A DNA stretch of 32,131 nucleotides from positions 1 through 32,131 of the forward strand of contig JAJDYI010000054.1 in the NCBI GenBank assembly GCA_022825235.1. The letters run 5' to 3'. Position 1 is the first letter of the stretch. Each line of letters opens with the position of its first letter. Position numbers and translations under genes: made by a program. This stretch comes from Alphaproteobacteria bacterium. GTDB taxonomy: Bacteria > Pseudomonadota > Alphaproteobacteria > TMED109. Shown one piece after another: positions 1 to 32,131 of this stretch. The notes under the pieces are model-generated. The model worked only from the letters and a program-made list of their open reading frames with translations. It searched no databases and was not told the origin of the DNA.

Positions 1-78
1 CTGGTCACGCAGCCCACCGCCACCCAGCGACGCGCCGCCGAGCTGATCGAAACGTTCCCAGTACCGGGAACCGCCTGA
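1..78 (+). CDS. C-terminal end of an unidentified protein (partial)
   Basis: The first 78 bases read in frame without interruption to a TGA and encode 25 residues ending ELIETFPVPGTA. The frame is open at the left edge, so most of the gene lies outside the window. The fragment has no recognisable motif and no family can be named. It runs toward the minus-strand Rieske gene, and the strong hairpin that follows would suit the end of two convergent genes. That it is coding at all rests only on the open frame and a plausible composition. Confidence 0.4.
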   Translation: MVTQPTATQRRAAELIETFPVPGTA

Positions 79-151
79 ACCGGAAAACCCCCCGCAGGGT
101 CAACGACTTGCTGTCTTCCGGCCCGGGGAACTTCGGGTTAAGCGTCGGGCT

Positions 152-180
152 GCCGGCCGGCCCGCCGGGGGCCGGCCGGC
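152..180. terminator. GC-rich hairpin between convergent genes
   Basis: A perfect 12-bp stem (GCCGGCCGGCCC at 152-163, its complement at 169-180) encloses a 5-base loop. It sits between the end of the left-edge gene and the end of the minus-strand Rieske gene, where a shared terminator is expected. Neither side has a clear run of T, so Rho-independent termination in both directions is an inference. A REP-like palindrome would look similar. Confidence 0.5.
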
Positions 181-214
181 GGTTGCCCGGTCCGCGTCGA
201 TCGCCGGGGCGCGG

Positions 215-1351
215 CTACTCGATCAGGGCCGCGTCGCGCACGCGGTGAAAGTTCTGCAGACCGATCTCGTTCCGACCGAACATGACTTCCCGCTGGAGGC
301 CGGCGGCGAGGTTTGACTGCACGCTCTCCATCATGGCGAAGTCCTCGCGGTCGAGCACGCCGAGGACGAGCCCGAGCACCTCGTCCCAGTCGCGCACGGC
401 ATCATCGTCGGCCGGTGACGAGAAAGTGATGCGGCATTCCGTCGTGCCGGGCTGTTCCGGGTCGGGAAAGAAGCGGTACAGTTCCATGTGCGGGCCCTGG
501 CTGAGCAGTACCGCGTTGGGAAACAGGCGATAGATGATGGTCGCGTGCGGGACCAGCCGCCAGTTTGCGGGATCTTCGCAGCGCTGGTCCTCGATGCTGC
601 GGCGCGGGGCCACGAGGCGCGCGTGCCGCCCGAACGGTTCGTACAGGAACGCCTGCCGCAGGATCGTCTTGGCGATCGTCCGCCGGTGGAGGACGGCCAC
701 GTGGTGGAGCTCCAGGAACGTGTCGACGCCGAGCTTCCAGTTCATCCGCTTGGTCCAGGTGTGGCTGCCCCGCCGGACGTGGTCTGAGAGCCGGTAGCCG
801 GCGAGTTCGCGGCCGAGCGCCTCGAGACCGGGGTCCGGCACCTTCGCGGCCGTGGGATCGAGCAGCAGCCAGATCAGGCCGTCGCGCTCCTCCGTCGGAA
901 ACCGCATGAGGCGCGTGTCGTCGACGTCGACTTCCGGGAAGTGCTCGCTTTCCGGGAGCGCGCGCAGCACGCCGCAACGGTCGTACGCCCAGCCGTGATA
1001 GGGGCACGCGAACGCCTTGCCGACCGTGCCTTCGCCAGACAGCAGGCGGGCGCCCCGGTGCCGGCAGGTATTGAGGAGGCCGCGCACGGAACCCTCGTCA
1101 TCGCGCACGAGAAGCACCGGTACCCCGGCGATGTCGAACGCCAGGTAGTTGCCAGGTTGCGGGATCTCGCATCCGAGCGCGACGAGCAGCGGGTGGCGAC
1201 GGAAGAGGGCGGTGCTCTCGGCTGCCAGCGCGGTGTCTGCGGTGTAGCGGGCGCCGTCGATCACCATCGTGCTCTCGGCCTGCGGGATGGCGCGCCGCTC
1301 GACGCGATCAAGTGCCTCGGCGGCAAGTCGTCGTTCGGTTTCTCGCTGCAT
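215..1351 (-). CDS. Rieske [2Fe-2S] ring-hydroxylating oxygenase, alpha subunit
   Basis: This 378-residue protein has the two-domain layout of Rieske non-haem iron oxygenases. The Rieske cluster motif is clear: CRHRGAR followed 17 residues later by CPYHGW, giving two Cys and two His ligands. The catalytic domain has NWKLGVDTFLELHHVAVLH, which supplies the two iron-binding histidines, and a late acidic residue (EDFAMMES) could be the third ligand. The family uses electrons from a separate reductase to hydroxylate aromatic rings or demethylate small molecules; no reductase or ferredoxin gene lies nearby, so the partner must be elsewhere. It is the last gene on the strand after larA, 152 bases downstream, and may be co-transcribed with the lar genes. 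The substrate cannot be read from the sequence. Confidence 0.9.
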   Translation of the reverse strand: MQRETERRLAAEALDRVERRAIPQAESTMVIDGARYTADTALAAESTALFRRHPLLVALGCEIPQPGNYLAFDIAGVPVLLVRDDEGSVRGLLNTCRHRGARLLSGEGTVGKAFACPYHGWAYDRCGVLRALPESEHFPEVDVDDTRLMRFPTEERDGLIWLLLDPTAAKVPDPGLEALGRELAGYRLSDHVRRGSHTWTKRMNWKLGVDTFLELHHVAVLHRRTIAKTILRQAFLYEPFGRHARLVAPRRSIEDQRCEDPANWRLVPHATIIYRLFPNAVLLSQGPHMELYRFFPDPEQPGTTECRITFSSPADDDAVRDWDEVLGLVLGVLDREDFAMMESVQSNLAAGLQREVMFGRNEIGLQNFHRVRDAALIE

Positions 1352-1503
1352 CGCTGATCGTTCGCGGTTGGGCCTCAGCGCATACTACTTGGGGTTCCGG
1401 CGCCCGGGATCAACGGTCGCCCGCCCCCGAGGCCGCGTGTGCCTTCGCGCCGGCGACGCGTTCGGACGGGCAGGGAGGCTGGTGACGGGCGCCCGGCAGC
1501 CCT

Positions 1504-2784
1504 TCAGGGCGTGTAATGCGGCACGACGTAGGGGCCCTCCGGCACGAACGCCACCCGGGGATCGCCGGCTTCGGTCACACTCCGGGCAATAGCGTCCTCG
1601 ACCGAATCGATCATCGCGACTCCGGTCAGACTGCGCTCCTCTTCGCTGAGGCCCGTCGTGTAGAGCGAGACGGTGCCGGCCCGCATGGGGGCGAGCTGCT
1701 TTTCGGCCTGCCATTCGTCGACGTCTGCATGCCGCTTGTCGAGAAGGCTCTCCAGGAACCGGTCGGGCCCCAACGCGATGAGACGCCGCTGGGCATCCAC
1801 GTACTCGGGCGACCCCATGCCTTCCGAGCAGGCGGAGACGACGATGAGGTTCCCCTTCGGCGACAGGATGTCCAGCGGCCCGACCATGCCCTTGACCGTC
1901 TGGTAGTAGGTCTTGTCGAGCGGGTAGCCGGCGCTTGACGTGACGATCGTCGGAAAGCGCTCGGATACCGGAAGCTCCGTGTACGCGCGCGTGAACGCCA
2001 CCGCCTGCAGGTGGCTTTCCACGATCTCGCCGTAGTTGACGAAGGACATCCGGCGTTCGTCGTCCAGGACCGTGTTGATCGCGTAGGCGCCGCCGATCAT
2101 CCGGACGACCTCGAGCTGGTCCTCGTGCAGCGGGTTGTCCGTGAGGACGCAGTTGGCGGCGTGCGGGTTTTCCATGTAGCGGGCGCTGTGGAACGTGGTG
2201 ATGGTGTCGGCGTGCGCGACGCCGGGCGCGATGATCTTGCGCCCGCCCGAGTAGCCCGCCATGAAGTGCGGTTCCACCAGGCCGATCGCGAGGCGCAGGT
2301 CCGCCTCGACGAACCGCCGGTCGAGCTTGATGACGTTGCCGCGCCGGGTCGTCCCCGCCTCGACGTGGTCGGCGTCGCGGCGCGCGAAGTGGTTCACCAC
2401 CCGGAACGTGTCGAGGACCCACGCGTCACCCACCACTTCGAGGAGTTCGTCGCCCTCGTTCGGTCGATGGAGCCCGGTCGCCACGAGCACCGTGATTGCC
2501 TCGGCCGGCAGCCCGCCCGCGAGCAGTGTGCGCAGCACCGCCGGCAGGATGTCGCCGTTGGGAACGGGACGGGTGATGTCGCAGATCAGGACGCAGGCCG
2601 ACCGGGCGGCGGCCGCGGCTTCGTGGAGCGGCGGCGCGCCGACCGGCGCGGCGAGCGCGGCGGCGACCGCATGTGACGGATCGGCCAGCACCGGCATCTC
2701 AGGCTTCCGGAGCACGGTGGCGCGCCACGCGTCCGCGACTGCGACGCCGAGGGATCCGCGGTCGTAGTTCAAGTCAACGCGCAT
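1504..2784 (-). CDS. larA: Nickel-dependent lactate racemase family protein LarA
   Basis: A 426-residue LarA-family enzyme, which interconverts D- and L-2-hydroxyacids using a nickel-pincer nucleotide bound covalently to a lysine. The residues known from Lactiplantibacillus plantarum LarA are present in order: His106 (ATGLHRP), His173 (VEPHF), Lys183 (SGGRK, the cofactor attachment site) and His199 (TTFH). A later lysine in YPLDKTYYQTVK is also conserved. The start MRVDLNY is chosen over an ORF extension of 24 residues that would run deep into larB; the chosen ATG overlaps the larB stop region by 11 bases. The three cofactor genes lie immediately upstream, so the enzyme can be matured. LarA homologues act on other hydroxyacids too, so lactate is not certain as the substrate. 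Confidence 0.93.
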   Translation of the reverse strand: MRVDLNYDRGSLGVAVADAWRATVLRKPEMPVLADPSHAVAAALAAPVGAPPLHEAAAAARSACVLICDITRPVPNGDILPAVLRTLLAGGLPAEAITVLVATGLHRPNEGDELLEVVGDAWVLDTFRVVNHFARRDADHVEAGTTRRGNVIKLDRRFVEADLRLAIGLVEPHFMAGYSGGRKIIAPGVAHADTITTFHSARYMENPHAANCVLTDNPLHEDQLEVVRMIGGAYAINTVLDDERRMSFVNYGEIVESHLQAVAFTRAYTELPVSERFPTIVTSSAGYPLDKTYYQTVKGMVGPLDILSPKGNLIVVSACSEGMGSPEYVDAQRRLIALGPDRFLESLLDKRHADVDEWQAEKQLAPMRAGTVSLYTTGLSEEERSLTGVAMIDSVEDAIARSVTEAGDPRVAFVPEGPYVVPHYTP

Positions 2785-3478
2785 GGGCGGCTCCGACCGG
2801 GTCGGCCCGGTTAGCACGAGCGTAGCCGACCGCGCGCAACGCGGCGCAGGCGGCACCGAAGCCGTTATCGATGTTCACGACCACGACCCCGGGGCTGCAG
2901 CTGGTGAGCGCACTGTTCAGCGCGGTCTCCCCGCGCCGGGCGGCGCCGTAGCCGGTGGAGACGGGGACGGCGATCACCAGTCCCGGGACGAGCCCGCCGA
3001 TGACGCTCACCATCGCCCCGTCCATGCCGGCAACCGCGATGACCACGTCCATTTCCGCGAGCCGGTCCACCTGCTCGAGTACCCGCCACAGTCCGGCGAC
3101 GCCCACGTCGCACACCAGTTCGCAAGCGACGCCCGCGTAGGCGAGGGTCCGGGTCGCCTCGTGGGCCACGCGCGCATCGGACGACCCGGCCGTCACGATG
3201 GCAATCCGGGCAGGCCCTTCCGGCGGTGCGACGGCTCCGAAGATCCCGGTCTGCGAGAGGGCGTGGTAGTCGAGCACAGCCGCGTGCTCGGCGCGCAACG
3301 CCTGAAACTGCGGCTCCGACAGGCGGGTCAGGAGCATGCTGCGGCCGCTGTCGGCCGCTTGTTTGAGGATGTGTGCGAGCTGCGCTGGGGTCTTCGTCTC
3401 GCAGAGGACCGCCTCCTCGAGACCGATGCGGGCGCGCCGGCCGACGTCGAGCCGGACCTCGCGGCTGGCGTCGTTCAC
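2774..3478 (-). CDS. larB: Nickel-pincer cofactor biosynthesis protein LarB
   Basis: A 234-residue LarB, the carboxylase/hydrolase that converts nicotinic acid adenine dinucleotide to pyridinium-3,5-biscarboxylic acid mononucleotide, the first step of nickel-pincer synthesis. The C-terminal two thirds resembles PurE, with IVTAGSSDARVAHEA, AGMDGAMVSVIGGL and the glycine-rich STGYGAA segment. The N-terminal part has the LarB-type LDVGRRARIGLEEAVLCETKT stretch. The start is taken as GTG at 3478, which forms a GTGA overlap with the stop of larE; the longer reading frame upstream is out-of-frame larE sequence. Length fits the family (about 240 residues). It lies in the tight larC-larE-larB-larA series, so translational coupling is likely. 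Confidence 0.92.
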   Translation of the reverse strand: MNDASREVRLDVGRRARIGLEEAVLCETKTPAQLAHILKQAADSGRSMLLTRLSEPQFQALRAEHAAVLDYHALSQTGIFGAVAPPEGPARIAIVTAGSSDARVAHEATRTLAYAGVACELVCDVGVAGLWRVLEQVDRLAEMDVVIAVAGMDGAMVSVIGGLVPGLVIAVPVSTGYGAARRGETALNSALTSCSPGVVVVNIDNGFGAACAALRAVGYARANRADPVGAAHAR

Positions 3479-4293
3479 GGTGCGTCCTTGCCGACCACGG
3501 CGCTCCCGCGCCGGTACGGCGCGAAGCCCACGGCTCCCGGTCGCCCGGCCGGCGCGAAGAGGGCGCGGACGCGCTCGCCCCATACGCTCTGCTCGTGCCG
3601 GTCGATTCCGGCGAGGGTCGGCGGGTCCAGTTCGATCACGACACCGCCCGCGCGCACCCGGCAGCGGACCGTCTCCGGCGCGAGTTCCCGCCGGAGCAGG
3701 CGCTCGGCAGCATCGACGGCGCGCAGGTCGTCGCCGGCGATGCCGATCCCGGTCTCGACGCGGCTCGAGAGGCAGGGTGAAGCCGGCAGGTCGGCGAACT
3801 CGTGCAGGCCGTGGGCGACCGCGAGCCGGCGGATCCCGGCCTTGTCGATGCGGGCCTCGATCCACGGATGGCGCACGGCGTGGTCGGCGGCGGCCTTGAG
3901 CCCGGGCCGAAAGTCGTCGAGGTCGTCGAGGTTGGCCCCGGAGAGCACGGTCGACGCGGTGTGCTCGCGGACTGTCTGGTAGAGGTTCTGCTTGCAGTAG
4001 AAGCAGCGGTTGACGGGGTTGCGGAGGTAGTTCGGGTCAGCGAATTCGCCGGCGTCGATGATGCTGAGCGGCCAGCCCTCGGGCTCGGCGCGCGCCCGCA
4101 GCCGCTCGGTCGCCTCGGGGGGGACAGCCGGAGAGACGGCGTGGAACAGCCGCGTCTCGGAGGGGTTCCGGGCCAGCGCGAGCGCTCCCAGGGTGGTGCT
4201 GTCGACGCCGCCGCTCACGGCCACGGCCACGGGCCCCAGCGTGTCCAGCACGCCGTGGAGGGCATCCAGCAAGTCAGTCGTTGTCGTGGTCAC
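3475..4293 (-). CDS. larE: ATP-dependent sacrificial sulfur transferase LarE
   Basis: A 272-residue LarE, which adenylates the carboxylates of the LarB product and transfers sulfur onto them. The PP-loop SGGVDST is at residues 27-33. The family-typical NRCFYCK is at 96-101, and PASPCLSSR at about 170-178 carries Cys174, which lines up with the sulfur-donating cysteine of L. plantarum LarE. Some LarE proteins instead use several cysteines around an iron-sulfur cluster; which applies here is not decided. The GTG at 4293 is chosen as the start because it places the PP-loop at the usual distance and overlaps larC by only 20 bases; the ORF extension to 4479 would be read-through of larC in another frame. 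Confidence 0.92.
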   Translation of the reverse strand: MTTTTTDLLDALHGVLDTLGPVAVAVSGGVDSTTLGALALARNPSETRLFHAVSPAVPPEATERLRARAEPEGWPLSIIDAGEFADPNYLRNPVNRCFYCKQNLYQTVREHTASTVLSGANLDDLDDFRPGLKAAADHAVRHPWIEARIDKAGIRRLAVAHGLHEFADLPASPCLSSRVETGIGIAGDDLRAVDAAERLLRRELAPETVRCRVRAGGVVIELDPPTLAGIDRHEQSVWGERVRALFAPAGRPGAVGFAPYRRGSAVVGKDAP

Positions 4294-5494
4294 GCTCGCT
4301 TCCAACGTGGTCTTCGTGGGTGTCGCCGAGCGCCTGCCGTTCGGCCCGGGCACGCAGTTCCGCCCGCCCCGCCTGCCCGACGCCGGCGGCCCGGAGATCG
4401 GCAAGTTCCGCCTTCGCTGAACGCGCGCCGTCGGGGCGCGTCGCCACCTTAACGCGGATCGGATGCTCTGCACCATCAACGCTCATCATGGTGCGCGGCA
4501 GGAGGAAGCGCTCCGTGAGCGTCCAGCGGAGCCCGAGGGTGGTGGTCTCGCGGAAGCACCGGTCGGACACGGCGCGGGCCTGTTCGGGACGGGCCAGCAC
4601 CTGGATACGGGCGGCCAGCCGGTTCTCCTTGCCGCTGACGGCGTGCTGGGAGACGTCGAGGACGCCGTCCGCCGCGCGCAGGCGCTCGAGACCGACCGCG
4701 AGATCCTCCGGCGACTGGTCGTCCACCTCGAAGGTCAGCACGGCGACCCGGTCCGCCTCCGGGTTTTCGGCCGCTGGCTCGTAGAACTGCGCCCGAAGGA
4801 CGTTGCTCCGACCTTCGAACGTGCTGCTTCCGAACCCGTGCCCGGTGGCGCGCAGCCGCCGCGGGACGAAATCCGCCGCCTGTTCCGGTGCCAGATGGCG
4901 GAGGATGGCGGCCCCGGTCGGCGTGATGCGCTCGCCGTCGATCCCGTCGTCGACCAGCACCATGCCGTCCAGCAGCCGGCTGGTCGCCGGGGCGGGAATC
5001 GGAAGCATGCCGTGCTCGGTCCGGACCATGCCGCGGCCCCGGGGCAGCGCGCCGCACGACCAGCTGGGCGACCCGGCGGCCTCGATCAGCGCCGCCGCGG
5101 CGACCAGGTCGACCGGCGTGTCGAGGCCGCCCAGTTCGTGAAACGACACCGCGGTCTCCGGGATTCCGTGCACGCCGGCTTCCGCCTCGATCAGCAGCGC
5201 CAGAATGTCGAGGGCCCGCATGCGCACCGCCCGTGCGAGCGACGCCCGTGCGATCCATTCACGGACGACGTCTGCCGGCGTCGCGTGCGGCGGCGCGGGG
5301 GACGTGACCCGGAAGCGGCGCCCGCACAGCACGCCGTCGCTGTGCGTCTCGAACGCTATCGACACCCGGTCACCGAGCCCGAGGGCCTGGACGGCCGCCT
5401 CCACGGCTTCTGCGTAGTCGGGACGGGCGTCGACCATCGATGCCGCGAACATGTCGCCGGCCGCCCCTCCTACTGCATCGAGATGAACGTGCAT
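4274..5494 (-). CDS. larC: Nickel insertase LarC, single full-length ORF
   Basis: A 406-residue LarC, the CTP-dependent enzyme that inserts nickel into the pincer nucleotide. The family opening is seen as MHVHLDAVGGAAGDMFAAS, followed by FHELGGLDTPVDLV, EHGMLPIPAPAT and ITPTGAAIL in the first half, and the VLTFEVDDQSPEDLA and CFRETTTLGLR stretches of the second half. In L. plantarum the two halves are separate frames joined by programmed frameshifting; here they are one continuous frame. The ATG at 5494 is chosen because the family begins at this motif; the upstream extension of about 100 residues is low-complexity and unsupported. It is the first gene of the lar operon, so the promoter should lie in 5495-5753. 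Confidence 0.92.
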   Translation of the reverse strand: MHVHLDAVGGAAGDMFAASMVDARPDYAEAVEAAVQALGLGDRVSIAFETHSDGVLCGRRFRVTSPAPPHATPADVVREWIARASLARAVRMRALDILALLIEAEAGVHGIPETAVSFHELGGLDTPVDLVAAAALIEAAGSPSWSCGALPRGRGMVRTEHGMLPIPAPATSRLLDGMVLVDDGIDGERITPTGAAILRHLAPEQAADFVPRRLRATGHGFGSSTFEGRSNVLRAQFYEPAAENPEADRVAVLTFEVDDQSPEDLAVGLERLRAADGVLDVSQHAVSGKENRLAARIQVLARPEQARAVSDRCFRETTTLGLRWTLTERFLLPRTMMSVDGAEHPIRVKVATRPDGARSAKAELADLRAAGVGQAGRAELRARAERQALGDTHEDHVGSERDHDND

Positions 5495-5753
5495 CGGCGG
5501 GTCCTCGGGAGCGGGGGACGACGTGTGTGGTCCGGAAGGGCCGGCGTCGGCCCGCCGGCACGTCCGGGGGTCGCGGGGGGGTGCTGCCGACCGGAGGCGT
5601 CGGCCGCCGCGTGCTGTAAGGTGCGGCCCGCGAGTGTACCACCGGCGTGCCGCCGGCCGTGACGGCTCGCCCCGTCGGGACGCGCTGCCGGGGTGTGCGG
5701 CGGGCGGTGTCGAGGGTCCACCCGGCGTCGCACCCAGAGGGAGCCCGAAGTCC
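5495..5753. other. Divergent promoter region between larC and the SDR gene
   Basis: These 259 bases separate the first lar gene (minus) from the SDR gene (plus) and must hold promoters for both if the genes are independently expressed. The stretch is very GC-rich. No convincing -35/-10 pair, nickel-regulator site or long inverted repeat was recognised. The sequence gives no direct sign of how the lar genes are regulated, and no larR-type regulator is present in the window. Confidence 0.4.
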
Positions 5754-6518
5754 ATGCAACCAGTTTGTCTCGTGATCGGCGCCGGTGCCGGAATCGGCGG
5801 CAATGTCGCGCGGCGCTTTGCCCGCGACGGCTACCACGCGGTGCTGTGCCGACGAACCGACGAAGAGGGCCTGAAGACACTGGTCGCGGGCATCACGGCC
5901 GACGGCGGGAGCGCATCAGGCTTCCTGCTGAACGCCGTCGAGCCCGACAGCATCGAGCAACGGGTCGCGGACGTGGAGGCGAACATCGGCCCGATCGAGG
6001 TCGTGGTCTACAACCTCGGCGCCCAGATCGGCAACCGGACCCTCGCGGACACGAGCTACAAGGCATTCGAGCGCGGCTGGCGCATGGCCACGTTCGGCCT
6101 GTTCCGCACGGCGAGCAGCGTGTGCCCGCACATGGTGGAGCGCGGCAAGGGGACCATCCTCGTGACCTCGGCCACGGCGGCGATGCGCGGGAACAAGGAG
6201 CAGCACTCGCACGCCGCGGCCATGGGCGGTCGGCGCATGCTGTGCCAGTCCCTCAACGCGGAGTTCAGCGCCAGGGGGATCCACGTGGTCCACATCCTCA
6301 TCGACGGGGCGGTGGATGCACCGGACACTCTCGGGAAGATGCTCGGGCCGGAGGCCTTCCAGAAGCTCCGCGAGGAAAGGGGGCTGGAACACGACGGGCT
6401 GCTGGTGCCCGCCAAGATTGCCGAGACGTACTTCCACCTCGCGCACCAGCACCGCTCGGCCTGGACGCACGAGCTGGATCTTCGGGCATTCTCGGACCTG
6501 CCCTGGTGGAATCACTGA
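5754..6518 (+). CDS. Short-chain dehydrogenase/reductase homologue lacking the catalytic Tyr-Lys pair
   Basis: A 254-residue SDR-fold protein. The nucleotide-binding glycine motif is GAGAGIGG (residues 9-16), close to but not the classical TGxxxGIG, and YNLGAQ replaces the usual NNAG. The catalytic serine is likely Ser139 (LVTSAT). Where the active-site YxxxK should follow, the sequence is HAAAM (His153 to Met157), so both catalytic residues are changed while the surrounding helix is kept. This resembles a known subgroup of classical-like SDRs with an altered active site, though that group keeps the Lys. The start ATG at 5754 places the glycine motif at the usual distance. It is divergent from the lar operon, which may hint at a shared substrate class. 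NAD(P)-binding is likely; ordinary dehydrogenase activity is doubtful. Confidence 0.85.
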   Translation: MQPVCLVIGAGAGIGGNVARRFARDGYHAVLCRRTDEEGLKTLVAGITADGGSASGFLLNAVEPDSIEQRVADVEANIGPIEVVVYNLGAQIGNRTLADTSYKAFERGWRMATFGLFRTASSVCPHMVERGKGTILVTSATAAMRGNKEQHSHAAAMGGRRMLCQSLNAEFSARGIHVVHILIDGAVDAPDTLGKMLGPEAFQKLREERGLEHDGLLVPAKIAETYFHLAHQHRSAWTHELDLRAFSDLPWWNH

Positions 6519-6528
6519 CCTGAAGCCG

Positions 6529-6545
6529 GCGCGGCCTGTCCGCGC
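6529..6545 (+). terminator. Short GC hairpin after the SDR gene
   Basis: GCGCGG at 6529-6534 pairs with CCGCGC at 6540-6545 across a 5-base loop, beginning 11 bases after the SDR stop codon. The position suits a terminator, but the stem is only 6 bp and no T-run follows, so the call is weak. Confidence 0.25.
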
Positions 6546-6764
6546 AAGGGCCTATCGAGCTGGCACTGAGGAACGCAGGCGGAGTACGAGAGTCCCGAAT
6601 ACGGCTCGGATCCACTTCGATCCGGCGTGAGTCCGTGAGTAAACGTTCGGTCAGGTTTTGACAGGGAGCTCAAACCAATCTGCGAGGACTCCCTGCTGGT
6701 CTGCTTCATCGGCAACGGAGCCGTTGTAGGCGGAGCCGACGGGTGTGGTGCGTGTGGCCGAAGG

Positions 6765-7004
6765 TCACGGGAGGCCAGCGGCCTTGCGCAGCGCCGCGTT
6801 GATGCGGCTTTGCCAGCCGGGGCCGCTGGCACGGAATGCAGCGAGGACGTCGGGGTCGAGACGGAGCGTGGTGGAGATCTTGGTCACTTTCGCTTTCGGC
6901 CGGCCGCGTCGAACCGGTGCCATGGAAAATCTTGCCTGCCATTCCGGCGTGCTGAGATCGGGGAGATCGTCATCGGAGCCGGTGCTCGTAGAGTGCGCGT
7001 TCAC
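6765..7004 (-). CDS. brnA: BrnA-type antitoxin
   Basis: A 79-residue protein with the BrnA antitoxin core: KVTKISTTLRLDPDVLAAF, then GPGWQSRINAALRKAAGL, the ribbon-helix-helix DNA-binding fold. The N-terminal region (STPEWQARFSMAPVRRGRPK) is the toxin-binding part of the family. GTG at 7004 is used as the start, inside the end of the brnT frame, which is the usual brnTA overlap. BrnA binds BrnT and together they repress their own promoter. Here the toxin gene upstream has lost its middle, so BrnA may have no poison to neutralise and could act only as a repressor. The sequence itself shows no defect. Confidence 0.85.
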   Translation of the reverse strand: MNAHSTSTGSDDDLPDLSTPEWQARFSMAPVRRGRPKAKVTKISTTLRLDPDVLAAFRASGPGWQSRINAALRKAAGLP

Positions 7005-7092
7005 GTGCGTTGGCCTTTCTCATGCTGATGATGCGGCGTGCGTCGTCGCGTAGCGTGACGTCACGCTTCGCCGGGTCGTAGGCGATCCGCAT
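6970..7092 (-). pseudogene. brnT: brnT toxin remnant with in-frame internal deletion
   Basis: A 40-codon frame begins MRIAYDPAKRDVTL and ends ARRIISMRKANARERALYE, then TGA. These are the first dozen and the last roughly 25 residues of a BrnT RNase toxin. A normal BrnT is about 90 residues; the roughly 50 residues between, with most of the RNase fold, are absent, and the two ends join in frame. The 3' end still overlaps the brnA start as in intact loci. It is too short to be reported by most gene finders. A functional mini-protein is possible but ribonuclease activity is very unlikely. Identification rests on recognising both ends of the family and on the intact brnA. Confidence 0.75.
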
Positions 7093-7127
7093 AGTTAATG
7101 TAACTACAGAAAATAGGGCAAGGTCAA
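7092..7127 (-). promoter_or_regulatory. brnTA promoter with candidate BrnA operator
   Basis: TAGTTA (7092-7097) and TAACTA (7101-7106) form a perfect 6-bp inverted repeat with a 3-base spacer, touching the first base of the brnT start codon. On the minus strand TTGACC at 7127-7122 could be a -35 box and TACATT at 7102-7097 a -10 box, with a long 19-base spacer. The palindrome would then overlap the -10 box, the right place for autorepression by a BrnA-containing complex. The local sequence is much richer in A and T than its surroundings. The promoter boxes are weak matches; the palindrome is directly visible. Confidence 0.45.
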
Positions 7128-7274
7128 CAGGTCAGAAATGCACAACGGAATTTGCAGGTTGTCGCACGGCGGAAGGGGGCCGCAGCACGCTAGTTTCTTG
7201 ACACTAGCGGCGTGATGCCAGAAACCTTCGCCGGCAAGCTCGTCGCCGCTTCTGGCCCAAAGGAAACCAGCAAC

Positions 7275-8036
7275 ATGTATCGGGTCTTCGGGATCATCAT
7301 CGCGGTCACACTGTGGGCGTCGGCATCCCACACTGCAACGGGCGCCAGTGACCATTCAGGGGATTCGGCCGCCGATGCCGGCCGTGGCGTGGGGGCGGAT
7401 GGCGTCGAAGGCGACATGGCCTACCTGCACTCGCTGCAGATCTTGGACGAAAACGGCAATGCGATTGCCACCAGTCCGGCATTCGATCGGGAAACGACGT
7501 CTTACGCGGTCGTGCTTGACGAGAACGCGAGCGCCATCGCGCTGGAGATGAGCGCCGGACACGGCACCCGGGCGGGCCTCGCGTTTCAAGTCATGGCCGG
7601 CGGCATGACGATGTCGCGCTACGTCGACCTTACGAGAGAGGCCCAGGACCAAGGGGCGGTGGTCACTTATCGACATGCGTTTTCCAACATGACCACGCGC
7701 GGGCTCTTCGAGATCATCGTGCGGGTGGCGACCGAGGACGGTCAGGCTTCAAACACCTACACAGTCACGATCACCCGACGCGGACCGACCCTCGCCTGCA
7801 GCGTCGGACTGGCACTGAACGCCGGCGAGCGTTGCAGCGTCTCCGGCGGCGGGGTCTTCGAAATTCATTCGGATGGATGTGTCACTGGCCTGCCCGATGT
7901 TGCCGGTGAGTTGTTCATGGGCGAAGGCAGCATCACGGCAAGCGGGCTCTGCATCCGAGGCTACGTGCAAAAGGGCGGCTTCAGGGCCAGTGCGACCGCG
8001 GATGCCTCTGCCTGGTTCATCGAATCATTACCTTAG
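7275..8036 (+). CDS. Secreted protein with cadherin-like beta-sandwich domain
   Basis: A 253-residue protein starting with a signal peptide (MYRVFGIIIAVTLWASASHTA, cleavage near residue 20-24). Residues about 50-170 fit the cadherin-like beta-sandwich repeat found in bacterial surface proteins: LHSLQILDENG, SPAFDRETTSYAVVL and, at the end, VRVATEDGQASNTYTVTITRR. The last 75 residues carry four cysteines (LACSVGLAL, GERCSVSGG, SDGCVTG, SGLCIRG) and end WFIESLP; the GExC..DG layout resembles a small secreted domain seen at the end of other exported proteins, but that is from memory. The start at 7275 gives a good signal peptide and has AAAGGAAA nine bases upstream. Export to the periplasm or surface is likely; no enzymatic function is visible. 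Confidence 0.72.
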   Translation: MYRVFGIIIAVTLWASASHTATGASDHSGDSAADAGRGVGADGVEGDMAYLHSLQILDENGNAIATSPAFDRETTSYAVVLDENASAIALEMSAGHGTRAGLAFQVMAGGMTMSRYVDLTREAQDQGAVVTYRHAFSNMTTRGLFEIIVRVATEDGQASNTYTVTITRRGPTLACSVGLALNAGERCSVSGGGVFEIHSDGCVTGLPDVAGELFMGEGSITASGLCIRGYVQKGGFRASATADASAWFIESLP

Positions 8037-8318
8037 GACACGACACGGCAGTTCGGGATCGCGGCGTCCCGGTCGACAGGTGCCTTGCGGGAAACTCGGT
8101 TCCGCACCGCCTTGTTGGATGGCTTTCTGGCTTCGAAGCCGGATCGTGCGCTTCGATGATTCCCGTGACCGGCCGGCGGGCCCGCGGAATGATGCTCCGC
8201 GAGGTCACGTCCGCCTGATGGCGGGCTTCATGCCTCGGCGCTCGGGTACGCCCGGCCGTCCGACCCCTTGGCCCCGCGCGGCCTGCCGTCGATTGGGGGG
8301 TAGCGCCCGCGGGCGCTG

Positions 8319-8705
8319 CTACCAGATGACCTTGCCCGGATCGCCCTTGTAGAGCGAGCGGATATAGGCGATGACCTTCCAGATTTGCTCGTCGGTCAGG
8401 CTGCTGGACCAGCCCACCATCGTGGTGCCCTTCCGGCCCTTGGCGATGGCCTTGAAGATCGTCGCGTCCGTCGGCCGGTAGACCCACTGGTCGTCGGTCA
8501 GATCAGGGCCGACCGCTCCGCCGGCCTCCTTCCCGTGGCAGGCGTAGCAGCCGGTCTCGGCCCACAGCCGCTTGCCCTGGGCGATCGCGTCGGGGTCGCC
8601 TGTAAACGGATTGGTGTCACCCTGGGCCGGGGCCGGTAATGCAGTCCAGAGAACGGCAGCCAGGCCGGTCACCAGGAGAGAGTTCGCGAAGAGCTTGAAG
8701 CGCAT
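8319..8705 (-). CDS. Class I c-type cytochrome, likely electron acceptor of the PQQ dehydrogenase
   Basis: A 128-residue periplasmic cytochrome with a signal peptide (MRFKLFANSLLVTGLAAVLW, cleavage near PAQ-GD). The single haem motif is CYACH (Cys53, Cys56, His57), and Met96 in GTTMVGW is the likely sixth haem ligand. The ending TDEQIWKVIAYIRSL is the usual last helix of class I cytochromes. It lies 106 bases downstream of the PQQ dehydrogenase on the same strand, so it is the obvious carrier for its electrons, as cytochrome cL or XoxG is for methanol dehydrogenase. A strong hairpin separates the two genes and may set their ratio. Confidence 0.9.
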   Translation of the reverse strand: MRFKLFANSLLVTGLAAVLWTALPAPAQGDTNPFTGDPDAIAQGKRLWAETGCYACHGKEAGGAVGPDLTDDQWVYRPTDATIFKAIAKGRKGTTMVGWSSSLTDEQIWKVIAYIRSLYKGDPGKVIW

Positions 8706-8736
8706 GACGGCTCTGGTGGGACAAGGGAAGAAGTAG

Positions 8737-8769
8737 CCCCGGGGGAGAGCGTGGCGCTCTCCCCCGGGG
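8737..8769 (-). terminator. 15-bp hairpin between dehydrogenase and cytochrome genes
   Basis: The arms at 8737-8751 (CCCCGGGGGAGAGCG) and 8755-8769 are perfectly complementary over 15 bp with a 3-base loop. It lies 42 bases after the dehydrogenase stop and 31 bases before the cytochrome start. On the minus strand it is followed by CTACTTCTT, a weak T-rich tail, so partial termination or protection of the upstream message against 3' decay is the natural reading. The hairpin is directly visible; its role is inferred. Confidence 0.65.
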
Positions 8770-8811
8770 ACCTCAGAATACCGCGAGTCGGTTCCGACTG
8801 CGGTCGCCGGC

Positions 8812-10536
8812 CTACCGGTCGAAGAGGCCGAACACCATCAGGTAGCCGCCCTTGCGGCTGTCCTTCAGCTGCGGTGCGCCGCCCTTTCCGAAGATGGCCC
8901 AGCCGGTCCAGCCGCCGAAACCTGCCGGTACGGCGACGTACTGCCGGCCGTCGATGGCGTAGGTCATCGGGCTGCCGAAAATGCCGGTGCCGATGTTGTA
9001 GGAGAAGAGCTCTTCACCAGTGTCCTGCTTGTACGCCTTGAACTGACCCTCAGGCGTTCCCGCAAACACCAGGCCACCGCCCGTGGTGAGCAGCCCGCTC
9101 GTGTACGGGGAAGGCGCCTTGACGGTCCAGACCTTCTCACCGGTCCGTCCGTCGAACGCCACCAACTGCCCGTAGCCCGGGTTCCAGCCGATCGTGCCAA
9201 TGCCCCAGTAGGGCTTGCCGACCGTGCGTTCGGGCGGGTTCAGCCCCTCGCCGAGCGGCGCGCTCTTGATGTCCACGCAGATCTCGCGGCTCGGCACGAA
9301 GATCATCTTCGTATGCGGATTGACCGACATCGGGTTCCACCACTTGCCGCCTTCGGACGCCGGACAGATGTCCTTCGCCTCGTAGTCGTAGGTCGGCACC
9401 TTTTCCGGATTGACGATGGGCCGCCCCTCCGGGGTGAACCCGGTCATCCAGTTCACCTTGGAGATCGGAACGCCCCAGACGAAGCTGCTGTCCGTCCGAT
9501 CGATCGCGTACAGGAGCCCGTTGCGGTCGCCGTGGAAGTAGAGTTGGCGCCCGTCCACATCCATCAGGACCGGCTCGTTGTTGCCGTCGTAGTCCCACAC
9601 GTCGTGCGGGGTGTACTGGTACCAGTGCTTGATCTCTCCGGTGGAGGGATCAAGGGCCAGGGTGGTGTTGGAGTAGAGGTTGTCCCCCGGGCGGTCGACG
9701 CCGTCCCAGTCGGGGTTCGGGTTGCCAACGCCCCAGTAGAGGGTGTCGAGTTCCGGATCGTACGCACCGGTGATCCATGCCGAGGCCCCGCCGTACGCGG
9801 CGGCTTCCGCACTGCCCCAGCTGTCGTGGTTCGGCTCACCCGGCGCGGGGATGGTGTAGCGCCGCCAGACCTGTTCACCGGTTGCCGAGTCGAGGGCCTC
9901 GATGTAGAGCCGGGTCGGGTATTCCGCTCCGGACATCCCCACGATCACGTTGCCCTTCACGACGAGCGGGGCGACGGTCATCGTGTAGGCCTCTTCCCAG
10001 TTTCCGATGTTCCTGTGCCAGACGACTTCGCCGGTCTTGGCGTCGAGGGCCACCACGTCCGAGTCCGGCGTCGCGACGAAGACCTTGTCGTGGTACAGGG
10101 CGACCCCCCGGTTGCCGATGTCGCAGCACATGTTGCCGGCAACACCCTCGGGAATCTCGTCGTAGTACCGCCAGATCTCGTCTCCCGTGCGGGCGTCGAT
10201 GGCAAACGTCCGGCCGTGCGACGCGGTCGCGTACATCACGCCATTGTTCACGAGCGGAGTCGTGTTCTGGGCGTCAAGAACGCCGAACGAGAATGTCCAC
10301 TTGGGCACCAGCCGCTTGATGGACTTGGTGTTGATCTGGGAAAGCGGGCTGTACCGGGTGCCCGAGTAGTCCCGCGGCGCCATGAGCCAGTTGTTGGGGT
10401 CCTGACCCGCTTCGAGCAGCATCTCGTCGGTGACGTAGTCCTGCGCCGAGGCCGGACCCGCAACCAGTGCCAACACACCGGCAACGACTGCTCCCAGGAT
10501 GAGCGAGCCGGTCGTCCCAACGGTTCGAGTAGTCAT
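8812..10536 (-). CDS. PQQ-dependent alcohol dehydrogenase, lanthanide type
   Basis: A 574-residue periplasmic quinoprotein of the methanol/ethanol dehydrogenase family, with a signal peptide ending GPASAQ. Beta-propeller tryptophan-docking repeats recur (for example DAKTGEVVWHRNIGNW and DGRTGEKVWTVKA). Cys137-Cys138 form the adjacent-cysteine pair that stacks on PQQ. Metal ligands are Glu205 (SGAEYPTR) and Asn290 (YSNTT), and Asp315 is the catalytic base in DVWDYDGNN. Asp317, two residues on, is the extra acid that marks lanthanide-dependent enzymes such as XoxF and PedH; calcium enzymes have Ala there. The ATG at 10536 has GGGAGGAAA just upstream, so the longer ORF is rejected. The alcohol substrate is not determined. 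No PQQ synthesis genes are in the window. Confidence 0.92.
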   Translation of the reverse strand: MTTRTVGTTGSLILGAVVAGVLALVAGPASAQDYVTDEMLLEAGQDPNNWLMAPRDYSGTRYSPLSQINTKSIKRLVPKWTFSFGVLDAQNTTPLVNNGVMYATASHGRTFAIDARTGDEIWRYYDEIPEGVAGNMCCDIGNRGVALYHDKVFVATPDSDVVALDAKTGEVVWHRNIGNWEEAYTMTVAPLVVKGNVIVGMSGAEYPTRLYIEALDSATGEQVWRRYTIPAPGEPNHDSWGSAEAAAYGGASAWITGAYDPELDTLYWGVGNPNPDWDGVDRPGDNLYSNTTLALDPSTGEIKHWYQYTPHDVWDYDGNNEPVLMDVDGRQLYFHGDRNGLLYAIDRTDSSFVWGVPISKVNWMTGFTPEGRPIVNPEKVPTYDYEAKDICPASEGGKWWNPMSVNPHTKMIFVPSREICVDIKSAPLGEGLNPPERTVGKPYWGIGTIGWNPGYGQLVAFDGRTGEKVWTVKAPSPYTSGLLTTGGGLVFAGTPEGQFKAYKQDTGEELFSYNIGTGIFGSPMTYAIDGRQYVAVPAGFGGWTGWAIFGKGGAPQLKDSRKGGYLMVFGLFDR

Positions 10537-10553
10537 TGTGGTTTCCTCCCATC

Positions 10554-10573
10554 GAGGATGAGCATCCATCCTC
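10554..10573 (-). promoter_or_regulatory. Leader hairpin upstream of the PQQ dehydrogenase ribosome-binding site
   Basis: GAGGATG (10554-10560) pairs perfectly with CATCCTC (10567-10573) around a 6-base loop, and the GGGAGG ribosome-binding site follows a few bases closer to the start codon. The hairpin would lie in the untranslated leader of the dehydrogenase message. It could affect stability or ribosome access; a chance repeat of this size is also possible. Confidence 0.3.
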
Positions 10574-10804
10574 AGCCAGACGTAGCATAAGGGCTGAGAG
10601 CACGCCGCACGTGGGACGGGACGAACTGCTCGCCCCAGGGAGGACACGACCGCTGCCCCCAGGCCCCGAGCGGGGCGTCACTTCGGCAGCGCGTGGACCG
10701 GCCAACGTCTTGTGGCTCTTGCGGATTTCTGCCCGAACAACCGAACCAGAATCCAGAGCCACGGGCTTGACGCTTCACTTCCGAACGATCAGGTGAAGGC
10801 GCCG

Positions 10805-11476
10805 TCAACCCGCGCGCGGTACCGTCACGCCGATGAGGCTGTCCCTGGTCACCAGTCCGGCCAGCTCTTCCTCGCTCATGCCTTCGGTGCCGGCCGGTCG
10901 CGCCGGGAGGATCATGTACCGCATGTCGGCGGTACTGTCGTGCACCCGGACGGCAACGTTCGGGTCAAGCTCGGTTCCGAACTCGGCGAGCACCGTGCGG
11001 GGCTCGCGCACGGCCCGGCGCCGGTAGTTCCGCGACTTGTACCAGTCGGGCGGCACTCCGAGCAGGAACTTCGGGTAGCACGAGCACAGGGTGCACACCA
11101 CCAGGTTGTGGGTTTCGGGGGTGTTCTCCATCACGAGGATGGGGATGGGCCCGGTGTCGATGCCCAGTTCCGCCGCCGCCGCCCTGGAATCGGCCAGCAG
11201 GCGCTGGCGAAACCCCTCGTCGGTCCATGCCCGGGCCACGAGGCGCGCGCCGATGCCCGGGTTGAGGCCGTCCATCCGCTCGACCTGGGCCCGCATGTCA
11301 TCGCCGCTGAAGATCCCCTTCTCGATCAGGAGCGAGGTTACCGCCATCTGCATCACCTGGTGGCGGGCGAGCGGGGTGTCCTCGAGGTCCGGTTGCGGAG
11401 GATGGCGGTGCGTCGGGTCCACGTCATAGCCGCCGTGGTCGTGCTCGTGCGAATGCCCGCCGGCGGGCTCGTTCAT
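10805..11476 (-). CDS. Cobalt-type nitrile hydratase alpha / thiocyanate hydrolase gamma subunit
   Basis: A 223-residue metal subunit of the nitrile hydratase family. The claw motif VCTLCSC places Cys128, Cys131, Ser132 and Cys133 at the metal; Thr (not Ser) in the second position indicates cobalt, and two of the cysteines would be oxidised after synthesis. PPDWYKSRNYRRRAVREPRTVLAEFG is the conserved stretch that follows. The usual YPW after the motif is YPK here. The first 27 residues are unusually rich in histidine (HSHEHDHGG, THRHPP), suggesting metal binding. The start ATG overlaps the preceding stop (ATGA). Because the partner beta subunit is encoded as two genes, the arrangement matches thiocyanate hydrolase (subunits beta, alpha, gamma) and three-subunit nitrile hydratases such as the toyocamycin enzyme. 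Which substrate is used is undecided. Confidence 0.88.
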   Translation of the reverse strand: MNEPAGGHSHEHDHGGYDVDPTHRHPPQPDLEDTPLARHQVMQMAVTSLLIEKGIFSGDDMRAQVERMDGLNPGIGARLVARAWTDEGFRQRLLADSRAAAAELGIDTGPIPILVMENTPETHNLVVCTLCSCYPKFLLGVPPDWYKSRNYRRRAVREPRTVLAEFGTELDPNVAVRVHDSTADMRYMILPARPAGTEGMSEEELAGLVTRDSLIGVTVPRAG

Positions 11477-11781
11477 GCCGGGTCTCCCGACACCGGCTCC
11501 AGCCAGTGCTCGTAGATCTCGATTTCGACGCGGTCGTGTTTGCTGCCCCCGTAGTCGGGCCAGAGCGAGGTGCTGGCGAAACCGACCCGGTACAGGACTT
11601 CCGGGGTCGCCTCGCGGTTCCCGTAGGCGAGCTGCTCCGGATTGCGGAAGCGTCCACAGATCCGTTCCACCTCGCCGGTTTTTCCACGGCAGTACCAAGG
11701 GGTGCGGACGTGCCCCGGAGGGAATCGCTCGTGGACCCGGACCCGGGTACCCGGCGTGAAAAGCGGCGCCGGGCGGCTCAC
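11473..11781 (-). CDS. C-terminal half of split nitrile hydratase beta (thiocyanate hydrolase alpha-like)
   Basis: A 102-residue protein equal to the SH3-like second half of a nitrile hydratase beta subunit: FTPGTRVRVHERFPPGHVRTPWYCRG (read in parts) with the GHxRxPxYxRGKxG signature, then RFRNPEQLAYG and the ending IYEHWLEP. The LWPDY segment is closer to what is recalled of thiocyanate hydrolase alpha than to the LWG of ordinary nitrile hydratases; this is memory, not a search. GTG at 11781 overlaps the previous stop as GTGA, and the frame upstream of it is out-of-frame sequence of the neighbour. The subunit supplies part of the active-site pocket over the cobalt centre. Confidence 0.83.
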   Translation of the reverse strand: MSRPAPLFTPGTRVRVHERFPPGHVRTPWYCRGKTGEVERICGRFRNPEQLAYGNREATPEVLYRVGFASTSLWPDYGGSKHDRVEIEIYEHWLEPVSGDPA

Positions 11782-12098
11782 GGAAGGGCTTCCCGGCGGC
11801 CGGTTTCGATCTCCGCCATGCGTTCTCCGAGCTCGTCGACCTCGATGATCCTCTTTTCGAGCAGGAGGTTTGTCATCGAGGCCATCCACCGCTCGTAGTA
11901 GCAGTAGCGATCGTAGGCGTCGGCTCCGAGCTCCTCGATCCCGCGGCGAAGCTCGTCGACCGTCAGGATCCCCTCGCGTCCCAGGAGCACCATGAGCGCA
12001 TCCACCCGTTTTTCCCACGGCGCGTGATCATGCTCGTCGCGGTCGACAGGACCGGCTTCGAGGCCGCCCATGTCGTGGTGGCGCCGTGCTTTGTCCAT
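11778..12098 (-). CDS. N-terminal half of split nitrile hydratase beta (thiocyanate hydrolase beta-like)
   Basis: A 106-residue protein equal to the helical first half of a nitrile hydratase beta subunit. The family opening is seen as HHDMGGLEAGPV, followed by APWEKRVDAL, DELRRGIEELG and the YCYYERWMASMTNLLLEK helix. In ordinary nitrile hydratases this continues directly into the SH3-like half; here a stop and a GTGA overlap separate the two, so the pair is made as two chains. The Asp-Glu-His-Asp-His stretch (DEHDHAP) adds to the histidine-rich character of this operon. ATG at 12098 has AAGGAA five bases upstream. As first gene of the three, it should be preceded by the promoter in 12099-12392, where none was recognised. 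Confidence 0.83.
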   Translation of the reverse strand: MDKARRHHDMGGLEAGPVDRDEHDHAPWEKRVDALMVLLGREGILTVDELRRGIEELGADAYDRYCYYERWMASMTNLLLEKRIIEVDELGERMAEIETGRREALP

Positions 12099-12392
12099 GG
12101 CGGTTCCTTCTTGCCCCTTCTCAGCGCCAGGCTGCCTTCCGGCGTGCCGGTGTCGGCGATGACTCGCGCGTCGTCGGACAGGGTACCGGAAGCAACCCGG
12201 AAGCGGCGAGGGGCGTGCCAGGCACACGCACCGGCGGGCAGCCGTTCCGCCACCCGTTCGGTCTGGTACCGGTGGCAGGCGCTTGGACGGCCGTCCGGAT
12301 TGGCGCTTCCCGGTGAGTACCTTGGGCCCGCCGCTGGGCCTGGGCTCCGTTTCCTGGCGCGGGGGGCGGCCGAACCGGAACGCCCGGCGGCG

Positions 12393-12902
12393 CTATTCGG
12401 AGTAGGAGGGGACGCTGTCGATGGCCGCGGCGTATTGGGGGACGCAGGTGCCGAGATACTGCTCTGCCGCCTGCTGGAGGTCGTCATTGGATGCCAACCC
12501 TGCCAGAGCCTGCTCCGGTTCACTCAACAGGGCGTTGTGACCGCCACCCGGACCTCGGGCGAGCTCGCGCATCCATTGCCGGCACTGTCCGCCGACTTCA
12601 GAACGAAAGACCTGGTCGATCACGGGCACGCAGGTATCCAGGTACTCCTCGGCCATTCGGACCGGCCCCCCTCGCCCTGCGAGGACAGCGACAAATCCGC
12701 GGGCAATCTCCTCGTCGGGGCTGTGAAGACGAGCCGTCCCCCACGGCTGGAGTTCCGCCCAGAGCGTGCCGCACCGATCATTCCAGGCAGCCACGCGTTT
12801 CCGGGCCTCATCGTCGTATGTTGCCTGCGCGTGGACGGCGTTCGGAACGGCAAGCGAGATCGAGAGCGCCGCGATGGCGCAATAGGCGAGTGGTCTGGTC
12901 AC
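12393..12902 (-). CDS. Secreted protein of unknown function with repeated cysteine motif
   Basis: A 169-residue protein with a clean signal peptide (MTRPLAYCAIAALSISLAV, cleavage near HAQ). No family is recognised. Two segments resemble each other, AEEYLDTCVPVIDQV near residue 84 and AEQYLGTCVPQYAAAI near residue 143, so the mature protein may hold two related helical units, each with one cysteine; further cysteines in NDRCGTLW and GGQCRQWM would allow two disulfides. It lies upstream of the split nitrile hydratase operon on the same strand with a gap of nearly 300 bases, so co-transcription is uncertain. Periplasmic location is the only safe inference. Confidence 0.6.
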   Translation of the reverse strand: MTRPLAYCAIAALSISLAVPNAVHAQATYDDEARKRVAAWNDRCGTLWAELQPWGTARLHSPDEEIARGFVAVLAGRGGPVRMAEEYLDTCVPVIDQVFRSEVGGQCRQWMRELARGPGGGHNALLSEPEQALAGLASNDDLQQAAEQYLGTCVPQYAAAIDSVPSYSE

Positions 12903-13233
12903 GAGGGCCTCCCCGGGTTCGTATCAACCAGCGGGGCGACCTGGCCGGCCCACGGCAATCGCCCGAGCATACGCTGCCCGGCGCCGCCTGGCGGTCCCTT
13001 CCGCGGCTCCGCTGCCGGCGGATTGCCCCCGGAGATGCCGGACGGCTGCACGCGGACAGGGCGCAAACTCGCAATGCGGAAACGCCGGGTCGGAAGCGCG
13101 TCGGCGCCGGTCTCCCGGTGCGCTGGCCGCGGGACCGCGGGCGGCGTTTGCGGGGGCGAGGAAGTACCCTCCGGTGAGCGGGCGCTGCAGGCCTGTCGGC
13201 CGGGGTGCCGGGAGCGGGTAGCCGGAATTCCCA
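12903..13233. other. Divergent intergenic region
   Basis: About 330 bases between the secreted-protein gene (minus) and the DUF488 gene (plus). It should contain a promoter in each direction. No clear promoter boxes, repeat, RNA gene or long palindrome was recognised, and overlapping open frames here look like products of high GC content. Confidence 0.4.
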
Positions 13234-13905
13234 ATGGCGGTCAGCGGCGAGATGGCAGTGGGCGGCACGACCGCGAAGGCCGTGTTCACGGTCGGCCACT
13301 CCAACCACCCCTTGGAAGGGTTCGTGGCGCTTCTGCTGCAACATGGCGTCACCGCGCTCGCCGACGTGCGCTCGGTGCCCCACAGCCGGCGCTACCCGCA
13401 CTTCAATCGTGCGGCCCTGGCCGCGGCGCTCGGGGCGCGCAGCATCGATTACGTGTTCCTTGGCCGGGAACTGGGTGGGCGCACCAGCGATCCCGCTCTC
13501 CACGAGCATGGGCGTGTCAGCTATGAGCGGATCCTGTGCACCGAGCAGTTCCGGGCAGGGATCGACCGTGTCGTGCGGGGAGCGTCGAAACATTCGATCG
13601 TTCTCATGTGCGCGGAACGGGAGCCGCTGGACTGCCACCGAACGCTGCTCGTCGCCAGGGCATTGGATCTGCGGCGCCTGGAGATCCTCCACATCCACGC
13701 GGACGGGAGGCTGGAACGCCATGCCGACGCGATGGATCGCCTGGTCGAGAAGTTCGACCTGCGCGCGGAAGGGGACCTGTTCCGGGGACCGCGTTCGCGC
13801 GCGGATCTCGTCACGGAGGCAATGAGGCGTCAGGCCCGCAAGGTCGCGCACTCCAACAGCGGCATGGACGTCCGCCGACGGCGGCAGGGTGCGGGCGATG
13901 CCTGA
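13234..13905 (+). CDS. DUF488 family protein
   Basis: A 223-residue protein of the DUF488 family. Family hallmarks are FTVGHSNHPLEGF near the N-terminus, ADVRSVPHSRRYPHFNR with its Ser-Arg-x-x-Pro-x-Phe signature, the YVFLGRELGGR segment, and LMCAEREPLDCHR, whose cysteines and His resemble an oxidoreductase or nucleotidyl-handling site. The biochemical role of this family is not established. The first ATG (13234) is listed; a second ATG six codons on (13252) is equally plausible because neither has a strong ribosome-binding site. The C-terminal tail is basic (VRRRRQ). It stands alone between two intergenic gaps. Confidence 0.85.
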   Translation: MAVSGEMAVGGTTAKAVFTVGHSNHPLEGFVALLLQHGVTALADVRSVPHSRRYPHFNRAALAAALGARSIDYVFLGRELGGRTSDPALHEHGRVSYERILCTEQFRAGIDRVVRGASKHSIVLMCAEREPLDCHRTLLVARALDLRRLEILHIHADGRLERHADAMDRLVEKFDLRAEGDLFRGPRSRADLVTEAMRRQARKVAHSNSGMDVRRRRQGAGDA

Positions 13906-14439
13906 CGACCGGGTCAGACGGGAATGCGCCGGGTTGCCCGGTCAGTCGCCCGCCGCAGTCAGTGGTCCTGTGTCTTCGCTACCTGCCGTGAACCTGCGCC
14001 AAACCCGTTCGGGGTAATTCGCCGAGATTGCCCGCAGTGGGGCAGTCGGCTGGTTGAATCTCCGGTAAGCGGGGTCAACGTCCGGAGAGGCACCCGTCGT
14101 CATCGATCAGTGTCAGCTTTGGAGGTCGGCTGGCGCCCCATTTCCACAAGACAAGATTGCTTTCGTCGGGACTGCTGCCAATGACAAAGCTCTGGACCCG
14201 CACACTCGCGTGTTCAGTCGCGATCAGCCGGTCTGCCAGAGCCTGTCAGACGGGGCCGAACCGGCCAGCGGTTTCCGTCGCGCAGCGGGGCTCGTCGACC
14301 GAGACGATCCTGTGGCGACCCGGCAGCTACATGCGCGCGTCGATGCATGTTCCCGTGGAGCGTTGGCCGCGTGCACCGCGGTCGATGGGCCCGGCCTGCA
14401 GCCCACCCGTGCCAGGGTGACGGCGCGGTTGCTCTGTGT
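13906..14439. other. Non-coding or decayed stretch before vapBC
   Basis: This stretch of more than 500 bases carries short open frames on both strands, none with a recognisable family, start site and length that agree. A 7-bp inverted repeat (GACCGGG with CCCGGTC) lies just after the DUF488 stop and could form a loose hairpin. The region may hold decayed sequence between the metabolic genes and the toxin-antitoxin cluster. Confidence 0.35.
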
Positions 14440-14826
14440 TCACGCTGCCTCGATATCGGTACGCATGAAGTCCGCTCCCTTGTAGAGCAGTGGTTCGCCT
14501 GTGACCTTCGCGAGTGCGTAGGCAATGCAGTCCCCGAAATTCAATCCGGCCGGATGCTGGCCCTTGCCGAACTGTCTCCAAGCCTGGCGCGCGACAGCTA
14601 CCTGCTCGGATGTCACAGGGACCAATTCGATCGCCGCTCTCTCCAGCAACGCATCTAGCTCGAGGCCCGCCTGGGCGCCGCCCCTGCCTTCGATGACCAT
14701 GGCAGCTTCCAGGACCGCGACGGCGGACATCCGACGAGGGGATGCCGCCGCGATGGCATGTTCGTAGCGGGCAGCATCCGCTTCCCCGAACAGGATGGCG
14801 AGGATGGCCGAGGTATCGATGATCAC
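14440..14826 (-). CDS. vapC: VapC-type PIN-domain ribonuclease toxin
   Basis: A 128-residue PIN-domain protein with the four acidic residues in place: Asp4 (MIIDTSA), Glu40 (VAVLEAAM), Asp99 (NFGDCIAYA) and Asp119 (KGADF). VapC toxins cut tRNA or rRNA when freed from VapB. Length and layout are those of a whole, working member of the family. The ATG overlaps the vapB stop as ATGA, giving translational coupling. It is the only classical toxin in this window without a visible defect. Confidence 0.9.
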   Translation of the reverse strand: MIIDTSAILAILFGEADAARYEHAIAAASPRRMSAVAVLEAAMVIEGRGGAQAGLELDALLERAAIELVPVTSEQVAVARQAWRQFGKGQHPAGLNFGDCIAYALAKVTGEPLLYKGADFMRTDIEAA

Positions 14827-15080
14827 CTGGGGAGACCTTCATCGTCATAGAGCACGTCGCCATGATCGACGGCTGCGGGTCCGGGCTCGAGGAGTTGTGA
14901 ACAGCGCTGACCAATGGCATGCAAGTCCTTCGCGAGATCATTCGCTCCGCGCTGCCGTCTTTCGCGTTCCAGTCGTTCGCGTAGCGCTACCGTAATTGCC
15001 CCGGTCTTCGTTTCGCCGGTAAGTTGCGCCAGTTCGCCGGCCAGCCTGCATGTCTCGTCGTTCTTGATATTGAGGCCCAT
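14823..15080 (-). CDS. vapB: VapB-type antitoxin
   Basis: An 85-residue VapB antitoxin of the Rv0623-like group: MGLNIKNDETCRLAGELA, then TGETKTGAITVALRERLERER, the DNA-binding fold of this group, and an acidic C-terminal tail (VDHGDVLYDDEGLPR) that would fill the toxin's active site. The ATG at 15080 is chosen because the family begins with this motif; the upstream extension would cross the operator. A perfect 9-bp inverted repeat ends 12 bases before the start codon, as expected for autorepression. Confidence 0.88.
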   Translation of the reverse strand: MGLNIKNDETCRLAGELAQLTGETKTGAITVALRERLERERRQRGANDLAKDLHAIGQRCSQLLEPGPAAVDHGDVLYDDEGLPR

Positions 15081-15091
15081 TGCCTTTGTCC

Positions 15092-15117
15092 GGTAGAAAG
15101 TAGCAATTCTTTCTACC
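15092..15117 (-). promoter_or_regulatory. Candidate VapBC operator (9-bp inverted repeat)
   Basis: GGTAGAAAG (15092-15100) and CTTTCTACC (15109-15117) are perfect inverted repeats with an 8-base spacer, directly upstream of vapB. VapBC complexes bind such palindromes to repress their own operon. The repeat is directly visible; binding is inferred from the family. Confidence 0.6.
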
Positions 15118-15772
15118 CTAAATGCCCCCACGCTGATCGGCAACGGTGACGATCCACGTAGAGGGTGTCACCGGCCTCCCGCAAGCTGCTTTGGCTCGAG
15201 GCAGCGCTGACGGCGTAGGTGGCGCTCGCGCACGAGGACGACGTAACCGTCCGGCTGGTGCGATTGGCGCTAGTGGATGCCCGAGACCGGGCCGATACGC
15301 CCGGCCAGCAGACTGGGGAATTTTACTTCGGCACTACCTGGGAGCTTTCATCCGGCACCGACAATGCACGATGGATCGCGTCGGTCGGTCTGGCGGGGGG
15401 CGGAGCGTTGTGGTCCTGCCGAGTGAGAATGATGCGCCGTGCAGTCGTGTTGACTGGGAGCGGCCCTTTCAGGGGGTGGGTCTTCGAAGAGCGGTTTGTT
15501 CATGACGCACAAGTTGCTTGACTGAATTCACGCTGGCAGGCTTTCTGGCGCTCCAAAATGATGCCAAATAAGGCGTACTTTAGAAACGGGACGTTTGTAC
15601 ATCACCTTGAAAATCATGCGTGATGTCCGCAACGCAGGCTGTCAAATATGGCGTCAAAGAGGCTGCCAAATATGAACTGGCACGCATTCGCATTCGAGTA
15701 CGAATTGCGCGCTGCTGGCATTCTCGCAGGTGTCCAAACCGTCGAATTGATGCGCATTGGTCGGCGACAAAC
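15118..15772. other. Gene-poor stretch between vapB and the ParS-like antitoxin
   Basis: About 650 bases with no gene that can be named. A plus-strand frame at 15219-15521 is open for 100 codons but has no recognisable motif. The part from about 15520 to 15720 is richer in A and T than the rest of the window. GGCTGTCAAATATG (15637-15650) recurs with one change 24 bases later (15661-15674). Both strands were read for a RES-domain toxin, the expected partner of the neighbouring antitoxin, and none was found. Confidence 0.4.
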
Positions 15773-16123
15773 TTACGCGTAGCCACCGGCCACGACGCGG
15801 TCGAGGTACGCATGGACGTGGTCGGCCCTGCCATCGCGTACCAGCTGGTCTGGTGTCATGCCTCCGAAGCCGGGCAATGGCTCTCCCCGGAACCAGGCAT
15901 AGGCTCCGATCGTTGATCCGATCTCGGGTTCAACGCGGTTGAGGATCTCCAGCATCTCGCGCAAACGGGTTTGGGTCTTCCGCGCTCGGATTCGCGTCTG
16001 GCGCGAGAGCGCATCCTTCCCGAGCCCGAGCGTTCCCGCGATTTCCGACTTGGTGGTCCGTAGCGCATTGGCAATGAGAGTTGGCGAGAAGACTTGGCCC
16101 TCGACGAGTTTCTTGAACTGCAT
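15773..16123 (-). CDS. Xre/MbcA/ParS-type antitoxin without visible partner
   Basis: A 116-residue protein with an N-terminal helix-turn-helix (SPTLIANALRTTKSEIAGTL and following) and a C-terminal toxin-binding domain of the MbcA/ParS family (former DUF2384): MLEILNRVEPEIGSTIGAY, AWFRGEPLPGFGGMTPDQL and AYLDRVVAGGYA. Such proteins neutralise a RES-domain toxin that modifies NAD or phosphoribosyl pyrophosphate synthetase, normally encoded next door. No RES gene is present on either side. ATG at 16123 is preferred over a TTG two codons earlier because GAGGA sits six bases upstream. The reading frame looks intact, so it may persist as an orphan. Confidence 0.85.
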   Translation of the reverse strand: MQFKKLVEGQVFSPTLIANALRTTKSEIAGTLGLGKDALSRQTRIRARKTQTRLREMLEILNRVEPEIGSTIGAYAWFRGEPLPGFGGMTPDQLVRDGRADHVHAYLDRVVAGGYA

Positions 16124-16506
16124 GGCCAATCCTCAAGAATTATCACGCGATGTAGCGTCGCAAGATACGTTAGGCGAGCGCGGCCTTGATCGCGCTCACG
16201 GGGAATACGCGCGCGGCTTATTCCTCTGTGGCGAACCTACAGGACGGGATGTGCAGGAAGGTGTCCCGACCACCGGGCCTACGAGCATGAGGACTTCCGC
16301 GCCCTTCCCGGCTGAGGCGCTCGCCTCCCTGTGTGCGGGATCGTCCTTGGCGCAGTAATAGTCCTTTTCGTATTAGCTGGCTCCCTGCGATAGCGAGGCG
16401 ACGACACCGATCGGCGCTACCATCGCGCGTGCCTCGCGCGGACACGCTGCATGTGTGGCGTTTGCGGGGTTTGTTGGAGTTGCAGCGTTTGTAGCCTATC
16501 TTGTGC
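16124..16506. other. Intergenic region between two orphan antitoxins
   Basis: About 380 bases between divergent antitoxin genes. Short open frames on both strands match nothing recognised. At the right end, TTGGAG (16474-16479) and TATCTT (16497-16502) are 17 bases apart and could be a promoter for the next gene, with the transcript starting at or just after its start codon. Confidence 0.35.
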
Positions 16507-16986
16507 GTGTCGGAAGGAGACGCTGAAACGGCTGGCAAATCCGCAGCGCACACGGAATCCGGCATTCCCAACACCCGGGATGCCGCGCTCGCGGAGCGCG
16601 CGGTCCGGAAGCTGGCGGACTTGGCCGACGACACCGGACCGGTACCGGCTCGTTTTGGTGCGGCCGCTGCTGAGCCGGTAGACATTCCGACGACGGCGGT
16701 GCGGTTGCTCAGGGAAATCCTGGCCCAGATGGCGCACGGGCACGGTGTCGCATTGATGCCAATCCACGCGGAGTTGACGACGGGGGAGGCGGCGGACCTG
16801 CTGCAGGTCTCGCGGACGCATCTGGTGCAGTTGCTCGACGACGGGCGGATTCCCTGCCGGATGGTGGGCGCACACCGCCGTCTCCGTGCGGCGGACATCG
16901 TGGCCTACCGCCGCGAGACGGAAGCCCGCCGCCGTTTGTCGCTGGACGAGTTGACGGCACGAGACCAGAACACTGGCCTGCAATAG
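16507..16986 (+). CDS. Excisionase-type helix-turn-helix antitoxin, orphan
   Basis: A 159-residue protein with a MerR/excisionase-like DNA-binding domain in its second half: ELTTGEAADLLQVSRTHLVQ, then RIPCRMVGAHRRLRAADIVAY. This is the pattern of antitoxins usually paired with a PIN-domain toxin directly downstream, and the ending RRRLSLDELTARDQNTGLQ fits their C-terminal toxin-binding tail. Here the next gene is a Phd antitoxin instead, so the normal partner is missing. GTG at 16507 is chosen as start; a TTG two codons earlier is also in frame and no ribosome-binding site is seen, so translation from a leaderless message is possible. The N-terminal half has no recognised domain. Confidence 0.75.
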   Translation: MSEGDAETAGKSAAHTESGIPNTRDAALAERAVRKLADLADDTGPVPARFGAAAAEPVDIPTTAVRLLREILAQMAHGHGVALMPIHAELTTGEAADLLQVSRTHLVQLLDDGRIPCRMVGAHRRLRAADIVAYRRETEARRRLSLDELTARDQNTGLQ

Positions 16987-16997
16987 AGGTGGAGCCC

Positions 16998-17243
16998 ATG
17001 CGAACCGTCTCCCTCACGACCGCCAACCAGGATTTCTCGAAGCTGATTCGGGAGGTGGAGCGCGGCGAGGAATTGGTCATCACCCGGCGCGGTCTGCCCG
17101 TTGCGAGGCTCCTCCCGCATCGGGGTGATCGGACGGCGGACCCGGCGTGGACGGCTGCGTACCCGCGCATGATGGCTCGGCTGGAAGAGGGTGCCTCGCT
17201 CGGCGGCCTGAAAATCCGGCGCGAAGAGCTCTATGACCGTTAA
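16998..17243 (+). CDS. Phd/YefM-type antitoxin
   Basis: An 81-residue antitoxin of the Phd/YefM family: MRTVSLTTANQDFSKLIREV, then GEELVITRRGLPVARLLP, the DNA-binding half, followed by a tail that would wrap the toxin (AYPRMMARLEEGASLGG). ATG at 16998 is chosen over an in-frame start three codons earlier because GAGGTGGAG lies at the right distance. Its stop overlaps the ATG of the adjacent vapC (ATGACCG), which is the normal operon arrangement. That vapC is clearly broken, so this antitoxin appears to have outlived its toxin. Confidence 0.85.
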   Translation: MRTVSLTTANQDFSKLIREVERGEELVITRRGLPVARLLPHRGDRTADPAWTAAYPRMMARLEEGASLGGLKIRREELYDR

Positions 17244-17486
17244 GGGCCGCTCGCTTCGCCCTCGACACGAACATTCTCGTCTACGCCGTCGACCGCGATG
17301 GATGCAGTCGGGGAGCACCGGCTGTCGTTCTGGGATGCGATGCTCTGGGCCACGGCGCGGCAGGGCGGTTGCTCGGCGATTCTCAGCGAGGACATGCAGG
17401 ATGGCCGGCGCCTGGGCGGCGTCGAGTTCGTCAACCCCTTCGCGACAGGCGCTTCCACCCGCCTTGAATCGTTGCTGGCGCCATAG
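17233..17486 (+). pseudogene. vapC: vapC toxin remnant: frameshift plus internal deletion
   Basis: The ATG at 17233 gives MTVKG and then runs out of frame. If one G of the GGG at 17244-17246 is removed, the frame becomes MTVKAARFALDTNILVYAVD, the start of a PIN-domain VapC with its first catalytic Asp. After about 22 codons the sequence jumps, in a third frame from 17298, to EHRLSFWDAMLWATARQGG, then SAILSEDMQDGRRLGGVEFVN, which is the C-terminal third of the same family. Roughly 70 central residues are missing, including the second acidic residue. Both the frameshift and the deletion are visible in the sequence, so the toxin cannot be active. Confidence 0.82.
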
Positions 17487-17735
17487 CGCCGGAGAGACTG
17501 CCTGATCCGCCGCCGGGTCGATGGCGCGAACGACGGCTGAGCGGCACCCGAACCCTGGCGAGCCCACAGGACGGTTTGCGCCGACGTTCGAGAGTGAGAG
17601 GGGGCCCTAAGCCAAGCTGGGCGATGTTGGGGGTTGGACGGGGCGTTCGTCCGCTACACCGCTGCAATCTCGGAGCCTATTCGCTGGTGTTCCAGCCCGG
17701 AGGTCAACTGGAGGTCCACAGGCAGCGATTTCGGA

Positions 17736-18962
17736 TCAGTCCGCGGCCTCCGGGAACAGTCCCGGCAGCCAGCGTGAAGCCAGCCGCGCCGGGAACGCGA
17801 GCCGAAGGGGGGCGCGCGACGAATCGGACTGCAGCACCCCGTGTTTCAGCAGCGCTGAGGTCACCCGGCGGGCTTGCCGCTCCTTGATTCCCAGCAGGTT
17901 GGGGAGATCGCCGCGCGGCAGTTCGCCTCGGAACAACACCGCCTCCAGCACGGCGCCTGACTTGGGAGGCAGGGTGCCCGCGCGCGCCTCCTCTTCCGCC
18001 CAGACCATGATCCTGCCGTGCAGGCGGCCGGGGGCGACCAGCCCTTCCATGAACCGCACCTGGTCGATGCACAAGCGGAGAAAGAACTGCGTGAATTCCG
18101 CCAGCGCCTCTTCGCTCAGGTTTCCCCGTCCGTCGAGATCGTTCCGGCGGGACAGGTCGCAAGCTGCCAGGTGCGCCTTGTAGTTGTCGGCTTGCCGCCC
18201 AAGCCCCCTGGCGATCGACCAGACGCCACCGGTGTCGAGTGCATCCCGGAGCATGGCGTACGACATCAGGCGTGCGACCCGCCCATTGCCGTCCAGGAAC
18301 GGATGAATCCAGAGAAGGCGGTGATGGGCGGCGGCGGAGGCCAGGATCGTGTCCGTTGTGCCGAGGCGGCTGTAGACGGCCTCGAACCGGTCGAGGAAAC
18401 GTGGCACAGCACCGGGGCTGACAGGGGAATGCCGACCCACTCGCACGTGGCGTTCGCGCAAGGCGCCCGGGATAACGGCAGCCCGCTCCTTCGTGTCGGG
18501 CTCTTCGATCCAGCGCAGGGCATCAGGGAGCATCTGGCAAAATCGCCGGTGGGTTTCCGTGAGCCCTGCGACCGTCACTGCGCGGCCCTTCAGGCCGCCG
18601 CTGTCGATCCATTCCTGGACCTCGATGTGGGCCTTGGCCTCAAGCTGGAGGTCGCGTTGTTCGGGCTCCGCGCTGTAGTCGCCCTGGAGCGCGCGTTCGA
18701 TGTCGACCGGGTGGGTGTTGTGCCCTTCGATCAGGTTGCTGTAGTAGCAGTTCATCGCGCGGACGAGCGTGGCGAGCCCCGTCAGCACACCGCCTGGCAG
18801 GCTGCGCCGGAAGCCGGCCGACCGGGTCGCCAGCTCGACGACCAGGTCGGTGAGTTCCGCACGGTGCCTGGAGCCCTCGGCGATGACCAGCGGGCCCATC
18901 AGTGCGGTGCGTTCGCCATGGTCCTCGATCTCTCCTGAGACCGCAGGATTGACCGGTATCAT
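17736..18962 (-). CDS. Fic family AMP-transferase, class II (self-inhibited)
   Basis: A 408-residue Fic protein. The catalytic motif HPFLDGNGRVARL starts at His220 and matches the HPFx(D/E)GNGRxxR consensus, so nucleotide transfer from ATP to a protein hydroxyl is likely. SNLIEG at residues 75-80 fits the inhibitory (S/T)xxxE(G/N) motif, and its position before the Fic core makes this a class II protein in which the Glu blocks ATP. The C-terminal part has a winged-helix-like segment (LLGIKERQARRVTSALLKHG), common in this group and perhaps DNA-binding. The ATG at 18962 is followed upstream by an AT-rich region. Because it carries its own inhibitor, no separate antitoxin is required. The target protein is unknown. 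Confidence 0.92.
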   Translation of the reverse strand: MIPVNPAVSGEIEDHGERTALMGPLVIAEGSRHRAELTDLVVELATRSAGFRRSLPGGVLTGLATLVRAMNCYYSNLIEGHNTHPVDIERALQGDYSAEPEQRDLQLEAKAHIEVQEWIDSGGLKGRAVTVAGLTETHRRFCQMLPDALRWIEEPDTKERAAVIPGALRERHVRVGRHSPVSPGAVPRFLDRFEAVYSRLGTTDTILASAAAHHRLLWIHPFLDGNGRVARLMSYAMLRDALDTGGVWSIARGLGRQADNYKAHLAACDLSRRNDLDGRGNLSEEALAEFTQFFLRLCIDQVRFMEGLVAPGRLHGRIMVWAEEEARAGTLPPKSGAVLEAVLFRGELPRGDLPNLLGIKERQARRVTSALLKHGVLQSDSSRAPLRLAFPARLASRWLPGLFPEAAD

Positions 18963-18989
18963 GGCCGCTTCTCAAACTATCTAAAGAAC

Positions 18990-19008
18990 CAATATTAACA
19001 TATTATTG
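18990..19008 (-). promoter_or_regulatory. AT-rich imperfect palindrome upstream of fic
   Basis: CAATATTAACATATTATTG, 28 bases before the fic start codon, pairs at seven of nine positions about its centre. The surrounding 50 bases are far richer in A and T than the neighbouring genes, as expected for a promoter. The C-terminal winged-helix-like part of Fic makes autoregulation conceivable, but no binding is shown. Confidence 0.35.
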
Positions 19009-19325
19009 AGAGGATGAAAGATCCTAGGAAGGCCGTTTCAAAGACCGCTTTTGAATCCGGTTAAGGGGGTGCTTGATCCGCACCCAGATCCGGGGATCGC
19101 TGTCGACGATCCCGCTTCCCAATCGAACAGGTCGCGTCGGTGTGTCCGGAACGGGACCAGCTTCTTCCATGTCCAACGGATGGCAGCGGGTGACCGTTGT
19201 TGACGGTTCGGACAAGAGCAGCCCGGGGCGTGCCGGCGGCGACACCGCCCGCCGATCAGACGATCCGCTTCGCCAACCGGTCCAATCCAGGCGACCGGGT
19301 GCCGCGGCCGTTGCCGATCACTCGC
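19009..19325. other. Intergenic region between fic and the thiolase gene
   Basis: About 320 bases with no recognised gene. GGGTGC (19067-19072) and GCACCC (19080-19085) form a 6-bp stem with a 7-base loop that could be a weak terminator for the minus-strand thiolase operon, but no T-run follows. This is also where the accessory toxin-antitoxin stretch gives way to the metabolic genes on its right. Confidence 0.35.
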
Positions 19326-20474
19326 CTACAGGGTCCCGTCCGTACCCAGGATCAACGTGACCTGGCTTGAGAACAGGCCGCCGTTCCCGTGCGCGAGAGC
19401 GATCTCCGGGTTCGGCTGCTGGCGCTCGCCGCAGTCGCCGCGCAGCTGCCGCACCGCCTCGATGAGCGGAAAGATCCCGTACATGCCGGGATGGCAGCAC
19501 GAGAGGCCGCCGCCGTTGGTGTTGACCACGAGCCTGCCGCCCGGCGCGATTGCGCCGTTCTCCACGAAGGCGCCGCCTTCGCCCTTGGCGCAGAAGCCGA
19601 GATCCTCCAGGAACACCACCGTGTTGATCGTGAACGCGTCGTACACCTGCACGAGATCGATGTCTTCCACCGAGACGCCCGCCATCGCGTAGGCGCGAGG
19701 CCCCGATTCGCTCGCGGCCGTCACGGTGAGGTCCGGCATGTTGGTGATCGCGCGGTGCCAGTGGGCCATCGCGCCGCCCAGCATCGGGACCGGGGGACGC
19801 TTCAGGTCGCGGGCGCGCTCGGGCGAGGTGAGGATCACCGCGCCGCCTCCGTCGGTGACCAGGCAGCAGTCGCGCACCGTGAACGGGTCGCTGATCGGCC
19901 GCGCATTCAGCACGTCGCCGATCGAGAGAGGGTCGCGCAGGAAGGCGTCCGGATTCATGGCCGCCCAGGCGCGGGCCGCCGTCGCCACCTCGGCGAGCTG
20001 CTCGCGGGTGGTGCCGTACTCGTGCATGTGGCGCGAAGCGGCGAGCGCGTACGAGGTGATCGGCTGGCGCGGCCCGTACGGGCTCTCGAACGGGTCGGGC
20101 CGCGACGTCGACACGAGGCGGCCGGAGACGGAGCGCTGGTTGCTCCCGTAGGCGACCAGGGCGACGTCGCACTGACCCGTCGCGATCGCCATCATCGCGG
20201 TCAGGAGGTGCGCCAGGCTCGACGAGCCGCCGATCATCGACGAATCCGAGAACCTCGGCGCGATCCCCAGGTACTCGCACAGCGTGAGCGAGCCCATGTT
20301 GTAGGTCATCGAGGCGCAGAACACCCCGTCGACGTCGGCCGCCTTGAGGCCCGCGTCGTCGAGCGCGGCCTTGACGGCGCCGGCGGTGATCTCGAGCTCG
20401 CTCTGCCCCGGGGCTTCGCCGAGGCCGTACGTTCCCGCGCCGGCGATCGACGCCGCTCCCCGGAGGCCGCTCAC
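19326..20474 (-). CDS. Thiolase-fold (SCP-x/Ltp2-like) protein lacking the nucleophilic cysteine
   Basis: A 382-residue thiolase-family protein of the lipid-transfer/acetyl-CoA acetyltransferase-like group. Thiolase-fold landmarks include ITAGAVKAALDDAGLKAADVDG, LVQVYDAFTINTVVFLEDLG and the late GGGLSCCHPGMYG and HGNGG segments. At the usual acylation site the sequence is IGGSSSLAHL, so Ser replaces the nucleophilic Cys, and a true thiolase is unlikely. In steroid side-chain degradation, Ltp2-type proteins of this group pair with a DUF35 protein and act as retro-aldolases on CoA thioesters. A DUF35 gene lies directly upstream with a GTGA overlap, which supports the same pairing here. The substrate is not known. 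Confidence 0.85.
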   Translation of the reverse strand: MSGLRGAASIAGAGTYGLGEAPGQSELEITAGAVKAALDDAGLKAADVDGVFCASMTYNMGSLTLCEYLGIAPRFSDSSMIGGSSSLAHLLTAMMAIATGQCDVALVAYGSNQRSVSGRLVSTSRPDPFESPYGPRQPITSYALAASRHMHEYGTTREQLAEVATAARAWAAMNPDAFLRDPLSIGDVLNARPISDPFTVRDCCLVTDGGGAVILTSPERARDLKRPPVPMLGGAMAHWHRAITNMPDLTVTAASESGPRAYAMAGVSVEDIDLVQVYDAFTINTVVFLEDLGFCAKGEGGAFVENGAIAPGGRLVVNTNGGGLSCCHPGMYGIFPLIEAVRQLRGDCGERQQPNPEIALAHGNGGLFSSQVTLILGTDGTL

Positions 20475-20863
20475 GCGCCTCCTCCCGCCGGGTGGAACAC
20501 GACCACGGGATCGTCGCCGGAACGGTCGACCACGGCGGTGACGGCCATGCCGATCCGTACCGCCTCGGGGGCGACGGTCTCGACCCGGCTCATCATGCGC
20601 GGCCCTTCCTCGAGGTCGATCAGCGCCACGTTGTAGGGCGGCCCCTGTTCGGGGCGGCGGCGCACCACGCTCGTCGCATGGACGGTGCCGCGCCCGGACG
20701 CTTCCCGCCAGGTGAGTGCATCGGCGCCGCAGTGGGGGCAGAGCGCGCGCGGGTAGAAGACGCTCTCGCCACAGGCGCCGCAGTGCTGCAGCATGAAGCG
20801 CCCGTCGGCCAGGGCGTCGAAGTAGGCCTGCTCCGGGCCCGGTGCGGCGGTGTCGGCTGGCAT
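20471..20863 (-). CDS. DUF35 / OB-fold acyl-CoA-associated Zn-ribbon protein
   Basis: A 130-residue protein with the two parts of the DUF35 family: a rubredoxin-like zinc ribbon (CGACGE, then CPHCGA) and a C-terminal OB-fold (RGTVHATSVVRR, then GPPYNVALIDLEEGPRMMSR). These proteins form complexes with thiolase-fold enzymes and help bind CoA thioesters. The gene overlaps the thiolase-like gene by four bases (GTGA), making a complex of the two products the natural inference. ATG at 20863 has GAGGG seven bases upstream. A gap of 59 bases separates it from the dehydrogenase gene before it. Confidence 0.9.
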   Translation of the reverse strand: MPADTAAPGPEQAYFDALADGRFMLQHCGACGESVFYPRALCPHCGADALTWREASGRGTVHATSVVRRRPEQGPPYNVALIDLEEGPRMMSRVETVAPEAVRIGMAVTAVVDRSGDDPVVVFHPAGGGA

Positions 20864-20922
20864 GCGGATGCCCTCTTTAGATCGGCGCCGAAATGGCGCG
20901 GTGGCCGACCAATGTAGCGGGC

Positions 20923-21750
20923 TCAGTCCGGCTCGTCGTCGGCGTGCGGCATGGCCGTGAACTGGCCGCCCTGGTACCTGACGAGCGGGTCGTCGGGGCC
21001 GACGAGCGGGGTCGAGGCCTCGATCTCCGCGCGGTAGTCCTCGGCGTTGTCCCCGGGCCGGAAACCGAGCGCGGACGCGGCGCGGTTGTCCCAGAACGAC
21101 TCCTGGTTGGCCGACACCCCGAAGACCACCGTGTGGCCGACCGCGGGCGCGAGGAGCGAGCGCTCCACGAGGTGGACAAGGTCCGGGTACGAGAGCCACG
21201 TCGCGAGCATCCGCCGGTCAACGGGCTTCGGGAAGCACGAGCCGATCCGGAGCGACACGGCCTCGATCCCGTACTTGTCCTGGTAGTACTGCGCGAGGTC
21301 CTCGCCGAATGCCTTGGTGAGCCCGTACGCGGTGTCGGGCCGCTGGGGGACCGTCGCATCGATGGTCCGGGTGCGCGGGTAGAAGCCGATCGCGTGGTTG
21401 GAGCTCGCCCAGACGACGCGCGCGACGCCGTTCTTCCGGCAGCCCTCGAACAGGTGGTACATCCCGAGGATGTTGGCGTGGTGGAGGTCGGCGAAGCGGT
21501 TCTCGCCGGAGACCCCGCCCATGTGGACGACGGCGTCGACGTCGCGGGTGAGATCGAGCATCCCGGCGGCGTCGCCGAGGTCGCACGGCACGACCTCCTC
21601 GCGGTCCCGCGCCTCGCCGAGCGGTGCCCGATCCGACACCCGGAGGACGTCGGCGAGGGCCGGAAGGTGGTCGCGGAGCACCGTGCCGAGGGCGCCCGCG
21701 GCGCCGGTCAGGAGGAGGCGCCGGAAGCGCCTCGGCTTGGATGGGCTCAC
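20923..21750 (-). CDS. Uronate dehydrogenase-like NAD-dependent epimerase/dehydratase family protein
   Basis: A 275-residue extended SDR protein. The NAD-binding motif is LLTGAAGALG near the N-terminus, and the active site has WASSNHAIGFYPR with the YGLTK pair (Tyr-x-x-x-Lys) about 25 residues on. SSNHxIGFYPR, LRIGSCFPKP and TWLSYPDLVHLVERSL are features shared with uronate dehydrogenases, which oxidise glucuronate or galacturonate to aldaric lactones. Length also fits. The wider epimerase family has many sugar substrates, so uronate is probable rather than certain. The GTG at 21750 overlaps the stop of the adenosyltransferase gene (GTGA), so both are in one operon, though the functional link is unclear. 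Confidence 0.8.
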   Translation of the reverse strand: MSPSKPRRFRRLLLTGAAGALGTVLRDHLPALADVLRVSDRAPLGEARDREEVVPCDLGDAAGMLDLTRDVDAVVHMGGVSGENRFADLHHANILGMYHLFEGCRKNGVARVVWASSNHAIGFYPRTRTIDATVPQRPDTAYGLTKAFGEDLAQYYQDKYGIEAVSLRIGSCFPKPVDRRMLATWLSYPDLVHLVERSLLAPAVGHTVVFGVSANQESFWDNRAASALGFRPGDNAEDYRAEIEASTPLVGPDDPLVRYQGGQFTAMPHADDEPD

Positions 21751-22331
21751 TGGTTGGCGCCCGGCACCCAGAGGACGTCGCCGCCGCCGCGCGCCGCTTC
21801 GGTGCGCGCCAGGACGAAGAGATGGTCGGAGAGACGGTTCATGTAGGCGAGGATCTCGTTCCGCACCACGGCGCGGGCGGCGAGTGCGCTCAGTTCGACT
21901 TCGGCCCGGCGGACGATGGAGCGCGCGACGTGAAGATGCGCCGCCGCGCTGGTGCCGCCCGGCAGGATGAACGAGGTCAGCGGCGCCAGCCGGGCGTTGA
22001 GGGCGTCGATCTCGTCCTCGAGCCGCTGCACCTGGACCGTCGAGATCCGGAGATTGCGGGCCCGTCGCCCGCGCCGCGCGGGCATGGTGAGGTCGGCGCC
22101 GGCGTCGAAGAGGTCGTTCTGGATGCGCGCCAGCAAGGCGTCGGCCGCCCGCGAGACGTGGAGCCGGGCGATGCCGATGTGCGCGTTGGCCTCGTCGATC
22201 GTGCCGCCCGCCCGGATCCGGAGCGCGTGCTTGGTGACCCGCTGCCCGTTGCCGAGCGACGTCCGGCCCTGGTCGCCGCCCCGCGTGTAGATGCGGTCGA
22301 GCCGGACTACCGTGGACGGGTCGCGCGCCAT
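21747..22331 (-). CDS. PduO-type cob(I)alamin adenosyltransferase
   Basis: A 194-residue adenosyltransferase that attaches the adenosyl group of ATP to cob(I)alamin, making coenzyme B12. The family motifs are all present: YTRGGDQGRTSLGNG at the ATP site, GTIDEANAHIG, RIQNDLFDAGADL, FILPGGTSAAAHLHVAR and the C-terminal NRLSDHLFVLAR. ATG at 22331 gives the usual N-terminal spacing. It leads a minus-strand series with the dehydrogenase, DUF35 and thiolase-like genes. No B12-dependent mutase or riboswitch is visible nearby, so the cofactor user lies elsewhere. Confidence 0.93.
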   Translation of the reverse strand: MARDPSTVVRLDRIYTRGGDQGRTSLGNGQRVTKHALRIRAGGTIDEANAHIGIARLHVSRAADALLARIQNDLFDAGADLTMPARRGRRARNLRISTVQVQRLEDEIDALNARLAPLTSFILPGGTSAAAHLHVARSIVRRAEVELSALAARAVVRNEILAYMNRLSDHLFVLARTEAARGGGDVLWVPGANQ

Positions 22332-22523
22332 CCGGCCTCCGTCGCGTGCGGGGTTGCGGGCCCCTCAGCTTACACCGTCTGCAGGTCTGCAGTTAGGATA
22401 TCTAATACCGACCATGAGCCGAAATTAGGAGATTCAATACCGGCCGGGGTCGGCCCGGGGCCGGTTTCCGCCTCACGGCCGCCGGGCTCGGGTATGGTAC
22501 CGTGCAGCAAAAAAGGAGGCCTC
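22332..22523. promoter_or_regulatory. Divergent promoter region with a 21-bp direct repeat
   Basis: This 190-base gap separates the adenosyltransferase operon (minus) from the amidohydrolase operon (plus). Two 21-bp copies start with TTAGGA and share the AATACCG core; they lie at 22393-22413 and 22425-22445, with their starts 32 bases (about three helical turns) apart, and match at 17 of 21 positions. The pair is a candidate tandem operator controlling one or both operons. The AT-rich character of the repeats stands out. AAGGAGG at 22513-22519 is the ribosome-binding site of the plus-strand operon. Confidence 0.5.
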
Positions 22524-23684
22524 ATGCCGGTCATCAATCGAATCGCGGGCATCAGCGACGCCATGACCGAGTGGCGCCGGGACATCCACCGCCATCCCGA
22601 GCTTGCCTACAAGGAGCACCGGACCGCCGGCAAGGTGGCCGAGCTGCTCCGCTCCTTCGGCGTGGACGAGGTCGTCGAGGGGATCGGGGGGACCGGCGTG
22701 GTCGGCCGGATCCGGAACGGCGCGGGGCCCTCGGTGGGGCTGCGGGCCGACATGGACGCGCTGCCGATCCACGAGCAGAACACGTGCGAGCACGCCTCCT
22801 CGGCCGACGGGGTGATGCATGCCTGCGGCCACGACGGGCACACCGCCATGCTGCTGGGCGCGGCCCGGTACCTTTCGGAGACGCGGAACTTCCAGGGCGA
22901 CGTGGTGCTGGTCTTCCAGCCGGCGGAAGAGGGCTTCGCGGGCGCCAGGGCGATGCTCGACGACGGCCTCTTCGAGCGGTTCCCGGTGCGCAACATCTTC
23001 GGCATGCACAACATGCCGGGCCTCGAGCAGGGGAAGCTCCGGGTGGCGCCCGGGCCGATCATGGCGGCGGCCGACAACTTCAAGGTCACGGTGCAGGGGA
23101 AGGGCGCGCACGGCGCGATGCCCCACCAGTCGGTCGACCCGATCATCGCCGGCGCGGCGATCGTGCAGGCGGTGCAGACGCTGGTCTCGCGGACCAGCGA
23201 TCCCAAGCAGACGCTCGTGATCTCAGTGACCCGGTTCCACGCGGGCGACGCCTACAACGTGATCCCCGACAGCGCCGAGCTCTGCGGGACGATCCGGTAC
23301 TTCGCGCCCGAGACCGGCGAGATGGTCCGGAAGCGCTTCCCCGAGGTCTGCGAGACCGTGGCGCGGGGGCTGGGGGCGAGCGCCGACGTCGACTACCAGC
23401 GGGGGTATCCCCCCACCGTGAACCACGCCGACGAGACGGCGTTCGCCGGGCGGATCGCCTCCGAGATCACCGGCGAGGCGGTGACCACGGAGCAGATGCG
23501 GGTGATGGGCTCGGAGGACTTCTCGTTCTTCCTGCAGGAGCGCCCGGGCGCCTACGCCTGGATCGGGAACGGCGATTCGGCCTCGCTCCACAACCCGAGC
23601 TACGACTTCGACGACGACAACCTGGCGATCGGCGCAAGCTTCCTCGCGCGCATCGCCGAAGATGCGCTCCGTGCGACGGACTAG
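22524..23684 (+). CDS. M20 family metallo-amidohydrolase (hippurate hydrolase-like)
   Basis: A 386-residue M20-family amidohydrolase, which removes acyl groups from N-acylated amino acids or cuts similar amide bonds. Metal ligands are visible as MHACGHDGHTAML (Cys and His), FQPAEEGFAGA (two Glu, one catalytic), FGMHNMPG and the late SLHNPSYDFDDD. The central dimerisation domain has the KGAHGAMPHQSVDPI and GDAYNVIPDSAEL segments. AAGGAGG five bases before the ATG fixes the start. It is the first gene of an operon with a dipeptide-type ABC importer and overlaps the binding-protein gene by 23 bases, suggesting the imported compound is an amide or peptide that this enzyme opens. Confidence 0.93.
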   Translation: MPVINRIAGISDAMTEWRRDIHRHPELAYKEHRTAGKVAELLRSFGVDEVVEGIGGTGVVGRIRNGAGPSVGLRADMDALPIHEQNTCEHASSADGVMHACGHDGHTAMLLGAARYLSETRNFQGDVVLVFQPAEEGFAGARAMLDDGLFERFPVRNIFGMHNMPGLEQGKLRVAPGPIMAAADNFKVTVQGKGAHGAMPHQSVDPIIAGAAIVQAVQTLVSRTSDPKQTLVISVTRFHAGDAYNVIPDSAELCGTIRYFAPETGEMVRKRFPEVCETVARGLGASADVDYQRGYPPTVNHADETAFAGRIASEITGEAVTTEQMRVMGSEDFSFFLQERPGAYAWIGNGDSASLHNPSYDFDDDNLAIGASFLARIAEDALRATD

Positions 23685-25236
23685 CGCCCTCGCGCTCGCG
23701 GCCTCGATCGCGCTGGCCCTCCCGGCCAGCGCCGAGACCGTGCTCCGGGCGGTGGTGCACGCCGACCTCAAGAACATCGACCCGATCTGGACCACCGCCT
23801 ACATCACCCGCAACCACGGGTACATGGTCTACGACACGCTGTTCGCGGTCGATGCCGAGTTCAACGTGCAGCCGCAGATGGTCGACACCTGGGAGGTGTC
23901 CGACGACGGGATGACCTGGACGTTCCGGCTCCGGGACGGGCTCGCGTGGCACGACGGCGCGCCGGTGACGGCGGCCGACTGCGTCGCCTCGATCCGCCGC
24001 TGGGGCGCGCGCGACGGCATGGGCCAGAAGCTCATGGACGTCACCGCGGCGCTCGAGGCGCTCGACGACAGGGAGTTCCGCCTCACGCTGACGCAGCCCT
24101 ACGGCCTGGTGCTGGAGTCGCTTTCGAAGGCGAGCTCCAACGTGCTCTTCATCATGCCGGAGCGGCACGCGCTGACCGACCCCTTCGAGCAGGTGCCCGA
24201 GGTGGTCGGGTCCGGCCCGTTCGTGTTCGTGGCCGACGAGTGGGTCCCGGGCGCCAGGGTCGTCTACGTCCGGAACGAGGCCTACGTGCCGCGCGCCGAG
24301 CCGCCGAGCTGGGGTGCGGGCAGCAAGGTGGCCAAGGTCGACCGGGTGGAGTGGCTCTACGTCCCCGACACCGCCACGGCCATGAACGCGCTCCTCGCCG
24401 GGGAGATCGACTACTTCGAGCTCCCGCCGCACGACCTCCTCCCGATCATGGAGGCTTCGCCCGACGTCACGGTGAAGCGCCTCGACCCGGTCGGCGTGCA
24501 GGGGCACATCCGCCTCAATCATCTCTACCCGCCGTTCGACCACCCGAAGGCCCGCGAGGCGATGCTGTGGCTGGTGGAGCAGCCGCGCTTCCTCCGCGCT
24601 GTCGTGGGGAACGAGGAGCACTGGCGCCCGTGCCCGGCGTACTTCGGCTGCGGCAGCCCCTTCGAGACCGACGCCGGCGCGGAGGCGCTGATGGGGTTCG
24701 ATCCCGGGCGGGCGCAGGCCCTCCTCGAGGAGGCGGGCTACGACGGCCGGCCGGTCGTGCTGATGCAGCCGACCGACGTTGCGATCCTGAGCGGCGCCGC
24801 CCTGATGCTGGCGGGCGTGCTCCGGGACGCCGGGGTGAACGTGGAGCTCCAGGCGATGGACTGGAGCACGCTCACGAGCCGTCGCGCGCTCGACGCGCCG
24901 CCGGAGGAGAACGGCTGGAACATCTTCCCGACCTGGTTCATCGGCATGGACGTCGTCCACCCGCTCGCGAGCGTGGTGACGAGCGGCGGCTGCCGGGAGC
25001 GGGCGTGGTTCGGCTGGCCGTGCGACCCGGTCATGGAGGAGCTCCGCGAGGCGTTCGCGTTCGAGAACGACCCGGGGCAGCGGTTCGCGCGCGCCGAGGC
25101 GGTCCAGCAGCAGGCGTTCGCCCTGGTGCCGTACGTGAACTTCGGCGAGTGGTTCAATCCCGTGGCCTTCCGCTCGGACCTGGAGGGCATCCTCGAATCG
25201 CCGATCCCGCTCTTCTGGAACATCGCGAAGCGTTGA
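23662..25236 (+). CDS. Periplasmic substrate-binding protein of a peptide/nickel-type ABC importer
   Basis: A 524-residue extracellular solute-binding protein of family 5, with a signal peptide ending LPASAE. Family features include YMVYDTLFAVDAEFNVQPQM, TFRLRDGLAWHDGAPVTAAD and VVGSGPFVFV in the first lobe, and the FDHPKAREAMLW hinge-region segment. It would capture a peptide or amide and hand it to the two permeases that follow. The start lies inside the amidohydrolase end, in another frame, as usual for coupled genes. An unusual pair of cysteines in RPCPAYFGCG might form a disulfide. The ligand cannot be told from sequence. Confidence 0.93.
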   Translation: MRSVRRTSALALAASIALALPASAETVLRAVVHADLKNIDPIWTTAYITRNHGYMVYDTLFAVDAEFNVQPQMVDTWEVSDDGMTWTFRLRDGLAWHDGAPVTAADCVASIRRWGARDGMGQKLMDVTAALEALDDREFRLTLTQPYGLVLESLSKASSNVLFIMPERHALTDPFEQVPEVVGSGPFVFVADEWVPGARVVYVRNEAYVPRAEPPSWGAGSKVAKVDRVEWLYVPDTATAMNALLAGEIDYFELPPHDLLPIMEASPDVTVKRLDPVGVQGHIRLNHLYPPFDHPKAREAMLWLVEQPRFLRAVVGNEEHWRPCPAYFGCGSPFETDAGAEALMGFDPGRAQALLEEAGYDGRPVVLMQPTDVAILSGAALMLAGVLRDAGVNVELQAMDWSTLTSRRALDAPPEENGWNIFPTWFIGMDVVHPLASVVTSGGCRERAWFGWPCDPVMEELREAFAFENDPGQRFARAEAVQQQAFALVPYVNFGEWFNPVAFRSDLEGILESPIPLFWNIAKR

Positions 25237-25252
25237 TCGGACGCGCCGTCCG

Positions 25253-26194
25253 GTGACCGGCTTCCTGCTGCAGCGGCTGCTGGCCACCATCCCGGTGATG
25301 GCGGTGGTGGCCGTCGTCGTCTTCCTGCTCCTGCACCTGGGCCCGGGCGACCCGGCCGCGGTGATCGCCGGCGACTACGCGACGCCCGAGGACATCGAGC
25401 GGATCCGCGACCGGCTCGGGCTCAACGAGCCGCTCCACGTGCAGTTCCTGACCTGGATCGGCCAGGTGCTGACGGGCGACCTCGGGATCTCGATCTTCTC
25501 GAACCTGCCGGTCGCGCAGCTGATCGCGCAGCGCGTCGAGCCGACGCTCGCCCTCTCGCTCGGCACCCTGCTGGTCACCGTCGTGGTCGCGGTGCCGCTC
25601 GGCGTGGCCGCCGCCTGGCGGGCCGGGGCCTGGCTCGACCGGTGCCTCATGGGAGGTGCCGCGCTCGCGTTCGCGGTGCCGGTCTTCGTGATCGGCTACA
25701 TCCTGATCTACGTCTTCGCGATCAAGCTCGGCTGGCTCCCGGTGCAGGGGTACCGCCCGCTGGCCGACGGGGCGGGGCCCTTCCTCCGCCACCTGGTGCT
25801 GCCGGTGGTCGCACTCTCGTTCGTCTTCATCGCGCTGATCGCCCGGGTCACGCGCGCGAGCGTGCTCGAGGTGCTGGGCGAGGACTACATCCGCACGGCC
25901 CGCGCCAAGGGGGTGACGACGTTCCGGCTGCTCCGCCGGCACGCGCTCCGCCCGGCGCTGGTGCCGGTGGTGACGGTGATCGGGATCGCGTTCGCGCTGC
26001 TCGTGGGCGGGGTCGTGGTGACCGAGAGCGTCTTCAACATCCCGGGCCTCGGGCGGCTCACGGTCGATTCGGTGCTCCGGCGCGACTACCCGGTGATCCA
26101 GGGGCTGATCCTGGTCTTCAGCGCCGCCTACGTGATCACCAACCTGGTCGTGGACCTCCTCTACAGCGTGCTCGACCCGAGGATCCGCGGATGA
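25253..26194 (+). CDS. ABC transporter permease, DppB type
   Basis: A 313-residue inner-membrane permease with six predicted membrane helices. The first (LLATIPVMAVVAVVVFLLLH) is followed by the GPGDPAAVIAGDYATPEDIE periplasmic segment typical of DppB/OppB. The EAA loop that docks the ATPase is DYIRTARAKGVTTFRLLRRH. The C-terminal FNIPGLGRLTVDSVLRRDYP is also characteristic. GTG at 25253 follows the binding-protein stop by 16 bases. It forms the translocation channel with the next gene product. Confidence 0.93.
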   Translation: MTGFLLQRLLATIPVMAVVAVVVFLLLHLGPGDPAAVIAGDYATPEDIERIRDRLGLNEPLHVQFLTWIGQVLTGDLGISIFSNLPVAQLIAQRVEPTLALSLGTLLVTVVVAVPLGVAAAWRAGAWLDRCLMGGAALAFAVPVFVIGYILIYVFAIKLGWLPVQGYRPLADGAGPFLRHLVLPVVALSFVFIALIARVTRASVLEVLGEDYIRTARAKGVTTFRLLRRHALRPALVPVVTVIGIAFALLVGGVVVTESVFNIPGLGRLTVDSVLRRDYPVIQGLILVFSAAYVITNLVVDLLYSVLDPRIRG

Positions 26195-27015
26195 ACGCGA
26201 TCCGCCGGAACCGCTCCGTCCAGATCGGGATGGCGCTCCTGGTGCTGGTCGCGGCGACCGCGGTGCTGGCGCCGCCGCTCGCCGGGATGGACCCGCTCCG
26301 GATGACGCCCGAGGACCGCCTCAGCAGCCCCGTCGCGGCGCACCCCTTCGGGACCGACATGTTCGGGCGCGACATCCTGGCGCGGACGCTCCACGGCGGG
26401 CGGGTCTCGCTCAGCGTCGGGCTCGCGGTGGCGGCCGTGGCGCTCGCCGCCGGGCTCGGGATCGGCCTCGTCGCGGGGTACGTCCGGGCGGTCGACCGGA
26501 TCGTGATGCGGATCATGGACGGCATCATGGCGATCCCCGGGATCCTGCTCGCGATCGCGCTGATCGCGCTCTCGGGCGCCACCCTCGGGACGGTCGTCGT
26601 CGCGATCGCGGTGCCGGAGGTGCCGCGCGTGGTGCGCCTGGTGCGAAGCGTCGTGCTCGCGGTGCGCGAGGAACCCTACGTCGAGGCGGCGGTCGCCGCC
26701 GGCGCCCGCCTGCCGAGGCTCCTCGTGCGCCACGTGCTCCCCAACACGCTGGCCCCGCTCATCGTGCAGGGGAGCTACGTCTGCGCGTCCGCGATGATCG
26801 TCGAATCGATCCTCGGGTTCCTGGGCGCCGGCATGCCGCCCGAGGTCCCGAGCTGGGGGAACGTGATGGCCGAGGGGCGCACCTTCTTCCAGATCGCGCC
26901 CTGGATCCTCTTCTTCCCGGGCGCCTTCCTCGCGGTGACGGTGCTCTCGGTCAACCTCCTGGGCGACGGGCTCCGCGACACGCTCGACCCGAGGCTCCGG
27001 GGGCGGTTCCAGTGA
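26191..27015 (+). CDS. ABC transporter permease, DppC type
   Basis: A 274-residue permease of the DppC/OppC type. The N-terminal helix (IGMALLVLVAATAVLAPPLA) is followed by HPFGTDMFGRDILARTLHGG, the signature of this subfamily. The ATPase-docking EAA segment is EEPYVEAAVAAGARLPRLLV, and ESILGFLGAGMPPEVPSWGN follows. The ATG overlaps the DppB stop by four bases (ATGA), and the stop overlaps the next GTG, so translation is coupled through the operon. Confidence 0.93.
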   Translation: MNAIRRNRSVQIGMALLVLVAATAVLAPPLAGMDPLRMTPEDRLSSPVAAHPFGTDMFGRDILARTLHGGRVSLSVGLAVAAVALAAGLGIGLVAGYVRAVDRIVMRIMDGIMAIPGILLAIALIALSGATLGTVVVAIAVPEVPRVVRLVRSVVLAVREEPYVEAAVAAGARLPRLLVRHVLPNTLAPLIVQGSYVCASAMIVESILGFLGAGMPPEVPSWGNVMAEGRTFFQIAPWILFFPGAFLAVTVLSVNLLGDGLRDTLDPRLRGRFQ

Positions 27016-28628
27016 CGGCCGCGCCCGGGCGCCCGGTCCTCGCGATCCGGGACCTCACGGTGGCGCTCCCGGTGGATGCGGAGCGCGCGCATGCCGTCGA
27101 GGGCGTGTCGTTTGACGTCGAGGCCGGCGAGATCGTCTGCCTCGTGGGCGAATCGGGCTCGGGGAAGTCGGTGACGGCGCAGGCGGTGCTGGGGCTCCTC
27201 CCGCCGGGGCAGCTCCGGGTCACGGGCGGGGCGATCGAGCTCGAGGGCGAGGACCTCCGCGCCGCACCCGCGGCCCGGCTCCGCTCGCTCCGCGGGCGCG
27301 CGATGGCGATGATCTTCCAGGAGCCGATGACCGCGCTCAATCCCGTCCTCACGGTGGGCGAACAGGTCCGCGAGGTGTTCGAGACGCACGGTCTCCTCTC
27401 GCCCGCCGAGCGGCGCGAGCGGGTGATCGAGCTCTTCCGCTCGGTGCAGCTCCCGGAGCCCGAGCGCCTCGTCAACACGTACCCGCACCAGCTCTCGGGC
27501 GGGCAGCGCCAGCGCGTGATGATCGCGATGGCGTTCGCGCTGGAGCCCGCGCTCCTGGTGGCGGACGAGCCCACGACCGCGCTCGACGTCACGACCCAGG
27601 CGCGGATCCTCGAGATCATGCGCACCATCCAGCGCGCCCGCGGGAGCGCCGTTCTCTTCATCACCCATGACTTCGGGGTGGTGGCCGACATCGCCGACCG
27701 CGTGGTCGTGATGCGGACCGGGAAGGTGGTGGAGCAGGGGCCGCGCGACGAGATCCTGAAGAACCCCCAGCATCCCTACACGCGCATGCTGCTCGAGGCC
27801 GTGCCGAGCCTCGACCCGGACGCGGACGACGGGGCGTCGGCGAGCGCGGCCGCACTTGAGGTGCGGAACCTCTCGAAGACGTTCGCAGGCGGCGGCTGGT
27901 TCCGGCGCGGGCGGACCGTCGAGGCGGTGCGCGACGTCTCGCTCGTCGTGCGGAAGGGCGAGACGCTCGCGGTCGTGGGTGAATCGGGCTCGGGGAAGTC
28001 GACGCTCGCGCGGTGCGCGGTGCGGCTCACGCGGGCGAGCAGCGGCGAGGTGCTGCTCGCCGGCGAGGACATCGCGCAACTCGAGACCGGGGCGCTCCGG
28101 CCCTACCGGCGGCGGATCCAGATGGTCTTCCAGGACCCCTTCCGCTCGCTCAACCCGCGCCGGACGGTGGCGGCGGCACTGGTCGAGGGGCCCGTCAACT
28201 ACGGGGTGCCGAGGCCGGAGGCGCTGGCGCGCGCGAAGCGGCTCCTGGGGCTCGTCGGGCTCGGCGACGATGCGCTCGGGCGCTACCCGCACCAGTTCTC
28301 GGGCGGGCAGCGCCAGCGCATCTGCATCGCCCGCGCGCTCGCCCTCGAGCCCGACGTGCTGATCGCCGACGAGCCGGTCTCCGCGCTCGACGTCTCGGTG
28401 CAGGCGCAGGTGCTCGACCTGCTGGCCGACGTGCGCGAGCGGTTCGAGCTCGCGATGCTCTTCATCACGCACGACCTCCGCGTGGCGGCGCAGGTCGCCG
28501 ACCGGGTCGCGGTGATGTCGAAGGGGGAGATCGTGGAGACTGGGCCCGTGGCCGACGTCTTCGGGAATCCGCAGCACCCGTACTCCAGGGCGCTCCTGGC
28601 GGCAGCACCCGGGCGCGGGCGGCTCTGA
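27012..28628 (+). CDS. ABC transporter ATP-binding protein with two fused ATPase domains
   Basis: A 538-residue protein carrying both nucleotide-binding domains of a peptide importer (DppD and DppF joined). The first has Walker A GESGSGKSVTAQAV, signature LSGGQRQRVMIAM and Walker B LLVADEPTTALD; the second has GESGSGKSTLARCAV, FSGGQRQRICIAR and VLIADEPVSALD. QHPYTRMLLEAVPSLDPDA between them is the short peptide-transporter tail of the first half, and QHPYSRALLAAAPG ends the second. The fused arrangement, as in GsiA and YejF, means one chain powers the importer. GTG at 27012 overlaps the DppC stop. Confidence 0.94.
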   Translation: MTAAPGRPVLAIRDLTVALPVDAERAHAVEGVSFDVEAGEIVCLVGESGSGKSVTAQAVLGLLPPGQLRVTGGAIELEGEDLRAAPAARLRSLRGRAMAMIFQEPMTALNPVLTVGEQVREVFETHGLLSPAERRERVIELFRSVQLPEPERLVNTYPHQLSGGQRQRVMIAMAFALEPALLVADEPTTALDVTTQARILEIMRTIQRARGSAVLFITHDFGVVADIADRVVVMRTGKVVEQGPRDEILKNPQHPYTRMLLEAVPSLDPDADDGASASAAALEVRNLSKTFAGGGWFRRGRTVEAVRDVSLVVRKGETLAVVGESGSGKSTLARCAVRLTRASSGEVLLAGEDIAQLETGALRPYRRRIQMVFQDPFRSLNPRRTVAAALVEGPVNYGVPRPEALARAKRLLGLVGLGDDALGRYPHQFSGGQRQRICIARALALEPDVLIADEPVSALDVSVQAQVLDLLADVRERFELAMLFITHDLRVAAQVADRVAVMSKGEIVETGPVADVFGNPQHPYSRALLAAAPGRGRL

Positions 28629-28630
28629 CG

Positions 28631-29230
28631 ATGCTGGACCGCCTCATCGCCGCCATGGGACGCCTCTACGCGTGGGTCATCCGGCTCGCGGGCCACCGCC
28701 ACGCGGAGCCGGCGCTGGCGGCCGTGGCGTTCACGGAGAGCTCCTTCTTCCCCGTCCCGCCCGACGCCATGATCGTGCCGATGGCGCTCGCGCGCCGCGA
28801 GCGCTGGGTCCGGATCGCGCTGATCGCGCTCGCAGGCTCGGTGGCCGGCGGCTTCCTGGGGTACACGATCGGGTACCTGCTCTGGGACGCGGTCGGCGAG
28901 GCGATCCTCGCGTTCTACCGGATGGGGGACGCGTTCGCCGAGTTCCAGGGCTGGTACGCCGACGAGGGTGCCCTGATCGTGTTCCTCGCCGCGTTCACGC
29001 CGCTCCCGTACAAGGCCGTCACGATCGCGAGCGGGGTCGTGGGCATGGACCTCCTGGCGTTCGGGCTGGCGTCGGCCGCGGGCCGGGGCCTCAGGTTCTT
29101 CGTGGTGGCGGCGCTCCCGGCCTTCCTCGGGGTCCGGGCCGAGCTCCTGATCCGCCGGCACGCGCGCCTAGCGACCTGGGCCGGCCTCGCGCTGGCGGCA
29201 GCCGTCGTGGTCGCAGCGGCGCTGGCGTAG
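28631..29230 (+). CDS. DedA/YqaA (SNARE-associated/VTT domain) family membrane protein
   Basis: A 199-residue inner-membrane protein with four to five hydrophobic segments. VAFTESSFFPVPPDAMIVPMAL and AAFTPLPYKAVTIASGVVGM are the two re-entrant motifs of the DedA/YqaA family (the second with the acid-to-Pro pattern FTPxPYK); AGRGLRFFVVAALPAFLG follows. Family members are thought to be lipid flippases or transporters. The gene begins two bases after the transporter operon's last stop, so it is probably co-transcribed, though its role is likely general membrane maintenance. The nearby DsbB and COQ7 genes continue this run of envelope functions. Confidence 0.85.
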   Translation: MLDRLIAAMGRLYAWVIRLAGHRHAEPALAAVAFTESSFFPVPPDAMIVPMALARRERWVRIALIALAGSVAGGFLGYTIGYLLWDAVGEAILAFYRMGDAFAEFQGWYADEGALIVFLAAFTPLPYKAVTIASGVVGMDLLAFGLASAAGRGLRFFVVAALPAFLGVRAELLIRRHARLATWAGLALAAAVVVAAALA

Positions 29231-29239
29231 GGGCGGGCC

Positions 29240-29770
29240 GTGCGGGCTGATCTGGCAGTGTCGGCCGTGCGCTGGGCGACGGGCACGGCGCCGGGGTACC
29301 TCGCGCTGGCCGCGGCCGCCTCGGTCGTGGCATTGGCATCGGCGCTGGTGATGCAGTACGGCTTCGGGCTCCCGCCGTGCGACCTCTGCATCGAGCAGCG
29401 CTGGGGGTTCGCGGGCGCCGGCGCACTCGCGGCGGGCGGCCTCTTCGCGCACCGCGTGGGCATGTCGCGACGCGCGATGGTGGCCGCGGTCGGGGTGGCG
29501 TTCCTGGTGACCGCGGGGCTCGGCTTCCGGCACGTGGGCGTGGAGCAGCAGTGGTGGCCGGGACCCGATACCTGCACCGCGACCGGCGCAGACGCGGCGA
29601 CGACCGACGAGCTGCTGGAGGCGATCATGAACGCGCCCCTGGTCCGCTGCGACGAGATCCCGGCGAGCCTCCTCGGCCTCTCGATCGCGGGCTGGGTGGT
29701 GGTGAGCGCGCTGGCGATGGCGGCCCTTGCCGCCGTGGCGCTCGCCCGGAGCCGGAGGGCTGCGCGGTGA
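29240..29770 (+). CDS. dsbB: Disulfide bond formation protein DsbB
   Basis: A 176-residue, four-helix membrane protein that reoxidises DsbA and passes electrons to ubiquinone. The first periplasmic redox pair is Cys47-Cys50 in LPPCDLCIEQRW, a close match to the family's Cx2C motif. The second pair is Cys112 (PDTCTATG) and Cys137 (APLVRCDEIP), the expected loop cysteines. GTG at 29240 follows the DedA-type gene by nine bases, and the stop overlaps the COQ7 start (GTGA). A quinone-dependent enzyme next to a ubiquinone biosynthesis gene is a common pairing in alphaproteobacteria. Confidence 0.92.
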   Translation: MRADLAVSAVRWATGTAPGYLALAAAASVVALASALVMQYGFGLPPCDLCIEQRWGFAGAGALAAGGLFAHRVGMSRRAMVAAVGVAFLVTAGLGFRHVGVEQQWWPGPDTCTATGADAATTDELLEAIMNAPLVRCDEIPASLLGLSIAGWVVVSALAMAALAAVALARSRRAAR

Positions 29771-30336
29771 CGGAGCGGCGGCGACCAGGGCGACGGCAGG
29801 CGCCGCGCCTCCCCGGCGATCCGACGCCGGCGCAGCGGGTCGCGCGGATCCTCCGGGTGGATCACGCGGGCGAGTACGGGGCGAAGCGCATCTACGAGGG
29901 CCAGCTCGCCGTTCTCGGCGAGACGTCCGCGGGGCCGGTCATCCGGGAGATGGCCGAGGGGGAGCGGCGGCATCTCGCCTCCTTCGCGGAGGACCTCGCG
30001 CACCGCGAGGTGAGGCCGACCGTGCTGCTGCCGGTCTGGCACGTGGCCGGGTACGCGCTGGGTGCGGCGACCGCGCTGCTGGGGCGGGAGGGGGCCATGG
30101 CGTGCACCGAGGCCGTCGAGGAGGTGATCGACGGGCACTACGCCCGCCAGGAGCGGGCGCTGGGCGAATCGGAGCCGGAACTCAGGGAGAAGATCCGTGA
30201 ATTCCGCGCGGACGAGCTCGGGCACCGGGACACCGCCCGCGCGGAAGGGGCTGCGGCCGCGCCGGGATACCGGGTGCTCAGGCGCTCGGTGCGGGCGTCG
30301 ACCCGCCTTGCGATCTGGCTTTCCGAGCGGGTGTGA
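29767..30336 (+). CDS. coq7: COQ7-type demethoxyubiquinone hydroxylase
   Basis: A 189-residue di-iron hydroxylase that adds the last ring hydroxyl in ubiquinone synthesis. The ferritin-like fold supplies the iron ligands: RVDHAGEYGAKRIYEGQ, then GERRHLASF (Glu-x-x-His), EAVEEVIDGHYARQ and RADELGHRDTA. Length matches the bacterial short form. GTG at 29767 overlaps the dsbB stop. The last 75 codons and about 70 bases beyond the stop are duplicated 1.56 kb downstream, with about one base in ten different by eye, and the two copies bracket a toxin-antitoxin island. The intact gene is this left copy. Confidence 0.93.
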   Translation: MTERRRPGRRQAPRLPGDPTPAQRVARILRVDHAGEYGAKRIYEGQLAVLGETSAGPVIREMAEGERRHLASFAEDLAHREVRPTVLLPVWHVAGYALGAATALLGREGAMACTEAVEEVIDGHYARQERALGESEPELREKIREFRADELGHRDTARAEGAAAAPGYRVLRRSVRASTRLAIWLSERV

Positions 30337-30410
30337 ACTCCCACGTGCCAGAGTCCGGCGTTGGTGATATCCAGGCCAATTCCCTGCCGGCTGCGGACCC
30401 AAATCCTGCC
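30109..30410 (+). repeat. Direct repeat, left copy: coq7 3' end
   Basis: This 302-base segment covers the last part of coq7 and 74 bases past its stop codon. It recurs in the same orientation at 31666-31965, with the AGATCCGTGAATTCCGCGCG and GTTGGTGATATCCAGGCC stretches identical. Many of the differences inside the gene fall at third codon positions, as between two once-working genes. It marks the left edge of the island at 30411-31665. Confidence 0.85.
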
Positions 30411-30724
30411 TATGCAGCCGCTGGAAGTGAATTGCCTTCGCGCTTCAAGCGATTCTGTGGGCGCTGCGACATGGCCACTTGATCCAGTTGCGGTGGTCGA
30501 CTGGATCGCGGTCACCGGCGGCGACTCAGTCTGGGTCAGATTGGCCGGTACGCCTCCGGCCGCTGTTGCGGGCCACCGGGACATGCATGTGCAATGATGG
30601 ACGGCGACGTGACGGGGATCACGAAGTACATTTCGGGGCATCGTACGACGCGTCGATTGGGACGCAGCGTGCCCCTTGAAATGCTGTCAAAGGCGGCGCC
30701 GCAATCCCACGGGAGATGGCGGAG
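30411..30724. other. Left part of the coq7-flanked island, no gene recognised
   Basis: About 310 bases between the left repeat and the DUF433 gene. Reading frames on both strands are short or broken and match no family. No integrase, transposase or terminal inverted repeat was recognised here. Confidence 0.35.
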
Positions 30725-30952
30725 ATGACAAACTGGGACGCATGTCCGGCGGTGGAGCGCACACCCGGCAAGGTCAGCGGCGCCTGGGTCTTTGCGGGCA
30801 CGCGGGTCCCCCTGTCGGCGCTCTATGAAAACCTGGCGGGCGGCGCCACGGTCGATGAGTTCGTCGCATGGTTCCCCGGCGTGGATGCGCAGCAGGTTCG
30901 CTCGGTGCTTGAACACGAGGCCAGGGCGCTCCGGGCGGCCCCGTCGCGTTGA
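30725..30952 (+). CDS. DUF433-type antitoxin
   Basis: A 75-residue protein of the DUF433 family, small helix-turn-helix-like antitoxins paired with PIN-like DUF5615 toxins. The hallmark is TPGKVSGAWVFAGTRVPLSA, followed by ENLAGGATVDEFVAWFPGVD and QQVRSVLEHEARAL. ATG at 30725 is chosen over one three codons earlier (30716) because GGGAG at 30711-30715 then has normal spacing. Its TGA overlaps a TTG in the usual antitoxin-toxin manner, but the toxin frame that follows carries a one-base shift. The antitoxin itself looks complete. Confidence 0.78.
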   Translation: MTNWDACPAVERTPGKVSGAWVFAGTRVPLSALYENLAGGATVDEFVAWFPGVDAQQVRSVLEHEARALRAAPSR

Positions 30953-31276
30953 AGGTACTTGTTCGATCAGGGAACGCCCGCCCCGCTACGCGACCATATT
31001 TCCGTCCAATCCGTGGACACGCTGGCAGAGAGAGGCTGGTCGGACAAGGACGACGGCGTCCTGCTCGACTTGGCGGAACGCGAGGGGTACGACGTTCTCG
31101 TCACGACCGACCAGAGCCTGAGTTACCAGCAAGACTTGAAGAATCGGCATATCGGCATCGTCGTTCTGCTCTCGTCCAACTGGCCGGCGATTCGCCGCCG
31201 GGTTCAGGAGATTAGCCGCGTGATTGCCGCCGTGCGTCCGGGCCAGGTCGTCGAGGTGCCTATTTGGGCTGGGTGA
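30949..31276 (+). pseudogene. DUF5615 PIN-like toxin with frameshifted start
   Basis: From the TTG at 30949 the frame reads LKVL and then leaves the family sequence; one extra base near 30959 (ACTTGTTCG) shifts it. In the next frame the protein continues as FDQGTPAPLRDHI, TLAERGWSDKDDGVLLDLAE, YDVLVTTDQSLSYQQDLKNR and LLSSNWPAIRRRVQEI, the full DUF5615 pattern including Asp residues of the PIN-like site. An alternative TTG at 30959 would give a protein lacking only the first strand residues, so loss of function is likely but not certain. The family is thought to be ribonuclease toxins neutralised by DUF433. Confidence 0.65.
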
Positions 31277-31665
31277 TGTGGTCACCCATGCGGGCGTGCG
31301 CCTGTTCGGGCATCTGTCAGGTTGTGTGCCCTTTCGCCCGGGTGGCATGTCGATTGGTGCGCGCGCCGCCCCTTTTTTGCGATCCGGCTATCGGAGCGTA
31401 TCTGAACTTCGGTAAAGATCTTTTGGCCGCCTGCGGATCATCATCTTCATCGCATGGCGGTCGATCGGATCGGTCTCGGGCGGGTCCGCCGGAGCGTGCC
31501 TGGATTTCCGATGAAGGCAGCTTCCGAAAACCGTGAATGTCGGGCAGGGCGAATAATTGTTATCGAAGTTACCCCAGATTATCGAATTTGGATAAACCAC
31601 AGTAAGTTGGCTTGAAATCGGTCCATACTGAGTCTCTTTGCGCCTGGTGCCGCCACGCCGTCGCG
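31277..31665. other. Right part of the island, no gene recognised
   Basis: About 390 bases between the DUF5615 frame and the right repeat. No open frame of any family is seen. From about 31550 to 31620 the sequence is notably richer in A and T. ATCGAAGTTACCCCAG near 31563 faintly resembles the repeats of the IS21-like end at 31991, too weakly to call. Confidence 0.35.
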
Positions 31666-31965
31666 GAGGCCGTCGAGAAGGTGATCGACGGGCACCACGC
31701 GCGGCAGGAGCGGGCGCTCGGCGGCGAAGAGCCGGAGCTCCGGGCGAAGATCCGTGAATTCCGCGCGGATGAACTCGGGCACCGGGACACTGCGCGCGCG
31801 GAGGGGGCTGCGGCCGCGCCGGGACACCGGGTGCTCAGGCGATCGGTGCGCGTCGACCCGCCTGGCGACCTGGCTTTCCGAGCGAGCGTGAGCTCCCACG
31901 AGCCAGAGTCCGGCGTTGGTGATATCCAGGCCAATTCCCTGCTGGCTGCAGACTCAATTCCTGCC
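31666..31965 (+). pseudogene. coq7: Right copy of the repeat: displaced coq7 3' fragment
   Basis: This 300-base segment repeats the coq7 end seen at 30109-30410. It encodes EAVEKVIDGHHARQERALGG and IREFRADELGHRDTARAEG, then loses two bases near 31850 and shifts frame, so the real ending is gone. It has no start and no first half. The copy is either the displaced original end of coq7 or part of a second allele brought in with the island. It ends 25 bases before the IS21-like terminus. Confidence 0.82.
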
Positions 31966-31990
31966 CCCGAAACCAAGAAAGCCTCGTGAG

Positions 31991-32131
31991 TGTCAATACC
32001 GAAGTAAATTTCCCCAGAAGCGCCGAAGTAATTTTCCCCAGTTGTGGGGGTTGGTGACGAGCCAGTTCAGTCGTCGCTCCTCCGTGGTTTGGGTGGCCGG
32101 CCGCGTCGCTTGGGCGGCGGTGGCGGTGCGA
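31991..32131. mobile_element. End of an IS21-like insertion sequence (partial)
   Basis: TGTCAATACCGAAG at 31991 begins with the TGTCAA typical of IS21-family ends. Two near-identical repeats follow, CCGAAGTAAATTTCCCCAG (31999-32017) and CCGAAGTAATTTTCCCCAG (32023-32041), the kind of multiple short end-repeats this family carries as transposase sites. A minus-strand frame for a basic C-terminus ends just inside. The element continues beyond the window, so its identity rests on the terminus only. Confidence 0.6.
32067..32131 (-). CDS. C-terminal end of an IS21-like element protein (partial)
   Basis: On the minus strand the right edge reads PPPPPPKRRGRPPKPRRSDD and a TGA, a proline- and lysine/arginine-rich tail. 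Its position just inside the IS21-like terminus suits the end of the IstB-type ATPase gene, which is normally last in such elements. Only 21 codons are visible, so the assignment is inferred from location. Confidence 0.4.
   Translation of the reverse strand, partial: APPPPPKRRGRPPKPRRSDD

Follow-up and report, generated by a model that had tools for sequence, protein, structure and literature searches.

Which reaction is catalysed by a member of the nitrile hydratase superfamily whose beta subunit is encoded in two separate pieces, and is the split itself genuine? This question is raised by a locus within a 32,131-nucleotide stretch of DNA from an alphaproteobacterium (contig JAJDYI010000054.1; hereafter, the window). 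The original prediction described the locus as an operon with separate betaN, betaC and alpha genes coupled by GTGA and ATGA overlaps. The open reading frames (ORFs), their translations and a Pfam scan, in which all three domains (beta N-half, beta C-half and alpha) scored far over the cut-off, confirm this organization, with the following features:

11778-12098, minus strand: betaN, 106 aa, 12.4 kDa, the free N-terminal half of the nitrile hydratase beta subunit (PF21006, E 8e-21)
11473-11781, minus strand: betaC, 102 aa, 11.7 kDa, GTG start, the free SH3-like C-terminal beta half (PF02211, E 8e-21)
10805-11476, minus strand: alpha, 223 aa, 24.6 kDa, with a His-rich N-terminal tail and the CTLCSC metal claw (PF02979, E 1.5e-75)
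11078-11095, minus strand: codons of CTLCSC, the Co-type metal claw (alpha residues 128-133), read from the translation
11069-11071, minus strand: codon AAG of alpha Lys136, at the aligned position of gammaArg136 in thiocyanate hydrolase (SCNase), where ordinary nitrile hydratases have Trp
11778-11781, minus strand: GTGA stop/start overlap of betaN and betaC in the sequence, recurring in relatives; suggestive of translational coupling
11473-11476, minus strand: ATGA stop/start overlap of betaC and alpha in the sequence, recurring in relatives

The motif SLWPDY lies in betaC and CTLCSCYPK in alpha. Upstream of betaN is the sequence AGAAGGA, which resembles a ribosome-binding site; a consensus scan of positions 10400-13000 detected no sigma-70-like promoter, a result that is weakly informative for such an organism. 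The published naming of related genes, as nitrile hydratase and SH3-like domain-containing protein, fits the betaN/betaC/alpha operon. Comparison of alpha with the curated models gives 238.5 bits against the NCBIfam nitrile hydratase equivalog, just below the cut-off of 249.85, which counts against a nitrile hydratase, and 215.0 bits against TIGR03887 (thiocyanate hydrolase gamma; cut-off 291.45), for which bona fide SCNases score 381-397, which counts against an SCNase.

The split could be an artefact: a sequencing error at 11778-11781 might have interrupted the beta gene of an ordinary nitrile hydratase with two subunits, an explanation that had been raised along with the original prediction. 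Homology to a fused beta subunit, and nothing more, speaks for such an error. The split, however, recurs within the genus group, where six independent genomes out of seven (the source genome counted) share three separate ORFs; betaN, betaC and alpha are likewise separate in 80 named loci in other genomes. Overall, betaN and betaC are distinct ORFs in 92 distinct loci of the window's lineage, in the order betaN-betaC-alpha in 90 of these and betaC-alpha-betaN in the other two, and most inspected junctions show NTGA stop/start overlaps, in relatives of only ~60% identity. Because the overlaps and the separate ORFs recur in such distant relatives, the split is far older than the present assembly; it is real, attributable neither to chance nor to a frameshift, and sequencing error is ruled out as its cause. 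Separately, several loci (L149, L150, L151, L154 and L162 from Gammaproteobacteria, as well as L110 and L135) encode ordinary nitrile hydratases of the YPW type with the beta halves in different ORFs and an activator nearby; these are possible cases of independent beta fission or frameshift within the nitrile hydratase clade.

To place the operon, we compared 92 lineage loci with 11 SCNases (nine genomes over the curated cut-off and two plasmid SCNases annotated scnC) and 45 ordinary nitrile hydratases; the Thiobacillus thioparus chains that served as SCNase reference were checked against PDB 2dd4 and agreed with it. Group labels came from the pocket residue after CTLCSCYP, and the tree built from all columns still separates the groups without exception. 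The split between ordinary nitrile hydratases, on one side, and the window's lineage together with the SCNases, on the other side, is supported at 100/100 in the concatenated tree, 100/99 with alpha alone, and 100/100 with betaN and betaC alone. Forcing the window into the nitrile hydratase side was rejected (AU test, p 3.9e-5). Thus, the contention that this is not an ordinary two-subunit enzyme is borne out by the AU test and the trees, and together with the conserved split this leaves an ordinary enzyme with a broken beta gene with a practically negligible probability.

The phylogeny against SCNases and two-subunit enzymes, which had been proposed as a check, puts the window's lineage on the SCNase side, and this position counts against a nitrile hydratase. 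It also brings to the fore the possibility that the operon encodes a thiocyanate hydrolase, which would convert thiocyanate to carbonyl sulfide and ammonia, with Lys136 in the role of SCNase gammaArg136; the lineage-specific positions point in the same direction, with 13 common to SCNase vs 6 common to nitrile hydratases. The SCNases themselves form their own clade (100/100) on a long branch, with the window outside; joining the window to SCNase was not rejected (AU p 0.22). The split lineage is monophyletic in 24% of the bootstraps, and the comparison of SCNase as sister to the whole lineage with SCNase nested in the lineage yields AU p 0.34. The first SH-aLRT tree nested SCNase beside a soil plasmid clade, a placement that we do not claim because the constrained tree scored better. 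Judging from the trees, the lineage may be the large, mostly uncharacterised source from which SCNase arose. Some SCNases carry fused beta halves, namely, those of the Azospirillum and Roseomonas plasmids, in which ScnB and ScnA are fused in one gene (4054-4905 of L164; 4047-4898 of L165), so that beta fission or fusion alone is no marker of function.

The second shell of the active site distinguishes the lineage from SCNase. The second-shell residues betaGlu56 and betaHis147 matter for nitrile hydratase catalysis (PMC8278588); in the window, E55 of betaN aligns with betaGlu56 and H24 of betaC aligns with betaHis147. Glu and His occupy these positions in all 92 lineage members and all 45 ordinary nitrile hydratases, whereas all 11 sampled SCNases have lost both, with Asn or Ala in the first position and Tyr in the second. 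The retained second shell is the strongest sequence argument for nitrile hydration and against thiocyanate hydrolase. A survey published in 2023 noted enrichment of the SCNase family in Alphaproteobacteria (PMC10098168), and parts of the window's lineage may already have been counted as SCNases there; the SCNase label for this lineage is disfavoured because the second-shell residues are kept.

The substrate pocket tells a different part of the story. Directly after CTLCSCYP, 86/92 sequences of the lineage have a basic residue (79 with Arg and 7 with Lys; the other 6 have Val), and 11/11 SCNases have Arg, vs 0/45 basic residues in ordinary nitrile hydratases, which have Trp, Phe, His or Thr; the Fisher p of 5e-30 for this difference counts related sequences and is descriptive only. 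The Lys variant occurs in the genus group of the window and, outside it, at a single locus (L038). The original prediction singled out YPK in place of YPW: the residue is indeed unusual, but it does not represent a new state given that YPR is present in 79/92 relatives and 11/11 SCNases, and YPK is, by this alignment, a conservative variant of the lineage's usual YPR. The proposed leaning of LWPDY toward SCNase holds weakly, in that P (62/92) and Y (73/92) are enriched on the SCNase side, but the W is universal.

The basic residue at the gammaArg136 position recalls SCNase, whose substrate choice is, we presume, set by gammaArg136 together with betaArg90. The entry PDB 3vyg differs from wild-type SCNase solely by R136W. 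The lineage shares betaArg92 and betaArg111 with SCNase, which favours the same function, but at the other pocket position, that of SCNB Arg90, 82/92 members have Leu (L50 of betaN in the window), which disfavours it. Among the other arginines, R51 of betaN aligns with the active-site betaArg, R52 of betaN is common to SCNase, and R26 of betaC is universal; CTLCSC is kept in 92/92 lineage members.

The original prediction also reported no dedicated activator gene, and this holds across the source genome, which is 96.3% complete. The activator model TIGR03889 matched only betaN there, below the cut-off, and PF21006, which also detects activator-like domains, had one match, betaN itself. Of 20 split-lineage genomes that were scored (SCNase controls left out), 19 likewise contain just one PF21006 match. 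TIGR03889 exceeded the cut-off in 7 of 36 genomes, 6 of the 7 with an alpha subunit of the ordinary nitrile hydratase type (in G178 and G056, additionally), with G789 outside that tally. Given that TIGR03889 is blind to the SCNase-type helper, we also used a custom betaN profile. With this profile, an extra betaN-like ORF was detected near 1 of the 59 lineage loci with long flanks, the exception being a frameshifted betaN; near 9 of 10 SCNases, where the ORF is activator-like; and near 30 of 45 ordinary nitrile hydratases, many of which have short flanks.

Clustering of the neighbours around 74 lineage loci revealed no conserved partner gene, only lineage-specific housekeeping neighbours. Amidase genes are found near 9/30 ordinary nitrile hydratases, 1/66 lineage loci and 0/8 SCNases; this near absence, as with SCNases, counts against a nitrile hydratase and in favour of an SCNase. 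Cobalt transporter genes show a different distribution, being located near 7/8 SCNases, 6/66 lineage loci and 2/30 ordinary nitrile hydratases. The activator-like gene and the cobalt transporters are thus typical of SCNases and not of the lineage. The His-rich alpha tail, initially taken as a point for SCNase, was dropped as a marker because it is present in nitrile hydratases too. Given the score below the TIGR03887 cut-off and the absence of the SCNase pattern of lost residues, we reject a bona fide SCNase, and consider thiocyanate hydrolysis by this operon to be quite improbable.

The basic pocket could instead indicate a new substrate class, with a small cyano compound that is anionic or carries a carboxylate (cyanate, a cyanoacetate-like molecule or a marine cyano metabolite) as the substrate and the cationic pocket as the deciding feature. 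The basic residue in 86/92 members, the stand-alone operon with no conserved neighbour, and the distinctness from both curated families are consistent with this possibility. Nevertheless, nothing observed here points positively to such a substrate, and a related YPR-type arrangement, that of Microvirga flocculans, is reported to act on neutral nitriles, so that a basic residue need not imply an anionic substrate; we regard this possibility as unlikely. A broader version, in which the lineage is a large, widespread, activator-free third branch of the superfamily, marked by its cationic pocket and acting on a cyano substrate that is anionic or strongly polar, and SCNase evolved within or beside it by loss of the second shell, has somewhat better prospects, although we still consider it doubtful. 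We also considered a connection with the sponge Aplysina cavernicola and its aeroplysinin-1 nitrile hydratase but dropped it, that activity being Mn-dependent, with peptides lacking homology to nitrile hydratases (PMC3766881).

Other genes of the window and of the source genome deserve mention in their own right. Downstream of the operon, 8319-10647 on the minus strand encodes a PQQ-dependent dehydrogenase of the methanol/ethanol family followed by a c-type cytochrome; these were rejected as functional partners because they are shared beside the operon by genomes of the same genus only. A secreted-looking protein of 169 aa with no Pfam or NCBIfam match (12393-12902, minus) is conserved upstream of betaN in the genus. 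The region 1504-5803 (minus) encodes a LarA-like nickel racemase, below the family cut-offs, along with LarB and LarC, which are above the cut-off, and represents a nickel-pincer cofactor cluster; it adjoins the gene for the alpha subunit of a Rieske-type ring-hydroxylating oxygenase (215-1351). A VapBC-like toxin-antitoxin pair, with a PIN domain and an Rv0623-like antitoxin, is encoded with an ATGA-type overlap at 14440-15143 (minus). Elsewhere in the source genome (contig C6, 37409-45986; loci L002, L003 and L004), there are two peptides resembling RiPP precursors of the NHLP family (TIGR03793, above the cut-off), which end in WCCCGQ and LCCCW, and, in the same region, a third leader of NHLP-like type that is joined to a domain resembling squalene-hopene cyclase; this is a possible RiPP cluster, with leaders similar to the C-terminal half of the alpha subunit of nitrile hydratase. 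On plasmids of Streptomyces, Rhizobium and Agrobacterium (L131, L134 and L210), aquaporin genes adjoin three-gene YPR enzymes, with a gene for cytochrome P460 or DUF302 and cobalt transporters nearby.

Taken together, the operon probably encodes a Co-nitrile hydratase of three subunits that needs no activator and has a cationic pocket. We favour this assignment because of the full-strength domains, the invariant CTLCSC, the second shell, the missing activator and the published precedents. Coupled translation would yield betaN, betaC and alpha in equal amounts, with one chain of each in the assembled unit and, probably, an (alpha-betaN-betaC)2 hexamer as the oligomer. The CTLCSC claw of alpha is predicted to hold low-spin Co(III), two of its cysteines being oxidised post-translationally. 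Free betaN, which is homologous to nitrile hydratase activators, probably serves also as a metal and subunit-swapping chaperone, like AnhD of Streptomyces canus, or else alpha might mature unaided; betaC would then complete the active complex. A nitrile bound near the metal would take up water to give the amide, at a site supported by betaGlu, betaHis and the universal beta arginines. With Lys136 where the substrate pocket ordinarily has Trp, nitriles bearing an electron-rich or anionic group are likely to be preferred.

If this assignment is correct, three-subunit, activator-free Co-nitrile hydratases, described so far from a few bacteria of soil, are common among Alphaproteobacteria of marine and soil habitats, and thiocyanate hydrolase would likely have emerged against this background. 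The lineage combines the nitrile hydratase second shell with the SCNase-type cationic residue and so separates two features that are usually discussed jointly, so that mutagenesis could directly probe which residues define a thiocyanate hydrolase. Enzymes that need no activator also make expression for nitrile biotransformation simpler.

Among the characterized enzymes, the two-subunit Co-nitrile hydratases of Rhodococcus rhodochrous J1 and Pseudonocardia thermophila share with the window the fold, the CTLCSC claw and the second shell but, unlike the window, have a fused beta subunit, an activator gene and Trp in the pocket, and belong to a separate clade. The SCNase of Thiobacillus thioparus (PDB 2dd4) shares the split beta, CTLCSC, the basic residue at gamma136 and the side of the tree, and the sampled SCNase genes follow the order betaN-betaC-alpha, as in the window; SCNase differs in lacking betaGlu56 and betaHis147 and in having betaArg90, an activator-like gene, often cobalt transporters and a long branch. 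The toyocamycin nitrile hydratase ToyJKL of Streptomyces rimosus, an (alpha-beta-gamma)2 hexamer with chains of 21.2, 10 and 11.4 kDa (PMC8574189), when compared by its description, is likewise a three-subunit enzyme but is dedicated to an antibiotic pathway; no toyocamycin-type genes were found among the scanned genes of the window. The plasmid nitrile hydratase of Microvirga flocculans, which hydrates flonicamid, has, as summarized in PMC11573777 (original, Zhao et al. 2020), three genes and a split beta, as in the window, but with alpha between the two beta genes. This beta-alpha-beta layout is found also in plasmids of Rhizobium, Agrobacterium, Polymorphobacter and Microvirga terrae, all of the YPR type and on the window's side of the tree; the M. 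terrae locus (L207) has Arg, not Lys, and an adjoining cobalt transporter.

A close parallel is AnhDEA of Streptomyces canus CGMCC 13662, with the order betaN-betaC-alpha, no activator gene and a D2E2A2 complex, which hydrates acetamiprid, thiacloprid and benzonitrile, AnhD acting as a metal and subunit-swapping chaperone (PMC7329996). The second-shell residues of this enzyme have been named as AnhD-Glu56 and AnhE-His21 (PMC13243292). By a constant offset, Tyr108, Leu110, Lys121 and Arg160 of AnhA correspond to Tyr134, Lys136, Lys147 and Arg186 of the window's alpha, with Ser83 off register; this numbering, taken from docking residues, implies Leu at the pocket position of AnhA vs Lys in the window, which counts against a nitrile hydratase. 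As judged from its publication, AnhDEA and the window share the gene order, an activator-free genome and the second-shell Glu and His, and the chains are of similar size (10.4, 11.4 and 21.3 kDa vs 12.4, 11.7 and 24.6 kDa). Thus, with S. canus AnhDEA and the M. flocculans enzyme as precedents, the three-gene, activator-free architecture of the window is no new class.
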